Origin: Citreicoccus inhibens
GTDB taxonomy: Bacteria; Myxococcota; Myxococcia; Myxococcales; Myxococcaceae
Length of the DNA: 64,000 nucleotides
NCBI RefSeq assembly: GCF_019039035.1
Contig: NZ_JAHNZT010000015.1
Location: 1 to 64,000, forward strand
Reading direction: 5' to 3'
Shown: positions 1 to 64,000 of the stretch, piece after piece
Layout: every line of letters begins with the position of its first letter
Position numbering within the stretch: the first letter of the stretch is position 1
Program-made: the position numbers and the translations under genes
Notes under the pieces: generated by a model
Database searches by the model: none
The model's input: only the letters and a program-made list of their open reading frames with translations
What the model was told of the DNA's origin: nothing

Positions 1-1
1 T

Positions 2-58
2 GACCGTCGCTACCTCGACATGGCCTTGCTGACTTCAAACCCAGGCACCGCTGAATGA
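2..58 (+). CDS. Possible C-terminal end of a gene cut by the window edge
   Basis: An open frame enters from the left edge and stops with TGA at 56-58 after about 18 residues ending in LTSNPGTAE. The stop overlaps an ATG at 55-57 (ATGA arrangement), but that ATG opens only a 22-codon frame that ends at 121-123. Nothing about function can be read from so short a piece. It could be the tail of an effector or immunity gene belonging to the AT-richer block that follows, or simply noncoding sequence. Confidence 0.2.
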   Translation, partial: DRRYLDMALLTSNPGTAE

Positions 59-119
59 TGCCGCCAAGGAGCTTTCCTCCCCCGTACCCCCTCCGAACCG
101 ACTACACACGATTCGGGAC

Positions 120-512
120 TTGACCCCCATCTTCGGATTCAATCCCAGCACCGGGATTGACCCCGTCCATATCGTCATGGAGGCGCTCAAAGCGAGAAAG
201 TCCTATCCTGGCAAGGTCACGGACGACACGCCGGCATTCGCCATGGGCAGCTCGTATGGACTGAAAATCATGCAGATTGAGAATATCTGTCCCGAAGAAG
301 CCTACAACAAAATCAAAGCTGAATTCGAGAAGGCAAGAAACCACACCGCACCATGTTACAGCTTCCCCAATGGCAACGGCGACTGCATTTGCGCCACCTG
401 GCCAGCAACCATTGGCCTGCCCATTCCATCAGCGGATGAAAACATGCAAGCATACATGAAGGCCATGCAGGATGCCCCCAAGCGCAAGCATCTCGGCATC
501 AAGCCAGCATAG
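120..512 (+). CDS. Toxin-like C-terminal domain, possibly a broken or frameshifted effector
   Basis: About 130 residues with a Cys/His-rich centre: an N-H-T near residue 80, then C-Y-S-F-P and C-I-C-A-T-W-P, followed by IGLPIP. I do not recognise a family with certainty; the H...C...TWP..IG.PIP layout is reminiscent of small papain-like effector domains of polymorphic toxins. The frame is open from position 33 (stop TGA at 30-32) and contains no ATG before 177, so the TTG at 120 is only a guess; a frameshift or a longer missing N-terminus is possible. Codon use is AT-richer than the rest of the window. A compact acidic gene follows 9 nt downstream, as an immunity gene would. The call as coding is fairly good; the toxin role is inference. 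Confidence 0.5.
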   Translation: MTPIFGFNPSTGIDPVHIVMEALKARKSYPGKVTDDTPAFAMGSSYGLKIMQIENICPEEAYNKIKAEFEKARNHTAPCYSFPNGNGDCICATWPATIGLPIPSADENMQAYMKAMQDAPKRKHLGIKPA

Positions 513-521
513 AAGAGCACC

Positions 522-986
522 ATGACAGAAACAGAAAAACTGACGAAGTCCATCCAAACCATCATTGAAGCATGGAAGCGCACGAATCCAACGGGCAAGC
601 CCGAAAAGGAGCAGGTCCAGCGTTTCAACGATTTGCTAGAGCAACTCTACAAAGAAGGCTGGGATTACACGCTAGGACATGAGAACGAGCTGCCAGATGA
701 GTATCTCCCGGCACGTTACCTTCAGAGGCGAGCGAACGTGCAAGATGACCTGCAGGATGAGCTTGCGAATATCGCCAGCCGGTTCCGGAGCTGCCAGGAA
801 GGCTCCGACGCGGAACAGCAGGCCATCTCCGACTACCATCAAGTGATGGCTGAACTCTTCAGAATTGGGCACTGGCCAGAAGTTGTCGAGCCCGACTCGG
901 AACTCCCCCACGAGCACATGCCGCAAATCTACAAGGATGCACAGCGAAAGAGGATTGAAGAGTATCGCGCCTCCCAGAAGCCTTGA
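522..986 (+). CDS. Hypothetical acidic protein, immunity-like
   Basis: A 154-residue soluble protein rich in Glu, Asp and Gln, predicted mostly helical, with no signal peptide or membrane segment. Two short related stretches, LPDEYLPARY and LPHEHMPQIY, suggest an internal duplication of about 75 residues (GWDYTLGHENE versus IGHWPEVVEPDSE). ATG at 522 is preceded by AGAAGAG. It lies 9 nt after the toxin-like frame and shares its lower GC content, which is the usual layout of an effector and its immunity protein in contact-dependent or type VI systems. No family was recognised, so the role is inferred only from context and composition. Confidence 0.6.
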   Translation: MTETEKLTKSIQTIIEAWKRTNPTGKPEKEQVQRFNDLLEQLYKEGWDYTLGHENELPDEYLPARYLQRRANVQDDLQDELANIASRFRSCQEGSDAEQQAISDYHQVMAELFRIGHWPEVVEPDSELPHEHMPQIYKDAQRKRIEEYRASQKP

Positions 987-1111
987 GACGAATCTGCCGA
1001 TCCATCCGGAAGCCTCGCTGCAGGGGCTCAGCAGATCGACCGATCCGCCCGTCCCAAGATCCAACTCCAACTACCCCGTTCCGCCACAGGGGCACATGAA
1101 GACACGCGGGC

Positions 1112-1148
1112 AAAGAAAAAGCCCAGCAACCTTGCGGCTGCTGGGCTT
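1112..1148 (-). terminator. Rho-independent terminator of ssrA
   Basis: A perfect 10-bp inverted repeat AAGCCCAGCA (1119-1128) and TGCTGGGCTT (1139-1148) with a 10-nt loop. Read on the minus strand it lies just after the tmRNA 3' end and is followed by a U-rich tract (complement of 1112-1120, aaagaaaaa). Confidence 0.85.
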
Positions 1149-1155
1149 CTCTTTG

Positions 1156-1515
1156 TGGAGGCGGTGGGAATCGAACCCACGTCCGAAAGCCTTCCGCTCT
1201 TTGACCCTACGTGCGTAGTCCGCGATTTATTACGTCCCTGAGGCTCCCACGGACGGGATACTCAGAGCCGGTCCTGGAAAGGTCTCGCCACCTCGGGCCC
1301 AGGCACCCTCAGCAGCCAGCCCGCATTATGACGGTCCTACCCAACCCCACGGGCCGAGAGCTGGGGGACCGCGCGCTAAGAGCTGGTTTTAGGCAGCCAG
1401 CGCGAGCTCAACGTTGTCGTTGGCTTTTGTGTTGTTGTCGGAGGTTTTACGAGCACCCAACAAGCTCGGCACGCGTCTCGAACTTCTATGCCCCCGTCGA
1501 AGCCAGGTCGCCCCC
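1156..1515 (-). ncRNA. ssrA: tmRNA (SsrA)
   Basis: Transfer-messenger RNA that rescues stalled ribosomes and tags the nascent chain for proteolysis. The 5' end GGGGGCG (from 1515) pairs with CGCCUCC at the 3' end; the T arm GGTTCGATTCC sits near 1165-1180 and the conserved 5' block GACCTGGCTTCGACGGGGGC is present. The reading frame for the tag is at 1389-1424 and encodes ANDNVELALAA followed by TAA. The 3' CCA is not encoded (the DNA reads ACAA), so it must be added. A terminator follows at 1112-1148. smpB and sspB, which encode its carrier and the ClpX adaptor for its tag, lie at 39444-40482. Confidence 0.97.
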
Positions 1516-1570
1516 GGCGTTCTCTGGTTACTGACATCCGTGCGGCTCCGACTTCGTCCGCACGCCTACT

Positions 1571-1598
1571 ACCTTAACCGCTGAACCCGTGCGGTCAA
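1571..1598 (-). promoter_or_regulatory. Candidate promoter of ssrA
   Basis: On the minus strand TTGACC (complement of 1593-1598) and TAAGGT (complement of 1571-1576) are separated by 16 nt. Transcription would start near 1564, about 50 nt before the mature tmRNA 5' end at 1515, consistent with a precursor trimmed by RNase P. The -10 matches the consensus at positions 1, 2 and 6 only. Confidence 0.4.
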
Positions 1599-1761
1599 TC
1601 CCTTCGGCGCCCTCTTCGTCCACGCCCCACCCACGGCGCCACGCCGCAAGACCGCCTTCTGACACTCGCTGAACATTCCCTCGCCTCCCGGAACACCCCG
1701 CAGCGTAGGTTCCCCTCGCCTGCCGGGCGGCCCACCGCATGCCCGGCCGAAAGGTCCGCGC

Positions 1762-3117
1762 ATGACACGCCTCCTTGCCCTGCTGCTGCTCCTGCTGGCC
1801 CCGGCACTCCCCGCCGAGGCCCAGCAAGACACCTCCCGCTTCTTCCCCTACACCCTCAAGACGACGCGCCTGCCCAACGGCCTCACCGTCGTGCGCGTGC
1901 CGTTCAACTCACCCGGCATCGTCGCGTACGCCACCGCCATGCGCGTGGGCTCGCGCAACGAGGTGGAGGCCGGCAAGACCGGCTTCGCTCACTTCTTCGA
2001 GCACATGATGTTCAAGGGCACGAAGTCCAACCCCGAGGGCCAGCGCGAGCGCGTCCTCGGCAGCTTCGGCTTCGACGACAACGCCTTCACGAGCGACGAC
2101 ATCACCGTCTACCACTCGTATGGGCCGACCGCGGGCCTGCTCCAGCTCATCGCGCTCGAGGCCGACCGCTTCCGCAACCTCGAGTACTCCGAGCCGTCCT
2201 TCCAGACCGAGGCGCTCGCCGTGCTCGGCGAGTACCACAAGAACGCCGCCAACCCCGGGCTCAAGATGGAGGAGGAGCTCTTCGGCACCGCCTTCACCCA
2301 GCACACGTACCGGCACACCACGCTCGGCTTCTACGACGACATCAAGGCCATGCCGAAGGAGTACGCCTACAGCCGCACCTTCTTCGAGCGCTGGTACACC
2401 CCCGACAACGCCCTCATCTTCATCGTCGGTGACTTCAACGACGACCAGGTCATGGCCGCCGTGCGCGAGAACTATGGCGCGTGGAACCGCAAGTCCACGC
2501 CCGTCACCATCCCCGTCGAGCCCCCGCAGAAGCAGCAGCGCTCCGTCCATGTCGACTGGCCGCAGCCCACGCAGCCGCGCCATCAGCTCGGCTGGCACAC
2601 ACCCGCCTCCAACCCCAACACGCCCGACGCCGCCATCCAGGCGATGCTCGCCGAGTACCTCGTGGGCAAGACGAGCCCCGCGTACAAGGATCTCGTGCTC
2701 GACAAGCAGCTCGTCGAGTCCATCGACTCGCACCCGTCGCCGCACCGCGACCCCACCCTCTTCATCCTCGACGCCACCCTCCAGGACGAGAAGAACCGCG
2801 CCGCCGTGGACGCCACGCTCCGGCGCGAGGTGAAGGCACTCGCCTCGGGCAAGGTGGACGCCGCGCGCGTGAAGGCCATCCAGGACAACCTGCGCTACGG
2901 CAGCGTGATGAACCAGCAGACCGCGCAGGACGTGGCCATCGACCTGGCCGTGTACGCCGGCATCCTCGGCACGCCGGACGCGCTCGCCAGCTACCTGAAG
3001 CAGCTCTCTGTCGTGACTCCGAAGCAGCTCGTCGCCTTCGCGGGCAAGTACCTCGTGGACTCCAACCTCACCGTCCTCACCCTCACCCCCAAGGCCCCCG
3101 CCGGAGGGACGCCGTGA
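1762..3117 (+). CDS. M16 family zinc metallopeptidase, catalytic subunit
   Basis: A 451-residue secreted peptidase of the pitrilysin/processing-peptidase family. Residues 1-20 form a signal peptide (leucine-rich core, A-x-A site before QQDT). The inverted zinc motif HFFEH is at residues 77-81, and the distal ligand Glu lies in LGEYHKN about 75 residues later, so the site looks complete. The second half is the typical M16 C-terminal domain. It overlaps the next gene by one base (TGATGA), and that gene encodes a homologue without HxxEH; such pairs form one active unit, as in bacterial PqqL/YhjJ-like and mitochondrial processing peptidases. Likely acts on peptides in the periplasm. Start supported by GAAAGG upstream. 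Confidence 0.93.
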   Translation: MTRLLALLLLLLAPALPAEAQQDTSRFFPYTLKTTRLPNGLTVVRVPFNSPGIVAYATAMRVGSRNEVEAGKTGFAHFFEHMMFKGTKSNPEGQRERVLGSFGFDDNAFTSDDITVYHSYGPTAGLLQLIALEADRFRNLEYSEPSFQTEALAVLGEYHKNAANPGLKMEEELFGTAFTQHTYRHTTLGFYDDIKAMPKEYAYSRTFFERWYTPDNALIFIVGDFNDDQVMAAVRENYGAWNRKSTPVTIPVEPPQKQQRSVHVDWPQPTQPRHQLGWHTPASNPNTPDAAIQAMLAEYLVGKTSPAYKDLVLDKQLVESIDSHPSPHRDPTLFILDATLQDEKNRAAVDATLRREVKALASGKVDAARVKAIQDNLRYGSVMNQQTAQDVAIDLAVYAGILGTPDALASYLKQLSVVTPKQLVAFAGKYLVDSNLTVLTLTPKAPAGGTP

Positions 3118-4712
3118 TGAAGACATCCGCCATCGCATCCCTCTCGCTCACGGCGGTCCTGACCCTCGCGGGCTGCGCCACCACACCCAAGCCCGCGCCC
3201 GAGGCGCCCGCACCCACCGCGCCGCAAGCCGCGGTCGCCCCGGCCACGCCTCCGACGCTGCCCGCGGTGCCGCTCAAGGAGCCCAAGCCGATGGAGCTGG
3301 TGGTGCAGGCGCACCCCGACACGCCCATCGTCAGCCTGCGGTTCGTCTTCCACACCGGCTCCGTGGACGACCCGAAGGGCAAGGAGGGCCTCACCGCCCT
3401 CACGGCGCATCTGATGGCCGAGGGCGGCACGCAGAAGCTCACCGCCGCGCAGCTCCTCGAAGTCCTCTACCCCATGGCCGCCGAGTTGGAGGTGCACCCC
3501 GACAAGGAGTTCACCACCCTCACGGGCCGCGTCCACAAGGACTTCCTGCCGCGCTTCCTCGACCTGTTCACCGACGTGCTGCTCGCGCCGCGCTTCGACC
3601 CCGCGGAGTTCGAGCGCCTGCGCGCCAACGCGCTCAGTGCCGTGCGCAACGGGCTTCGCAGCGAGAACGATGAGGCGCTCGGCAAGGTGGGCCTCGACTC
3701 GCTGCTGTACGCGCAGCACCCGTACGGGCACTACAGCGGCGGCACCGTGCAGGGCCTCCAGTCCCTCACGCTGGAGGACGTGAAGGCCCAGGCCCAGCGC
3801 GTCTTCACGCAGGATCGACTCGTCATCGGGCTGGCGGGGCCGGTGGACGAGGCACTCCAGCGCACCGTCACCACGCGGCTCAGCGGATTGCCGGCCTCGG
3901 GCGCGCCGCGCGTCGCCCTCCCGCCGATTTCTACCGAGGGCGGGCGCGTGCTCATCCTCCAGAAGCCCGCGCTCTCCACCGCCGTCTCCATGGGCGCCGC
4001 CGTCCCGCTGCGCCGGGGAGACCCGGACTTCTTCTCGGTGGCCTTCGCGATGTCGTATCTCGGTGAGCACCGCCAGTTCATCGGCGTGCTCTTCAACGAG
4101 CTGCGCGAGAAGCGGGGCCTCAACTACGGTGACTACACCTACGCCGAGCACTTCAGCGAGGACCCGGGCACGACGTACCACCGGCCCAACATCGCGCGCA
4201 CGCAGCAGGACCTGACGGTGTGGCTGCGGCCCGTGGTGCCCGCCAACGCGCTGTTCGCCACGCGCGGGGCCATGTACTTCCTCGAGCGGCTCGTGACGCA
4301 GGACATTCCTCAGGACCGCTTCGACATCAGCCGCGGCTTCCTCCAGGGCTACACGCGCCTGTGGGAGCAGACGGATCAGCGCCGCCTCGGCTACGCCATC
4401 GACTCGCTCTACTACGGCACGCCGCACTTCCTGGATCAGTACCGCGAGGCACTGGCGAAGATGACGCCCGCGTCCGTGCACGCCGCCGTCAGCAAGTTCG
4501 TGCACCCGGACGGGCTCAACTACGTCTTCGTCACCGAGGACGCGCAGGGACTCGCGCAGGCGCTGCGCTCGGGCCAGCCTTCGCCCATCACCTACGCCTC
4601 GCCCAAGGCGCCCGAGCTGCTCCAGCTCGATCAGACCCTCATCTCCCTGCCGCTGCCCGTGCGTCCGGACGCCATCCGCGTCGTCCCGGTCGCCGAGTTC
4701 ATGGAGAAGTAA
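3117..4712 (+). CDS. M16 family non-catalytic subunit, lipoprotein
   Basis: A 531-residue homologue of the preceding peptidase. The ATG at 3117 overlaps the previous stop, and the first residues read as a lipoprotein signal ending in LTLAGC, followed by a Pro/Ala-rich linker of about 45 residues. At the place of the zinc motif it has HLMAEGG, so the catalytic Glu and second His are missing; the R/Y motif region of the C-terminal domain (GLNYGDYTYAEHF) is retained. It should be the substrate-binding partner, anchored to a membrane by its lipid. Translational coupling suggests a fixed ratio with the catalytic subunit. Confidence 0.92.
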   Translation: MKTSAIASLSLTAVLTLAGCATTPKPAPEAPAPTAPQAAVAPATPPTLPAVPLKEPKPMELVVQAHPDTPIVSLRFVFHTGSVDDPKGKEGLTALTAHLMAEGGTQKLTAAQLLEVLYPMAAELEVHPDKEFTTLTGRVHKDFLPRFLDLFTDVLLAPRFDPAEFERLRANALSAVRNGLRSENDEALGKVGLDSLLYAQHPYGHYSGGTVQGLQSLTLEDVKAQAQRVFTQDRLVIGLAGPVDEALQRTVTTRLSGLPASGAPRVALPPISTEGGRVLILQKPALSTAVSMGAAVPLRRGDPDFFSVAFAMSYLGEHRQFIGVLFNELREKRGLNYGDYTYAEHFSEDPGTTYHRPNIARTQQDLTVWLRPVVPANALFATRGAMYFLERLVTQDIPQDRFDISRGFLQGYTRLWEQTDQRRLGYAIDSLYYGTPHFLDQYREALAKMTPASVHAAVSKFVHPDGLNYVFVTEDAQGLAQALRSGQPSPITYASPKAPELLQLDQTLISLPLPVRPDAIRVVPVAEFMEK

Positions 4713-4729
4713 GCGACGCCCGAGCCCCG

Positions 4730-4754
4730 GGGGACGGAGTCGACCTCCGTCCCC
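4730..4754. terminator. Bidirectional hairpin between convergent genes
   Basis: A perfect 10-bp stem GGGGACGGAG (4730-4739) and CTCCGTCCCC (4745-4754) with loop TCGAC. It sits between the ends of the M16 gene and the aldo/keto reductase gene. No T-run is present on either side, so termination efficiency is uncertain. Confidence 0.55.
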
Positions 4755-4769
4755 TGCGGGTTCAGGTGT

Positions 4770-5873
4770 CTAGCGGAACCACGAGGGCTCGGCGCTGACC
4801 TCGGTGCCGCCCGTGAACATGCCGCGGGTGAAGAACTCGTTCTGGAAGAAGATGTACGGGTGGATGAGCTCCGGGCGGCTCACGGCCTCCAGGCGCGCGG
4901 CGAGCTCGGGCGGAATCACCACGTCGAGCGCGTGCAGGTTCGCCTCGAGCTGCTCCAAGCGCGTGGCGCCGATGATGGTGGAGGACACGCCCGGTCGGCG
5001 CGTCACCCACGCGAGCGCCACCTGCGCCGCGGGCTTGTCCAACTCGCGAGCCACCTCGCGCAGCGTGTCCACGATGGCCCAGTTGCGCTCGGTGAAGAGC
5101 TTGGTGAAGCCCGGGTTGTTCGAGGACGACACGGAGGGCAGTCGCCCTTCGCCCTTGGCCTGCGTTCCCTCTCGCGTGTACTTGCCGGAGAGCAGGCCCG
5201 AGGCCAACGGGCTCCACGGCGTTACGCCCGCGCCCAGCGCCAGCGCCGCGGGGATGTGCTCGCGCTCGATGTTGCGCTCGACCAGCGAGTACTCCAGTTG
5301 CAGGGCGGAGATGCGCTCCAGGCCCTCGCGCTCGGCGAGCGTCTGCGCCCGTGCGAAGTACCACGCCGGAACATCCGAGAAGCCGATGTAGCGGACCTTG
5401 CCCTCCCGCACGAGCGCGGTGAGGGTGGTCATCACCTCCTCCACCGGCGTCATGCCGTCCCAGGCGTGCAGCCAGTAGAGGTCCACGTATTCCGTCTGCA
5501 GGCGCTTCAGCGAGCCCTCCAGCGCGCGGTAGATGTTCTTGCGGCCGTTGCCGCCCGCGTTCGGGTCGCCCGGCGAGGTGTTCACCGTGAACTTCGTCGC
5601 GATGACGGCGCTGTCTCGGCCCCCCGCCTTCTTGAAGTAGTCGCCGATGAGCTGCTCGCTGGTGCCCTGCGTGTAGCCGTCCGCGGTGTCGAGGAAGTTG
5701 CCGCCCGCCTCCAGGTAGCGAGCGAGGATTTGATGGGCCGTCTCCTTCGGGCTGCCCCAGCCCCACTCGGTGCCGAACGTCATGGTGCCCAGGCACAGGG
5801 GGCTCACGCGCAGGCCGCTGCGGCCCAGCAGGTGGTAGCGAGACAGGGACTCGATTCGGGAAGTCGTCGTCAT
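4770..5873 (-). CDS. Aldo/keto reductase
   Basis: A 367-residue NADPH-dependent oxidoreductase of the AKR (TIM barrel) superfamily. The start MTTTSRIESL is chosen because AAGGAG precedes it by 8 nt; a further upstream ATG lacks this. The family tetrad is visible: Asp and Tyr in LDTADGY, Lys in VIATKF, and His in YWLHAWDG. Residues around ALAWVTRRPGVSSTIIGAT form the cofactor phosphate loop typical of the YghZ/YajO-like branch. Substrate cannot be told from sequence. It is transcribed divergently from a LysR regulator 101 nt away, which probably controls it. Confidence 0.93.
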   Translation of the reverse strand: MTTTSRIESLSRYHLLGRSGLRVSPLCLGTMTFGTEWGWGSPKETAHQILARYLEAGGNFLDTADGYTQGTSEQLIGDYFKKAGGRDSAVIATKFTVNTSPGDPNAGGNGRKNIYRALEGSLKRLQTEYVDLYWLHAWDGMTPVEEVMTTLTALVREGKVRYIGFSDVPAWYFARAQTLAEREGLERISALQLEYSLVERNIEREHIPAALALGAGVTPWSPLASGLLSGKYTREGTQAKGEGRLPSVSSSNNPGFTKLFTERNWAIVDTLREVARELDKPAAQVALAWVTRRPGVSSTIIGATRLEQLEANLHALDVVIPPELAARLEAVSRPELIHPYIFFQNEFFTRGMFTGGTEVSAEPSWFR

Positions 5874-5974
5874 GGGGGTGCTCCTTCGCAGCGGTTGATG
5901 CCGCATACAGTGGCGATCCCCAGCCTCGAATTGAAGGCGCGAAATCCGCGAAGACTTCTTAGAATCTCTTCACA

Positions 5975-6877
5975 ATGGCCCTGACCCCACTCAATGCCCT
6001 GGCCGTCTTCGTCACCGTCGCGCGGCGGAGCAGCTTCACGCAGGCCGCCCAGGAGCTGGGCGTCTCCTCGTCCGCGGTGAGCCAGTCCGTGCGGCAGCTC
6101 GAGGAGAAGGTCGGGCAGGCCCTGCTGGCTCGCACGACGCGCAGCGTGTCGCTGACCGAGGCCGGTCGCCGGCTGCTGGACGGCGCGGCCCCCGGACTCC
6201 AGGCCGCGCTCGCGGCGCTCGACAACCTGGGCGCGGAGGCGAACGAGGTGGCGGGCACGCTGCGGCTGACGGTGCCCTCGCTGTCACTGCCCATCGTGGT
6301 GGAGCCCGTGCTGCCCGCGTTCATCGCCGCGCATCCGCACGTCCGCGTCGATGTGTCCGTGGAGGATCGCTTCGTGGACATCGTCGCGCAGGGCTTCGAC
6401 GCGGGCGTGCGACTGGCCGAGTCCGTGGACCAGGACATGGTCCACGTGCGCCTCACGCCCCCGTTCCGCTTCCTCATCGTCGGCTCACCCGAGTACCTGC
6501 GACGCCACGGCACGCCCAAGTCGCCTCGGGACCTGGAGAAGCACGCGTGCCTGGGCTACCGCTCACCGACCACGGGGCTGCCGTACCACTGGGAGCTGGA
6601 GCGCGGGCGGCGCGAGCTGCGCGTGTCGGTGAAGGGACCGCTCACCTCGGACAACACGCAGTTCCTCACCAACATGGCCGCCGCGGGCATGGGGCTCACG
6701 TATGTCTCGGATCTCGCCGCGGGGCCGCAGCTGAGAAGCGGCGTGGTGCGGCCCGTGCTGGAGGAGTGGGCACCGTCTGTACCGGGGTTGTTCCTCTACT
6801 TCCCGCATCGGGCTCGCGCGTCCCCGGCGCTGCGCGCGTACCTCGATATGGCTCGGCAGGTTCTTCCTCCCCCCTGA
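5975..6877 (+). CDS. LysR family transcriptional regulator
   Basis: A 300-residue regulator. Residues 4-62 form the winged helix-turn-helix (LNALAVFVTVARRSSFTQAA... SVRQLEEKVGQALLARTTR), followed by a periplasmic-binding-like effector domain (residues 90-295). The divergent aldo/keto reductase gene starts 101 nt away; the shared intergenic region 5874-5974 contains AT-rich stretches around GAATTGAAG and GAAGACTTCTTAGAATC that could hold T-N11-A sites. LysR proteins usually activate such a divergent neighbour and repress themselves; the inducer is unknown. Confidence 0.93.
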   Translation: MALTPLNALAVFVTVARRSSFTQAAQELGVSSSAVSQSVRQLEEKVGQALLARTTRSVSLTEAGRRLLDGAAPGLQAALAALDNLGAEANEVAGTLRLTVPSLSLPIVVEPVLPAFIAAHPHVRVDVSVEDRFVDIVAQGFDAGVRLAESVDQDMVHVRLTPPFRFLIVGSPEYLRRHGTPKSPRDLEKHACLGYRSPTTGLPYHWELERGRRELRVSVKGPLTSDNTQFLTNMAAAGMGLTYVSDLAAGPQLRSGVVRPVLEEWAPSVPGLFLYFPHRARASPALRAYLDMARQVLPPP

Positions 6878-6978
6878 GTCCCGAGCCCACACTGGAGAAA
6901 TGGCGCAGGGCTGTATCCCGCGGCGCTTGGGCGGGGAAATCTTCCGCACCCCAGGGGTGGGTGCTAAGAGCCCTCCTC

Positions 6979-8982
6979 ATGCGAGGCCTCTACTCCGGGC
7001 GCCTTCCGTCGAGCCGGCGCAGTTCTCCGTTGCCCTTCCAGGCAGCGGTCCTGAGCCTGATGCTGGCCACGACAGCGGCCCACGCGGAGCAAAACCCGTT
7101 CTCGCGCGGCTTCGACGCCGTGCCCGTGAAGCCCACCGCCGCGCAGCTCAGCGGCATCGCGCTGGAGGGCACGCGCGCGCAGCCCACGGGAAGTTTCCGC
7201 GGCGCGCTGCTGCTCGACTTCAACTGGCGCATCCTGTCGCTGAAGCTCGGTGACGAGAAGCTGGGCAACCTGCTGCCGTACCGGCTGGATGCGCACCTGC
7301 TCTTCGCCTATCAGTTGCTGGAGCGGCTGGAGCTGGGGGTGGACCTGCCCGTCACGTTGCTTCAGGGCGACCACTTCCAATTGCTGCGCGACGCGCTGAA
7401 CGCGCCGGACTTCCCGGGCGCGGCGGGCGTCAGCGCCACCACGCTGGGGGACATCCGGCTGTTGCCGCGCGTGAGCATCCTGGCGCCCGAGAACTTCCCG
7501 GTGGGACTCGCGCTGGTCGCCGAGGTGCGGCTGCCCACGGGAAGCGCGGCCAGCTTCACGGGAGAGCGCGGCGTCGTGTTCGCGCCGCGCGTGGCACTCG
7601 AGCAGAAGCTGGGGCCCCTTCCCGTGCGGCTGTTGGGCAACGTGGGCGTGCTGCTCCGGCCGCAGGCGCAGTACCTCAACCTGCTCGTGGATGATGAGCT
7701 GACGATGGGCGCGGGCGGCATCGTGGACCTGCCCGACCTGGGCCGCATGCATGACGTGCAGGCGCTGGCGGAGATGCACCTGCGGACTCCGCTCGTGCGC
7801 CCGTTCACGTTCAATCAGGCGGACTCGTTCAAGTCTCCCTGGGAGCTGCTCGTCGGTGCGCGCACGAAAATCTGGGGCAACTGGGGCCTGGAGCTGAACG
7901 TGGGCCGCGGCCTCAACGTCACCACGGGCTACGGCCGCGAGGCCCTGCGCGTGATGTTCGCGCTGCGCTACGACGAGGCGTTCCTCGACTCGGATGGCGA
8001 CGGCATCCCCGACGTGCGAGACCGCTGCCCCACCGTGCCCGAGGACAAGGACGGCTTCCAGGACTCGGATGGCTGCCCCGACCCGGACAACGATGGGGAC
8101 GGCATCGCGGACGGCTTGGACGCGTGCCCGGACCAGAAGGGCCCGGCGGACCGCAAGGGCTGCCCGGTGGAGCCCGACAAGGACACCGACGGCGATGGCG
8201 TCATCGACCGTCTGGACAAGTGCCCGACCAAGCCAGGCCCGAAGGATTACGACGGCTGCCCGGACACGGACCTCGACGAGGTCCCGGACGGCGAGGACGA
8301 CTGCCCCGATGTGGCGGGCCCACCCGAGAACAACGGCTGCCCGTTCGACTCGCCGCCCTACGTCATCGTCGAGTCCGACCGCATCCGCATCAAGGGAAAC
8401 ATCCTCTTCGAGACGGGCTCGGCCATCATCCAGAAGCAGTCGTATCCGCTGCTCGATGAGGTGGCCACGGTGCTGCGCAAGAACCCCACGCTGGGGCCGG
8501 TGCAGATCGAAGGGCACACGGACAATCGAGGCTCGCGCACGCTCAACGTCGACCTGTCGAATCGGCGCGCGCGGTCCGTGCTCGACTACCTGGCGGGCAA
8601 GGGCATCGACCGCAAGCGCATGACGTCGCGAGGCTTCGGGTTCGACAAGCCCATCGCGACGAACGACACGGCGCTCGGCCGCGCGAAGAACCGTCGCGTC
8701 GACTTCCGCCTCGTGAAGTCCGAGATTGAAACGGCGCCGCGAGAGACGGTCATTCAGCCAGGGCAGACACCTCCCGCGGCGGGCACGGACAAGTCCAGCG
8801 CGCCGCAGCCATCGACGACCACGGACAAGAAGGCCCCGGCTCCGAGTCCCGACAAGTCCACGGCTCCGCAGCCGTCGACGGGTTCGGACAAGAAGAAGGC
8901 CGAGCAGCCCGCTCCAGGCTCGAACCCGCCCGCGCCCGCCACGGGCTCGGACAAGAAGGCGCCTGCGACGCCCGGGAAGTAA
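6979..8982 (+). CDS. OmpA-family outer membrane protein with thrombospondin type-3 repeats
   Basis: A 667-residue envelope protein. The ATG at 6979 gives a signal peptide with a basic start and a core ending in TTAAHA. Residues about 40-335 look like a beta-barrel. Residues about 336-456 are Asp-rich calcium-binding type-3 repeats (DSDGDGIPD, DSDGCPDPDNDGDGI). Residues 458-585 form the OmpA peptidoglycan-binding domain with IEGHTDNRG and NRRARSVLDYL. The last 80 residues are a low-complexity Lys/Pro/Ser tail with repeated DKK and PQPST units. The likely job is to tie outer membrane to peptidoglycan. The open frame extends upstream to 6547 inside the LysR gene, but no start is credible there. 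Confidence 0.92.
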   Translation: MRGLYSGRLPSSRRSSPLPFQAAVLSLMLATTAAHAEQNPFSRGFDAVPVKPTAAQLSGIALEGTRAQPTGSFRGALLLDFNWRILSLKLGDEKLGNLLPYRLDAHLLFAYQLLERLELGVDLPVTLLQGDHFQLLRDALNAPDFPGAAGVSATTLGDIRLLPRVSILAPENFPVGLALVAEVRLPTGSAASFTGERGVVFAPRVALEQKLGPLPVRLLGNVGVLLRPQAQYLNLLVDDELTMGAGGIVDLPDLGRMHDVQALAEMHLRTPLVRPFTFNQADSFKSPWELLVGARTKIWGNWGLELNVGRGLNVTTGYGREALRVMFALRYDEAFLDSDGDGIPDVRDRCPTVPEDKDGFQDSDGCPDPDNDGDGIADGLDACPDQKGPADRKGCPVEPDKDTDGDGVIDRLDKCPTKPGPKDYDGCPDTDLDEVPDGEDDCPDVAGPPENNGCPFDSPPYVIVESDRIRIKGNILFETGSAIIQKQSYPLLDEVATVLRKNPTLGPVQIEGHTDNRGSRTLNVDLSNRRARSVLDYLAGKGIDRKRMTSRGFGFDKPIATNDTALGRAKNRRVDFRLVKSEIETAPRETVIQPGQTPPAAGTDKSSAPQPSTTTDKKAPAPSPDKSTAPQPSTGSDKKKAEQPAPGSNPPAPATGSDKKAPATPGK

Positions 8983-9318
8983 CCCACAGCGAGGACCTCC
9001 AGGCGCGCCGCCTGCCTCCCAACAAGGGCAGGCAGGCCCGCCCCCGCGAGACCGCGTCTCGTCGCGCACGGCGCCATGGCGTGCGGGATGCGGAGCCGCA
9101 CCCCGACCTGTGTGGCGAGGACACGCGCGGACTTGGTTGGCGGGGGCTCCGCGCAGGGAGCGGGCACGCCGGGACAAGGCGCTTGCCCGGCTCGATGCGC
9201 AGCCCACAGCGGCGCGCTCAACGGAACAGCGGGGCGCGCCCTCGACCCACCACCGGGCTTCGCGAGCCTCCCCGGTGCGGAGGAGGCGGGGGGCATCTCA
9301 GCGAGCCTTCACCGCGGC
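8983..9318. other. Intergenic region, 336 bp
   Basis: Between the convergent OmpA-like and TlpA-like genes. The only structure seen is a 7-bp inverted repeat GCCTGCC (9010-9016) and GGCAGGC (9027-9033), a possible weak terminator without a T-run. Open frames crossing it look like GC-rich shadows. Confidence 0.5.
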
Positions 9319-9894
9319 TCACAGGTCCAGCGCGCGCTCGATGCGGCGCCGGAGTGCATCCTCGGACAGCATGCCGCGCTGGGCGTCCGTCACCTTGCCG
9401 TCGCGATCCAGGAAGTAGAGCGTCGGCAGCGCGTTCACCTGGAACTCGGCCGCCAGCTCATCCGGCGCGTACACGACGTGCGGCGCCAGCCCCGGCTGGA
9501 AGCGGCGCAGGAAGTAATCCACCTCTTGCGCGGCGGTCGCATCGTCATCGCGGTTGGCGGCGACGAAGACGAGCCCCTTCGACTCGTACTCCTTCGCCAG
9601 CTTCACGAGCGACGGCATCTCCTCGCGGCATGGCGGGCACCACGTCGCCCAGAAGTCGAGCATCACCACCTTGCCGCGCAGGTCCGCCAGCGACAGCGTG
9701 CCACCGTCATGCTTGCGCATCTGCAAGGTGGGCGCTGACGTCCCATCCGGAGCCAGCCGGGCCCGCTGCGCCTCGCGGACCCCGAGGAAGGCCACCGCGG
9801 CCATCCCCAGCACCGCCACCACCGTCAGCACGGTCTTCACGGCGTCACCGCGACGGTCTGGCGGCTTCGCTTCCTCGGTCCCTGCATCTGTCAC
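9319..9894 (-). CDS. TlpA/ResA-like thiol:disulfide oxidoreductase
   Basis: A 191-residue membrane-anchored thioredoxin-fold protein. The start is GTG at 9894, with GAGGAG upstream. Residues 19-38 are the membrane segment; the active site WCPPC has its cysteines at residues 86 and 89, inside FWATWCPPCREEMPSL, the signature of the AhpC/TSA-TlpA group. Such proteins reduce disulfides outside the cytoplasm, for example in cytochrome c maturation. The start overlaps the stop of the upstream CFI-box gene (GTGA), so the two are translationally coupled. Confidence 0.93.
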   Translation of the reverse strand: MTDAGTEEAKPPDRRGDAVKTVLTVVAVLGMAAVAFLGVREAQRARLAPDGTSAPTLQMRKHDGGTLSLADLRGKVVMLDFWATWCPPCREEMPSLVKLAKEYESKGLVFVAANRDDDATAAQEVDYFLRRFQPGLAPHVVYAPDELAAEFQVNALPTLYFLDRDGKVTDAQRGMLSEDALRRRIERALDL

Positions 9895-10967
9895 GCGCGT
9901 TCGCTCCTCGTGAGGCGGTGGTGCACCCGCACCAGCGCCCAGCGCACTCCTGCCCGAACCCGAGGACGGCGCACCACCCAGTCCGCCACGGACGGTCCAA
10001 ATCGATAGTAGCCCCGGATGAACCCTCGACCGAGCCGGCTCTTCCGCAGCACCTCGTCACGGTACGCGCGGAACGCCACCAACTCCGGCGCGCCCGCCCC
10101 GAACGCCGCCGTCGCCACGAAGCACGACGCCGCTGGACTCACCCACATGAGCTTGCCGTTGGTGAGGTTCACCACGACCTTCAGCTCGCGCTGCTCCGTG
10201 TAGAGGAACGCGAGCAGGTCGCGCCGCGCCGCGGGGAAGTCCTGCCCGCTCGCCTCCTCGAAGTCGATGCGCGTGGTGGCCGCCGTGCCCACCTCGTCCA
10301 CCGTGAAGCGGTAGCGCTTGGAGCTGCTGCGCACCTCCACCTCGAGCCCCCGCAGCTCCCCGAAGTACGCCAGGAACGGCGTGCGACACGCCGGGCAGAT
10401 GAAGCGGTGGTAGGCGTGGCTCGCGATGAACGCGTAGTCGCCCATCCGCTTGCAGCCCGTGTTGGGGCACACCAGCTTCACGCTCGCCTGGGGCGCGGGG
10501 CGGGGATCGAACCGCGACTGCCCCGTCGCCTTGTCGAACACCGGCGGCGGACGCGAGGGCTGCGCCACCATCTGTCGCGTCGGATGCGCCGAGCGCTCCA
10601 GGTCCTGCGCGCGTCGCCACGCCAGCTCGGCGGCCTCCAGGCGCCCGTCCGCCGTGTGCACCAACGCCTCGCCATGCGCGCGCAGTGCCTCGATGAGGCG
10701 ATCCACCAGCGGCGACACCGCGGGCTCTCGCGCCACGGCCAACGCCTCGGCGAGCACCCGCTCCACGTCCGGCAACAACGCCTGCGCCGCCTTGCGCGAG
10801 GGGTCCTCCGCGCGACGGTAGACAGGCGGCTCCGGGATGCGAGCGAACAACGCCGAGGCCGAGGCCCGCACGCGCTCCAGCGCCACGGTCCCTGGGCCCA
10901 CATTCATTCCCGCCGCCCGCTGTTGGGCGGCCCTGAAGAGTTCTTCCGGCTGCAAGGCCCCGGACAT
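9891..10967 (-). CDS. CFI-box C-terminal domain protein with zinc ribbon
   Basis: A 358-residue protein of unknown function. Residues 1-165 are mostly helical. Residues 166-194 hold a zinc ribbon (CPNTGC ... CPAC). Residues about 200-270 form a domain with a beta-rich look. From residue 281 it carries CFVATAAFG, then a run LVAFRAYRDEVL and GRGFIRGYYRFGPSVADWV, which matches the C-terminal CFI-box motif seen at the end of many otherwise unrelated bacterial proteins. It has no signal peptide. It is the first gene of a two-gene operon with the TlpA-like protein, overlapping by 4 nt. The function of the CFI box is not known to me beyond the motif description. Confidence 0.85.
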   Translation of the reverse strand: MSGALQPEELFRAAQQRAAGMNVGPGTVALERVRASASALFARIPEPPVYRRAEDPSRKAAQALLPDVERVLAEALAVAREPAVSPLVDRLIEALRAHGEALVHTADGRLEAAELAWRRAQDLERSAHPTRQMVAQPSRPPPVFDKATGQSRFDPRPAPQASVKLVCPNTGCKRMGDYAFIASHAYHRFICPACRTPFLAYFGELRGLEVEVRSSSKRYRFTVDEVGTAATTRIDFEEASGQDFPAARRDLLAFLYTEQRELKVVVNLTNGKLMWVSPAASCFVATAAFGAGAPELVAFRAYRDEVLRKSRLGRGFIRGYYRFGPSVADWVVRRPRVRAGVRWALVRVHHRLTRSERA

Positions 10968-11067
10968 TAGGGGGCTGCCCCCGCCCTGTCAGCGACTCCC
11001 TGCCCCCCGGTCGGAAACTCGCCAACCTGCCCCTTCCCCTGTATGACGAGGTAGGAGGATGTGAAAC

Positions 11068-11358
11068 ATGGGTGCCTTGAAGTTCATCGTCTGGACGGCG
11101 TGCGCGGTGGGGCTGGGCGTCTTCCTGGCTCAAGGCCGCGTGGACGGGCGCTCCCCGCTGGAGCACATGGAGCGCGCGTGGAAGCGCACCGTGAACCCCT
11201 CGACGATGGACAAGGTGAAGGGCGGACTCGAGGACGCCATCGACGACGCGAAGGATGCGGTCTCCACCCACAAGAAGGCCGAGCCCGCGGCGCCGCGTGA
11301 GCGCATCACCGCCGAGGATCGTGCGGCAATCAACCGCATCATCGCTCAGAAGAAGTAA
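11068..11358 (+). CDS. Small membrane-anchored hypothetical protein
   Basis: A 96-residue protein. A single N-terminal hydrophobic segment (residues 5-22, FIVWTACAVGLGVFLAQG) acts as an uncleaved anchor or signal; the rest is charged and helical, with Lys/Asp/Ala-rich stretches resembling a short coiled coil. AGGAGG lies 10 nt before the ATG, so expression should be good. It precedes the HtrA protease by 87 nt in the same direction and may share its transcript. No family recognised. Confidence 0.75.
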   Translation: MGALKFIVWTACAVGLGVFLAQGRVDGRSPLEHMERAWKRTVNPSTMDKVKGGLEDAIDDAKDAVSTHKKAEPAAPRERITAEDRAAINRIIAQKK

Positions 11359-11445
11359 GCCGCACGCCATGGGCCCCGCCTGGCCGCTTCCGCTCTTCCC
11401 CACCGCTCCTTAGCTTCGCGCTGTCGGTGGCTGGGTGGAGGCGGT

Positions 11446-12690
11446 ATGGGCTGGACCCGAGTCAAGGGCCTCATCGGAGTGGCCGCGCTACTCGTCGCGC
11501 TGGGCGCGCCCGCCTGGGCCTCGCGCCCGCTGTGGGTGGAGGCCCCCCATCGCGCGCTGAATCGACAGCGCTCCATCATCAGCGACGTGGCGAGGCGGGC
11601 GATGCCGGCCGTGGTGTCCATCACCACACGCCAGGCCACCACCGAGTCCGTCGTGTCCGGCGAGGAGCCCCAGAAGGGCATCGGCTCGGGCTTCATCATC
11701 CACCCGGATGGCTACATCCTCACCAGCGCGCACGTGGTGGAAGGCGCCACGGAGGTCCTCATCTCCGTGCTCGACACGCGGGGCTATCCCGAGGAGTTCC
11801 CGGCGCGAGTGGTGGGCGAGGACCCGCGCACGGACTGCGCGCTCCTGAAAATCTCCGCGCCGCGCAAGCTGCCCGTGCTGAAGCTCGCCTCCGCGTCGCA
11901 CGTGCGCGTGGCGGATTGGATCGTCGTCATCGGCAACCCCTTCGGGCTGGCGCACTCGGTGACGGTGGGCGTGGTGAGCTACCTGGGCCGCACGGACGTG
12001 ACGCCCAACGGCCGCGACGGCGACTTCGACTACATCCAGATGGACGCCTCCATCAACCCGGGCAACTCGGGCGGGCCGGTGCTGGACATCCACGGTGACG
12101 TGGTCGCGGTGGCCAACGCCGTGAACGTGGCGGGCCAGGGCATCGGCTTCGCCATCCCCATCGACATCGCCAAGACGGTGATTCCGCACCTGAAGGCCCG
12201 CGGCCGCATGCGCCGGGGCTGGCTGGGCATCAGCGTGCAGGACTACTCGCCCGAGGTGGCCGCCGCCTTCAACCTGCCCCAGGGGCGGGGCGTGGTGGTG
12301 ACGGACGTCATCGAGGGAGGCCCCGGGGCCGCCGCGGGCCTGCGCGTGGGTGACGTCATCACCCGACTCGACCAGCGCGCCGTCTCGCGGGCCCACACCA
12401 TGCGCTGGCAGGTGGCGGCCCGAGGCGTGGGCCATCGCGTGAAGCTCCAGGTGAACCGGCTGGGACACCCGCTCCGGGTGCGCGTGAAGCTGGAGGAGAT
12501 GCCGCCCGAGGAGCCCTCGCCCGCCCAGGCCATGGCGACGGCGCCCCCCGCGCCTCGCCGGCCCACGCGCTCCAACTCCGTGCTGGAGGACCTGCTGTCT
12601 CCTGTCCCCCGCGCCCGGGCCTTCCATCCAGGCGGGGAGGCGTTCCGCGCCTCGCCCGACGACGCCGAGGATGATCCGCCCGAGCCCTGA
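11446..12690 (+). CDS. HtrA/DegP-type serine protease with one PDZ domain
   Basis: A 414-residue periplasmic quality-control protease. Signal peptide residues 1-25. The chymotrypsin-like domain has a complete triad: His96 (TSAHVVEG), Asp130 (DPRTDCALL) and Ser208 (NPGNSGGPV). A single PDZ domain follows at about residues 245-345, with the carboxylate-binding stretch RRGWLGISVQ at its start. The last 60 residues are Pro-rich and probably disordered. With one PDZ domain it resembles DegS in layout, but the signal peptide looks cleavable. Upstream is a small membrane-anchored protein, which might be a partner; that is only positional. Confidence 0.94.
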   Translation: MGWTRVKGLIGVAALLVALGAPAWASRPLWVEAPHRALNRQRSIISDVARRAMPAVVSITTRQATTESVVSGEEPQKGIGSGFIIHPDGYILTSAHVVEGATEVLISVLDTRGYPEEFPARVVGEDPRTDCALLKISAPRKLPVLKLASASHVRVADWIVVIGNPFGLAHSVTVGVVSYLGRTDVTPNGRDGDFDYIQMDASINPGNSGGPVLDIHGDVVAVANAVNVAGQGIGFAIPIDIAKTVIPHLKARGRMRRGWLGISVQDYSPEVAAAFNLPQGRGVVVTDVIEGGPGAAAGLRVGDVITRLDQRAVSRAHTMRWQVAARGVGHRVKLQVNRLGHPLRVRVKLEEMPPEEPSPAQAMATAPPAPRRPTRSNSVLEDLLSPVPRARAFHPGGEAFRASPDDAEDDPPEP

Positions 12691-12843
12691 CGGAAGGCCC
12701 GGTGAGGCGGCTCCTGGGCCGCCAGCCTCCTTGCGTTCCGGTTCCTCGGGCGATACACAGTGCGCCTTTTTCATACTCGGCGACGCGTCCCTCCGACGTG
12801 GCGCCGCGGGTCACGCGCAACGTTTCGCAGGAGAGGTTCCACA

Positions 12844-13116
12844 ATGGCTGAGGCCACCCAGACGACCAAGAAGCTCACCCACTGGCCGCGCACCGCCAAG
12901 GGCAGCGGCAAGAAGGCGTGCACCGTGGAGGGCTGCAAGCGCCCCTACCGCGCCAAGAGCTACTGCTTCTTCCACTTCAAGAAGTGGCGCCAGGGCGACC
13001 TGCCCCACTCGCGCTACCGCGTCTGCTCCAAGGCGGAGTGCCGCACCAAGACGATGAAGGGCGGCATGTGCGAGAAGCACTACAACGAGACGTACAAGAA
13101 GGAGGCGGCGGCCTAG
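12844..13116 (+). CDS. Small Cys-rich protein with two C-x4-C-x9-C-x2-H zinc-binding-like modules
   Basis: A 90-residue basic protein. Two tandem modules have identical spacing: CTVEGC ... CFFH and CSKAEC ... CEKH, both C-x4-C-x9-C-x2-H. This would bind two zinc ions. The first module is followed by a basic stretch (FKKWRQG). ATG at 12844 is preceded by CAGGAGAGG. Short proteins of this look are annotated in Myxococcus as vegetative proteins, but no function is known to me; nucleic-acid binding is a reasonable guess from charge and fold. Monocistronic, convergent with the methyltransferase gene. Confidence 0.85.
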   Translation: MAEATQTTKKLTHWPRTAKGSGKKACTVEGCKRPYRAKSYCFFHFKKWRQGDLPHSRYRVCSKAECRTKTMKGGMCEKHYNETYKKEAAA

Positions 13117-13164
13117 ATCAGGCCCCGTCGTTCCCGCGTCTCGCGGCGCCGGGACGTCCCCGCC

Positions 13165-13896
13165 TCAGCGGGCGGCGTCCCGGGCCACCGCGCGCCCCAG
13201 GTGCTTGAAGGCGTTGAGCCACAACTCCGCCTCGCGCTGGGTCAGCTTCGCTCGCATCAGACTCAGGTTCAGCTCGTTCAGCACGTGGTGCGGCGCCTCT
13301 GGATTGAGGAAGTCCGCCTGCAACAGCACCTCGCGCATGCGCTGTCCCAGCGCGTTCAACGTGCCCAGGCGCGCCCCCGGCTCGGGCGCCGGCTCCGCGG
13401 GCAGCTCCAACCCCTGACGGTGGCAGAGGTACATCAGCACCGCGGCGGACTGCGCTAGGTTCATGGACGGCTGCACGTCACACGTGGGGATGGCGAGCAC
13501 GTCCTCGCACCTGGCCAGCTCCTCGTCGGACATGCCGCGCTGCTCGCCGCCAAAGACGAGCGCCACCCGTCCCCGCCGGCTCTCCTCCGCCAGCCGCCGC
13601 ACCGCCTCCTCGGGGGTCAGCGCGGACCGCCCCTCCAACTGGGTGCGAGACGTGGTGCCCACCGCGTACACGCAGTCGGTGAGCGCCTCTGGCAGATCGC
13701 GAACCACCGTCATGGCCTCGAGCAAATGCTCGCTCTTCACGGCGAGGCGCTCGGCCCCCCGGAACGAGGTGATGACGGGATCGGACAGAATGAGCCGGGA
13801 GAAGCCGAAGTTGGCCATGACCCGGGCGACGGCACCCATGTTCTCGGGTGATCGCGTCTGATGAAGAACAACGGTCAGGTACTCACCCGGACGCAT
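13165..13896 (-). CDS. TrmJ/TrmH-like RNA 2'-O-methyltransferase
   Basis: A 243-residue SPOUT-fold enzyme. The three SpoU motifs are visible: NMGAVARVMANFGF near the start, VALVFGGEQRGMSDEEL in the middle, and IPTCDVQPSMNLAQSAAVLMY, which forms the knot that binds S-adenosylmethionine. Length and the ending domain match TrmJ, which methylates position 32 of tRNAs, but other TrmH-family targets are possible. The start MRPGEYLTVVLHQ is chosen over the longer open frame because it matches the family N-terminus. Divergent from the lipoprotein gene, with only 51 nt between the starts. Confidence 0.9.
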   Translation of the reverse strand: MRPGEYLTVVLHQTRSPENMGAVARVMANFGFSRLILSDPVITSFRGAERLAVKSEHLLEAMTVVRDLPEALTDCVYAVGTTSRTQLEGRSALTPEEAVRRLAEESRRGRVALVFGGEQRGMSDEELARCEDVLAIPTCDVQPSMNLAQSAAVLMYLCHRQGLELPAEPAPEPGARLGTLNALGQRMREVLLQADFLNPEAPHHVLNELNLSLMRAKLTQREAELWLNAFKHLGRAVARDAAR

Positions 13897-13934
13897 GCCT
13901 CCGAGTTTAGCTGGTGGCGCGTGGGAGTGATCGG

Positions 13935-13940
13935 TATATT
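13935..13940 (+). promoter_or_regulatory. -10-like element of a possible leaderless transcript
   Basis: TATATT ends 7 nt before the ATG of the lipoprotein gene at 13948. Transcription from it would start at about the start codon. No Shine-Dalgarno sequence is evident and the -35 region is weak. On the other strand TAAACT (complement of 13904-13909) sits similarly close to the methyltransferase start at 13896. Confidence 0.3.
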
Positions 13941-13947
13941 CCTGCGA

Positions 13948-14535
13948 ATGCGTCGCTGGGCCCCTGGCTTGCTCCTGTCGCTGTTCGTCCTCACCGCGTG
14001 TGGTGGCGCGGGCACTCCTGTGCGGCCCGCGATGAACGCCCGTCAAGCCCTGACCAGCGCACCGGAAGCGGTGGAGTTCGAGTCGCCCGGCACGCGCCTG
14101 GAGATGTTCCGCGACATCGCGCGCCAGTCGGAGACGGAGGCCGGGCAGTCCGCACAGGGCCTGGTGCTGTTCCCCATCAGCCAGGAAGGCGAGTTCGTGG
14201 CGGCGCCGGGCTTTGACGCGCGCACGGACCTGCTGCAGGCGCCGGACGCGGGTGGCTCGCTCCAGTTCGTCTTCGACGGCCGCGCCGGAGACCGCTGGTC
14301 CGAGGATCGCCGCGAGAGCCTGCAGGGCCTGTCCGAGCGGGAGTCGGCCGAGTTGGTGGCGCGCACGCTGCTTGCCCTCTGGGGCATCCACCCGACGGGC
14401 GTCGTGCAGGTGGACCGAGCGCAAGGCGCGCCGTACGCGGTCGCTTACGTGGATGGCATCCTGCGCATCAATCCGTCTTTCCTCTACTTGGCTGCCGCTT
14501 ACGGTCCCGCTTCCCTGGCGACCGGCAACCAGTAG
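13948..14535 (+). CDS. Hypothetical lipoprotein
   Basis: A 195-residue protein with a lipoprotein signal: RRW, a hydrophobic core and lipobox LTACG at residues 15-19. The mature part begins with a short linker and contains no motif I recognise; the segment ESAELVARTLLALWGIHPTG suggests a helical domain. The ATG at 13948 is chosen because it gives a proper lipoprotein signal; the open frame runs upstream to 13861. purC follows 64 nt downstream in the same direction and might be cotranscribed. Confidence 0.8.
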   Translation: MRRWAPGLLLSLFVLTACGGAGTPVRPAMNARQALTSAPEAVEFESPGTRLEMFRDIARQSETEAGQSAQGLVLFPISQEGEFVAAPGFDARTDLLQAPDAGGSLQFVFDGRAGDRWSEDRRESLQGLSERESAELVARTLLALWGIHPTGVVQVDRAQGAPYAVAYVDGILRINPSFLYLAAAYGPASLATGNQ

Positions 14536-14599
14536 AGTCGCGCGCCTCCAGAACCGGGCCCATCTTCCTCTGGAAGAGACGGCCACGAGGCGCATCGAC

Positions 14600-15556
14600 G
14601 TGAACACCTCCGCACTCCACGCGCAGCTCCAGCACACGCTTCGGCAGACGGACTTGCCGGCACTCGGCCAGCCGTACCGGGGCAAGGTCCGCGACACGTA
14701 CCGCCGCGGCGATCAGCTCGTCCTGGTGACGAGCGATCGGCTCTCCGCGTTCGACCACGTGCTCACCACCATCCCCTTCAAGGGCGAGGTGCTCAACCGG
14801 CTGGCGGCGTTCTGGTTCGAGCGCACGAAGCACATCTGCCCCAACCACGTCCTCGACGTGCCGGATGACAACGTCACGGTGGCCCGCGCCTGCGAGCCCT
14901 TCTCCGTGGAGGTCGTCGTGCGCGGCTACCTCACCGGCAGCCTGTGGCGGGACTACGAGAAGGGCACGCACACCGCCTACGGCCTGCCCATCCCCGCCGG
15001 GATGCGCAAGGACGAGGCGTTCCCCATGCCCATCCTCACGCCGTCCACCAAGGCCGAGTACGGCCAGCACGACGAGCCCATCTCCGAGAAGGAGATCCTC
15101 GCGCGCAACCTGGCCAGCGCCCGCGACTGGGCCCGCATCACCGAGGCGGCCCGGGGACTCTTCCTCGAGGGACAGAAGTGGGCGCGCACCCGCGGCCTCA
15201 TCCTCGTGGATACGAAGTACGAGTTCGGCAAGGTGGGCGACACGCTCTACGTCATCGACGAGATGCACACGCCCGACTCCAGCCGCTATTGGGTGGCGGA
15301 CGAGTACGAGGCCCGCTTCGCACGCGGCGAGGACCAGCGCATGCTGGACAAGGAGAACATCCGCCAGTGGCTCATCCGCGAGCGGAACTTCTCCGGCCAC
15401 GGCCCGCTGCCGGCCATCCCGGATGACGTGCGCGTGGAGCTGGCCACCAAGTACGTGGCCGCCTACGAGCGCATCACCGGCACGTCGCTCACCCTGAACG
15501 TGGGCGACGTGCACGCGCGCATCGAGCAGAACCTGCGCGCGAAGGGCTACCTCTAG
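14600..15556 (+). CDS. purC: Phosphoribosylaminoimidazole-succinocarboxamide synthase
   Basis: A 318-residue SAICAR synthetase, step 8 of de novo purine synthesis: it joins CAIR and aspartate using ATP. Recognised by YRGKVRDTY near the N-terminus, LVTSDRLSAFD, the EVVVRGYLTGSLWRDY motif and ILVDTKYEFG ... IDEMHTPDSSRYW near the C-terminus. It belongs to the longer (about 300-residue) form found in yeast and many bacteria. The start is GTG at 14600, giving MNTSALHAQL. Its stop is only 3 nt from the stop of purB, the next enzyme of the pathway, on the other strand. Confidence 0.97.
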   Translation: MNTSALHAQLQHTLRQTDLPALGQPYRGKVRDTYRRGDQLVLVTSDRLSAFDHVLTTIPFKGEVLNRLAAFWFERTKHICPNHVLDVPDDNVTVARACEPFSVEVVVRGYLTGSLWRDYEKGTHTAYGLPIPAGMRKDEAFPMPILTPSTKAEYGQHDEPISEKEILARNLASARDWARITEAARGLFLEGQKWARTRGLILVDTKYEFGKVGDTLYVIDEMHTPDSSRYWVADEYEARFARGEDQRMLDKENIRQWLIRERNFSGHGPLPAIPDDVRVELATKYVAAYERITGTSLTLNVGDVHARIEQNLRAKGYL

Positions 15557-15559
15557 GAA

Positions 15560-16873
15560 CTAGGCGCTCCGGCCGAACACGCGGCGGAAGATCTCATCCA
15601 TCTGCCGCGTGTGGTAGCCCGGGGAGAAGCAGTCGCTGATCTCCTCGGCGCTCATCATCTTGCGCAGGTCCGCGTCCGCGAGCAGCGCCTGGCGGAAGTC
15701 CACGCCCTCCTCGTACATCTTCATCGCGTTGCGCTGGACGATGACGTACGCGGCCTGCCGGTCCATGCCCTTGCGCGCCAGCTCCAGCAGCAGCCGCTGC
15801 GAGTTCACCACGCCGCCGAGCAGGTCCAGGTTCTTCTGCATCTGCTCCGGGTAGACGCGCATGTTCTCCATGAGGCCCGCGAAGCGGTGCAGCATGAAGT
15901 CCATGAGGATGGTGGCGTCCGGACCAATCACGCGCTCCACGGACGAGTGCGAGATGTCCCGCTCGTGCCACAGCGCCACGTCCTCCATGGCGCTCACCGC
16001 GAAGCCGCGCAGCAATCGCGCCAGCCCCGTGAGGTTCTCCGAGAGGATGGGGTTGCGCTTGTGGGGCATCGCGCTGGAGCCCTTCTGGCCCGGCGTGAAC
16101 GCCTCCTCCGCCTCGCGCACCTCCGTGCGCTGCAGGTGGCGGACTTCCACCGCGAACTTCTCGATGCTCGACCCGAGCAGCGCCAGCGCCGTGAAGAACT
16201 CTGCGTGACGGTCGCGCTGGATGACCTGGCTGGACGCGGGCGCGGGCTTCAAGCCCAGCTTCTGACACGCGTGCGCCTCCACCGTCGGAGGCAGGTGCGC
16301 GAACGTGCCCACCGCGCCAGAAATCTTGCCCACCGCGATGGTGTCCCGCGCGTGCATGAGGCGCTCACGGCCTCGGCGCAGCTCGTCGTACCAGATGGCC
16401 AGCTTGTGCCCGAAGGTGATGGGCTCCGCGTGGATGCCGTGGCTGCGACCCATCTGCAGCGTGTTCTTGTGCTCGAACGCGCGCCTCTCCACCGCCGCCA
16501 TCACCCGGTCCACCCCCGTGAGGATGAGGTCCATGGCGTCGCGCATGGTCATGCCCAACGACGTATCCAGCACGTCCGAGGACGTCATGCCCAGGTGCAG
16601 CCAGCGCGCGCTGGGCCCCACCCGCTCCTCCATGAACGTGAGGAAGGCGATGACGTCGTGCTTGGTGACCCGCTCGATCTCCTCGATGCGCGCCGCGTCC
16701 TCGGGGGTGAAGTCACCGGCGCGGGCCAGGCAGTCCACCAGCGCCTCGCGCGGCGCCAGGCCCGCCTCCACCATGCCCTCCAGCGCGGCCAGCTCCACGT
16801 CCCGCCAGCGGCGGTAGCGGGCGACGTCGGACCAGAGGGAGGCCATCTCCTTGCGGCTGTATCGGGGAATCAC
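15560..16873 (-). CDS. purB: Adenylosuccinate lyase
   Basis: A 437-residue member of the fumarase/aspartase family. It splits SAICAR and adenylosuccinate, releasing fumarate, in purine synthesis. The family signature SSAMPHKRNPI, with the flexible catalytic loop, is at about residues 265-275; TSSDVLDT and GRSHGIHAEP carry other active-site residues. Its start codon overlaps the stop of the upstream substrate-binding protein gene (ATGA), so it is the last gene of a kinase / binding-protein / purB operon. The PurC product on the opposite strand is its substrate supplier. Confidence 0.97.
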   Translation of the reverse strand: MIPRYSRKEMASLWSDVARYRRWRDVELAALEGMVEAGLAPREALVDCLARAGDFTPEDAARIEEIERVTKHDVIAFLTFMEERVGPSARWLHLGMTSSDVLDTSLGMTMRDAMDLILTGVDRVMAAVERRAFEHKNTLQMGRSHGIHAEPITFGHKLAIWYDELRRGRERLMHARDTIAVGKISGAVGTFAHLPPTVEAHACQKLGLKPAPASSQVIQRDRHAEFFTALALLGSSIEKFAVEVRHLQRTEVREAEEAFTPGQKGSSAMPHKRNPILSENLTGLARLLRGFAVSAMEDVALWHERDISHSSVERVIGPDATILMDFMLHRFAGLMENMRVYPEQMQKNLDLLGGVVNSQRLLLELARKGMDRQAAYVIVQRNAMKMYEEGVDFRQALLADADLRKMMSAEEISDCFSPGYHTRQMDEIFRRVFGRSA

Positions 16874-17823
16874 TCGTAGACCTTCACGGCAAAGTCCTTG
16901 CGCGCCGCGAACCGGAGCAACTCCAGCGCGGCGTCACAGGACGGACCCAACTTCTTGACGGTGGTGAGGTTGATGGACAGGTCGAGCCCCTCGGGTGACG
17001 CCACCGCCAGCGCCCCGGGATCAACCTTCTCGTGGATGATGCGATTGGCCAGCCGCCCTGCTTGCTGACCGATGGCCAGGGGACTCGGAGACAGCGCGAG
17101 CATGGCGCCCTCCTTCACCTGGCTGGGCGTGAGCGCGACGAGCGGAACTCGTCGGGCGCCGGAAAACGCGATGAGCGCCTGCACGACGGAGGCGTTGCCC
17201 ACCGTCTTGTCCGCCACCATCAAGAGGCCGTCCACCTTGCCGGCCGCGCCCTCCAGCACCTTGTCGACGCGCGCCTGCGAATCGACCTCGAGCGGGACGA
17301 TGGACATCCCCAGGGACGTGGCCGCCGCCTGGGCGCGCGTCACCGTGGCCGCCGAGTAGCGCGGGTCATGCACGATGCCCACGCGCCGAGCCTGCGGCGC
17401 CGTGGCCTGGAGCGCGGAGAGCTCCGGGACGAAGTCACTCGTGAGTGAGATGCCGGTGAGGTTGGGGCCCTCCAGCCCGTACTTCTCGTAGTACGGCACC
17501 ATGACGAAGAGGACAGGGACGTCCTCGCCCAGCGAGCGCCGGGCGGCGTTGGCCGCGAGCGGCCCCAGCGCCAGCACGAGGGCGGGCTTCTGCTGTGACA
17601 GCTTCTTGAAGGTGCGCGCCGCGGAGGCGGCATTGTCCTCCAGCAGCACCTCCGAGACCTCGGCTCGCGCCTCGGACGAGAACCCCGCGACCAGCGACGC
17701 GTACGGCGCCAGGTTCGCGGATTTCACCGCCACCACGAGCGGACGCGCCGGCCCGGAAGCCCCTTGCGCGAAGACCGCCACCGGCAGCAGAGCGACAAGG
17801 AACGCGAGGGCCCGTCGGCTCAT
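16870..17823 (-). CDS. ABC-type substrate-binding protein, TrpX/DUF534-like
   Basis: A 317-residue periplasmic binding-fold protein with signal peptide (residues 1-20, ending VFAQG). Motifs PALVLALGPLAANAA, VPVLFVMV, NLTGISL and RVGIVHDPRYSA are those of the family that includes tryptophan/tyrosine-binding TrpX proteins. No permease or ATPase gene lies next to it. Both ends overlap neighbours by 4 nt (ATGA): the upstream kinase gene and the downstream purB, so it is embedded in a translationally coupled operon. It may act as a ligand sensor instead of a transporter part; the ligand is unknown. Confidence 0.85.
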   Translation of the reverse strand: MSRRALAFLVALLPVAVFAQGASGPARPLVVAVKSANLAPYASLVAGFSSEARAEVSEVLLEDNAASAARTFKKLSQQKPALVLALGPLAANAARRSLGEDVPVLFVMVPYYEKYGLEGPNLTGISLTSDFVPELSALQATAPQARRVGIVHDPRYSAATVTRAQAAATSLGMSIVPLEVDSQARVDKVLEGAAGKVDGLLMVADKTVGNASVVQALIAFSGARRVPLVALTPSQVKEGAMLALSPSPLAIGQQAGRLANRIIHEKVDPGALAVASPEGLDLSINLTTVKKLGPSCDAALELLRFAARKDFAVKVYE

Positions 17824-20381
17824 GGGCCCACGCCCGCGCAGCATCGCAACCCGATCATGTCCGACTTCTCCTCGGGCACTCCGTTCTTTCGCGCGGAGCA
17901 CCGCACGGCGTAGTCCGGCCCATCGAAAGAGCCGCCCTTCTGGGTGAAGCCCGCGTTCGCACCATGTCGCGTGGCCGTCCACTCCGCCACGTTGCCGGAC
18001 ATGTCCGCAACGCCATATCCCGATCTGCACTGCTTGAACTGTCCAGAGGGCGCCAGTGCGCGGTCCTTCTTGGCCCGGTCCTCGGTGTTGCACGCGTCCG
18101 GGTTGAAGGTCGAGCCGTTGTCGGTGCGGTACGGGAAGCGCGCGTTGCCAGGGCCTTTGCACGCCTTCTCCCACTCCTCCTCCGTGCAAAGCCGCTTGCC
18201 CTCGCTCTCGCACAGCGACTTCGCCTCTTCCCAGCTCACCTGCACACGGGGAGGCTCGCCCGCGCGGTTGGGGTATTCGTATTCATCCACGCAGAAGGAC
18301 GCCACCTGCACGTTCTGGAGCGGCCGCTCGTCGACAAAGGCGAGCTTGTCGTCGGGCGGGGTCCCCATCTTGAACGTCCCGCCGCTCACCCACTTCATCC
18401 CCACCGGGCACCGCTCCGAGGGCACCACCGCCACCGGCACGCCACCCGCCGGCTCTCCCGTCGCGGAGGGCGCGGGCCGCGCGGGAACGGCGGCGCCCGG
18501 CCCCACCGACGCGGCTTCGACCTGCTGAGCCCGGCGATGCAACACGAGCCATCCGCCGCCCGCGCCCAGGCCCACGCCCGCGCCGCCGAGGATGACGAGC
18601 CACATGATGGCCCGCGAGCGCGCGCGCGCCGCCCGCGCCACCTGGGCCATGCGCAGCGCGCCCGTGGACCCCGGCGGCAGCTTGGGCGCCGCGCGGGCCC
18701 CGGACATCGACGGAGACAAGTCCATGTTGCGCGGCGCCGTGCGCATGCCCGAGGTCGACGCCTCACCCGCCGCGCGGGACGACGCGCGAAGAGCGCTCTG
18801 CATCGTGTCCAGCGTACGCGCCGGGCCCCGAGGAACCGAGCGCATGTCCTGCAACGTGGCCACATCCCCGGGACGAGGCTGCGGGGGACGCGCGGGCTCC
18901 GGAGCAGCACGGGCGGCCTGACGCCCATCGGGCGGAGGCTCGGCCCGCGGCGCCGGCGCGGGCTCGGGCCGGGCGGGCGGACGCGCTTCCGGTGACGGCG
19001 AGGAACGACCGTCGGGCGCGGACTCGCCTCGCGGAGCGGGGCGCCCATCGGCCACTGGCGCAGCGCGCGGCGAGGCGCGCGTGTCGAAGTCAGCCCGCTG
19101 CGCGGCGCGAGCATCGGGCGCCGGCTCTGCGGCCGCACGCGCCACCAGGTGCAGGTCCTGAAGCGTCGCGGCCGGAGCCCCGTCGCCCCCGAGCCCCTTC
19201 GACTTCGACTGCGCGTTGAGGATCATCGCCAGCGTCGCCGCATCGAGCGGCTGCGTGGCATCCGGGGGCGGCTCGTCCTCCTCCATCGCGGGAGGTGGCG
19301 CGGGCACGCGCGGCGCGGCGACCGGGAATGGCTCGCTGCTCTCCATCGACGGCAACAAGCCCGTGGGCACGGGCGGCGGCAGGCGGCTCGCGGCGCGGGC
19401 AGCGGCGGCTTGTGCCAGGGACTCGGCGCTCGGCACGGCGCGCGCGCGGGTCGCGGCCGCGGGCGAGCGCTGCATTACGTTGACGAACTCGGCGTGGAAC
19501 TCGCCCGCCGTCTTGGGCCGCGCCAACGGATTGCCGTTGAGGGCGCGGCGATAGAGCGCCTCGAAGTGCGGCGGGAGGTCCGGGTGCTTCACCAGCAGCT
19601 CCGGGATGCTCCCATCCGGAACCAGCCCGGTGATCATCTCGCCCACGATGACGCCAAGCGAGTACACGTCCATGCGCGTGTCCAGCTCGCCGCCGTTCAT
19701 GTACTCGGGCGCGATGTAGATGTCCGCGCGGTGCCCCTTCTGCGCCTGCGCGAAGGGCAGGTGCGGCACGGCGAGCCCCAGGCCGTAGTCCGTCACCTTC
19801 ACCATGTCCGGCAGGACGAGGACGTTCTCCGGCTTCAGGTCCGAATGCGGCCCGAAGCGGTGCGCCCCATCCAGCGCCGCCGCCATCTGCGCGAGCAGCG
19901 GCTCCACTTCCTTCATGGAGAAGAGGAGCCCGCGCTGCGCACGCTGCTCCATCATCCGACGGAGGGAGGTGCCCTCCAGCAGCTGCATGGTGAAGAACGG
20001 CCGGTCCCCATCCAGGCCCTCCTCGTAGACGCGCGCCAGGTTGGGGTGGTTGAGCTTCTTGCCCACGCGCAGCGACAGCGAGAACTGCGTGCGCTCCTCG
20101 GGCTGCTGCACCAGCCGGGACTGGATGGCCTTGAGCGCCACCTCCACGTCAATCTGCTGGTCCTGCGCGCGGAACACGAAGCCCAAAGGCCCCGAGCCCA
20201 CCAGCTCCTGGATGGCATAGCGGCCGGCGACGACATCTCCCGGCTTGTAGGGCGCGCTGTCCCCTCCCCGCTTGCGCGCGACGCCAGCGGCCTGGCGCGC
20301 GGCGGCGTCGGACTTGAGGCCGCAAGTTGGACACGTGTCGGACGTCTCGGGGACGTGACTGCCGCAGCGGTAGCAGAGCAA
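17820..20381 (-). CDS. Atypical Ser/Thr protein kinase with formylglycine-synthase-like C-terminal domain
   Basis: An 853-residue protein. Residues 3-22 form a zinc ribbon (CYRC ... CPTC). The kinase domain (about 53-310) has a glycine loop GSGPLGFV, VALK lysine, HSDLKPEN in place of HRD, DYG in place of DFG, and APE. The alpha-C glutamate seems replaced (FSLSLRVGKKL before NHPNL). A Pro/Ala-rich linker leads to a membrane segment (about 593-615), then an FGE/SUMF1-like domain (about 640-853) with MKWVSGGTFKMG, RLCTEEEWEKAC, MSGNVAEW and GGSFDG. Start is TTG with GGAG upstream. The FGE-like part would lie outside the cytoplasm; in many such fusions it is a ligand-binding fold, not an enzyme. 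Confidence 0.92.
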   Translation of the reverse strand: MLCYRCGSHVPETSDTCPTCGLKSDAAARQAAGVARKRGGDSAPYKPGDVVAGRYAIQELVGSGPLGFVFRAQDQQIDVEVALKAIQSRLVQQPEERTQFSLSLRVGKKLNHPNLARVYEEGLDGDRPFFTMQLLEGTSLRRMMEQRAQRGLLFSMKEVEPLLAQMAAALDGAHRFGPHSDLKPENVLVLPDMVKVTDYGLGLAVPHLPFAQAQKGHRADIYIAPEYMNGGELDTRMDVYSLGVIVGEMITGLVPDGSIPELLVKHPDLPPHFEALYRRALNGNPLARPKTAGEFHAEFVNVMQRSPAAATRARAVPSAESLAQAAAARAASRLPPPVPTGLLPSMESSEPFPVAAPRVPAPPPAMEEDEPPPDATQPLDAATLAMILNAQSKSKGLGGDGAPAATLQDLHLVARAAAEPAPDARAAQRADFDTRASPRAAPVADGRPAPRGESAPDGRSSPSPEARPPARPEPAPAPRAEPPPDGRQAARAAPEPARPPQPRPGDVATLQDMRSVPRGPARTLDTMQSALRASSRAAGEASTSGMRTAPRNMDLSPSMSGARAAPKLPPGSTGALRMAQVARAARARSRAIMWLVILGGAGVGLGAGGGWLVLHRRAQQVEAASVGPGAAVPARPAPSATGEPAGGVPVAVVPSERCPVGMKWVSGGTFKMGTPPDDKLAFVDERPLQNVQVASFCVDEYEYPNRAGEPPRVQVSWEEAKSLCESEGKRLCTEEEWEKACKGPGNARFPYRTDNGSTFNPDACNTEDRAKKDRALAPSGQFKQCRSGYGVADMSGNVAEWTATRHGANAGFTQKGGSFDGPDYAVRCSARKNGVPEEKSDMIGLRCCAGVGP

Positions 20382-20485
20382 AGGGGTCGGACTCCAGGGC
20401 CAGGCGGGCCGCCTCTGCGGACGGCCAGAACCTCATATTCTGCACGCTCCCCGGCCTTCAAGGAACGACGTTGCGACGCAGGTCG

Positions 20486-20941
20486 TCAGAGCCCCGTGGA
20501 GCCGAACCCGTTGCCCCCCCGCTCGGTGGCGTCCAGGACCTCCACCTCGCACAGCGCCACCTGGGTAACCGGCGCCACCACCAGTTGGGCCACCCGGTCG
20601 CCGCGGCGCAAGGTGAACACCTCCTGGGAGAGGTTCACCAGGATGACCTGCACCTCGCCTCGGTAGTCCGCGTCCACCGTCCCGGGAGAATTGAGCAGGG
20701 TGATGCCATGGCGCGCCGCCAGCCCCGAGCGGGGGCGGACCTGCCCCTCGAACCCGGGCGGTAGGGCGAGCGCCAGCCCGGTGGGGACCCTCTTCCGCTC
20801 CAGGGGCCCGAGCACCAGCTCCCCTTCGATGTCGGCCCGCAGGTCGAGCCCCGCGGCCTGCGCCGACTCGTAGCGTGGCAGGGGCAGTGGGTCCGTGTGC
20901 GCGCGGACGCGGCGCACCTTCAACGTGAGCGGGGAAGACAT
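20486..20941 (-). CDS. dut: dUTP diphosphatase
   Basis: A 151-residue trimeric dUTPase. It hydrolyses dUTP to dUMP, keeping uracil out of DNA and feeding thymidylate synthesis. Motifs: AGLDLRADI (motif 1), [11 protein letters not shown] (motif 2), [13 protein letters not shown] (motif 3, with the catalytic Asp), and the C-terminal [10 protein letters not shown] loop (motif 5) that closes over the substrate. It is downstream of the M23 peptidase gene on the same strand, 69 nt away. Confidence 0.97.
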
Positions 20942-21010
20942 GGGCGCGCACTACCACGGGCGCCCTCCTGGCTCCACCCGAGAGGTCACCCACGCCCTGA
21001 CTCCGGAAGG

Positions 21011-22021
21011 TCACAACTCCGTGGCGCCCCCGGCCACGCGCACATGGGTCCGGAAGCACAGCGGGTCCACCGGCTGCGCGGCCAGTTCCAGTTGATAGTG
21101 CAGGTGCGGCCCCGTGGAGCGCCCCGTGCTGCCGGAGTGGGCAATCACCTGCCCCCGCTCGATGCGCTCCCCCACCCGGACGAGCAGCTCCGAGTTGTGG
21201 CAGTACGCCGTCGTCACGCCCCGGCCGTGGTCCACCACGAGCACGCGGCCATTCACCGCGTCCTCACTCGCCCGGCGCACCACGCCCGAGGCCACCGCCA
21301 CCACCGAGGTGCCCGAGCGCACGCCCAGGTCCACCCCCGTATGCAGCTTGCGAGTGCCCAGCACGGGGTGCACGCGATAGCCAAAGGGACTCGTCACCGG
21401 AGTCCCCTCCGGCACGGGCCACGCCAGCGCGAAGGCCGTGGCGAGCGCCAGCGCCCGAGCCGCCCCCGTGGACGCGCTCTCGAATCCAGGCGGAAGCTGC
21501 CGAGCGAGGCGCTCCAGCGTCGGCGCCTGGCCCTCCGCGCGCACCCGCTCCACCGCGTAGCGCGCGGGCGCGGTCCCCGCGAAGGCCGCCGTCAGCCGAG
21601 CCTCCTCGCCGGGAAAGTCCGCCGTCAGCAACGTGAGCAACCGCCGAGCCGTCCCAGGTCCTTCACGCGCATCGAGCAGCAGCGAGGGAGTGAGCCCCAG
21701 CGCCTCGGCCGCCCCCAGTGCACGCTCCCGCGCACGCGGCTCCATCCCCGTGAGCGCCAGGTGAACGCCCCACGCCAGGGCCTCTTCATCCGACAGCGGG
21801 TGCGCGAGCGCGCCCTCGGGAGCCCCCACCGCGGCGGGCCCCTCCGAGTCCGCCCCGCCGTCGTAGTACGCGAGCAACGGCCGAGCCGAAGTGCGGACGC
21901 CCAACGCCCAAGCCCCCGCGCGTCGAGCCAGCGCGCCCGCGGGCGTGTGGTGGTACGCGGCCCAGATGCAGAGCACGGCCATCGCGAAGTCCAGCAGCCC
22001 CTTGGAGCGTCGCAGGAACAT
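21011..22021 (-). CDS. M23 family metallopeptidase (LytM-type)
   Basis: A 336-residue protein with an N-terminal membrane segment (residues 9-26). The peptidase domain is at about 225-325: zinc ligands in HTGVDLG and GPHLHYQLEL, and the conserved YCHNSELLV strand between them. The set is complete, so it is likely an active peptidoglycan endopeptidase or an EnvC-like activator. The middle 170 residues are Ala/Leu-rich and helical. It starts 9 nt after the stop of an integral membrane protein gene, so the two are one operon. Confidence 0.9.
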   Translation of the reverse strand: MFLRRSKGLLDFAMAVLCIWAAYHHTPAGALARRAGAWALGVRTSARPLLAYYDGGADSEGPAAVGAPEGALAHPLSDEEALAWGVHLALTGMEPRARERALGAAEALGLTPSLLLDAREGPGTARRLLTLLTADFPGEEARLTAAFAGTAPARYAVERVRAEGQAPTLERLARQLPPGFESASTGAARALALATAFALAWPVPEGTPVTSPFGYRVHPVLGTRKLHTGVDLGVRSGTSVVAVASGVVRRASEDAVNGRVLVVDHGRGVTTAYCHNSELLVRVGERIERGQVIAHSGSTGRSTGPHLHYQLELAAQPVDPLCFRTHVRVAGGATEL

Positions 22022-22030
22022 GGCCCCTCG

Positions 22031-22825
22031 TCACCGCAGGAAGGACAGCACGGGCGAGCCATCCGCCACGGCCGCGATCGCCAGGGGAACCACCAGCGCG
22101 CACCCGAAGAGCCCCCGCGTCCACGCGCGCCGGCCTGATTCCGCCGCGCAGACCGCATCCGCGTGCTGGAGGTTGCGCAGCACCGCGCGCCAGCCCAGCG
22201 ACGTCAGCACACCGCCCAATGCGCCCACCGCGAGTCCTCGCGCGGCCACATTCGCCGCGCCATCGCCCATCAACTCACGCCACGACAAGTACACCGTTCC
22301 TTGGACAAGTCGCGCCACCGCGCACGCGCCCGCCAGCGCCACCGCCGCCGTGGCCAGCGGGCGGATCCACCGCATCGGGGTGGGCTGGCGAAGGCAGCGT
22401 CGCCACAGGGCACGCCACGAAGGCGACGCTTCTTGCCCCAGGGCCGCGCGCCAGGCCTCGGCCCCGGTCGCGGGAGCACGCTCGCGGTAGCCCAGCGCGG
22501 GCAGCGCCAGCAGCAGGTCCGCGGACAGCTCCCACGCCAGCGCCAACGCGCGAGCAATGCGCGTGCGCTGTGCCAGGGACACCCAGTCGACGAGGAACGC
22601 GGTGGCATCCCAGCGGCCCACGACGTGGTCGAACGCCGCATCGGCTCGGTCCACCGCCCACAACAACCGGTCATCCAGCGTGTCCGCCGCCGCGTGCACG
22701 CCCACCGCGACGAGCGCCAGCAGGCCCAGCGGCATGAACACCCAGCGCAAGCCGCCCAACAGGCTCGACACGTCGCTCAAGAAGCTGGATGGCCGCTCGG
22801 AAGCGGCGGGAGGTCGAGTCGACAC
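22031..22825 (-). CDS. Hypothetical multi-pass membrane protein
   Basis: A 264-residue protein with about four hydrophobic segments (near residues 27-50, 150-175, 190-210 and 235-255). No family recognised. The start is GTG at 22825 with GGAGGG five bases upstream. It is immediately upstream of an M23 peptidase gene (9-nt gap), suggesting that it anchors, localises or regulates that enzyme at the inner membrane; this is inference from position only. Confidence 0.75.
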   Translation of the reverse strand: MSTRPPAASERPSSFLSDVSSLLGGLRWVFMPLGLLALVAVGVHAAADTLDDRLLWAVDRADAAFDHVVGRWDATAFLVDWVSLAQRTRIARALALAWELSADLLLALPALGYRERAPATGAEAWRAALGQEASPSWRALWRRCLRQPTPMRWIRPLATAAVALAGACAVARLVQGTVYLSWRELMGDGAANVAARGLAVGALGGVLTSLGWRAVLRNLQHADAVCAAESGRRAWTRGLFGCALVVPLAIAAVADGSPVLSFLR

Positions 22826-22897
22826 GAAGGCCCTCCATGATGGCGCGCCCGAGTCTACGCACGAGCCCCCATCGCCGGTCTAAGCGCGGACCGTCGG

Positions 22898-22938
22898 AAA
22901 AGAAAACGCCCCTTCCCGCGCCGTGGCGGAAAGGGGCG
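22898..22938 (-). terminator. Rho-independent terminator of pnp
   Basis: On the minus strand after the pnp stop: CGCCCCTT (complement of 31-38 of 22900) pairs with AAGGGGCG, extended by GG/CC, and is followed by TTTTCTTTT (complement of 22898-22906). Clear terminator, ending the long translation operon. Confidence 0.85.
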
Positions 22939-22962
22939 AAGTCACCGCGCGAAGCGAGAGGC

Positions 22963-25134
22963 CTAGGCCTTCGCGTCCGGCTGCGTGGCCGTCGGGGTGG
23001 CGGCGACGGCCTCGGCGCCCTGCTGCTGCGTGGCGGCGCGCTCGGCCATGGCCTCCTTGCGCGACAGACGAATCTTGCCCGTCTTGTCGATGCTGACGAC
23101 CTTCACCAGCACCTCGTCGCCCTCCTTCAGCACGTCGGACACGCTCTTGACGCGCTTGTCGGACAGCTCGGAGATGTGGATGAGGCCGTCGGTGCCCGGG
23201 AACAGCTCCACGAAGGCGCCGAACTCGGCGATCTTCCGCACCGTGCCCGTGTAGATCTTCCCGATCTCCGCCTCACGCGTGAGCGCTTGGATCATCGCGA
23301 TGGCGGCCTTCACGGAATCGCCGTTGGCGCTCGCGATGTCCACCCGGCCGGTGTCCTCGATGTTAATCGCGGCACCCGTGCGGGCGATGATGTCCTTGAT
23401 GACCTTGCCGCCCGGCCCGATGACGTTCTTGATGAACTCGGGACGAATCTGGATGGTCGTGATGCGCGGCGCGTACTGGCTGATCTCCTTGCGCGGCACC
23501 GCCAGCGTCTTGAGCATCTCACCCAGGATGTGGATGCGGCCCTGGCGCGCCTGCTCCAGCGCGCGGCTCATGATCTCCGTGGTGAGGCCGGTGATCTTGA
23601 TGTCCATCTGGATGGACGTGATGCCCTTCGTGGTGCCACAGACCTTGAAGTCCATGTCGCCCAGGTGGTCCTCGTCACCGAGGATGTCCGACAGGATGGC
23701 GATCTTCTCGCCCTCCTTCACCAGACCCATGGCGATGCCGGCCACCGGCGACTTGATGGGGACGCCCGCGTCCATCAGCGCCAGCGTGCCACCGCACACC
23801 GAGGCCATGGACGAGGAGCCGTTGGACTCGAGGATGTCCGACACGAGGCGAACCGTGTAGGGGAACGACTCGCTCTTCGGGACCATGTTGCGCAGCGCGC
23901 GCTCCGCCAGGGCGCCGTGGCCAATCTCACGCCGGCCCGGGCCGCGCAAAGGCTTGGTCTCGTTCACGCTGAACGGCGGGAAGTTGTAGTGCAGCATGAA
24001 GCGCTTGAACGCCATGCCGCTCAGCAGCTCCAGCCGCTGCTCGTCCTCGCTGGTGCCGAGCGTGGCCACCACGAGCGCCTGCGTCTCGCCACGGGTGAAC
24101 ACCGCGCTGCCGTGGGTGCGCGGGAGCACGCCCACCTCGCACGTGATGGAGCGCACCACGTCGTGGCCGCGGCCACCGATGCGGCCACCGTTCACGGTGA
24201 GCTCGCGCATGTGCTCGTACTTCAGGTCCTCGACCACCGCCTTGGCGTGCTTCTCGACGAGCGGCGTGAAGGTGTCGCCCATCTGCTCCTTCAGCTTGGC
24301 CACGGCCTCCTTCTTCGCCTTGCCCAGCGCCTCGTAGCGAGCGCCCTTCTCGTTCACGGCGTAGCCGGCCTTGATGCCGTCCATCGCCAGCTCGCGCACC
24401 TTGGCGCGCAGGGCGTCATCCACCGCCGCGCCCTTGTCGAACGCGCGCACCGTCTTCTTCAGCTCGCGGCGCAGTTCGTCCTGCAGGTCCAACGCGGGCT
24501 GGGCCGACTTGAAGCCGAACTCGAGCGCGGCGACCATGTCCGCCTCGCTGACCTCCTCGGCGCCACCCTCCACCATCACGATGGCCTCGCGGCTGACGGC
24601 CATCACCAGGTCCAGGTCGCTCTGCTCCCGCTGCTTCAGCGTGGGGTTGGCGACGAGCTGACCTGCGACGCGGCCCACGCGGATGCCCGCGATGGGACCG
24701 TTGAACGGGATGTCCGACACCCACAGCGCCGCGGACGCGCCGGTGATGCCGTGGATGTCACCCTCGTTCTCCGGATCCGCGGAGATGACGCTCGCGATGA
24801 CCTGCGTCTCGTACGCGTACCCCTCCGGGAACAGCGGGCGGCACGAGCGGTCCACCAGACGGCTGGCCAGCGTCTCCTTCTCCGTCAGCCGGCCCTCGCG
24901 CTTGAAGTAGCTGCCGGGGATGCGGCCCGCCGAGTACAGCTTCTCCTGGTACTCCACCGTGAGCGGGAGGAAGTCGACGTCCTTCTTCTCTCGCGCGCTC
25001 ACCGCCGTGACGAGCAGCATGGTGTCGCCATAGCGAACCACCACGGCACCGTCGGCCTGCTTGGCCAGACGACCCACCTCGATGCTCAGCTCGCTCTCGC
25101 CAATCTTGACGCTCTTCTTCAGCATGTCCTTCAC
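22963..25134 (-). CDS. pnp: Polyribonucleotide nucleotidyltransferase (PNPase)
   Basis: A 723-residue 3'-5' phosphorolytic exoribonuclease. Two RNase PH-like domains (about 15-145 and 330-545; [23 protein letters not shown] marks the second), then a KH domain ([18 protein letters not shown]) and an S1 domain ([19 protein letters not shown]), in canonical order. The N-terminus is ambiguous: GTG at 25134 (MKDMLKK) or ATG at 25125 ([10 protein letters not shown]) with GAAGGA just before it. It is the last gene of the rimP-to-pnp block, separated from rpsO by a terminator and 317 nt, so it probably also has its own promoter. The last 40 residues are an Ala/Gln-rich tail. Confidence 0.97.
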
Positions 25135-25451
25135 GCCTCTGTGTCCTGCTGGGGGCGAAGACCCGCGCCAGACACGGCCACCCCATGGTGGGGCCGGGCC
25201 GCCCGGAAGGGGCCTTCATGGATTGAGCGGTCGCCAGGGCCTGGGACAGGCGCATGACAGGCAACCGCGGCCTGTACTGCGAAGGGCTCCGTTGCGGAGC
25301 GCCGGAGGGATGTCGCGGAACTCTTGATCCCTGATCGCACCCGCCCACCCCAGACTTCAGGTCGGCCGGTCCGAACGGAAACCAAAAACCCCGCCGGCAC
25401 CACTCCCTTGCCCGCCCGTTCCCCTCCGTACTGCGACGTCTACTTCCGCTT
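25135..25451 (-). other. pnp leader region, 317 bp
   Basis: Upstream of pnp and downstream of the rpsO terminator. It holds an imperfect palindrome at 25176-25195 (ggccaccccatggtggggcc), about 42 nt before the pnp start, which could fold into a hairpin. In E. coli the pnp leader forms an RNase III-cut hairpin used for autoregulation; whether this one does the same is a guess. No clear -35/-10 pair was seen and no convincing gene. Confidence 0.45.
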
Positions 25452-25487
25452 CAAAACGCGCGGGGCGCTGGTGTGTGCCAGCGCCCC
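25452..25487 (-). terminator. Rho-independent terminator of rpsO
   Basis: A perfect 10-bp stem GGGGCGCTGG / CCAGCGCCCC (25462-25471 and 25478-25487) with a 6-nt loop, 15 nt after the rpsO stop, followed on the minus strand by GCGCGTTTTGAA. Splits rpsO from pnp. Confidence 0.85.
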
Positions 25488-25502
25488 GGGTGCTTCAACT
25501 GC

Positions 25503-25772
25503 TTACTTGCGGATGCCGAGGCCCTCGATGAGCTTCTTGTATCGGGCCACATCCTTCGTCTTCAGGTAGTCCAGCAGCCGGCGGCGCTGGCCCACCAGCT
25601 TCAGCAGACCGCGCCGAGAGTGGTGGTCCTTCTTGTGGGTCTTGAAGTGCTCGGTGAGCATGTTGATGCGCTCGGACAGCAGCGCCACCTGCACCTCGGG
25701 AGAACCCGTGTCCGTCTCGTGGGTCCGGAACTTCGACACCAGCTCGGTCTTGCGCTCGTGATGCAACGACAT
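25503..25772 (-). CDS. rpsO: 30S ribosomal protein S15
   Basis: An 89-residue protein, the same length as E. coli S15. Diagnostic stretches: [36 protein letters not shown] and RRRLLDYL. Two in-frame ATGs lie 6 nt apart (25778 and 25772); the second gives the family length and has GAGG 9 nt upstream. It binds 16S rRNA in the platform of the small subunit. It follows the MoaD-like gene in the translation operon and is ended by a strong terminator. Confidence 0.97.
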
Positions 25773-25854
25773 GGACATCAACCTCGTGCCCGCTCCGGGG
25801 TAACTGCTCGCGTCGCCTGGGTCCGCGGAGGGGTACAGACCCGGCCATGTGCTT

Positions 25855-26217
25855 CTAACGAGCGGGGGGCTTATAAGCTTCACACCCCGTAGGGTCAACC
25901 ATCGACGCCCGCCCACCAGGCGACGGGCGCGACAGTGCGAAGACGTACAGCGTGCGGCCCGGGGCGGGCTCGGAGACCTCGTGCCCCCAGGCCTCGCCCG
26001 CGCCCGCATCCAGCGCCAGGTGCAGGTAGACGGCAGGCCCGCTCGCCCGCTCACTCAGCAGGAGCTTGCGCGCGCTGGGATAGAGCTTCAGCAGGGTCTC
26101 CACCACGTCGCCCACGGACGAGGGGACCGGCACCCCCAGGCGCAGCTCGCGCCGGCCATCGAAGGCGCCACGCAGCGCGGGGGCCACCACCACTGTCACT
26201 TCCTGGGAGGGGAACAC
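25855..26217 (-). CDS. MoaD/ThiS-like beta-grasp protein (tentative)
   Basis: A 120-residue protein. The start is GTG at 26217, 14 nt after the truB stop, with GGAG nine bases upstream. Residues 7-80 read like a ubiquitin-like sulfur-carrier domain: [13 protein letters not shown], then a conserved-looking [23 protein letters not shown] and VYLHLALD. It lacks the C-terminal Gly-Gly that true sulfur carriers need (a GG occurs in SPGGRAS but 17 residues remain after it). In Bacillus and many bacteria ribF occupies this place between truB and rpsO. Function unknown; the MoaD resemblance is a weak pattern match. Confidence 0.65.
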
Positions 26218-26231
26218 GGGCCGCGACTCCG

Positions 26232-27098
26232 TCAGACGAGCACGCGCAGGTAGCGCAGCCGCCCCGAGACGACCTCGCCCACCGCGAGCAGCGCATCCTC
26301 CGGCCCCAGCACCCGGACCCGCCCGGGCGCCGGCGCCACTTCCACGGGCACGCCGTGCGAGACGCGGCGCGCGTCCTCCGCGGACACGCGCACCGCGGGC
26401 AGCTCCGTGAGCGCGTCTGACATGGAGACCAGTCGCCCGGCCACCGCGCCCGCCGCCGCCAGGGCCCCCAGCTCCGCGAGCGGCAGGGCTCGCGCAAGCG
26501 TGAAGGGACCGCTGGCCGTGCGCCGCAGCGACTCGAGGTGCGCCCCGCACCCGAGCGCGCGCCCCACATCCGAGGCCAGCGTGCGCACGAAGAAGCCCTT
26601 GGAGCAGCGCACGGACAGCCACAGGCGATCCGCCGAGAAGTCGCGCAGCACCAGCTCGTACACCGTCACGGTGCGGCTGGCCCGCTCGATCTCCTCACCA
26701 GCCCGAGCCAGCTCGTAGAGCCGTTTGCCCGCCACCTTCACCGCCGAGTACATCGGCGGCACCTGCTCGAACGTGCCTCGGAAGGACGCGAGCGCGGACT
26801 CCAGCAGCGCGGCGGTGAGCGCGGGCACGGGCGCCGTCGCGAGCACCTTGCCCTGCGCATCCTGGGTGTCCGTCTCCTGCCCCAGGCGAACGACGGCGTC
26901 GTAGGCCTTGTCGCCCTCGGTGATGTAGCCCGCCACCTTGGTGCCATCTCCCAGGCACACCGGCAGCACGCCGGTGGCCATGGGGTCCAGCGTCCCCGTG
27001 TGGCCCGCCTTCTTCACCTTCAGGAGGGTGCGCACCTGCCGGACCACGTCGAATGACGTGGGTCCAGTCGGCTTGTCGATGACCAGGACGCCGTCCAT
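26232..27098 (-). CDS. truB: tRNA pseudouridine(55) synthase
   Basis: A 288-residue enzyme that makes the T-loop pseudouridine of tRNAs. The catalytic Asp is in GHTGTLDPMATGVL; KPTGPTSFDVV and YEL / RCSKGFFVRTLASDVG are the other family motifs. C-terminal PUA-like tail present. It sits 32 nt downstream of rbfA in the nusA-infB operon. Confidence 0.96.
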   Translation of the reverse strand: MDGVLVIDKPTGPTSFDVVRQVRTLLKVKKAGHTGTLDPMATGVLPVCLGDGTKVAGYITEGDKAYDAVVRLGQETDTQDAQGKVLATAPVPALTAALLESALASFRGTFEQVPPMYSAVKVAGKRLYELARAGEEIERASRTVTVYELVLRDFSADRLWLSVRCSKGFFVRTLASDVGRALGCGAHLESLRRTASGPFTLARALPLAELGALAAAGAVAGRLVSMSDALTELPAVRVSAEDARRVSHGVPVEVAPAPGRVRVLGPEDALLAVGEVVSGRLRYLRVLV

Positions 27099-27130
27099 GC
27101 CGTACCTATGATGGGGGGCCGAGCGAGGAA

Positions 27131-27490
27131 CTACCAGCCTTCCTTGCCTCGGACCTCGCGCAGGAGACGATCGATCTTGTCGCCCTCGCCAATGGATGCG
27201 TCGAAGGAGAAGAAGATTTCCGGCGAGACGCGCAGCTTCACCACCGACGTCACCTCGCGCCGCACGAAGCCCTTCGCCGCATCCAACCCCTCCTGCGTGT
27301 CGGAGCGCTCCTTCTCGGTGCCAAGCATCGAGTAGTACACACGGGCCACGCGCAGGTCCGGAGAGACCTTCACGCCGGTGATGGTGATGTAGCCAATGCG
27401 GGGATCCCTCAGCGAGCCTCGCGCCAGCAGATCGGCCACCGCCGCCTGGATTTCCTGTCCCACGCGCTCAGGGCGTGAATGCGTCGTCAT
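27131..27490 (-). CDS. rbfA: Ribosome-binding factor A
   Basis: A 119-residue KH-type protein that assists late 30S maturation. Motifs [42 protein letters not shown] and [15 protein letters not shown] identify it. The start at 27490 overlaps the stop of the upstream ylxP gene (ATGA), which fixes it over the longer frame beginning 12 nt earlier. Confidence 0.96.
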
Positions 27491-28083
27491 TTCTTCTCCC
27501 AATCTCGTGGGTTGCGCAGCGAGCGGGCCCGGGCCCGCGCCTCGTCCAGGGTCATCTCAGCGCCACCGGGCACCGGGCGCACCACAGGGCCGGACGAGGC
27601 CCCGTCATGCCGCTCCTCCCACGTCCCCATCCCCTCGGCCTCCGCCAGCGAGCGGTCGCCGCGCAGGAACCGGGCGATCGCCGCTTCGGTGTGCGCGCTC
27701 GCCGCCTCGGCAGACGCGGGTTCGTCCGCATCCACCGCCGGCTGGCGCGCCGTGCGAACGCGCTCCGTCGCGCCCTCTCCGGAGAAGAGCTGATCGCCAA
27801 AGGCGACAATCTCCGTCTCCCGAGCCATCAGGGGCGCCACGTACATCTCTTCCACGAAGTGGATGATCTTCTCCATCTGCTCGTCCACGTGGCGGCGGTC
27901 ATTGCCGACCACGGAGAGCCCAACCGCGGCCTTCTGCCAGAGATCCTGCTCATCCACCTCGGCCACGGCCACGTTGAAGCGGGCCTTCACGCGCTCCATC
28001 ACCCGGCGGAGAACCTGTCGCTTGGACTTCAGCGACGCGCTGTCCGGAATCTGAAGGGTGAGGCGTGCAACACCTACAAACAT
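27487..28083 (-). CDS. YlxP/DUF503 family protein with C-terminal extension
   Basis: A 198-residue protein. Residues 1-92 form the DUF503 domain ([41 protein letters not shown]), which in Bacillus YlxP is a whole protein of about 92 residues. The remaining 100 residues are acidic, Ala/Glu/Arg-rich and probably unstructured. It lies between infB and rbfA, its conserved position, and overlaps rbfA by 4 nt. YlxP has been linked to ribosome maturation with RbfA. GGGGGA precedes the ATG. Confidence 0.9.
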
Positions 28084-28100
28084 GAATGTCCCCCATGCTG

Positions 28101-28171
28101 GACGACCGCCCACTCAAGAGGCGGTCGTCGCAGCATCGTCAGCCCTGGGAAGGTTGGGTTCCTTCCCAGGG
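28101..28171 (-). promoter_or_regulatory. Two perfect hairpins in the infB-ylxP spacer
   Basis: Stem 1: CCCTGGGAAGG (28143-28153) with CCTTCCCAGGG (28161-28171), 11 bp, loop TTGGGTT. Stem 2: GACGACCGCC (28101-28110) with GGCGGTCGTC (28120-28129), 10 bp, 9-nt loop. They lie in the 114-nt gap between the infB stop and the ylxP start, on an otherwise continuous operon. Neither is followed by a T-run, so an RNA-processing or transcript-stability role is as likely as termination. Confidence 0.65.
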
Positions 28172-28197
28172 GGCGTCGAGGGTGCTCAGCGCCTCGG

Positions 28198-31100
28198 CTA
28201 GTTGAGGCTCTGGCGGGTCTCTTCGATCTCGTAGGCCTCGATGATGTCACCGGGCTTGAGGTCGTTGAAGTTCTCGATGCCGATACCGCATTCGAAGCCC
28301 TGCGCGACCTCCTTGACGTCATCCTTGAAGCGACGCAGCGAGGCCATCTTTCCTGCGAACAGCTGCTTGTTCTCGCGCATGAGGCGCACGAGCGAGCCAC
28401 GCTTGATGACGCCATCCAACACGGCGGCACCGGCGATCGTTCCCAGGCGGGGCACGTTGAAGGTGTTGCGCACCTCCGCGCGACCCAGCTTGCGCTCGGT
28501 GCGGATGGGCTCCAGGAGCTCCTCCATCCGAGTGCGAACCCCGTCGATGAGCTCGTAGATGATGGAGTACGTCTGGAGCTTCACCTCCTGCGCCTTGGCC
28601 GCGGCCTCCGCGCCGGACTCCGGCTTCACGTTGAAGCCCACGACGAGCCCCTTCGAGGCGCCCGCGCGCATGACGTCCGTCTCGGTGATGGCGCCCACGC
28701 CGGTCTGGATGATCTCCGTCCGGACCTTGTGGGTGGACAGCTTCTCCACCGCCTGACGCACGGCCTCGGCCGAGCCCTGCACGTCCGCCTTGATGACGAC
28801 GCGCAGCTCCTTGGGACCGCCGCCCGCCTTCGTCTTGGCGAACAACTGCTCCAGGGACTCGCGGCTGACGTTGCTGAGCTCGGACTGACGCTCCTTCATG
28901 CCGCGGTGCTCGGCGATCTGCTTGGCCGCCTTCTCGTCGGACACCACGTTGATGGCGTCGCCCGCGGTGGGCACGCCGGACAGGCCGACGACCTCCGCGC
29001 AGTAGCCCGGCTTGACTTCCTTCACCTGCTCGCCGCGGCTGTTGTTCATCGCGCGGACGCGGCCGTAGTGCGTTCCGGTGACGATGGCGTCGCCCAGCTT
29101 CAGCGTGCCCTCCTGCACCAGCACCGTGGCCACCGGGCCCCGGCCGCGCTCCAGCTTCGCCTCGACGATGGCGCCCACCGACGGACGCGTCGGGTTGGCC
29201 GTCAGCTCGAGCACCTCGGCCTGCAGGGCCAGGTTCTCCAGGAGCAGGTCCAGGTTCTGCTTCGTCTTGGCCGACACGGGCACCATGATGGTGTCGCCGC
29301 CCCACTCTTCAGGCGTCAGCTCGTGGTTGGCTAGGTCCTTCTTCACGCGGTCCAGGTTGGCGCCCGGCACGTCGATCTTGTTGATGGCGACGACGATGGG
29401 CACTTCGGCCTGCTTCGCGTGCTTGATGGCCTCCACCGTCTGCGGCATCACGCCGTCGTCGGCGGCCACCACCAGCACCACGATGTCCGTCACGTTCGCG
29501 CCGCGAGCGCGCATGGACGTGAAGGCCTCGTGGCCCGGCGTATCCAGGAACGTCACGTCACCGCGCGACGTCGTCACGCTGTACGCGCCGATGTGCTGGG
29601 TGATGCCACCGGCCTCGCCGCTCGCCACGTTGGCCTGCCGGATGGCGTCCAGGAGGCTCGTCTTGCCGTGGTCGACGTGGCCCATGATGGTGACGACCGG
29701 CGGGCGCGGACGCTCGTCCTCGGGACGGGCGACCACCTCGGGCAGGTAGTCCTCCACCTCGAAGCCCACGCGCTCGACCTTCCAGCCGTAGTCGACGGCG
29801 ATGAGCTCCGCGGTGGCCGCGTCGATGACCTGGTTCGCGGTGGCCATCTTCTGCATGCCCATCAGCTTCTTGATGATGTCCGCGGTGCGCACACCCATGC
29901 GCTGGCCCAGGTCGGAGACGCTGATGCCCTCCTGGAGCTTGATGACCTTCTTCTCCTCGGCCATCTGGGTGATCTGGGTCTTGGCGCCCTTCTTCGTCGG
30001 CTTCTTCTTCTTGCCGCGAATGGGGATGGCGACCCGCCCCCAGACCATGTCGGACAGCTCCTGCTTCGACACGCTGGTGGTCTCACCGCCCGTGCGCTTG
30101 CGCTGGCCCCGCTCCTTGTTCTTGGAGACGTCCACCAGCTCGCGGCCACGGCCCAGGTGATCCGGGACGACCTTGTACTCACGCTTCTCGGTGCCGAGCG
30201 CCGTGCGACCCGGGGCCATGGGGTACTGCTTGGCCTGGGTCGTGGTCGGCGTCACCCGGCGAACCTGGATGAGCGGACGCGAGATGACGACGGCCTGCGT
30301 GGCCGTGGGGCGCGCCGGAGCGGCGCCCGGCGCCACCGGGGCGTGCGGGATGCCGCCCACCATGATGGTGGGAGCGCCCGGCGCCGCGGGCTGCGACGAA
30401 GGAGAACCCGTCGCCTGGAGCGGGCTCGAGGGGCGCACGGGGCCCTGACCTGGACGTCCCTGCATGGGCCCACCCGGGCGTCCGCCCTGGCCACCAGGCC
30501 CCCCCGGACGACCACCCGGGCCGCCGGGTCCACCCGGGCGTCCACCCGGGCCACCGGGACCACCCGGACGACCACCCTGGCCACCGGGTCCACCCGGCCG
30601 TCCGCCCCCAGGTCCACCGACGCGCGGCACGTAGCCGGAGCCGCGGGAGATGACCGTCGCGGACGTCGACGAGGAAGAAGAAGGCGTCCGAACGGTGGGC
30701 GGGACAGGTGAACGCGAGGGGGGTTGGGGCAAGTGGGTACTCTCCTGGGCAGGCGTGCGCGGAGGCGCGGCCGGAGGCGGCGCCGCTGCGCGAGGAGCCT
30801 CCACCGCCGGGGGCGGCGTGGGGGCGGGAGTCGGTGAAGGGGTTGCAGTCGCCGCCGCGACCGGGGCCTCAGGGGCCGGGGTCGCCGCAGCGGCGGGAGG
30901 AGGTGCCTGGGGCGCGGAGACCGCGGCCGGAGCCTCGGACACCGGGGCCTCGACGGCGTGGGGCACCTCGACAGAGGGAGGAGGCTCGGCCGCAGACGGC
31001 GCAGCCACATGGGCGGGCTCGGCCTCGACAGCGGCGGGCACCTCCATGGCGGGCTCGTACGCATCTGGAGCGGACTCGGCCGCGCCGTGCGCCCCCTCGC

Positions 31101-31371
31101 TCATCGAGTCGGCGGACGCTCCAGCGGGCGGACCCACCTTGCGGCGCACGACGAAGCCCTTGGCCGCCACGGGAGGAGCGGCCTGCTTGGGCTTGCGCTT
31201 GTCCAAGATCTTCTGGACGGCAGCGGTCGCTTGGTCGTCATCGAGCGAGGACGAGTGGCTCTTGACGTCGTAACCGAGCCCAGCGAGCTCGGTGACGACC
31301 TCCTTGTTGTCGAGCTCAATCCCGTGGCTCTTGAGCTCCTTGGCGATTTCGTGGACGCGCTTCTTCGACAT
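28198..31371 (-). CDS. infB: Translation initiation factor IF-2
   Basis: A 1057-residue GTPase that places initiator tRNA on the 30S subunit. Residues 1-55 are the IF2N domain; about 57-470 are a very long Pro/Ala/Gly-rich linker that includes four 10-residue collagen-like units (258-298); a second IF2N segment follows (about 475-525). The G domain starts at about residue 556 with [17 protein letters not shown], then DTPGHEAF and NKID. Domains II-IV are complete to the end ([10 protein letters not shown]). Long N-terminal linkers are typical for myxobacterial IF-2. It follows ylxR in the nusA operon. Confidence 0.97.
30481..30600 (-). repeat. Four 30-bp tandem repeats in infB, collagen-like
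   Basis: Four units of exactly 30 bp encode variants of (P/Q)GGRPGGPGG. They differ by a few third-position changes and are followed by degenerate units on both sides. The region is a flexible linker, and its copy number is likely to vary between strains. Confidence 0.85.
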
Positions 31372-31449
31372 ACTTTGATTGGCCTTCTGCTCCGCCGATA
31401 CCGGGGCGCAGCACCCTAGTCCAAACCCGAAAATGTGTGCGAGTGGTCC

Positions 31450-31791
31450 TTAACCCCCACTCCCCCCCGACACCCCACCACCACCCTCTGACCCAGGCTT
31501 CCATGCACGCCCGAGCTGCGACGGGTCAACCTGCCCCGCCTTTCCACGAAAGGCACGTCCAAACGCCTTCCGCTTCAGCGCCGCCGTCAGACAACCGGCA
31601 CCGCAGAGGTACGCACCTCTTCCGGGCAGTCTCCGTTTCCCGTCCGCGACCACGACGCCCTGGGGACCTACCACGAACCGGGTCAGCTCCGCCTGGGGTC
31701 GCCGCAAACCGCACCCGACGCATGCGCGCATCGGGCCTGACGCAACGGACTCCGTCCTATAATCCGCAGAGCGGCCGGGTGCTCGCCGCAT
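31450..31791 (-). CDS. YlxR family RNA-binding/regulatory protein
   Basis: A 113-residue protein. The family core is RACVGCGLRRPQAELTRFV ... GRGAYLC ... LKRKAFGRAFRG at residues 21-90. The ATG at 31791 is used because AGGAGG lies 8 nt before it and 18 nt after the nusA stop; a later ATG at 31731 would remove only 20 non-conserved residues. YlxR occupies its usual place between nusA and infB and has been described as a nucleoid-associated or RNase P-related regulator in Gram-positives. The C-terminus is Gly/Ser-rich. Confidence 0.88.
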   Translation of the reverse strand: MRRAPGRSADYRTESVASGPMRACVGCGLRRPQAELTRFVVGPQGVVVADGKRRLPGRGAYLCGAGCLTAALKRKAFGRAFRGKAGQVDPSQLGRAWKPGSEGGGGVSGGSGG

Positions 31792-31808
31792 CGCCCCTTC
31801 CTCCTAGC

Positions 31809-33512
<1,704 letters not shown>

Positions 33513-33574
33513 GGTCTTCTCCGAAAGGGTCCACGGGTGCCCCGGCACGAACGGGGCGCCCTGTATGTCGACGT

Positions 33575-34060
33575 CTAGAACTCGAACTCCAGATGGGCCT
33601 TGGCGATGTCCTTGAAGGCGATGCGGAAGCTTCCCGCCCCTTCAACGTCCACCGAGATGGCGTCGGCCGCCACCTCGGTGAGCGTGCCGGTGAAGTTCTT
33701 GCGTGGAGGCTCGCCCAGGGGGCCGAAGGTCTTCACCTTGATCTTCTGGCCCTTCACCCGCTCGAAGTGCGCCGGCTTGCTCAAGGGCCGGTTCACCCCG
33801 GGGCTGGACACTTCCAGGCTGTACTCGTGGGGGATGAAGTCCTCCACGTCGAGCACCGGATCCACGGCGCGCGACACCTGGCTGCACTCGTCCAGCCCCA
33901 CCCGCCCACCCGGCTTGTCGATGAAGAGACGAAGCACCCAGCCTTCGCGCTCGCGGACGAACTCCAGGTCCACCAGCTCCAGGCCTTCGGCCGCGACGAT
34001 GGGATCGAGCGCCGCGAGGGCCCGCTCCTCCACCGTCTGCTTGAGGTTCTTCGACTCCAT
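33575..34060 (-). CDS. rimP: Ribosome maturation factor RimP
   Basis: A 161-residue protein needed for 30S assembly. The family core VDLEFVREREGWVLRLFIDKPGG, LDECSQVSRAVDPVLDVEDFI and YSLEVSSPGVNRPL is clear. Start MESKNLKQTV at 34060. First gene of the operon that runs through nusA, ylxR, infB, ylxP, rbfA and truB to rpsO. A candidate promoter lies at 34148-34176. Confidence 0.96.
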   Translation of the reverse strand: MESKNLKQTVEERALAALDPIVAAEGLELVDLEFVREREGWVLRLFIDKPGGRVGLDECSQVSRAVDPVLDVEDFIPHEYSLEVSSPGVNRPLSKPAHFERVKGQKIKVKTFGPLGEPPRKNFTGTLTEVAADAISVDVEGAGSFRIAFKDIAKAHLEFEF

Positions 34061-34147
34061 ACCGGGAAGCGTGTCTCCAAAAACGCAAAAAGCGGGCACG
34101 GCGGCCCACTTTTCGAAAGGAACTGCGTCGAAAAATGTCGGGGGCGT

Positions 34148-34176
34148 CCGTAACACACGCTCCCTCGGGGTGTAAA
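34148..34176 (-). promoter_or_regulatory. Candidate promoter of the rimP-nusA-infB operon
   Basis: On the minus strand TTTACA (complement of 34171-34176), a 17-nt spacer and TTACGG (complement of 34148-34153). The -10 is poor. It is the best pair seen in the divergent 206-nt region, and would leave a leader of about 80 nt before rimP. Confidence 0.3.
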
Positions 34177-34254
34177 GGAAGGACGCACCTCGCCTTCCCG
34201 CACCTCGCCTTCGCCGCGCGAGGATTCCCGGGGGTTTACGCGTGTGCAGGGAGA

Positions 34255-34260
34255 TATAAC
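34255..34260 (+). promoter_or_regulatory. -10-like element of a possible leaderless transcript
   Basis: TATAAC ends 6 nt before the ATG of the amidase gene at 34267, so transcription would begin at the start codon. GGGAG lies 13 nt from the ATG, too far for a good ribosome-binding site. No clear -35. Confidence 0.4.
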
Positions 34261-34266
34261 GTCCCC

Positions 34267-35070
34267 ATGCACCTCGTCGCCGCCGCCCAGATGGTGTCCA
34301 CCGCGGACAAGGTCCACAACCTCGAGACCGCCACCCGCCTCGTCAATCAAGCCGTCGACCTGGGAGCCCGCCTGGTCGGACTGCCGGAGAACTTCGCCTG
34401 GATGGGTCCCGAGCCGGAGCGTCCCGGCGCCGCCGAGTCCCTGGAGGGGCCCACGCTCAGCCGCATGGCGGAGCTGGCTCGGGCCCGGAAGGTCACCCTG
34501 CTGGCGGGCTCCGTGCTGGAGACCGGCGCGCCTGGGGGTCGCCTCTACAACACCAGCGTCCTGTTCGGGCCGGGCGGCGAGCGGCTCGCCGTCTACCGGA
34601 AGATGCACCTGTTCGACGTAGATGTGGGTGATGGGGCCACCTACCAGGAGTCCGCCGCCGTGGCGCCGGGCACCGAGGTCGTGGTCGCCGACACGGAGGT
34701 GGGCCGCCTGGGTCTGAGCGTCTGCTACGACCTGCGCTTCCCGGAGCTGTACCGTCGCCACGCTCGCGACGGGGCCACCCTGCTGGCCGTACCCGCCGCC
34801 TTCACCCTCATGACCGGGAAGGACCACTGGGAGGTCCTCCTGCGCGCGCGCGCCATCGAGAACCAGGCGTACGTGCTGGCGCCCGCGCAGGGCGGCAAGC
34901 ACTCGGCCAACCGGATGACCTACGGCCACGCGATGGTGGTGGACCCGTGGGGGCTCGTCACCGCGAGGGCCTCGGAGGGCGAGGGACTGGCCGTGGCGCC
35001 CGTGGACCCGGAGCTCTTGGGGCGCATTCGACGCAACCTGCCGTGCCTCCAGCACCGTCGGCTGGACTAA
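34267..35070 (+). CDS. Carbon-nitrogen hydrolase (Nit1/Nit2-type amidase)
   Basis: A 267-residue nitrilase-superfamily enzyme. The triad is complete: Glu41 (LPENFAW), Lys112 (YRKMHLFD) and Cys153 (SVCYDLRFPELYR). The MHLFD and RFPELYR stretches point to the Nit1/Nit2 branch, whose known members hydrolyse deaminated glutathione or omega-amides (alpha-ketoglutaramate). A metabolite-repair role fits, but the substrate is not proven. Divergent from rimP. Confidence 0.93.
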   Translation: MHLVAAAQMVSTADKVHNLETATRLVNQAVDLGARLVGLPENFAWMGPEPERPGAAESLEGPTLSRMAELARARKVTLLAGSVLETGAPGGRLYNTSVLFGPGGERLAVYRKMHLFDVDVGDGATYQESAAVAPGTEVVVADTEVGRLGLSVCYDLRFPELYRRHARDGATLLAVPAAFTLMTGKDHWEVLLRARAIENQAYVLAPAQGGKHSANRMTYGHAMVVDPWGLVTARASEGEGLAVAPVDPELLGRIRRNLPCLQHRRLD

Positions 35071-35137
35071 GGTGTCCGGTCCGGTCCCCCTTCCCGGCCT
35101 GTCCTGGCTACACTGTGGCCTCCGGAACCTTCCCCTC

Positions 35138-35593
35138 GTGAACGGACGACGCTGGCTTCCCATGTTGTTCGCGCTCGCGCTCCCGGCCCTGACACCCGGC
35201 TGTTCCGCCGAGGAGAAGCCGTCGGCGTCCGTCTCCGCGCCCGTGCCCGCCGCCGTGGCGCGGGCGCACCTGCGCGAGCTCAAGGGCGACGTCCAGATCA
35301 AGCGGGCCAGCGCCGACGAGTGGAGCGCCGCGCGCGAGGGTCAGGCGCTCTATGAGAATGACAAGGTGCGAACAGAAGCAGGCGCGGGCGCCCAGGTCGT
35401 GTTCGCCAGCGGTAGCACGGTGCATCTGGGGGGCGACTCGCTGATTGGCATCGCCGAGACCAAACTCCGAACGGACGTCACCGTCCTTCGGGGCCGTATC
35501 GACGCCTCACTGGAGCAGCCCGCGACCCAGTCCCTGTCCGTCACCACTCCGGCCGCCACGGTGCGCGCCGGGAGGAAGATTGAATTCCAATGA
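35138..35593 (+). CDS. FecR-domain lipoprotein
   Basis: A 151-residue protein with a lipoprotein signal ending LTPGC (Cys at about residue 26). The mature part is a FecR-type beta domain: LKGDVQIKRA, LYENDKVRTEAGAGAQVVFASGSTVHLGGDSLIGI, and ATVRAGRKIEF. FecR-like periplasmic domains serve as signal or scaffold domains. The start is GTG at 35138; an ATG at 35162 would also leave a usable signal. It overlaps the next gene by 4 nt (ATGA), so the two proteins are coupled. Confidence 0.85.
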   Translation: MNGRRWLPMLFALALPALTPGCSAEEKPSASVSAPVPAAVARAHLRELKGDVQIKRASADEWSAAREGQALYENDKVRTEAGAGAQVVFASGSTVHLGGDSLIGIAETKLRTDVTVLRGRIDASLEQPATQSLSVTTPAATVRAGRKIEFQ

Positions 35594-36492
35594 AGGCCGC
35601 CCTCTTGCTCACCGCCTGGCTGGGGGCCGCCCCCGCGCCCACCGCGACGGTGGTGGTCCGCGAGCATGAGACGCTCGACGAGGTGGCCGCGCGCGCCCTG
35701 GACGGAGGGAGCGCCAGTGAGCTCAAGGCCCTCAATCAGCTCACCACGGACTCGGTGCCCGCTGGCACGCCGCTGAAGGTGCCCGGGCCGGATCGGCAGA
35801 CGGCCCTCAAGGCGTTGGAGATTTCACGCACCGCCGTGCAGGGCGCACAGGACGAGGCGCGACGGAACCAGGCCGAGGCGCGCCTGAAGGATGCGGAAGC
35901 GCACTTCCAGCGCGCGCGCTACGGCGAGGCCATCCGGATGGCGGACGAGGTCTGGGCGCTGCTCAACCCGCCGCAACCCTCGAACTTCACCGTCGAGGTG
36001 GGCGGCGATGGCGGCAGCACCACCATCATCAACCGGCAGGGTCCCCCCGTCACCGTGGAGGCGAAGAACACCAGCCGGACGGTGACGCAGGGCGAGCGCG
36101 TCCTCGTGCGTCAGGGCGCCAGCGTTCCCGAGCCGCCCGAAGCGCCCGAGCCCTCGCAGCCCGCGGACAACCGACGTCTCGCGTTCCGTCCGGAGCAGGG
36201 ACTGCTCGGGCCGGTGACGCTGGCTTGGGCGGCCGTGGAGGGTGCGGACGAGTACGAGGTGGAGGTCCTCGCGGAGCCCGCGACCCGACGTGGCGGGGCG
36301 CCCGTGGTGAAGCAGGCGGTGACGGCGCTGCAACTCGTGTTGCCCGGACTGCCCGCAGGACGTTACCGCTGGACGGTGCGGGCGCTGAGTCCGGCGCGGG
36401 GCAGGTCGGGGCCCTCGGTGGCACGGCATTTCGAGCTGGCCGCGAACACGCTCGAGCTCAACGTGAAGGTGAAGCAGGGCTGGCAGAAGTAG
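35590..36492 (+). CDS. Secreted protein with LysM-like and fibronectin-like domains
   Basis: A 300-residue protein with a short signal peptide (1-17). Residues 20-65 resemble a LysM module (VREHETLDEVAARAL ... LNQLTTDSVPAGTPLKVP), implying peptidoglycan binding. A helical stretch (70-120) and a beta region (STTIINRQGPPVTVEAKNTSRTVTQGERVLV) follow, then a fibronectin-type-III-like domain (about 205-290; LAWAAVEGADEYEVEV, GRYRWTVRAL). Translationally coupled to the FecR lipoprotein; together they look like a peptidoglycan-associated envelope pair. The HD-GYP sensor gene follows 21 nt later. Confidence 0.83.
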   Translation: MKAALLLTAWLGAAPAPTATVVVREHETLDEVAARALDGGSASELKALNQLTTDSVPAGTPLKVPGPDRQTALKALEISRTAVQGAQDEARRNQAEARLKDAEAHFQRARYGEAIRMADEVWALLNPPQPSNFTVEVGGDGGSTTIINRQGPPVTVEAKNTSRTVTQGERVLVRQGASVPEPPEAPEPSQPADNRRLAFRPEQGLLGPVTLAWAAVEGADEYEVEVLAEPATRRGGAPVVKQAVTALQLVLPGLPAGRYRWTVRALSPARGRSGPSVARHFELAANTLELNVKVKQGWQK

Positions 36493-36513
36493 CCCTTTGC
36501 GAGGAGCCCCGCC

Positions 36514-38226
36514 GTGCGCCTGTTCAAAGCCATTCTCCTCCTGATGTCGGTGGCGGCCATCGTCCCCACGATGATGGTGGGCTACCTCTCGGTCACCCAC
36601 ACGCGCGAGCTGCTCGTGCGCGACGCCCAGGAGCTGGCCCAGGAGCGCGTGAAGCAGCTGCGGCTCAAGGCCGAGAACTTCCTCGATGAGCCCGCGCAGT
36701 TGGTGATGGGGCTGGCCCGCGTGCCGGGCGGCTTCTTCGAGCTGCCGCGCGACGCCCAGCGCTCGCACCTCGCCGCGGTGCTGACCCAACGCGCGGAGGT
36801 GCTCGCCATCACCGCGTTCGGCGCGAACAAGCAGCGGCTGCCTGGGCTCCAGGCCTTCGCGGTGCACGACGTGTCCCCCAGCGCCGTGGCCGAACACGAG
36901 GAGCGCGCTCGCGCCCTGCTCGACACCGACCCCACGGACCTGCGCCTCTCCGACGTGGTGATGCCCGCGGGAGGGGGCGGGCCCGTGGTGACGCTGGCCT
37001 TCCCGGTGGGCGAGCCCATTCAGGGCTACATCGCCGCGGACATCACGCTCTCCAACCTGCGGCAGATGCTGGCGCAGGAGCGCGTGGGGAGCACGGGCTT
37101 CGCGTACCTGGCGGACCGCCATGGGCACCTCATCACGGGCGGTGGCGACCTGGGGCGCGTGGGCGATGACGTGTCCAAGCGCAGCCCGGTGGCGCACCTG
37201 CTGAAACAACTGGCGGGCTCGCCGGACACGGAGCTGTTCCACGTGGGCAACTTCGGCGAGGGCCGCGACGCGGTGGTGGCCGCGTACACGGTGCTGCCCG
37301 AGGCGGGCTGGGCCATCGTGTCCGAGCAGCCCGTGGAGCACGCGTACCGGCAAGTGGAGACCATGGAGCGCCGCATCCTCTTGGGCCTGGGCGGCGCGCT
37401 GGGCGTGGCGCTCGCGCTGGCGGCGGTGTTCTCGCGAACCCTCACGCGTCCGCTGAAGGGATTCATCGCCGGCGCGCTGGAGCTGGCGCACGGCAAGTTC
37501 GGCGTCGAGGTGGACATCCGCCAGAAGAACGAGCTGGGGGAGCTGGCCCAGACGTTCAACTACATGAGCAAGCAGCTCATGGCCTACGACCTGGAGAACC
37601 GCGGCCTCTACGAGAGCCTGGAGAAGGGCTACCTGGAGACCATCGTCGCGCTGGCCAACTCCATCGACTCGAAGGACGCGTACACGCGCGGTCACAGCCA
37701 GCGCGTGGGCGACGTGGCGGTGGAGATTGGCCGCGAGATGAGCCTGACGGAGCGCGAGCTGCGCCAGCTCCAGTACGGCGGCATCCTCCACGACATCGGT
37801 AAGATTGGCATCGTGGAGTCCATCCTCTGCAAGCAGTCGCGGCTGACGGACCAGGAGATGGCCATCATGCGCGAGCACCCGTCCATCGGTGACGCCATCA
37901 TCGGGCCGGTGAGCTTCCTGGGCGCGGTGCGCGCGTGCGTGCGGCACCACCACGAGCGCTGGGACGGCACTGGCTATCCCGACCGCATGAAGGGCGAGGA
38001 CATCCCGCTGCTCGCGCGCATCGTGGCGTGCGCGGACACCTTCGATGCGTGCACCTCCACGCGCCCGTACCAGAAGGCCATGCCGCTCGAGAAGGCCATG
38101 GAGATTCTCGACAACCTCAGCGGCGCCCAGTTGGATCCTCGGGTGGTGCTCGCGCTGCGGCGGGTGCTGGGGCAGAAGGGCGTCCGGCTGGAGGGACATC
38201 GACTGCCCGTCAAGCTGGCCTCATAG
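36514..38226 (+). CDS. Membrane sensor with Cache-like, HAMP and HD-GYP domains
   Basis: A 570-residue signalling protein. TM1 at about 8-28, a periplasmic dCache-type sensor, TM2 at about 288-308, a HAMP linker (LTRPLKGFIAGALELAHGKF), then an HD-GYP domain (about 375-560) with RGHSQRVGDVA, ILHDIGKIGI, RHHHERWDGTGYPD and ACADTFDA. The HD and GYP residues are intact, so it is likely an active cyclic-di-GMP (or cyclic GMP-AMP) phosphodiesterase. The GTG start at 36514 lies 21 nt after an envelope protein gene, which may supply its signal. Confidence 0.94.
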   Translation: MRLFKAILLLMSVAAIVPTMMVGYLSVTHTRELLVRDAQELAQERVKQLRLKAENFLDEPAQLVMGLARVPGGFFELPRDAQRSHLAAVLTQRAEVLAITAFGANKQRLPGLQAFAVHDVSPSAVAEHEERARALLDTDPTDLRLSDVVMPAGGGGPVVTLAFPVGEPIQGYIAADITLSNLRQMLAQERVGSTGFAYLADRHGHLITGGGDLGRVGDDVSKRSPVAHLLKQLAGSPDTELFHVGNFGEGRDAVVAAYTVLPEAGWAIVSEQPVEHAYRQVETMERRILLGLGGALGVALALAAVFSRTLTRPLKGFIAGALELAHGKFGVEVDIRQKNELGELAQTFNYMSKQLMAYDLENRGLYESLEKGYLETIVALANSIDSKDAYTRGHSQRVGDVAVEIGREMSLTERELRQLQYGGILHDIGKIGIVESILCKQSRLTDQEMAIMREHPSIGDAIIGPVSFLGAVRACVRHHHERWDGTGYPDRMKGEDIPLLARIVACADTFDACTSTRPYQKAMPLEKAMEILDNLSGAQLDPRVVLALRRVLGQKGVRLEGHRLPVKLAS

Positions 38227-38309
38227 CGGCCCCTCGGGCTTGCCCCCCACCAGAGCCGGAAGGATGGTAGGGAGGGCTCCTCGCTGTCGAGACTTCGGAA
38301 GGTGGACCG

Positions 38310-38651
38310 TTGAGCAGCTTTTGGGATCGCATCAAGCCCGCCCCCAAGCCCGTCACCGCCACGGACGCCCGGCTGTCGCCGGATGCCCAGCGCCTGACGC
38401 TCACCTGGGATGACGGAGTGCAGACGACCGCCACCGCGCAGGTGCTGCGTCAGCAGTGCCCCTGCGCCGCGTGCGTGGACGAGTGGACGAACAAACGCAC
38501 GCTGGACCCGGCGAAGGTGCCAGCGGACCTGCGCGTGTTGCAAGTGCAACCGGTGGGCAACTACGCGCTGGCCTTCGTCTTCAGCGACCAGCACAACACC
38601 GGCATCTATCCCTGGAAGCACCTGCGCGACATCACCCAGCCCCAGGGCTGA
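38310..38651 (+). CDS. DUF971 family protein
   Basis: A 113-residue protein of the family also found at the N-terminus of gamma-butyrobetaine hydroxylases. Recognised by LTLTWDDG ... CPCAACVDEWTNKR ... LQPVGNYALAFVFSDQHNTGIYPWKHL. The paired cysteines (CPCAAC) suggest a metal or iron-sulfur link. Start is TTG at 38310 with GGAAGG upstream; no ATG is available in frame. Function unknown. Confidence 0.85.
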   Translation: MSSFWDRIKPAPKPVTATDARLSPDAQRLTLTWDDGVQTTATAQVLRQQCPCAACVDEWTNKRTLDPAKVPADLRVLQVQPVGNYALAFVFSDQHNTGIYPWKHLRDITQPQG

Positions 38652-38671
38652 CGCGCCTCGGAGTGCCTCGC

Positions 38672-39436
38672 GTGACGCCTAGGAATCGGCCGCCCTCGCC
38701 TCCTCCTCACGCAGCTCACGACGACGCGCCGGGCACCTCGCCCCACGCGGAGGACGGCGAACCCGCGTGGGAGCCCTTGCCGGGAGGCCCCGCGTTGAGC
38801 GCGAGCGGTGCGCTGCTGCGCCCCTGCGCGCACTGCGGCGCCGCGCGTGACTCCGACGAGGGGCCGTGTGCTCGCTGCGGCGCGAGGCCTCACGCGGCAG
38901 CGTTCGCGCTGAAGTCCGCCGCCTCCGCGCCCCTGCCTCCTCCGCCCGCCGAAGAGCCCTTGCTGCTCGCGGAGGACCACCGGGCGGCTCGGACGGATTC
39001 GGCGGAACCCAGCGTGCTCGACACGCCGGGGGGCGCGCTGGAGCTGGAGGCCCGGGCGCCTCGTCCCGAGAGCACGTGGGACGTGGACCCGACCGCACCC
39101 GCGCGGGCACGGCGCCGCTGGGGTGGGCTCGTCATCGCGGTCTGCATCGCCGCGCTGCTCGCGGGGGCGGGCGTGTGGCTCTGGTCCCAGCTCCACCTGC
39201 AGGTGGAGCGGGCCCTGCGAGGCGGCGGCAACCCCATGCTGACCATCCGCAGCGAGCCGGACGGCGCCACCGTGCTGGTGGATGGCGTGTCCGTGGGCAC
39301 GACGCCGCTCATGATGGACAACGTCTACCCGGACCACCCCATCCCCGTGCAGCTCAAGCTCAAGGGGTACCGCACATGGAAGGGGACGTTCACGGGCGCG
39401 GAGCCGGTGGACCTCAACGTCCGGCTCCAGCGCTGA
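38672..39436 (+). CDS. Zinc-ribbon, single-pass membrane protein with PEGA domain
   Basis: A 254-residue protein. Cytoplasmic zinc ribbon at about 47-70 (CAHCGAA ... CARCGA), a Pro/Ala-rich linker, one membrane segment (about 150-170, GLVIAVCIAALLAGAGVWLW), then a PEGA domain (about 188-250; LTIRSEPDGATVLVDGVSVGTTPL), a small beta fold common in bacterial surface or kinase-linked proteins. Start is GTG at 38672 with GGAG eight bases before it. Its stop is 7 nt from that of sspB on the other strand. Role unknown. Confidence 0.83.
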   Translation: MTPRNRPPSPPPHAAHDDAPGTSPHAEDGEPAWEPLPGGPALSASGALLRPCAHCGAARDSDEGPCARCGARPHAAAFALKSAASAPLPPPPAEEPLLLAEDHRAARTDSAEPSVLDTPGGALELEARAPRPESTWDVDPTAPARARRRWGGLVIAVCIAALLAGAGVWLWSQLHLQVERALRGGGNPMLTIRSEPDGATVLVDGVSVGTTPLMMDNVYPDHPIPVQLKLKGYRTWKGTFTGAEPVDLNVRLQR

Positions 39437-39443
39437 GCCCAGG

Positions 39444-39959
39444 CTACTTCACGACGCGCAGGTGACCGCGGCGCGGCGTGGGCGGCTCGTCGCGAGGCCC
39501 TTCGGGAGTCACAGGGCTCACGGGGGGCTCTTCGGTCCGCTCGCTCGACACGTCGCGGAGGAACGGGCGCGGGCGCTCGGAGGCCACGGGCACCGGCACG
39601 GGCATGGGGGGGCGCGCGGCCGTCATGGGCGGCTGCGCGAAGAGTTCGGGCGGGAGGTCGTCGGGGTACAGCCACGACTCGCGCGTCACGTGGCTGGAGA
39701 TCTCGAACAGCGCGGACCAGGGGACCGCCACGGTGAAGCGCGACCCCGCGAAGCTGAGCGTGGAGCGGATGCCCCACTCTCCCACCGCGAGGTCCGGCGG
39801 GTCGAAGCGGTAGGAGAGGTTGAGCCGCACGTCGGCCTCGCCTCTCAGCGACGGGGGCACGAGCACGCCGGGACGGCGCGCGTCCAGGCGGATCATCACC
39901 ATCCCCTGGTCGAGCGCGGCCAGCAGCCGCTCCTTCTTGTCGAGAACCTTCTTGTCCAT
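39444..39959 (-). CDS. sspB: SspB-like ClpXP adaptor
   Basis: A 171-residue protein. Residues 1-95 match the SspB fold that binds the ssrA tag: MIRLDARRPGVLVPPSL, LNLSYRFDPPDL, IRSTLSFAGSRFTVAVPWSALF. The last 70 residues are Pro/Arg-rich and end in GHLRVVK, like the ClpX-binding tail of E. coli SspB (short hydrophobic-basic C-terminus). It lies 37 nt downstream of smpB in the same operon. It should deliver tmRNA-tagged proteins to ClpXP. Confidence 0.85.
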   Translation of the reverse strand: MDKKVLDKKERLLAALDQGMVMIRLDARRPGVLVPPSLRGEADVRLNLSYRFDPPDLAVGEWGIRSTLSFAGSRFTVAVPWSALFEISSHVTRESWLYPDDLPPELFAQPPMTAARPPMPVPVPVASERPRPFLRDVSSERTEEPPVSPVTPEGPRDEPPTPRRGHLRVVK

Positions 39960-39996
39960 CCGGCTTGTTCGGCGGGAAGTATTTCGGGCGCGTGAT

Positions 39997-40482
39997 TCAC
40001 CGTCGGCGCATGGCCCGATCCAACTCCCGCTTCGTCTCCCGTTCCTTGATGTCCTGCCGCCGGTCGTCGTGCGTCTTGCCACGACACAGACCGAGCTCCA
40101 CCTTGGCGCGCCCCTTCTTGAAGTACAGCACAAGCGGGATGATGGAATAACCGCGCTCGCGCACCTTCGCCGTCCAGCGATCGATCTCCGCGCGGTGCAT
40201 CAGCACCTTGCGGCCTCGCGTGGGCAGGTGGTCGAAGACGCTGGCCGCCTTGTAGGAGCCGATGTGGGCGTTGAGCAGGAACAGCTCGGCGCCCTTCGGC
40301 AGTGCATAGGCGTCCGCCAGACTGGCCGTCCCGTCTCGGAGCGCCTTCACCTCGCTCCCGGTCAGCTCCAGCCCGGCCTCCACCTTTTCGTCCACGGTGT
40401 AGTCGAAGCGCGCACGCCGATTCTCGGCGATGATCTTCACCCCGGGCTCGCTGCCCAGCCCCTTCGACTTTCCACCCGCCAT
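39997..40482 (-). CDS. smpB: SsrA-binding protein SmpB
   Basis: A 161-residue partner of tmRNA. Signature stretches: IIAENRRARFDYTVDEKVEAGLELTGSEVKALRDG, FLLNAHIGSY, ERGYSIIPLVLYFKKGRAKVELGLCRGK, and the basic C-terminal tail needed to enter the mRNA channel. Start MAGGKSKGLG at 40482, 16 nt after the panC stop. Its RNA (ssrA) is at 1156-1515 in this window and the ClpX adaptor SspB follows. Confidence 0.97.
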   Translation of the reverse strand: MAGGKSKGLGSEPGVKIIAENRRARFDYTVDEKVEAGLELTGSEVKALRDGTASLADAYALPKGAELFLLNAHIGSYKAASVFDHLPTRGRKVLMHRAEIDRWTAKVRERGYSIIPLVLYFKKGRAKVELGLCRGKTHDDRRQDIKERETKRELDRAMRRR

Positions 40483-40498
40483 ACCTTGCTCGCGTCTC

Positions 40499-41353
40499 CT
40501 ATCCGCCCAGGGGCATGTTGTCGATGAGCCGCGTGGCGCCACTGAAGGCGGCCACCAGCACGCGCGCCGCCTGGCCCGGCGCGACCGTGGACAGGGGCAC
40601 CAGCCGCTCCGCGTCCATCACTTCCACATAGTCTTCTCGAAGGTCCGCCGCTCGCAGCTCGCGACGGACGGCCTCCACCAGCGCCGGGGCTTCGTGTGTC
40701 CCCGAGGCGTAGAGGGCCTGGGCCGCCCGGAGTCCCCGGGACAGGGCCAGGGCCCGCTGCCGCTGCTCGGCGGACAAGTAGGCGTTCCGGCTGCTCATGG
40801 CCAGTCCATCCGCCTCGCGCACCGTCGGCATCCCGACGATGTCCACATCCAGGTACAGGTCGCGGTTGAGCGCCTTGATGACCTGGAGCTGCTGGTAGTC
40901 CTTCTCGCCGAACAGGGCCACCTGGGGGCGGAACAGGGTGAACAGGCGCGCGACGATGGTCGCCACGCCGCGGAAGTGTCCCGGACGCCGGGCGCCGCAC
41001 AGCCCCTGGCTGACGTCCGTCACCTCCACGTAGGTCTGGTAGCCCGGCGGATACATCTCGCCGGGCTCCGGGGCGAAGACGGCCTCCACGCCCGCACTGG
41101 CGCAGCGGCCCAGGTCTCCATCGAAGTCACGCGGGTAGCGGCTCAGGTCCTCGTTGGGACCGAACTGCGTCGGGTTGACGAAGATGGAGGTGGCCACCAC
41201 GTCCGCGCGCCGGCGTCCCTCGCGCATCAGGGACAGATGGCCCTCGTGCAAGTAGCCCATGGTGGGGACCAGGGCGATGCGACGGCCCTCGCGGTGGTGA
41301 GCGGCGGCCCACGACTTCACCTCCGCCACGGTGCGCAGGACGATGGGGGCCAT
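40499..41353 (-). CDS. panC: Pantothenate synthetase
   Basis: A 284-residue enzyme that joins pantoate and beta-alanine using ATP, the last step of pantothenate synthesis. Motifs: PTMGYLHEGHLSLM (HxGH nucleotide-binding), SIFVNPTQFGPNEDLSRYPR, GEKDYQQL and SSRNAYLS. It starts 2 nt after the panB stop and is in one operon with panB, smpB and sspB. Confidence 0.97.
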   Translation of the reverse strand: MAPIVLRTVAEVKSWAAAHHREGRRIALVPTMGYLHEGHLSLMREGRRRADVVATSIFVNPTQFGPNEDLSRYPRDFDGDLGRCASAGVEAVFAPEPGEMYPPGYQTYVEVTDVSQGLCGARRPGHFRGVATIVARLFTLFRPQVALFGEKDYQQLQVIKALNRDLYLDVDIVGMPTVREADGLAMSSRNAYLSAEQRQRALALSRGLRAAQALYASGTHEAPALVEAVRRELRAADLREDYVEVMDAERLVPLSTVAPGQAARVLVAAFSGATRLIDNMPLGG

Positions 41354-41355
41354 GG

Positions 41356-42267
41356 TTAGACCGGCGCCCCGTAGATGGGCCCGACCTTCTCGCCCGAGCC
41401 TTCCGCCGTCTCCTCGACGCTCGTGTTGCCAGGGAGACTGGCGACGAGGCGGATGTTCTTGCTCGCCTTGAACGAGTGCTCCTCATCCGGGAACGTGCCC
41501 TGACGCACCTCGGAGAAGAACGTGCCCGTGGCCTCGGTGATGGCGCCGTACAGGTTGGCGAAGCGCTTGACGAACTTGGGCTTGAAGTCCGGGTTCATGC
41601 CCAACAGGTCGTAGCAAACGAGCACCTGACCATCGCAGTAGCGACCCGCGCCAATGCCGATGACCGGAATCTTCAGGCTCTGGGTGATGGTGCGCGCGAC
41701 TTCCAGGGGCACGCCCTCCAGCACCAGCGAGTAGGCACCGGCCTCCTCTAGCGCGAGCGCGTCCTCCAGCAGCTTGCGCGCGGTGTCCTCGTCACGGCCC
41801 TGGACGACATAGCCGCCCATGCGGTGCACGGACTGCGGCGTGAGCCCCAGGTGGCCCATGACGGGGATGCTGGCCCGGACGATGGCTCGCACGGTGTCGG
41901 CGAACTCGGCGCCGCCCTCCAGCTTGATGCTGCCCACGCCGCCTTCCGACACCAGCCGCCCGGCGTTGCGCACCGCTTCCTGCGGCGACACCTGGTAGCT
42001 CATGAACGGGAGATCGCCCACCACGTGGGCCCGGCGCGCACCGCGGGACACCGCCGCGCAGTGGTACACCATCTGGTCCATGGTGACGGGCAGCGTGGAG
42101 TCGTGCCCTTGAATGACCATGCCCAGCGAGTCACCGACGAGCAGCACGTCCGCGCCGGCATCGTCGAGGATGTGGGCGAAGGTGGCGTCGTATGCGGTGA
42201 CCATGCAGATCTTCTGACCGATCTGCTTGAGGCGCTTCAGCGTGTGGATGGTGACCTTGTCCTTCAT
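41356..42267 (-). CDS. panB: 3-methyl-2-oxobutanoate hydroxymethyltransferase
   Basis: A 303-residue enzyme that makes ketopantoate from alpha-ketoisovalerate and methylene-tetrahydrofolate. Motifs: [29 protein letters not shown] (metal-binding Asp), [17 protein letters not shown] (catalytic region), and [15 protein letters not shown] textbook AGGAGGTGAACC ribosome-binding site precedes the ATG. First gene of panB-panC-smpB-sspB. C-terminus is about 30 residues longer than the E. coli enzyme. Confidence 0.97.
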
Positions 42268-42439
42268 GGTTCACCTCCTGTGGATGTAGCGGGTGGGTTG
42301 AGTTGCGCGCGGACCGTCCGCTTCTCACCGTCCCCATTCGGGGATCGCCGGAAACATGGGTGCCGCGTCCGCCACTCTAACGCCCTCGGGCCTCGCGTGG
42401 GGCCCGGAGTCGAGCAAGCATCCAGACGGGCGTTTGTTC

Positions 42440-43084
42440 TCAGCCTCGCCTTGACGGTTGCGGCAGATAGTGCTGGGTGCCCGTGCGCGCGTTCTCGATG
42501 GCCTTCAGCAGGTCTTCGCGGTCTGGCTCGTGGTTCACGAAGTCAATGTCCGACGTGTTCACCACCAAGAGCGGCGTCTCCGTGTAGTGGGAGAAGAAGT
42601 CGTTGTAGGAGTGGGTCAACGACTCCAGGTAGCCCGCGTCGAACTTCCGCTCGAACTCGCGCCCGCGCTTCTTGATGCGCTGCAGGAGCACGTCCAGGCG
42701 AGCCTGGAGGTAGATGACGAGATCCGGCTTGGTCACCCGAGGCCCGAGTGCCTCGAAGACGCGGTCGTAGAGCCCCAGCTCATCCGACGCCAACGTGAGG
42801 TTGGCGAAGATGCGGTCCTTGGCGAACAGGTAGTCGCTGATGGTGACCGAGCGAAACAGGTCCTGTTGAAACAGCTCCTGTTGCTGACGGAAGCGCGAGA
42901 GCAGGAAGAAGATCTGCGTCTGGAACGCGAACTTCTGACGGTCCGCGTAGAAGCTCGACAGGAAGGGGTTCTCCTCCACCACCTCGAGGATGCGCCGTCC
43001 ACCGAGGCGCTCCGTGAGGATGTTGGCGAGACTCGTCTTCCCCACGCCGATGGGGCCTTCGACGACGATGTAGCGGTAGTCCAT
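42440..43084 (-). CDS. Deoxynucleoside kinase
   Basis: A 214-residue kinase of the dNK/dGK family. P-loop GPIGVGKTSL near residues 10-19, EENPFLSSFYAD, and TISDYLFAKDRIFA (the DRS-type segment), with the lid RIKKRGREFERK. It phosphorylates a purine or pyrimidine deoxynucleoside; the specificity is not clear. The start MDYRYIVVEG at 43084 matches the family; the longer frame to 43162 does not. Separated from panB by 172 nt. Confidence 0.9.
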   Translation of the reverse strand: MDYRYIVVEGPIGVGKTSLANILTERLGGRRILEVVEENPFLSSFYADRQKFAFQTQIFFLLSRFRQQQELFQQDLFRSVTISDYLFAKDRIFANLTLASDELGLYDRVFEALGPRVTKPDLVIYLQARLDVLLQRIKKRGREFERKFDAGYLESLTHSYNDFFSHYTETPLLVVNTSDIDFVNHEPDREDLLKAIENARTGTQHYLPQPSRRG

Positions 43085-43183
43085 CGGCCGAGGCCTCCCG
43101 ACCCCGGTGGTGACACACGAGCGAGGGGCGGATAACACAACATGGTCGCGCGCGACCGGCAATTTTCACCGGCTCGCGCGGCC

Positions 43184-43213
43184 TTGACGCTGATGGAGCG
43201 CATCCCCTACGGT
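43184..43213 (+). promoter_or_regulatory. Candidate promoter
   Basis: TTGACG (43184-43189), 18-nt spacer, TACGGT (43208-43213), upstream of the small gene at 43255; transcription would start near 43220. The pattern TTGAC(C/G) with TA-N3-T resembles the candidates at ssrA and the PP2C gene. Confidence 0.4.
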
Positions 43214-43254
43214 CGCCCGCCACTTTCCACGTCACGCGAAGGGTGCTCGGCTCG

Positions 43255-43524
43255 ATGAGCGGCAGGCAGCGGGTGAAGACAGTGGTGCGACTGGAGGAGC
43301 GCAAGGAAGCCCTCGCGCCCAAGGCACCCTCACCCGCCGAGGTGGACCCGCTCTACGGCGTGGCGCTGCTCAAGGTGGCCTTCGAGCTGAAGCGCCGCCC
43401 CGAGGGCACCGTGGATGAAGTGCTGAGCGCGGTGCTCGCGCGCATGCGTCTGCCCGAGGCCGAGTTCCGCGCCTATCTGGAGCAGCAGGGCGGCCTGCTC
43501 GCGACGCTGGGCCCCAAGCGCTGA
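43255..43524 (+). CDS. Small hypothetical protein
   Basis: An 89-residue basic-then-helical protein: a Lys/Arg-rich start (MSGRQRVKTVVRLEERKE) and a helical body (YGVALLKVAFELKRRPEGT ... VLARMRLPEAEFRAYL). ATG 43255 has GAAGGG 11 nt upstream; a GTG at 43243 is also possible. No family recognised. It is divergent from the deoxynucleoside kinase and convergent with rsmA. Confidence 0.65.
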   Translation: MSGRQRVKTVVRLEERKEALAPKAPSPAEVDPLYGVALLKVAFELKRRPEGTVDEVLSAVLARMRLPEAEFRAYLEQQGGLLATLGPKR

Positions 43525-43543
43525 GCCCAGCACCGCGCGCTGT

Positions 43544-44374
43544 TCACTTCGTCACAGGCCCCAGCGCACGCTCGATCGCCGCGAACTCCTCCGGCGACAA
43601 CGTCTCCGCGCGGCGCGTGCCATCCACGCCCGCGGTCGCCAGCGCGGCGACGAGCTGCTCGGGCGAGGCGAGCTCCGAGTCCGACTTCAGCGAGTTGAGC
43701 AGCGTCTTGCGCCGGTGCGCGAAGGCCGACTTCACCAGCCGCGTGAAGCGCGCGTCATCCGTGATGGGCGCGCGCGGCGCGGCAAGCCGCGTGAGGCGCA
43801 GCACGGCCGAGTCCACCTTCGGCGGCGGGTGGAAGCGCCACGCCTCCAACGTGAGCACCTGCTCCGCCTGGAAGTGCAGGCCGAGCAGCACGGTGAGCAG
43901 CCCGTAGTCGCGGTTGCCCGGCTCGGCGGCCAGGCGCTCCACCACTTCCTTCTGGAGGGTGAAGACCGCCCGCGTCACGTGGGTGCGCTGGGCCAGCACC
44001 TGGAAGAGGATGGAGCTGGAGAGGTGGTACGGCAGGTTGCCAGCCACCGCCACCTCGGGCACTCCGGCCACCTGGGCGAAGTCCACGTCCGCGGCGTTGC
44101 CCGCCACGACCTTCACGCCCGGGATGGCCTCCTTCTCCAGCACGGCAATCATGTCGCGGTCGCGCTCCACCGCGGTGACGCGCGCGCCCGTGGCGGCGAG
44201 GAAGCGCGTCAGGTGCCCGAGGCCGGGGCCCAGCTCCACCACGGGCTCGCCCTCGCGCAACGCGAGCGCGTCCGCGATGTCCTGGAGGGCCTCCTCGTCC
44301 CCGAGGAAGTTCTGCCCCCAGCTGTGCTTGGGACGCAGGCCATGGCGCTTGAGGATGTCTCGCGGCGATTCCAC
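43544..44374 (-). CDS. rsmA: 16S rRNA (adenine(1518)-N(6)/adenine(1519)-N(6))-dimethyltransferase
   Basis: A 276-residue enzyme (KsgA) that dimethylates two adjacent adenines near the 3' end of 16S rRNA. Motifs: LRPKHSWGQNFLGDEEALQDIA, VVELGPGLGHLT (SAM site), VERDRDM and NLPYHLSSSILF (catalytic NLPY). Start is GTG at 44374, 20 nt after the tsaD stop, with AGGGGA upstream. Same-strand neighbour of tsaD, another RNA-modification gene. Confidence 0.96.
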   Translation of the reverse strand: MESPRDILKRHGLRPKHSWGQNFLGDEEALQDIADALALREGEPVVELGPGLGHLTRFLAATGARVTAVERDRDMIAVLEKEAIPGVKVVAGNAADVDFAQVAGVPEVAVAGNLPYHLSSSILFQVLAQRTHVTRAVFTLQKEVVERLAAEPGNRDYGLLTVLLGLHFQAEQVLTLEAWRFHPPPKVDSAVLRLTRLAAPRAPITDDARFTRLVKSAFAHRRKTLLNSLKSDSELASPEQLVAALATAGVDGTRRAETLSPEEFAAIERALGPVTK

Positions 44375-44394
44375 TCGGTGTCCCCTGCTCTCTC

Positions 44395-45390
44395 TCACAT
44401 GCGCCAGGCGGGGTCTGCCGCCAGGCGGAAGTCGCCGCGCAGACCGCGGCGCCACGCCTCATACCCCGCGACGGCGATCATCGCGCCATTGTCCGTGCAC
44501 AACCGCACCGGCGGCAGGTACATGCGCAGGCCCCGCTCCTCGGCGCGCTGCTGACAGAGCGCGCGGAGCCGGGAGTTGGCCGCCACGCCGCCGCACAGCA
44601 CCAGGCGCTGGTGGCCCAGCCGCCGCGCGGCCGCGACGAGCTTCTTCGACAGCACGTCCGCCACCGCCTCCTGGAAGGACGCGCACAGGTCCGACAGCGC
44701 CTGCCCCTCCGGGACGCCGTGCTTGCGCACGTGGTGCAGCACCGCCGTCTTCAACCCCGAGAACGACACGTCGAAGTTGTCGCCCGGCAGCGCGCGCGGG
44801 AAGCGGATGGCCTCGGGGTTGCCACGCTGGGCGAGTTCATCAATCGGCTGTCCTCCCGGGTACGGCAGGCCCAGGATGCGCGCCGTCTTGTCGTAGGCCT
44901 CGCCCGCGGCGTCATCGCGGGTGCTGCCCACCAGCCGATAGCGCCCGAAGTCCTGCACCTCGTAGAGGCTGGAGTGGCCTCCAGAGACCACGAGCCCCAG
45001 GAAGGGCGGCTCGGGCGCATCCTCCAGCAGCCGGATGGCCAAGAGGTGGCCCTCCAGGTGGTTGGCGCCCACGAACGGCTTGCCCGTGGCGAGGCTCAGC
45101 CCCTTGGCGACCTGGAGCCCCACCAGCAGCGCGCCGATGAGCCCCGGCCCCGACGTCACCGAGATGAGGTCGATGTCCGACAGCGTCTTCCCGGCGCGCG
45201 TGAGGGCCTCGTGCACCACGGGCATGACCTGCACGATGTGGTTGCGGCTGGCCAGCTCGGGCACCACCCCGCCCCACCGACGGTGGATGTCCACCTGGGT
45301 GGAGACGACGTCGGACAGCGCGCGCCGGCCGTCCTCGACGACAGCGGCCGCCGTCTCGTCGCAAGAGGTTTCCAGACCGAGGATGAGCAC
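44395..45390 (-). CDS. tsaD: tRNA N6-threonylcarbamoyladenosine transferase
   Basis: A 331-residue member of the Kae1/TsaD family, which transfers threonylcarbamoyl to A37 of ANN-decoding tRNAs. LGLETSCDETAAAVV at the start, metal ligands in NHLEGHLLA, GLVVSGGHSSLYEV, DKTARILGLPYPGG, and CTDNGAMIAVAG near the end. Length and motifs are typical. Between the response-regulator protein gene and rsmA. Confidence 0.96.
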   Translation of the reverse strand: MLILGLETSCDETAAAVVEDGRRALSDVVSTQVDIHRRWGGVVPELASRNHIVQVMPVVHEALTRAGKTLSDIDLISVTSGPGLIGALLVGLQVAKGLSLATGKPFVGANHLEGHLLAIRLLEDAPEPPFLGLVVSGGHSSLYEVQDFGRYRLVGSTRDDAAGEAYDKTARILGLPYPGGQPIDELAQRGNPEAIRFPRALPGDNFDVSFSGLKTAVLHHVRKHGVPEGQALSDLCASFQEAVADVLSKKLVAAARRLGHQRLVLCGGVAANSRLRALCQQRAEERGLRMYLPPVRLCTDNGAMIAVAGYEAWRRGLRGDFRLAADPAWRM

Positions 45391-45429
45391 GATGACTCCA
45401 GGAAGGACGGGAGGAGAGCGGCCGGCCGC

Positions 45430-48027
<2,598 letters not shown>

Positions 48028-48079
48028 GTTGCTTGCCTTTCAATGCGGAGGGCCGGAGTAGGACGGGGAGACCGGGCGG

Positions 48080-48109
48080 AGCATCGGACCCGGTTTCAAG
48101 GTGTGTCAA
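48080..48109 (-). promoter_or_regulatory. Candidate promoter of the response-regulator gene
   Basis: On the minus strand TTGACA (complement of 48104-48109, perfect -35), an 18-nt spacer and GATGCT (complement of 48080-48085). Start near 48073, leader of about 46 nt. The -10 is weak. Confidence 0.4.
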
Positions 48110-48157
48110 TGCCGGGGACGCCCCGCGCACCCGGCCGGCACCGGGCAGACGGGGGAT

Positions 48158-51100
48158 TCACCGGAACAGGCCCTTCTTCGGCGGATTCTTCTTCCGCATG
48201 TCGATGAGGCGAAGTTCCTGGTTGGCTTCCAGATGCTTGGGGTTGGAGCGCACCGCGTCCCGGAAGTGCCGCTCGGCGCGATCCATATCCCCTTCGACTC
48301 GGGCGATGACCCCGAGCTGATAGTGCGCCCGGTCACAGTTGGGGTCGGCCCGCACGGCGTCCGCCATCAGCTGCTTGGCCTTGGGCATGTCCGCCTTGCG
48401 GCTCGGGTCCATGTAGATGGCCCAGGCGCGCGCCGCCAGGTACACCGGCCGCGGGTCCTGCGCATATGCGCGCTCGTAATGGTCCGTGGCCGCGGCGAAG
48501 TCCCGCTTGCGGAAGTAGACCTCGCCCATCTTGAAGAGGTCGTCGGGCGGGCTGTCCGTGCGCGCGCCGGGCCGCCCCGAGGCCTGTCCCGCCGCGGGCT
48601 TCGCCGGAGCCTGGGGCGCCTGCGTCTGCTGGACGTACGCCTTGCGCCGCGCGTCGTCGTAGAGGACCTCGTAGGCCTCGCGGATGGACTCGAAGACGGA
48701 GGTCATCTTCGGGGCGAGCTGCGGCAGGGTCGGCGGCAGGCGATCCGGGTGGAAGAGCTTGGCGAGGCGCAGGAACGCGCTCTTCACCTGGTCCCGCGTG
48801 GCGTCCTGAGGAACGCCGAGCACGGCGAAGTGGTCGCGCTTGCCCTGGAGGTCCGCGTAGCGCTGCTCGATCTGCTGGGCGAGCCGGACCTCGTCGCCCT
48901 TGGGGGCTTCCGTGGGAGGCTCGGCGGCGGCGGAGGGGCCCGGTTCGGTGACGGGCGCGGCACCGGTGGGCGCGGCGGGACGTGAGCCGAGCACACCCAT
49001 GTTCTCCATCGCGCGCTTCAGCAGGCGCTGGCGCCGGAGCTTCGCTGCCTCGTCGGGATTGGAGGGATCTGCCGCCACGTCGTCCTCGTCGAAGTCCCAG
49101 TCGTCCAGGTCATCCTCGAACGACTCGGGGGCAGTCTGGCCAGTTGGGCTGGCGTTGTCACCCGGGAAGGGGGCGAAGCCGAGGGGATCCAGCGCCTCGA
49201 ACGTGGCCTCGACAATGGCCTCGACCGGGGGCTCGTTGACATCCCCGCCACTCAGGCGAACGTCCGAGCGGACGAGGGCCTCCAGGTGGGCATCCACCTG
49301 CTGGAGCGCGGCCTCGAAGGAGGCGGTGAGCGTCTCGGCGGGCTCGGCGGGCTTGTCGAACGCGACGATGCGCCAGAGGTCCTCCTCCCCCGCCCGAGAG
49401 GCCTGGGGCCCCAGCCGGAGCGGAGGTGGCGCTGAGGACGGGAAGCGCGGGGGCTTGACGGCCCAGAGGTCCGGGGTCGGGTCGGTCTCGACGGGGACGA
49501 CGGGGGCGGTCGGAGGCGCCTCGGAGTCCGGAAGGGCTGGCGAGGCCGGGATGACATCGCCCCAGTTCTCGGGTCCCGGTTCGGGTTCGGCCTCCAACAG
49601 CGGCAGTTCCGACTCGGCGGGAGGCGGGGCGGCGTGGGGGGAGGGTTCGTCCGCGAGCCAGGGGTCCAACGGCTGCGTGGCGGAGCGCCGGAGGGCCTCC
49701 TGCATGTCCTGGACGAGGGCGGCCTGCGCGCGCTCCCGAGCCGCCCGGATGGCGTCGGAGTTCTCGGTCAGGGGCAGGTCGAGGCTTGCGGCGGCCTGCG
49801 CAGGAGCCTGGGGCTGAGGCTCGGAGGAGATGATGTCCTCGGGCCCGAGCGACAGCGGCTCCGGCTCCGCCTGGGCAACGGGGGCAGCGGGCACCGCGAC
49901 GGGAGTGAGGACCGGAGGAGCCGAAGGCGAAGCGGGGGCGCGAGTGCGGCGAGGAGGCTCCGCGCGACGAGGGAGGTCACGGGGCGCGGTGGCCTCGGCG
50001 AGGCGCTGGGCCTCGACCTTGCGGGCCTCCTCGGCGCGACGAGCCAGTTCCGCCGCGCGAGCCTCTTCTGCGAGGCGGGCTTCCTCGGCGCGCCGTGCGT
50101 CTTCGGCGATGCGGGCCTCGTGGGCGCGGCGAGCGGCCTCCGCGCGACGGGCCTCCTCGGCGCGACGCTGAGCCTCCGCGAGTCGAGTGGCCTCCGCCAA
50201 GCGAGCCGCCTCGGCCAGTCGACGCTCTTCAGCGAGTCGCGCCTCTTCAGCGAGCCGAGCCTCCTCGGCCAACCGAAGCTCTTCGGCAACGCGCGCTTCT
50301 TCAGCAAGACGAGCCACTTCAGCGCCACGAGCCTCTTCGGCCAACCGAAGCTCTTCGGCGACACGCGCCTCCTCCGCCAACCGAAGCTCTTCGGCGACAC
50401 GCGCCTCCTCCGCCAACCGAAGCTCTTTGGCAACGCGCGCTTCTTCAGCGACACGAGCCTCTTCGGCGACACGCGCCTCCTCCGCCAACCGAAGCTCTTT
50501 GGCAACGCGCGCTTCTTCAGCGACACGAGCCTCTTCGGCCAACCGAAGCTCTTCGGCGACACGTGCCTCTTCGGCCAACCGAAGCTCTTCGGCGACACGT
50601 GCCTCCTCCGCCAACCGAAGCTCTTCAGCGACACGAGCCTCCTCCGCCAACCGAAGCTCTTCAGCGACACGAGCCTCTTCAGCGACACGAGCCTCTTCAG
50701 CGACACGAGCCTCTTCGGCCAACCGAAGCTCTTCGGCGACACGCGCCTCCTCCGCCAACCGAAGCTCTTCGGCGACACGAGCCTCTTCGGCCAATCGAAG
50801 CTCTTCGGCGACACGTGCCTCTTCAGCGACACGAGCCTCTTCAGCGACACGTGCCTCTTCAGCGACACGTGCCTCTTCGGCCAATCGAAGCTCTTCGGCG
50901 ACACGTGCCTCTTCAGCGACACGAGCCTCTTCGGCCAACCGAAGCTCTTCGGCGACACGTGCCTCTTCGGCCAACCGAAGCTCTTCGGCGACACGCGCCT
51001 CCTCCGCCAACCGAAGCTCTTCGGCGACACGCGCCTCCTCCGCCAACCGAAGCTCTTCAGCGACACGAGCCTCTTCGGCCAACCGAAGCTCTTCAGCGAC

Positions 51101-53923
51101 ACGAGCCTCTTCGGCCAACCGAAACTCATCGGCGATGCGTGCTTCTTCAGCAAGACGCGCTTCTTCGGCCAAGCGCAGCTCTTCAGCGACCCGTGCCTCC
51201 TCCGCCAGTCGACGCTCTTCCGCAACGCGTGCTGCTTCAGCGAGACGTGCCTCTTCGGCCAGTCGAAGTTCTTCGGCGACGCGAGCATCCTCCGCCAACC
51301 GAACCTCTTCGGCGATGCGCGCTTCTTCAGCAAGACGAGCCTCTTCCGCCAGTCGAAGCTCTTCGGCGACCCGAGCCTCCTCCGCCAGCCGAAGCTCTTC
51401 GGCAACCCGTGCCGCCTCTGCCAGCCGAAGTTCTTCGGCGATGTGAGCCTCTTCTGCGAGACGCGCTTCCTCCGCCTGTCGAAGTTCTTCGGCGACCCGT
51501 GCCTCTTCCGCCAGCCGAAGCTCTTCGGCGATGCGCGCCTCTTCGGCCAAGCGCAGCTCTTCGGCGACACGTGCCTCTTCCGCCAACCGCAGCTCTTCGG
51601 CGAGACGCGCCGATTCAGCGATGCGGGCCTCTTCCGCCAACCGAAGCTCTTCGGCGATGCGTGCTTCTTCCGCCAAGCGAAGCTCATCGGCGACCCGTGC
51701 CTCTTCCGCTAGCCGAAGCTCGTCGGCGATGCGCGCCTCTTCCGCCAACCGAAGCTCTTCAGCGATGCGCTCCTCTTCGGCCAAGCGCAGCTCTTCGGCG
51801 ATGCGTGCCTCTTCAGCGAGACGTGCCTCTTCCGCCAAGCGCAGCTCTTCGGCGACCCTTGCCTCTTCCGCCTGCCGAAGTTCGTCGGCGATGCGTGCCT
51901 CTTCAGCGAGACGTGCCTCTTCGGCCAAGCGCAGCTCTTCGGCGATGCGCGCCTCTTCGGCCAAGCGCAGCTCTTCGGCGATGCGCGCCTCTTCGGCCAA
52001 GCGCAGCTCTTCGGCGATGCGCGCCTCTTCAGCGAGACGTGCCTCTTCCGCCAAGCGCAGCTCTTCGGCGACCCTTGCCTCTTCGGCCAAGCGCAGCTCT
52101 TCGGCGATGCGTGCCTCTTCAGCGAGACGTGCCTCTTCGGCCAAGCGCAGCTCTTCGGCCAAGCGCAGCTCTTCGGCGATGCGTGCCTCTTCAGCGAGAC
52201 GTGCCTCTTCAGCGAGACGTGCCTCTTCCGCCAAGCGCAGCTCTTCGGCGATGCGCGCCTCTTCCGCGAGACGTGCCTCTTCCGCCAAGCGCAGCTCTTC
52301 CGCTAGCCGAAGCTCTTCGGCGATACGTGCCTCTTCCGCGAGACGTGCCTCTTCCTCCAACCGAAGCTCTTCGGCGATGCGCGCCTCTTCCGCCAACCGA
52401 AGCTCTTCGGCAATGCGCGCTTCTTCAGCCAAACGCAGCTCTTCGGCGACCCGTGCCTCTTCCGCCAGCCGAAGTTCGGCGGCAATGCGTGCCTCTTCAG
52501 CGAGACGTGCCTCTTCCGCCAACCGAAGCTCTTCGGCGATGCGCGCCTCTTCGGCCAAGCGCAGCTCTTCGGCGATGCGCGCTTCTTCAGCCAGCCGAAG
52601 TTCGTCGGCGATGCGTGCCTCTTCAGCGAGACGCGCCGCCTCTGCGACCCGTGCCTCTTCCGCCAACCGAAGCCCTTCAGCGATGCGAGCCTCTTCGGCC
52701 AAGCGCAGCTCTTCGGCGATGCGTGCCTCTTCAGCGAGACGCGCCTCTTCCGCCAGCCGAGCCTCTTCGGCCTGTCGCAGCGCTTCAGCGATGCGCGCCT
52801 CTTCCGCCAACCGAGCCTCTTCAACCAACCGGCGCTCTTCGGCGATGCGTGCTTCTTCCGCGAGACGAGCCTCTTCAACCAACCGGCGCTCTTCGGCGAT
52901 GCGTGCTTCTTCAGCGAGACGCGCCTCTTCCGCCAACCGAAGCTCTTCGGCGATGCGTGCTTCTTCAGCGAGACGCGCCTCTTCCGCCAACCGAAGCTCT
53001 TCGGCGATGCGTGCTTCTTCAGCGAGACGCGCCTCTTCCGCCAACCGAAGCTCTTCGGCGATGCGCGCCTCTTCAGCGAGACGCGCCTCTTCCGCCAACC
53101 GAAGCTCTTCGGCGATGCGCGCCTCTTCAGCGAGACGCGCCTCTTCCGCCAACCGAAGCGCCTCAGCGATCCGCGCTTCCTCCGCCAGCCGAGCCTCCTC
53201 GGCCAGCCGGCGCTCCTCCGCGATTCGCGCCTCTTCCTCCAACCGAAGCGCTTCCGCGATTCGCGCCTCTTCCGCCAGCCGGGCCCGCTCGCGCGCGTCC
53301 CACTCCTCCACGGAGAGCGCTTCCAGCCGCCCCTCTCGCTCTAGGACGTGGAGCAGGGCCTCCTGGGCCGCGGTCAGCGACTCCGGCCGCCGGAACGTCT
53401 CCAACGTCCCGAGCAACTCCAACTCGGACGCATCCGCGGTCCAGGGCTCGCACGCTGCTACATCCATGCAGCGGTACACCCGCGCCCTCGGTGCGTCCGC
53501 GTGGATCGGCTCGAGCGCGGCTCGCACCACCCGCGTCCCCGCGATGGGACGAAACTCCCCTTCCACCGCGCTGGGCTCGAACTCGGCGCCCTCCGCCAGC
53601 TCACTCAGCCGACGGACTTGGGCCAGGACCTGCTGCTCCACCACCACGTCGGGCTCGAGCCCGTACTCCTCCAGCAGCTCTTCGTCCGGGGCCGCCGCGC
53701 CCCCTCGCGCCCAGAGCGCATCCAGGGCCTCGGCCCCGAGCATCCCCCGCTGGAGCAACGCCTGCGTCGGACTCTGATACCCAAACCCGAGCCGCGCGCC
53801 CACCAGGTCCCCCTCGCGCAACAGCAACGAGGAGTGCAGCCCGCCCGAATGCAGCTTCAGCAGCCCGGTGGCGCGGGACTTGTGAGCGGCATACAGCGCA
53901 TCGGCGACCTGCGAGGAGGGCAT
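48158..53923 (-). CDS. Giant DUF4388-like / single-alpha-helix repeat / J-domain / TPR protein
   Basis: A 1921-residue soluble protein. Residues 1-80: DUF4388-like domain (SRATGLLKLHSGG, SSLLLREGDLVGARLG). Up to about 210: globular. About 211-1309: near-perfect six-residue repeat E-E-[AL]-R-[LIV]-A. About 1310-1690: acidic, Pro-rich linker with DDLDDWDFDEDD. About 1694-1764: J domain with HPD (about residue 1725), so it could stimulate an Hsp70. About 1795-1918: TPRs. No signal peptide or membrane segment. The repeat gives a highly charged helix, two Glu per Arg, with E/R pairs at i,i+3 and i,i+4, probably a stiff single helix instead of a two-stranded coil. Start MPSSQVADAL at 53923; no clear Shine-Dalgarno. 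I know no characterised protein of this architecture. Confidence 0.9.
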   Translation of the reverse strand: MPSSQVADALYAAHKSRATGLLKLHSGGLHSSLLLREGDLVGARLGFGYQSPTQALLQRGMLGAEALDALWARGGAAAPDEELLEEYGLEPDVVVEQQVLAQVRRLSELAEGAEFEPSAVEGEFRPIAGTRVVRAALEPIHADAPRARVYRCMDVAACEPWTADASELELLGTLETFRRPESLTAAQEALLHVLEREGRLEALSVEEWDARERARLAEEARIAEALRLEEEARIAEERRLAEEARLAEEARIAEALRLAEEARLAEEARIAEELRLAEEARLAEEARIAEELRLAEEARLAEEARIAEELRLAEEARLAEEARIAEELRLAEEARLAEEARIAEERRLVEEARLAEEARIAEERRLVEEARLAEEARIAEALRQAEEARLAEEARLAEEARIAEELRLAEEARIAEGLRLAEEARVAEAARLAEEARIADELRLAEEARIAEELRLAEEARIAEELRLAEEARLAEEARIAAELRLAEEARVAEELRLAEEARIAEELRLAEEARIAEELRLEEEARLAEEARIAEELRLAEELRLAEEARLAEEARIAEELRLAEEARLAEEARLAEEARIAEELRLAEELRLAEEARLAEEARIAEELRLAEEARVAEELRLAEEARLAEEARIAEELRLAEEARIAEELRLAEEARIAEELRLAEEARLAEEARIADELRQAEEARVAEELRLAEEARLAEEARIAEELRLAEEERIAEELRLAEEARIADELRLAEEARVADELRLAEEARIAEELRLAEEARIAESARLAEELRLAEEARVAEELRLAEEARIAEELRLAEEARVAEELRQAEEARLAEEAHIAEELRLAEAARVAEELRLAEEARVAEELRLAEEARLAEEARIAEEVRLAEDARVAEELRLAEEARLAEAARVAEERRLAEEARVAEELRLAEEARLAEEARIADEFRLAEEARVAEELRLAEEARVAEELRLAEEARVAEELRLAEEARVAEELRLAEEARVAEELRLAEEARVAEEARVAEELRLAEEARVAEEARVAEEARVAEEARVAEELRLAEEARVAEELRLAEEARVAEELRLAEEARVAEEARVAEEARVAEELRLAEEARVAEELRLAEEARVAEELRLAEEARVAEELRLAEEARVAEEARVAKELRLAEEARVAEEARVAEEARVAKELRLAEEARVAEELRLAEEARVAEELRLAEEARGAEVARLAEEARVAEELRLAEEARLAEEARLAEERRLAEAARLAEATRLAEAQRRAEEARRAEAARRAHEARIAEDARRAEEARLAEEARAAELARRAEEARKVEAQRLAEATAPRDLPRRAEPPRRTRAPASPSAPPVLTPVAVPAAPVAQAEPEPLSLGPEDIISSEPQPQAPAQAAASLDLPLTENSDAIRAARERAQAALVQDMQEALRRSATQPLDPWLADEPSPHAAPPPAESELPLLEAEPEPGPENWGDVIPASPALPDSEAPPTAPVVPVETDPTPDLWAVKPPRFPSSAPPPLRLGPQASRAGEEDLWRIVAFDKPAEPAETLTASFEAALQQVDAHLEALVRSDVRLSGGDVNEPPVEAIVEATFEALDPLGFAPFPGDNASPTGQTAPESFEDDLDDWDFDEDDVAADPSNPDEAAKLRRQRLLKRAMENMGVLGSRPAAPTGAAPVTEPGPSAAAEPPTEAPKGDEVRLAQQIEQRYADLQGKRDHFAVLGVPQDATRDQVKSAFLRLAKLFHPDRLPPTLPQLAPKMTSVFESIREAYEVLYDDARRKAYVQQTQAPQAPAKPAAGQASGRPGARTDSPPDDLFKMGEVYFRKRDFAAATDHYERAYAQDPRPVYLAARAWAIYMDPSRKADMPKAKQLMADAVRADPNCDRAHYQLGVIARVEGDMDRAERHFRDAVRSNPKHLEANQELRLIDMRKKNPPKKGLFR
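49985..53310 (-). repeat. Long array of 18-bp-based tandem repeats coding the helix of the giant protein
   Basis: About 3.3 kb of 18-bp units (one hexad each), about 180 units. Higher-order units are visible: 36 bp encoding EELRLAEEARVA between about 50340 and 51130, and 54 bp encoding IAEELRLAEEARLAEEAR between about 52840 and 53160. Near-identical neighbours imply recent expansion. The lack of stop codons in several frames comes from the three-divisible unit and creates long false open frames on both strands. Confidence 0.93.
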
Positions 53924-53933
53924 TCGTATCCGG

Positions 53934-53961
53934 AGTGTAGTCCCTCTCGACCGCCGCTCAA
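53934..53961 (-). promoter_or_regulatory. Candidate promoter of the giant repeat-protein gene
   Basis: On the minus strand TTGAGC (complement of 53956-53961), a 16-nt spacer and TACACT (complement of 53934-53939). It fits within the 46-nt gap after trmL. Transcription would begin near 53927, only about 4 nt before the ATG at 53923, so the message may be leaderless, in line with the missing ribosome-binding site. Confidence 0.45.
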
Positions 53962-53969
53962 CTTGACGG

Positions 53970-54461
53970 TCAGGCCTGCCCGGCCGCCGCCCCAAGTTGG
54001 ATCTGCCGCAGGGCCTCGTACGTCCCAATCCCCACCGAGGTGGACAGGTTCAGGCTCCGGCGCTCGGGCAACATGGGAATCGTCAGGGGCGCCCCCGTGC
54101 CTCCCTCCACCACCTCGGAGGGCAGCCCCGAGACCTCCGAGCCGAACACCAGGTGGTCCCCCGGCTCGAACCGCGCCGAGTACAGGGTCCGCGCCGCCCG
54201 CGCCGAGAACAGCCAGCGCCGAGCTTCCGGGTAGTCCGCCACGTAGGCGTCATAGGTGGGATACAGCCGCAGGAAGACCTTGTCCCAGTAGTCCAGCCCG
54301 GCGCGCTTCAGATGCCGGTCGTCAATGGAGAACCCCAAGGGCTCCACCAGGATGAGGCGGCAGCCCGTCACCGCGCACAGCCGGGCCACGTTGCCGGTGT
54401 TGGGGGGAATCTGGGGTGAGACGAGAACGAGGTGAAGCGGACGCGCCAGGGGCTCAATCAT
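53970..54461 (-). CDS. trmL: tRNA (cytidine(34)-2'-O)-methyltransferase
   Basis: A 163-residue SPOUT enzyme that methylates the wobble ribose of certain leucine tRNAs. Short single-domain form with LHLVLVSPQIPPNTGNVARLCAVTG, HLVFGSEVSGLP and IPMLPERRSLNLSTSVGIGTYEALRQ. Start MIEPLARPLH at 54461. Divergent from the DUF192 gene; the two start codons are 17 nt apart. Confidence 0.94.
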   Translation of the reverse strand: MIEPLARPLHLVLVSPQIPPNTGNVARLCAVTGCRLILVEPLGFSIDDRHLKRAGLDYWDKVFLRLYPTYDAYVADYPEARRWLFSARAARTLYSARFEPGDHLVFGSEVSGLPSEVVEGGTGAPLTIPMLPERRSLNLSTSVGIGTYEALRQIQLGAAAGQA

Positions 54462-54478
54462 GGAGTAGAAGGCGCTGC

Positions 54479-54862
54479 ATGCGCTGGAGGGTGAACAACG
54501 AGACGCGGCAGCGACTGCTCGCGGACCAGGCCGAACGGGCCGAGTCCTTCGTGCAGCGCTTCCAGGGGTTGATGGGGCGCACACTGCTCCCGGTGGGCGA
54601 AGGGCTCCACATCGTCCCCTGTAACTCCATCCATACGTTCTTCATGCGCATCGCCATCGACGTGGCCTTCCTGGACAAGGAAGGGCGCGTCGTCAAGCAG
54701 ATGGCGGCATTGCCTCCCTGGCGGGCCACTTCGGTGTACTTCCGGGCCCACTCGGTGCTGGAGCTTCCGGCGGGTGTCCTCACCGCCAGCGGCACCCAGG
54801 AAGGCGATTTGTTGAGTTTCGAGCCCGTCCGCCCCTCGACCGAGGGCGGGGGGGCTGGCTGA
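54479..54862 (+). CDS. DUF192 family protein
   Basis: A 127-residue protein. Recognised by FQGLMGRTLLPVGEGL, CNSIHTFFMRIAIDVAFLDKEGRVV, RAHSVLELPAG and GTQEGDLLSFE. Length and motif order are normal for DUF192, whose members are often secreted; here no signal peptide is present with this start. Function unknown. Start MRWRVNNETR at 54479. Confidence 0.88.
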   Translation: MRWRVNNETRQRLLADQAERAESFVQRFQGLMGRTLLPVGEGLHIVPCNSIHTFFMRIAIDVAFLDKEGRVVKQMAALPPWRATSVYFRAHSVLELPAGVLTASGTQEGDLLSFEPVRPSTEGGGAG

Positions 54863-54886
54863 CCCCATCCTGGCCGCGCTTGGGTT

Positions 54887-54916
54887 TTGACCCTGTTCGG
54901 AGCGCTTTGTTAACCT
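54887..54916 (+). promoter_or_regulatory. Candidate promoter of the PP2C gene
   Basis: TTGACC (54887-54892), 18-nt spacer, TAACCT (54911-54916). Start near 54922, leader of about 37 nt. Confidence 0.45.
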
Positions 54917-54958
54917 CCGCGGCCACTTCACGCCCCTCCCCTTGAAGAGTCCCCGCGC

Positions 54959-55723
54959 ATGCGCATCGAGGTAGCTGGCAGCACCCACGTCGGGATGAAG
55001 CGGAACCACAACGAGGACAACTACCTCGTGCTCGCGGAGGAGAACCTCTGCTGCGTGGCCGATGGCATGGGCGGTCACTCGTCCGGAGAGATTGCCAGCC
55101 GCATCGCCGTGGACGAGCTGGGTGAGTTCTACCGGATGACGTCCAAGGACCAGGACGCGACCTGGCCCTTCAAGATGGACAAGGCGCGCAGCTACGACGA
55201 GAACCGCCTCTCCACGGGCATCAAGCTCGCCAACGCGCGCATCTTCGAGCGGGCCAGCGCGGACTCGAAGTACAAGGGCATGGGCACCACCATCGTGTCC
55301 CTGCACTTCGCCAGCGACGTGGCCTACGTGGGCCATGTCGGCGACAGCCGCGTGTACTTCTTCCGCGCCGGTACGCTCAAGCAGGTGACGGAGGACCACT
55401 CGCTCCTCAACGACTACCTCAAGGCCAAGAAGCTCACGCCCGAGGAGATCGAGAACTTCCCCCACAAGAACGTCATCGTCCGGGCGCTGGGGATGAAGGA
55501 GCAGGTGCAGGTGGACGTGTCCCGCGTGGAGCCCCAGCAGGGCGACGTCTTCCTGCTCTGCTCGGACGGCCTGAGCGGCATGGTGACGGACGCGCAGATG
55601 CAGGATATCCTCGCGCGCACGCCCGAGTTGGAGAAGGCCTGTGGTCAGCTCATCGACCTGGCCAACGCCGCGGGCGGCAACGACAACGTCACCTGCGTGC
55701 TCGCCCGCTACCACGCCTCCTGA
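54959..55723 (+). CDS. PP2C-family Ser/Thr protein phosphatase
   Basis: A 254-residue manganese-dependent phosphatase. Metal-binding aspartates in NEDNYLV, CCVADGMGGHSSGE, VGHVGDSRVYFFR and CSDGLSGMV ... GGNDNVT; all PP2C motifs are intact. Length and composition are close to Pph1 of Myxococcus xanthus as I remember it, a phosphatase acting on Ser/Thr kinases in growth and development; identity is not proven. It would counteract the many kinases of this lineage. A secreted protein gene follows 37 nt downstream. Confidence 0.95.
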   Translation: MRIEVAGSTHVGMKRNHNEDNYLVLAEENLCCVADGMGGHSSGEIASRIAVDELGEFYRMTSKDQDATWPFKMDKARSYDENRLSTGIKLANARIFERASADSKYKGMGTTIVSLHFASDVAYVGHVGDSRVYFFRAGTLKQVTEDHSLLNDYLKAKKLTPEEIENFPHKNVIVRALGMKEQVQVDVSRVEPQQGDVFLLCSDGLSGMVTDAQMQDILARTPELEKACGQLIDLANAAGGNDNVTCVLARYHAS

Positions 55724-55760
55724 GCCGCCCCTCCCACCCGCCGTCGACCTGGAGGACCCC

Positions 55761-57278
55761 ATGCTGTCGTGGGCTCTCGTGGTGGTTGGCGCACTCGCGG
55801 CGGCGCCGGACTTCTCCGCGTCCCTCCACGTGCGCGGAGAGAAGGGCTCGCCCTCCGTGGCGACCCTCTCCTCGGATGGGCAGCGGTTGCTGCTCGACGT
55901 GGAGGTGGTGGACATCACGCCCGCGGTCTCCGCGGATCCGGTGCACTCGGACCACGTGGAGGTCTGGTTCGCGCTGGAGCACCTGAATGACATCGGCCCG
56001 ACCCGCTTCGTGATGCCGGTCGGGGGCAGACACCTGCTCACCGTGGACGGCAAGGATGACGCGGATGCGCTCGACGCGCTCATCCAGGGCACGGCGGTGG
56101 ACCCGGCGACCGACTCCGAGGGGGCCTCTGAGGGCTGTGAGCCGGAGCGGAAGGCCGCGAGCGCGGAGCTGGGAAAGACGCCCTCCCGGCGTGTCCGCGC
56201 CTTCTTCGGACTGGCCCACCTGGGGCTGTTTCCCGACGGGCGCACGCCCGTGCTCTACGATGCGGAGGCCTACGCGGCTGCCGGACTCGCCCCCGCGCTC
56301 GGCGCCCAGGACATCCGCTATGAAGCCACGAAGACCGAGCGCGGCTATCACCTGAAGGCCTGGCTCCAACCTGGGGCCCTGGTCTTCATCCCTCGGGGCG
56401 AGCTCCAGGCCCTGCGCGTGCGCGTGGACGCCGTTGACGCGGGTGGTCCGGGCGCGAAGGAGGTGCTGCGCTCGACAAACCCCGCGCCCAAGTGGGGCGA
56501 GCCCTCCACGTTTCAAGTGGTGAAGCTGGCCCACCCGCTGACCGTGAAGCGCGTCGAGTCCCTCCCTGAATTGGACGCCCCCGGAGCCCTCCCCGTGGGC
56601 ATCCGAGACGCCTTCGAGCCGCTGCCCAGGTTCTTCATGCGCATGGGCGATGCGTGGCGAGGCGTTGAGTCCCAGGCGGTTCGTCCCCAGAACGACTCGC
56701 GCCGCGTGTGCCGGGTGGAGTTGTCGCGCGTCGCCCAGCACCTCCACAGCCTCTGGGAGTTCGGCCAAGCCGAGCCCGTGAGCGACACGGACTTCACCCG
56801 GGTGAGCGTGACGGACGGGAGCCACCCCGGAACGTTGCTCATCACGAGGACTGGCTCGGGGCCTCGTGCGCTCTGGGTCGCGAACCGAGGAAGGGCCACG
56901 GCCTTCCGATTCAAGGATGGCGCCCCGGGCGTCGTGCTCGAGGAGACAGCGCCCACCATGGGCGAGTACACCAGCGGCCAGTGCGGCGGCACGGACGAGA
57001 CGACGTTGAGCCTCGTGCGGCTGGAGGCAGCCGGCCCCAAGCGAACCCCCGTGCTCACGTGGGGGAGTTGCAGCGCATACATCATGTATGGCCCGAACAC
57101 CCTGACCCAACGCCCGGGCGACCCCGACGCGCCCCCAGAAGTGTCGCTGACCTGGGCGAGCCCCAACGACCGCGTGCGCGTGTCCTTCGGCGAGGGAGTC
57201 GCGGTGGACGTTCGCTGGAAACCAGACGGCACGGGCATCGCGGCCCAGGTCGTGCCCCCACCGAAGAAGAAGCGCTGA
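55761..57278 (+). CDS. Secreted hypothetical protein, CBM9-like N-terminal part
   Basis: A 505-residue protein with a signal peptide (1-15, ending AAAPD). Residues 17-140 have the look of a sugar-binding CBM9-type beta sandwich (LLLDVEVVDITPA ... HVEVWFALEHLND), but the match is weak. The rest is beta-rich without a recognised motif, with five to six cysteines that could form disulfides, and a Lys-rich end (PPPKKKR). GGAGG five bases before the ATG. Same direction as the PP2C gene; its stop is 7 nt from that of the convergent nucleotidyltransferase. Confidence 0.75.
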   Translation: MLSWALVVVGALAAAPDFSASLHVRGEKGSPSVATLSSDGQRLLLDVEVVDITPAVSADPVHSDHVEVWFALEHLNDIGPTRFVMPVGGRHLLTVDGKDDADALDALIQGTAVDPATDSEGASEGCEPERKAASAELGKTPSRRVRAFFGLAHLGLFPDGRTPVLYDAEAYAAAGLAPALGAQDIRYEATKTERGYHLKAWLQPGALVFIPRGELQALRVRVDAVDAGGPGAKEVLRSTNPAPKWGEPSTFQVVKLAHPLTVKRVESLPELDAPGALPVGIRDAFEPLPRFFMRMGDAWRGVESQAVRPQNDSRRVCRVELSRVAQHLHSLWEFGQAEPVSDTDFTRVSVTDGSHPGTLLITRTGSGPRALWVANRGRATAFRFKDGAPGVVLEETAPTMGEYTSGQCGGTDETTLSLVRLEAAGPKRTPVLTWGSCSAYIMYGPNTLTQRPGDPDAPPEVSLTWASPNDRVRVSFGEGVAVDVRWKPDGTGIAAQVVPPPKKKR

Positions 57279-57285
57279 CGCTCGT

Positions 57286-58320
57286 TCAGCCGCCCGACAG
57301 TGGCGCGGGCACGCGGTGCGGCCCCCAGGCCAGCACCTCGGTCAACGACTCCGCGGAAGCCACCTCGGTGTCCTCGAACACCGCGCACCGCGTGAGCCGA
57401 GCGCCCTGCCCCACTCGCGCGCCCTCGCCCACCGCCACGCAGGCGCCCACCTGCGCGCCCGCCTCCACGACCGCGCGCGCGCCAATGAAGGCCGGGCCCT
57501 GAAGCTCGGCCGGCGCGGCCACGCGCGCTTTCGGATGCACCCAGGCCTGGGCCGCAGTGGGCGTCAGCCCCGCGAGGGGTGAGTCCACGCCCAGAGAGCC
57601 CAGCGGCACACGGCCCGAGAGCACATCGCGCACCGTGGCCAGATAGCGCGAAGGCGTGCCCAGGTCGGACCAGTACGCCTCCACCTGCGCTCCGCGCACG
57701 GGCAGCCCGGCCTGCATCACCCGCACGTACACGTCACGGTTGATGTCCTCGGCCCCGGAGGCGGACATGAAGTCGAACACGCGCGGCGACATCACGTGCA
57801 CGCCGGTGAAGTGCCAGGGCGACAGACCTTCGCCCCCAGGGCCGAAGCCCGCGATACGGCGCACCTGCCCGCCCGCGTCCAGCTCCACCGCCGCGTAGGA
57901 CTCTCCTTCCGGCATGGGCAGCAGCACCATGGTCGCCACCGCGCCCGACGCGCGATGCGCGGCCACCACCGGCCGCAGGTCCACCGGGAAGAGGATGTCC
58001 CCGTTGAACACGAGGAAGTCATCGTCGCGGAGGAAGTCCCGCAGGCCGCGAATGCCGCCCCCCGTCCCCTGGATGACGGACTCGTGGACGATGTGCAGCG
58101 GAAGGCCCGCGCGCTCGCACTCGGCGCGAGCCACCGCCGCCATGGTGTCCGGCAGGTGGTGTGTGTTGATGCCCACCGCCGTCACGCCCGCGGCCTTCAA
58201 CACGGACAGGTGGTAGCGAAGCAGCGGCTGCCCCAGGAAGGGCAGCGCCGGCTTGGGCCAGCGCTCGGTGAGCGGGCGCAGGCGCGTGCCCAGGCCCGCG
58301 CAGAGGACCATCGCCTTCAT
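57286..58320 (-). CDS. Sugar nucleotidyltransferase, MurU-like, with hexapeptide-repeat tail
   Basis: A 344-residue NTP-transferase. AMVLCAGLGTRLRPLTERWPKP is the nucleotide-binding signature; VFNGDILF carries the metal-binding Asp. After about residue 240 it continues into a left-handed beta-helix-like stretch (VHPKARVAAP ... AFIGARAVVEAGAQVGACVAVGEGARVG). It is directly downstream (25 nt) of an AmgK-like kinase gene. In Pseudomonas AmgK and MurU make UDP-MurNAc from recycled MurNAc; MurU is shorter (about 220 residues), so this enzyme may instead charge another sugar-1-phosphate such as mannose or GlcNAc. Confidence 0.85.
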   Translation of the reverse strand: MKAMVLCAGLGTRLRPLTERWPKPALPFLGQPLLRYHLSVLKAAGVTAVGINTHHLPDTMAAVARAECERAGLPLHIVHESVIQGTGGGIRGLRDFLRDDDFLVFNGDILFPVDLRPVVAAHRASGAVATMVLLPMPEGESYAAVELDAGGQVRRIAGFGPGGEGLSPWHFTGVHVMSPRVFDFMSASGAEDINRDVYVRVMQAGLPVRGAQVEAYWSDLGTPSRYLATVRDVLSGRVPLGSLGVDSPLAGLTPTAAQAWVHPKARVAAPAELQGPAFIGARAVVEAGAQVGACVAVGEGARVGQGARLTRCAVFEDTEVASAESLTEVLAWGPHRVPAPLSGG

Positions 58321-58345
58321 CGAGTCTCCCTGGGGACGCGGGCGC

Positions 58346-59386
58346 TCAGGGCGCCAGCTCGGGAACGTACTTCGCGATCAGCGCCTGGAGTCCCGCCAGC
58401 TCGGGCCGCCGCGCGAAGGCGGCGCGCACGTAGCGCAGGCTCGCGGGGATGGACACCAGGAAGCCCGGGTTGCCCTTCACGCGGTGGATGAACTCGAAGC
58501 GGCCCGCATCCTTCAGCTTGCGCTGGATGGTGAGCAGGTCGAAGAACGCCTTGAACGACGGCGCGTCGATGGCCTCTCCGCTCAGCGCGCTGAACGTGGC
58601 GATGTAGCGGTCCAACATCGCGTCCACGAAGTCGCGGTCCAGCTCCACGTAGCTGTCGCGCAGGAGCGCCACGAGGTCGTACTGGCGCGGGCCCTGGAGC
58701 GCGTCCTGGAAGTCGATGACGACCAGCTCGCTCTCCTTCACCATGATGTTGCGGCTCTGGTAGTCGCGATGCGTGAAGCCCTTGGGCGCCGCCGCGAGCT
58801 GCCGCGCGATGTCCCGGAACGTCGCATCGAGCTGCGCCCGCTCCGCGTCCGTGGGCTTCTGGCCGCTCCAGGCCTCCAGGCCCCACTCGCGGAAGTGGTG
58901 CAGCTCCCAGTCGTACAGGTCCTCGTCGAACGCGCGCGTGAAGGCGAGGCAGTCCGCGTCGGGCCTCTGCTCGGCCTGGAAGCGCAGGTGCGCCAGCAGG
59001 TCCACCGCGCGGGTGTAGAGCGCCTCCTGGTGCTTGCCGCCCTCCAGCGCGGACTCGAAGGTGATGTCGCTCAGGTCCTCCAGCACCATCATCCCGGCGG
59101 GCTCGTCGTAGCGGACAATCTCCGGCACGCGCACCCCCAGCGTCTTCAAATACCGGTGCACGTTGACGAAGGGCAGCTCCTTGGGCGGCTCCCCCTTGGT
59201 GGCCTCCTCGCTCTTCTTCGTCGCGTCGAGTGGCATCACCATCACCACCCAGCTCTCCGGGGGCTGGCCGACGCGGTAGTAGGAGCGGTTGCTCGCATCG
59301 CCCTTGAGCTTCTTGACGGGGGCGTGCGGCACGGGACGGCCCATGGCCAGTCCCACCTGGTCGCGCAGGGCGGCCTCGATGTCCAT
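58346..59386 (-). CDS. AmgK-like amino-sugar kinase (APH family)
   Basis: A 346-residue phosphotransferase. DASNRSYYRV, the catalytic loop RDYQSRNIMV (HRD replaced by HRDYQSRN, preceded by TH) and VIDFQDALQGPRQYDLVALLRDSYVEL are the AmgK signature stretches; AmgK phosphorylates the anomeric carbon of MurNAc and GlcNAc. Start taken at ATG 59386; GTG 59389 and TTG 59404 are alternatives. The neighbouring nucleotidyltransferase would use its product. A peptidoglycan-recycling role is likely but not proven. Confidence 0.85.
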   Translation of the reverse strand: MDIEAALRDQVGLAMGRPVPHAPVKKLKGDASNRSYYRVGQPPESWVVMVMPLDATKKSEEATKGEPPKELPFVNVHRYLKTLGVRVPEIVRYDEPAGMMVLEDLSDITFESALEGGKHQEALYTRAVDLLAHLRFQAEQRPDADCLAFTRAFDEDLYDWELHHFREWGLEAWSGQKPTDAERAQLDATFRDIARQLAAAPKGFTHRDYQSRNIMVKESELVVIDFQDALQGPRQYDLVALLRDSYVELDRDFVDAMLDRYIATFSALSGEAIDAPSFKAFFDLLTIQRKLKDAGRFEFIHRVKGNPGFLVSIPASLRYVRAAFARRPELAGLQALIAKYVPELAP

Positions 59387-59606
59387 CACAGGAAGGTTCT
59401 CCAAACGGAGGAAATTGCAGGGTCCGCGCCGAGTATGGGAGCCAGGGCGATCCGGGTCAAAGTCCCCGTTTCCGAGGCCCCCAGGGGCCCGGCCGGCTGT
59501 CTCCTACGCGACGGGCCTTGCGGCGAGGGCCGAGCGAACGGGCCCTCCCCTCGCCCTCGGACGTACGCGGCCGGACGCGTCAGGAAGGGCAAGTCCCACG
59601 GGCATG

Positions 59607-59635
59607 TTTCCCCTGGAAGGCCCGGAGCATATAAG
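59607..59635 (+). promoter_or_regulatory. Candidate promoter of the cystathionine beta-synthase gene
   Basis: TATAAG at 59630-59635 with a weak TTTCCC 17 nt upstream (59607-59612). Start near 59642, 25 nt before the ATG. The -10 is strong for so GC-rich a genome. Confidence 0.35.
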
Positions 59636-59666
59636 CCCTCGCGAACCCCCTTTTTCGGAAGCCCTG

Positions 59667-61034
59667 ATGGACATCCACGACACCATTCTCTCCGCCATTG
59701 GCCACACGCCGCTGGTCAAGCTCAACAAGCTCGTCGGACCCAACGACGCGACCGTGCTCGTCAAGTGCGAGTTCATGAACCCGGGCGCGTCCATCAAGGA
59801 CCGCATGGCCCTCTACATCATCGAGAAGGCCGAGCGAGAGGGGAAGCTCAAGCCGGGCGGAACCATCGTGGAGAACACGTCCGGCAACACCGGCATGGGC
59901 GTGGCGCTGGCCGCGGCGGTCAAGGGCTACAAGTGCATCTTCACCATGCCGGACAAGATGTCCCTGGAGAAGATCAACCGCCTGAAGGCGCTCGGCGCGC
60001 AGGTGGTGGTGACGCCGACGAACGTGCCGGCCGAGGATCCGCGCAGCTACTACGAGACGGCCAAGCGGCTGCACCGCGAGACGCCGGGCGCGTTCATGCT
60101 GAACCAGTACCACAACCCGGACAACATCGAGGCCCACTACCACACGACGGGCCCCGAGATTTACGAGCAGACCGGCGGCAAGTTCGACTACTTCGTGTCG
60201 GGTCTGGGCACCGGCGGCACGATGAGCGGCGCGGGCAAGTTCCTCAAGGAGAAGATGCCCGGCCTGAAGAACGTGGGCGTGGACCCCGAGGGCTCCGTCT
60301 ACGAGGGCTACTTCAAGACGGGCAAGCTCACCGAGCCGCACGTCTACAAGGTCGAGGGCATTGGCGAGGACATGCTGTGCGGCGCCATGAACTTCAAGGT
60401 CCTGGACGACGTGCGGCAGGTGGATGACCGCCAGTGCTTCATCGCCGCCCGGCGGCTCGCGCGCGAGGAGGGCATCTTCGCGGGTGGCTCCTCCGGCGCC
60501 GCAGTGCACGTGGCGGTGCAGCTGGCCAAGGAAGTCGGCAAGGGGAAGACCATCGTCGTCGTCCTGCCGGACTCGGGCAGCAGCTACATCAGCAAGTTCC
60601 ACTCGGATGAGTGGATGCGCGACAACGGCTTCGCCGAGGAGAAGGGCGCGGGCACGGTGCGCGACATCATCGGCGACAAGCCGCGCGAGCTGAAGACGGC
60701 GCGCCGCGGTGACCGCGTGGACCACGTGGTGGAGACCATGCGCGGCCACGGCATCAGCCAGATGCCCGTGGTGTCGGACGACGGTCGCGTGTCCGGCATG
60801 GTGCACGAGGTGGACCTGCTCAACGCGCTGGTGGCCGGCAAGGTGAAGTTCACCGACACCATCGAGCCCATCGTCGCGCCGCTCCAGGGCGCCGTGGCCC
60901 CCGAGACGAGCATCACCCGCCTGCGGGAGATCTTCGCCAAGGACAACGTGGCCGTGGTGAAGCAGGGCGAGAAGGCCATCGCCATCGTGACGAAGATCGA
61001 CCTCATCGACTTCCTGCACCGCACGGCGGCGTAG
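59667..61034 (+). CDS. Cystathionine beta-synthase
   Basis: A 455-residue PLP enzyme of the cysteine-synthase fold. Lys44 (NPGASIKDR) binds PLP; ENTSGNTGMGVALAAAV and GLGTGGTMSGAGKFLKEK form the phosphate and substrate loops. Residues about 335-455 are two CBS domains (HGISQMPVVSDDGRVSGMV; DNVAVVKQGEKAIAIVT). The CBS pair separates it from CysK/CysM and supports serine plus homocysteine as substrates, giving cystathionine. A cystathionine gamma-synthase/lyase gene is at 61560-62705, so both steps of transsulfuration are close together. Confidence 0.93.
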   Translation: MDIHDTILSAIGHTPLVKLNKLVGPNDATVLVKCEFMNPGASIKDRMALYIIEKAEREGKLKPGGTIVENTSGNTGMGVALAAAVKGYKCIFTMPDKMSLEKINRLKALGAQVVVTPTNVPAEDPRSYYETAKRLHRETPGAFMLNQYHNPDNIEAHYHTTGPEIYEQTGGKFDYFVSGLGTGGTMSGAGKFLKEKMPGLKNVGVDPEGSVYEGYFKTGKLTEPHVYKVEGIGEDMLCGAMNFKVLDDVRQVDDRQCFIAARRLAREEGIFAGGSSGAAVHVAVQLAKEVGKGKTIVVVLPDSGSSYISKFHSDEWMRDNGFAEEKGAGTVRDIIGDKPRELKTARRGDRVDHVVETMRGHGISQMPVVSDDGRVSGMVHEVDLLNALVAGKVKFTDTIEPIVAPLQGAVAPETSITRLREIFAKDNVAVVKQGEKAIAIVTKIDLIDFLHRTAA

Positions 61035-61063
61035 TCACGCGCGCCCGCGCGATGCGGTCCCTC

Positions 61064-61101
61064 GGGCCTCCAGGCTCCCTGATGCGGGGAGCTGGAGGCC
61101 C
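61064..61101. terminator. Bidirectional hairpin between convergent genes
   Basis: A 15-bp stem with a single-base bulge: GGGCCTCCA plus GGCTCCC on the left (61064-61079) pairing with GGGAGC plus TGGAGGCCC on the right (61087-61101), 7-nt loop. It separates the cystathionine beta-synthase and MaoC genes. No T-run. Confidence 0.65.
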
Positions 61102-61109
61102 GCGGTGTT

Positions 61110-61556
61110 TCAGGCCGGTGGGCGACGCGCGAACAGGGCGTTGGCGATCTCCGTCATCACCACCTCGCCCTTCTGGTTGCTCACCTGGAAGCGGAACTTG
61201 AACGAGCCACGGTCCGCCTTGCTGCGCGAGGGCTGCTTCTCGAGGAGCTCCACGCGCACCGACAGCGCATCGCCGGGGCGCACGGGCTTGAGCCAGCGCA
61301 GCTCATCCACGCCCGGCGAGCCCATGCTGGCGGCCTTGCCCAACAGCCCCTCCACCACCAGCCGGTGGCAGATGGCGGCGGTGTGCCAACCGCTGGCGAT
61401 GATGCCGCCGAAGATGCTCTGGCGCGCGGCCTCGTCATCCACGTGGAACGGCTGCGGATCGAACTGCTTCGCGAACGCGAGAATCTCCTCGCGCGTCACG
61501 ACGTGCGGTCCGCACTCGCTCACCTCGCCGACCTCGAAGTCCTCGAAGTAGCGCAT
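61110..61556 (-). CDS. MaoC family dehydratase
   Basis: A 148-residue hot-dog-fold protein. The hydratase motif is FAKQFDPQPFHVDDEAARQ with IASGWHTAA, which carries the Asp and His of the (R)-specific enoyl-CoA hydratase group. Length is normal for a single-domain MaoC protein. Substrate unknown. It lies 3 nt downstream of the cystathionine gamma-lyase/synthase gene on the same strand, likely one operon. Confidence 0.9.
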   Translation of the reverse strand: MRYFEDFEVGEVSECGPHVVTREEILAFAKQFDPQPFHVDDEAARQSIFGGIIASGWHTAAICHRLVVEGLLGKAASMGSPGVDELRWLKPVRPGDALSVRVELLEKQPSRSKADRGSFKFRFQVSNQKGEVVMTEIANALFARRPPA

Positions 61557-61559
61557 GGC

Positions 61560-62705
61560 CTACTTCACCGAGGCGAGCGCCTGGGACAGGTCGTCGATGA
61601 GGTCCTGCGCGTCCTCGATGCCGACGGACAGGCGGATGAAGCCATCCGCGATGCCCAGCTTCTCGCGCGTCTCGCGGGGCACCGAGGCGTGCGTCATGAT
61701 GGCCGGGTGCTCGATGAGCGACTCCACGCCACCGAGCGACTCGGCGCACGCGAACACCTTCACCGTCTTCAGGAAGGTGCGCGCGGCCTCCAGCCCGCCG
61801 TGGATGTCGAACGTCAGCATGCCGCCGAAGCCCTTCATCTGCTGGCGCGCGAGCGCGTGCTGCGGGTGCGTCTCCAGGCCCGGGTAGGTGACCTTCTTCA
61901 CCTTCGGGTGGGTGGTGAGGAACTGGGAAATCTTCATCGCGTTCTGCGCGTGGCGGTCCATGCGCACGTGCAGCGTCTTCACGCCGCGCAGCACGAGGAA
62001 GCTGTCGAACGCGCCCGACACGCCGCCCACCGCGTTCTGCAGGAAGTACATCCGCTCGGCGATGTCATCGCGGTTGGTGCAGACGAAGCCGCCCACCACG
62101 TCGCTGTGGCCGTTGAGGTACTTGGTGGTCGAGTGGACGACCACGTCGAAGCCCAGGTCCAGCGGGCGCTGGAAGTAGGGCGTCATGAACGTGTTGTCCG
62201 CGACGGCGAGGATGCCCCGCTTCTTCGCCACCTCCGCGATGCGGCCCAGGTCGATGAGCTTGAGCATCGGGTTCGTCGGAGACTCCACCCAGACCATCTT
62301 CGTCTTCGGGGTGATGGCCGCCTCGAAGTTCTCCGGCTTGGACAGGTCCACGAAGGAGAACTGCAGGCCCGAGCGCTTGAAGACCTTGTCGAAGATGCGG
62401 AACGTGCCGCCGTACACATCGTCGGAGACGATGACGTGGTCACCGGCCTCCAGCATGTGCATCATCATGTCGGTGCCCGCGAGCCCCGAGGCGAACGCGG
62501 CGCCGTACTTCGCCCCTTCCAGCGCGGCCAGGCAGTCCTGCAGCGCCTTGCGCGTGGGGTTCTGCGTCCGGCTGTACTCGTAGCCCTTGTGCTCCCCGGG
62601 GCCGTCCTGGACGTAGGTGGAGGTCAGGTAGACCGGCGTCATGATGGCGCCAGTGGTGGGGTCCGGCTCCTGGCCGGCATGAATCGCGAGCGTGTCGAAG
62701 CGCAT
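61560..62705 (-). CDS. Cystathionine gamma-synthase/gamma-lyase family enzyme
   Basis: A 381-residue PLP enzyme (Cys/Met metabolism family). Motifs: YEYSRTQNPTRKALQDCLAALEG, ASGLAGTDMMMHML, VWVESPTNPML and HSTTKYLNGHSDVVGG, with the PLP Lys in STTK, and ESLGGVESLIEHPAIMTHA near the end. Whether it makes cystathionine from cysteine, or splits it to cysteine, cannot be told; the nearby cystathionine beta-synthase suggests the lyase direction (reverse transsulfuration). Confidence 0.94.
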   Translation of the reverse strand: MRFDTLAIHAGQEPDPTTGAIMTPVYLTSTYVQDGPGEHKGYEYSRTQNPTRKALQDCLAALEGAKYGAAFASGLAGTDMMMHMLEAGDHVIVSDDVYGGTFRIFDKVFKRSGLQFSFVDLSKPENFEAAITPKTKMVWVESPTNPMLKLIDLGRIAEVAKKRGILAVADNTFMTPYFQRPLDLGFDVVVHSTTKYLNGHSDVVGGFVCTNRDDIAERMYFLQNAVGGVSGAFDSFLVLRGVKTLHVRMDRHAQNAMKISQFLTTHPKVKKVTYPGLETHPQHALARQQMKGFGGMLTFDIHGGLEAARTFLKTVKVFACAESLGGVESLIEHPAIMTHASVPRETREKLGIADGFIRLSVGIEDAQDLIDDLSQALASVK

Positions 62706-62761
62706 GGGTCGCGAACTAACACACTCGTCGTCCGCGCGCATCGCTCGCGCCCGAGCGGTGT

Positions 62762-63523
62762 CTACTCGAAGCGGCCGTGCCGCCCCGCCCCTCGGGCGAA
62801 GCGCGTCGCGCCCGCCAGCGACTCGGACTCCAGGACCTTCACGCCCTCCTGGAACTCGTGCCGCAGCGCGTCCTCCAGCGACAGGTCCGCCTGGGTGTAG
62901 GCCGAGCGGCGGTCCGCGTTCATGCACGCCTGGGGAAAGCCGGCGAGCTGCTGCGCCAGGGCCTCGGCGGCCTCGCGCCCCTGCCCCCTCGGCACCACAC
63001 GGTTGACCAGGCCCATGCCGAGCGCCTCCTGCGCGGACACCGGCCTGCCCGTGAGGATGAGGTCCAGCGCGCGCGACAGCCCGATGAGCCGGGGGAGCCG
63101 CACGGTGCCCCCGTCGATGAGCGGCACCCCCCAGCGCCGACAGAAGACGCCCAGCACGGCCTCCTCCTCCGCCACGCGCAGGTCGCACCAGAGCGCCAGC
63201 TCCAGGCCCCCCGCGACGGCATGGCCCGCGAGGGAGGCCACCACGGGCTTGCTCAAGAGCATGCGTGAAGGCCCCATGGGGCCATCGCCCTCGGGCTCCA
63301 GGCGGAGCAGGCGCCCCTCTGCCACGGCCTTGAGGTCCGCGCCCGCACAGAATGTCCCCGCATCGCCGTGCAGCACGCCCACGCGCGCGTCGGGGTCCGC
63401 GTCGAACGCGCGGAAGGCCTCCGCCAGGGCGTGCGCGGTGTCGCGGTCCACCGCGTTGCGGACCTCGGGTCGCTCCAGGATGACCGTGGTGACGGGGCCC
63501 TGCTTCTCGACGCGCACGCTCAT
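62762..63523 (-). CDS. Enoyl-CoA hydratase/isomerase (crotonase) family protein
   Basis: A 253-residue crotonase-fold protein. LERPEVRNAVDRDTA, FCAGADLKAVAEG (oxyanion loop) and HAVAGGLELALWCDLRVAEE are present; the Glu in GGLELAL matches one catalytic acid. The second catalytic Glu of true hydratases is replaced here (VLGVFCRRWGVPLIDGGTVRLPRL), as in many uncharacterised EchA-type members, so hydratase activity is doubtful. Start MSVRVEKQGP at 63523. Confidence 0.9.
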   Translation of the reverse strand: MSVRVEKQGPVTTVILERPEVRNAVDRDTAHALAEAFRAFDADPDARVGVLHGDAGTFCAGADLKAVAEGRLLRLEPEGDGPMGPSRMLLSKPVVASLAGHAVAGGLELALWCDLRVAEEEAVLGVFCRRWGVPLIDGGTVRLPRLIGLSRALDLILTGRPVSAQEALGMGLVNRVVPRGQGREAAEALAQQLAGFPQACMNADRRSAYTQADLSLEDALRHEFQEGVKVLESESLAGATRFARGAGRHGRFE

Positions 63524-63646
63524 GGCCCGGGTTTTCCCTCGCTCGCCCCCTGGGCGTCCATGGGAAGTCGCGCGCCGTGCATCACGGCGCTTGCCGGATG
63601 ACGGCGAGTCGGGAATGAGGGGCCCGGACAGGAAGGACACGAGGAC

Positions 63647-64000
63647 ATGACGCAGCCATCAGACCCACGCGAGCCCGCCCCCGGAGCCTCGGCCTCTTCC
63701 GGAGGAATGTTCGAGAACCGCCTGCGCAAGAACGCGAAGCGGCTGCGCAAGTGGGCTCAGGCCCAGGGCCTCACCGCCTTCCGCGTCTACGACCGTGACG
63801 TGCCCGAGTACCCCTACGCGGTGGACCTGTACGGCGACCACGCGCACGTCGTGGAGTATCCGCGCCGCCGGGCCCTGCGCGACGGGACCACCGAGACGCA
63901 GCGCGAGGAAGTGCTCGCCGCGGTCACCTCGGTGCTGGCCATTCCGGCCGAGCGGATCCGCGTGAAGACGCATACCCCGCAGCCGTGGGGTCGCTCGCAG
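63647..64000 (+). CDS. RlmK-like class I rRNA methyltransferase, 5' part (cut by window end)
   Basis: The first 118 residues of a gene that runs off the window. After about 20 variable residues come MFENRLRKNAKRLRKWAQAQGL, FRVYDRDVPEYPYAVDLYGDHAHVVEYPRR, which is the start of the RlmK/RlmL C-terminal methyltransferase domain (23S rRNA m7G2069). Here it begins near the N-terminus, so the protein is a stand-alone RlmK, not the RlmKL fusion. GAGGAC precedes the ATG at 63647. Divergent from the crotonase gene. Confidence 0.85.
   Translation, partial: MTQPSDPREPAPGASASSGGMFENRLRKNAKRLRKWAQAQGLTAFRVYDRDVPEYPYAVDLYGDHAHVVEYPRRRALRDGTTETQREEVLAAVTSVLAIPAERIRVKTHTPQPWGRSQ

Follow-up and report, generated by a model that had tools for sequence, protein, structure and literature searches.

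A kinase-fold receptor candidate of Myxococcota with variable catalytic residues and an FGE-fold ectodomain

Domain architecture and gene setting

The window, a stretch of 64,000 nucleotides of Citreicoccus inhibens DNA, contains at 17820..20381 (reverse strand, as are all features described below) a gene with a TTG start coding for a protein of 853 aa, which combines an N-terminal zinc ribbon, a degenerate Hanks-type kinase domain, a low-complexity linker, a transmembrane helix and an FGE-fold domain. The open reading frame lies where the first-pass annotation had placed it. That the protein carries a Hanks-type Ser/Thr kinase fold is established by a Pfam match to PF00069 at residues 55-255 (98.1 bits, cut-off 31.7) and by a confident AlphaFold2 model of the domain (residues 52-300, 19482..20228; mean pLDDT 87.9), whose top Foldseek matches are PknA (E 2.7e-19), PknB and PknI. 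The same chain matches the FGE-sulfatase family PF03781 (best stretch residues 709-848, 94.1 bits), and this domain stands at its C-terminus instead of a TPR domain, which a Pfam scan of the protein at E 0.1 did not recover. The zinc ribbon (residues 3-20, 20322..20375) reaches only 14.6 bits against the Pfam double zinc ribbon (DZR, residues 3-21; cut-off 27.3); however, each of the four cysteines of its CxxC-x10-CxxC pattern is conserved in 108 or 109 of the 115 aligned family rows, and the motif, noted before from the single sequence, is therefore a genuine feature of the family.

The kinase domain is followed by an Ala/Pro-rich linker of low complexity (residues 310-586, 18624..19454), with a DATQP motif at residues 374-378 (19248-19262). 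Of 112 linkers, 47 contain the pattern D[AS]TQP, where shuffling predicts 0.1; all 47 are in genomes from the family to which the window belongs, so that shared descent alone could explain the enrichment. A single transmembrane helix (residues 591-609, 18555..18611; hydropathy 1.71) comes next, and a hydrophobic segment separates the kinase and FGE domains in all 102 open frames of the family with an FGE match above 150 bits. Certain family open frames, for example L103, L112 and L126, have no FGE match.

Beyond the membrane segment, as had been proposed, lies the FGE-fold domain (residues 657-850, 17832..18413), which aligns with FGE, pFGE, EgtB and PvdO at a VIA-align Z of about 18. Cys828 is conserved in all 53 rows that reach it, and a cysteine five residues ahead of it occurs in none of these 53. 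We take the FGE active site to comprise two cysteines, consistent with the C336S and C341S entries among the structural matches; a formylglycine-generating enzyme has both and this ectodomain has one, so a catalytic role as FGE was rejected.

Immediately adjoining the kinase gene is a gene for a PF04392 solute-binding protein of 317 aa (16870..17823) with an N-terminal hydrophobic, signal-like segment, the start codon of which overlaps the kinase stop codon (ATGA). It is the only PF04392 match in the source genome, and its nearest solved structures are 3lkv and 6hni. Presumably TrpX also belongs to this family. TrpX is described as a putative tryptophan/tyrosine-type protein (PMC9382623).

Catalytic residues in the window protein and its family

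The first-pass annotation had drawn attention to degenerate motifs combined with retained catalytic residues, and both observations stand. HSD (residues 179-181, 19839..19847) replaces HRD, and DYG (residues 198-200, 19782..19790) replaces DFG, while the beta-3 (VAIK) lysine Lys84, reading VALK (20130..20132) and invariant in the family rows examined, is present together with Asp181, Asn186 and Asp198. The glutamate suspected to be missing from alpha-C is indeed absent: in alignments with PknA and with 87 kinase domains from the source genome, Ser103 (20073..20075) occupies the canonical position. In the AlphaFold2 model, which supplies the prediction of alpha-C that had been proposed as a check, a helix at 94-108 contains Ser103. 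Two helical turns ahead of Ser103, at the start of alpha-C, lies Glu96 (20094..20096), a position that is acidic in 98-100% of the family but in 2% of the other kinase domains of this genome, and which could partly replace the missing contact. A conserved turn, Leu190-Pro191-Asp192 (19806..19814), is specific to the family, and further family-specific positions are R141, R147, F154 and P161.

The DYG motif is a mild degeneration, since its Asp is retained and Tyr occupies the position in 44 of 115 family rows, and it was rejected as a sign of inactivity. RD kinases carry an Arg before the catalytic Asp, and the window protein, with HSD, does not; the absence of Ser and Thr from its activation loop (residues 201-223) agrees with the loss of this Arg. 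The three-residue rule calls a pseudokinase by loss of the VAIK Lys, the HRD Asp or the DFG Asp, and the window protein retains all three.

Of the other kinase domains of the source genome, 86 of 87 have the alpha-C Glu and 85 of 87 the HRD Asp. This control was obtained from 99 rows by removing the window, six weak rows and two second pieces of split genes, and then, from the resulting 90 loci, L041, L062 and L200, which were in wrong frames. A second FGE-kinase of the genome (L228, an open frame of 1317 aa) was considered as a similar case and rejected, as it has the alpha-C Glu, HRD and DFG.

The family was recognized in at least 141 of 195 Myxococcota genomes, 138 of which have a single match among those listed; the searches for the kinase family and the solute-binding protein scored at most 11 candidates per genome, and a further genome search at most 19, so that copy numbers are lower bounds. 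Other phyla were covered by one pattern scan, whose matches in Nitrospirae/Leptospirillum (L021-L033) align to the FGE part only and were left out of the family. In four pairs dN/dS is 0.11-0.31 for the kinase region, 0.10-0.46 for the FGE domain and 0.21-0.67 for the linker; these low values, together with the wide retention, led us to reject a pseudogene.

Conservation was counted over 114 distinct kinase domains, which are those fetched and not one for each of the 141 genomes; L015 (a contig without the kinase part), the window itself (L087) and identical domains were left out, and exclusion of L170, an HRD/DFG kinase from G130, reduced 115 rows to 114. Lys84 and His179 are present in all 114, Asn186 in 112 and the DFG Asp in 108. 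The HRD Asp, by comparison, is kept in 75 and missing in 39, the alpha-C Glu is found in 26 and the HRD Arg in two, and the combination of canonical Glu, HRD and DFG occurs in none of the 114. On a quick IQ-TREE phylogeny, built with the trait columns removed and having several long branches and unsure deep joins, the minimum number of changes is 0 for Lys84, 2 for Asn186, 4 for the DFG Asp, 25 for the HRD Asp and 32 for the alpha-C position, corresponding to ranks 2, 17, 31, 152 and 187 among 250 columns. Thus, the nucleotide-binding residues are among the slowest in the domain, whereas changes at the HRD Asp and in the alpha-C column are as frequent as in ordinary columns. Near relatives also disagree at the HRD Asp (L096/L111, L133/L101, L100/L113 and L127/L129), and such Asp/Asn differences at the tips are independent of the unsure deep joins. 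From the residue counts, the tree changes and the same-genome control, phosphotransfer therefore looks dispensable in this family and nucleotide binding does not.

An alternative is that these proteins are genuine non-RD kinases of low activity, in which the role of the alpha-C Glu has passed to Glu96 or to another contact, phosphorylation of the activation loop is unneeded, and activity was lost in side lineages only. The four retained residues of the window protein, the conserved acidic position 96 and the activation loop devoid of Ser and Thr all fit such a design; moreover, 65 of the 114 domains have both the HRD Asp and the DFG Asp but not the alpha-C Glu, and in 10 more all three are present. 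Nonetheless, the HRD Asp, in contrast to the nucleotide-binding residues, has been lost in separate lineages and between near relatives and has changed at least 25 times on the tree; we consider this alternative unlikely, though of appreciable probability.

Association with the solute-binding protein

Orthologues of the solute-binding protein were found in at least 84 genomes, 83 of which also have the kinase; in 74 genomes the two genes share a contig and strand, with the orthologue no more than 2.8 kb downstream of the kinase domain. A hypergeometric calculation of the co-occurrence, which ignores relatedness, gives 2.5e-15. Among the matches listed, an orthologue is absent from 58 of the 141 kinase-bearing genomes, implying that the solute-binding protein is not essential to the system. 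This absence, and the fact that purB also follows in many of the kinase loci, so that the cluster may be accidental, would be expected if the pairing reflected operon history only and the FGE-fold domain bound a ligand of its own or a wall component, the solute-binding protein being irrelevant. However, the only genome with the orthologue and no kinase match is 73% complete, and the pair is kept in the remote locus L016, which has neither a dut nor a purB match nearby; accordingly, an accident of gene order appears improbable.

Proposed function and relation to known systems

We favor, at a probability of roughly 0.55, a family-level reading in which these proteins are ATP-binding pseudokinase receptors or scaffolds that receive input from the neighboring solute-binding protein in many species. 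The gene product would be a single-pass inner-membrane receptor of a Myxococcota-wide, pseudokinase-like family, whose cytoplasmic zinc ribbon and kinase domain may hold ATP and metal through Lys84, Asn186 and the DFG-position Asp198. Because the family does not preserve the HRD Asp or the alpha-C Glu, signaling would proceed mainly through conformation and partner binding. The ectodomain, having one of the two FGE cysteines, would act as a binding module, and in many species, the source organism included, the predicted periplasmic solute-binding protein may dock on it and thereby deliver the signal. The earlier proposal of a weak or scaffolding role is thus supported at the level of the family; weakness of the window protein itself is unproven, since Lys84, Asp181, Asn186 and Asp198 are kept and Glu96 is a possible stand-in. 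These retained residues, the HRD Asp present in most of the family, and Glu96, which is conserved family-wide and could supply the missing alpha-C contact, count against the pseudokinase reading. A further point against the proposed receptor is the linker of roughly 280 residues, which speaks against rigid signaling across the membrane. Sensing of an external ligand, also proposed earlier, gains plausibility from the placement of an FGE-fold domain past the membrane helix and from the co-occurring solute-binding protein gene, both ligand and interaction being predictions. More tentatively, and at less than even odds, most Myxococcota may share one ancestral transmembrane receptor, the kinase domain of which would be a nucleotide-gated switch that needs no phosphotransfer and either is read out through protein binding or carries out ATP chemistry other than phosphorylation; in many lineages a dedicated periplasmic solute-binding protein would drive this receptor through its FGE-fold ectodomain. 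That the fold runs another ATP-dependent chemistry, for instance nucleotidylation as in SelO, whose beta-3 Lys, catalytic-loop Asn and DYG are present and HRD Asp absent (Table 1, PMC12599244), matches the pattern of kept and lost residues and the high conservation of the Lys, Asn and DFG Asp, but is very improbable given that the best structural matches are the ordinary kinases PknA, PknB and PknI and that the HRD Asp persists in 75 of the 114 members.

By the three-residue rule, 11 of the 99 Ser/Thr kinases of M. xanthus were called pseudokinases (PMC6791715). The M. xanthus member of the present family (L008), having the Lys, the HSD Asp and the DYG Asp, passes as active by that rule, yet the catalytic Asp is repeatedly exchanged across the phylum; comparison across a family can hence reveal likely pseudokinases that are hidden in single sequences. 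Near relatives with Asp or Asn at this one position offer material for studying a role of the kinase fold without phosphotransfer. As the activating stimuli of bacterial Ser/Thr kinases are an outstanding question (PMC6069109), it is of interest that the family suggests a periplasmic input to a Ser/Thr-kinase-like receptor. Judged by title and the start of the abstract, no open-access paper on this kinase family was found.

By analogy, the family may work somewhat like the actinobacterial PknG-GlnH-GlnX system, in which an external solute is proposed as a signal across the membrane to the kinase; there, too, a solute-binding protein gene lies beside a Hanks-type kinase gene, and PknG has in many species an N-terminal rubredoxin module where the window kinase has a zinc ribbon (PMC6069109). 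Unlike it, PknG is active, has a TPR domain and requires a separate membrane protein, GlnX, whereas the window protein unites kinase, transmembrane helix and FGE-fold ectodomain in one chain, is paired with a PF04392 protein and belongs to a family with variable catalytic residues. The DYD pseudokinases of Actinobacteria and Firmicutes are similarly membrane-associated, lack the alpha-C Glu (Ser103 here) and are predicted to bind ATP, but they have Arg for the beta-3 Lys and DYD for DFG, while the present family has an invariant Lys and the window protein a DYG motif (PMC12599244). The transmembrane pseudokinase EssB/YukC provides a precedent for a membrane-anchored kinase fold as a scaffold, although it is devoid of all three motifs, and the present family mostly retains the nucleotide-binding ones (PMC12599244). 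Chlamydial kinases also carry a C-terminal FGE-fold (DUF323/NirV) domain on the kinase chain (PMC1262709), the likeness considered here being that of domain pairing. Finally, the FGE paralogue pFGE/SUMF2, described as non-functional (PMC1262709), parallels the ectodomain in having the FGE fold without FGE function (match to 1y4j_A, E 2.1e-13, Z 18.0), but the domain described here is joined through a transmembrane helix to a kinase domain and has one FGE-type cysteine left.

Architecture and gene context of the kinase-FGE protein

The open frame at window 17820-20381 on the reverse strand is a genuine gene encoding 853 residues, which comprise a zinc ribbon of the form CxxC-x10-CxxC (residues 3-20), a Hanks-type kinase domain (residues 52-300), an Ala/Pro-rich linker (residues 310-586), a single hydrophobic membrane segment (residues 591-609) and a domain with the fold of the formylglycine-generating enzyme, FGE (residues 657-850). 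This layout bears out the first-pass annotation, which had placed a zinc ribbon at the N-terminus and an FGE-like domain at the C-terminus, past a membrane segment. The stop codon of the kinase-FGE gene shares bases with the ATG of the adjoining gene (16870..17823, reverse strand) for a PF04392 solute-binding protein, which bears an N-terminal signal-like segment and is the sole PF04392 match of the source genome (9.05 Mb, 123 contigs). The next gene is, judging by its sequence, presumably purB, and the genes upstream of the kinase-FGE gene are what we take, likewise from sequence, to be dut and an M23-type peptidase gene. The protein finds its nearest named relatives in Myxococcus records, and on that ground we assign it to the phylum Myxococcota. 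One entry under the name Comamonas sp. KCTC 72670 (L011) shows the Myxococcus gene order dut-kinase-binding protein-purB with 72-89% identity to the window, and is probably mislabelled or contaminated. The linker contains a DATQP motif (window 19248-19262), a possible phosphorylation or docking site; D[AS]TQP occurs in 47 of 112 linkers, all 47 within the window's own family of genomes.

Catalytic residues in the family and in the genome

The earlier reading of HSD for HRD and DYG for DFG was correct, and Lys84 and Asn186 are retained as claimed. The proposed structure prediction, run with AlphaFold2 on the first 310 residues, gave a confident model (mean pLDDT 87.9, pTM 0.85; closest solved folds PknA, PknI and PknB) with a helix at 94-108. 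The alpha-C Glu is indeed missing, its position being Ser103. Ser and Thr are absent from the activation loop (201-223).

Searched with a profile covering zinc ribbon and kinase domain, 83 of the 117 genomes in the order contain the family, as do 141 of the 195 in the phylum. Among the matches listed, each of these genomes has a single one, save for 3 genomes with two; the second match in one of these three (L170) looks like an ordinary kinase. Across 114 distinct kinase domains (those fetched, minus identical domains and L170), Lys84 and His179 are invariant (114/114 each), and Asn186 (112) and the DFG Asp (108) nearly so. The HRD Asp is kept in just 75, being otherwise Asn (25), Gly (6), Ala (4), Ser (3) or His (1), the alpha-C Glu in 26 and the HRD Arg in 2; in none of the 114 are alpha-C Glu, HRD and DFG canonical together. 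Both Asp are kept with alpha-C Glu lost in 65 domains, all three acidic residues are kept in 10, the DFG Asp is kept with the HRD Asp lost in 33, and all three are lost in 6. The six members without the DFG Asp form a single clade.

The genome itself yielded 99 Pkinase match rows, from which 90 loci were fetched and 87 domains besides the window kinase could be counted. These have the alpha-C Glu in 86 cases, the HRD Asp and beta-3 Lys in 85 each, the DFG Asp in 84 and the HRD Arg in 77; a kinase domain lacking the alpha-C Glu is thus an exception in this genome. Its second kinase-FGE fusion, L228 (G000:C79:256500-260900, a 1317 aa open frame), has canonical alpha-C Glu, HRD and DFG. Catalytic residues are lost in certain other kinases of the genome (L209, L223, L229, L231, L234), with HHN, HRG or no DFG Asp.

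On a maximum-likelihood tree of the family kinase domains, built without the columns for Lys84, His179, Asn186, the two Asp and alpha-C, Lys84 and His179 require 0 changes, Asn186 at least 2, the DFG Asp at least 4, the HRD Asp at least 25 and the alpha-C position at least 32; by number of changes, the last two rank 152 and 187 among 250 columns. The sister rows L096/L111, L133/L101, L100/L113 and L127/L129 differ in having Asp or Asn at the HRD Asp position. Second, divergent family-like kinases of genomes G165 and G166 (L156 and L158; alpha-C Gly, HGD) group together on the tree. In four pairs, dN/dS of 0.11-0.31 points to purifying selection on the kinase region, the FGE domain giving 0.10-0.46 and the linker 0.21-0.67. 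The conservation pattern is that of a fold kept for binding nucleotide, with phosphotransfer apparently dispensable.

The weak or scaffolding role proposed earlier gains from the failure of the family to maintain the HRD Asp and the alpha-C Glu, but acidic residue 96 speaks against simple inactivity. This position lies two helical turns ahead of Ser103. It is acidic in 98% of the members that lack the alpha-C Glu and in 100% of those that have it, yet in just 2% of the remaining kinase domains of the genome; it may have taken over a contact with Lys84 or the activation loop, freeing position 103 to vary. At least 93% of the family also keep Arg54, Asp74, Arg117, Arg141, Arg147, Phe154, Pro161 and Leu190-Pro191-Asp192, each of them found in at most 35% of the genome's other kinase domains; together they are a candidate partner-binding surface. 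The earlier interpretation receives partial support, and we refine it to a phylum-wide, usually single-copy receptor of probable pseudokinase kind, which would retain nucleotide binding with phosphotransfer optional.

The FGE-fold domain and the neighbouring solute-binding protein

The FGE-fold model (mean pLDDT 75; its residues 96-130 poor) matches FGE, pFGE, EgtB and PvdO at Z ~18. Matches at Z ~15-16 are PorK and the major tropism determinant, both of which serve in binding and not in catalysis. Cys828 is present in 53/53 rows reaching that position, none of which has a Cys five residues before it, making formylglycine chemistry unlikely. A hydrophobic segment separates kinase and FGE domain in 102/102 open frames with an FGE match above 150 bits, and an Arg-rich stretch preceding the transmembrane helix, together with numerous conserved cysteines, suggests that the FGE domain is periplasmic.

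Of the 195 genomes, 84 carry an orthologue of the binding protein, and the kinase is present in 83 of them as well; in 74 genomes the pair shares contig and strand, the binding-protein match beginning 735-2800 bases past the kinase-domain match. They lie on different contigs in 9 genomes: the cases in G090, G150 and G156 fall at contig ends, while in G115 and G166 no copy occurs in the 2-4 kb downstream. G166 (kinase L157) and G167 (kinase L159) have the orthologue on a contig other than the kinase's. Weaker matches alone occur in 14 more genomes, none on the kinase's contig. The remote locus L016 keeps the pair with neither dut nor purB nearby. In deep lineages of the phylum, too (L151, L154, L160), a gene that groups with purB comes after the kinase or after the kinase-binding protein pair. 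Because 58 genomes have the kinase without a recognised binding-protein orthologue, the binding protein seems to depend on the kinase, not the reverse.

Possible signalling route and known systems

We propose that the binding protein would take up a small periplasmic ligand and then dock on the FGE-fold domain; the change might pass to the cytoplasmic kinase fold, perhaps via clustering, since the linker of ~280 residues is probably flexible, and the ATP-holding fold could then recruit or release partners. For the PknG-GlnH-GlnX system, PMC6069109 describes a proposal that a kinase carrying a rubredoxin module is controlled by a solute-binding protein together with a membrane protein. The two systems would share a solute-binding protein as input to a kinase, whereas in the kinase-FGE protein all but the binding protein is in one chain and catalysis is not conserved. 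Kinase-DUF323 fusions are described from Chlamydiae (PMC1262709). Searches of an open-access library turned up no paper on the kinase-FGE family. The terms FGE, formylglycine and myxo appear nowhere in the main text of a 2025 review of bacterial pseudokinase families (PMC12599244), and those of its families that were compared differ in motifs or architecture. Myxococcus xanthus is credited in PMC6791715 with 99 Ser/Thr kinases, 11 of them called pseudokinases for loss of the VAIK Lys, HRD Asp or DFG Asp; by this rule its kinase-FGE copy (L008) would fall outside those 11.
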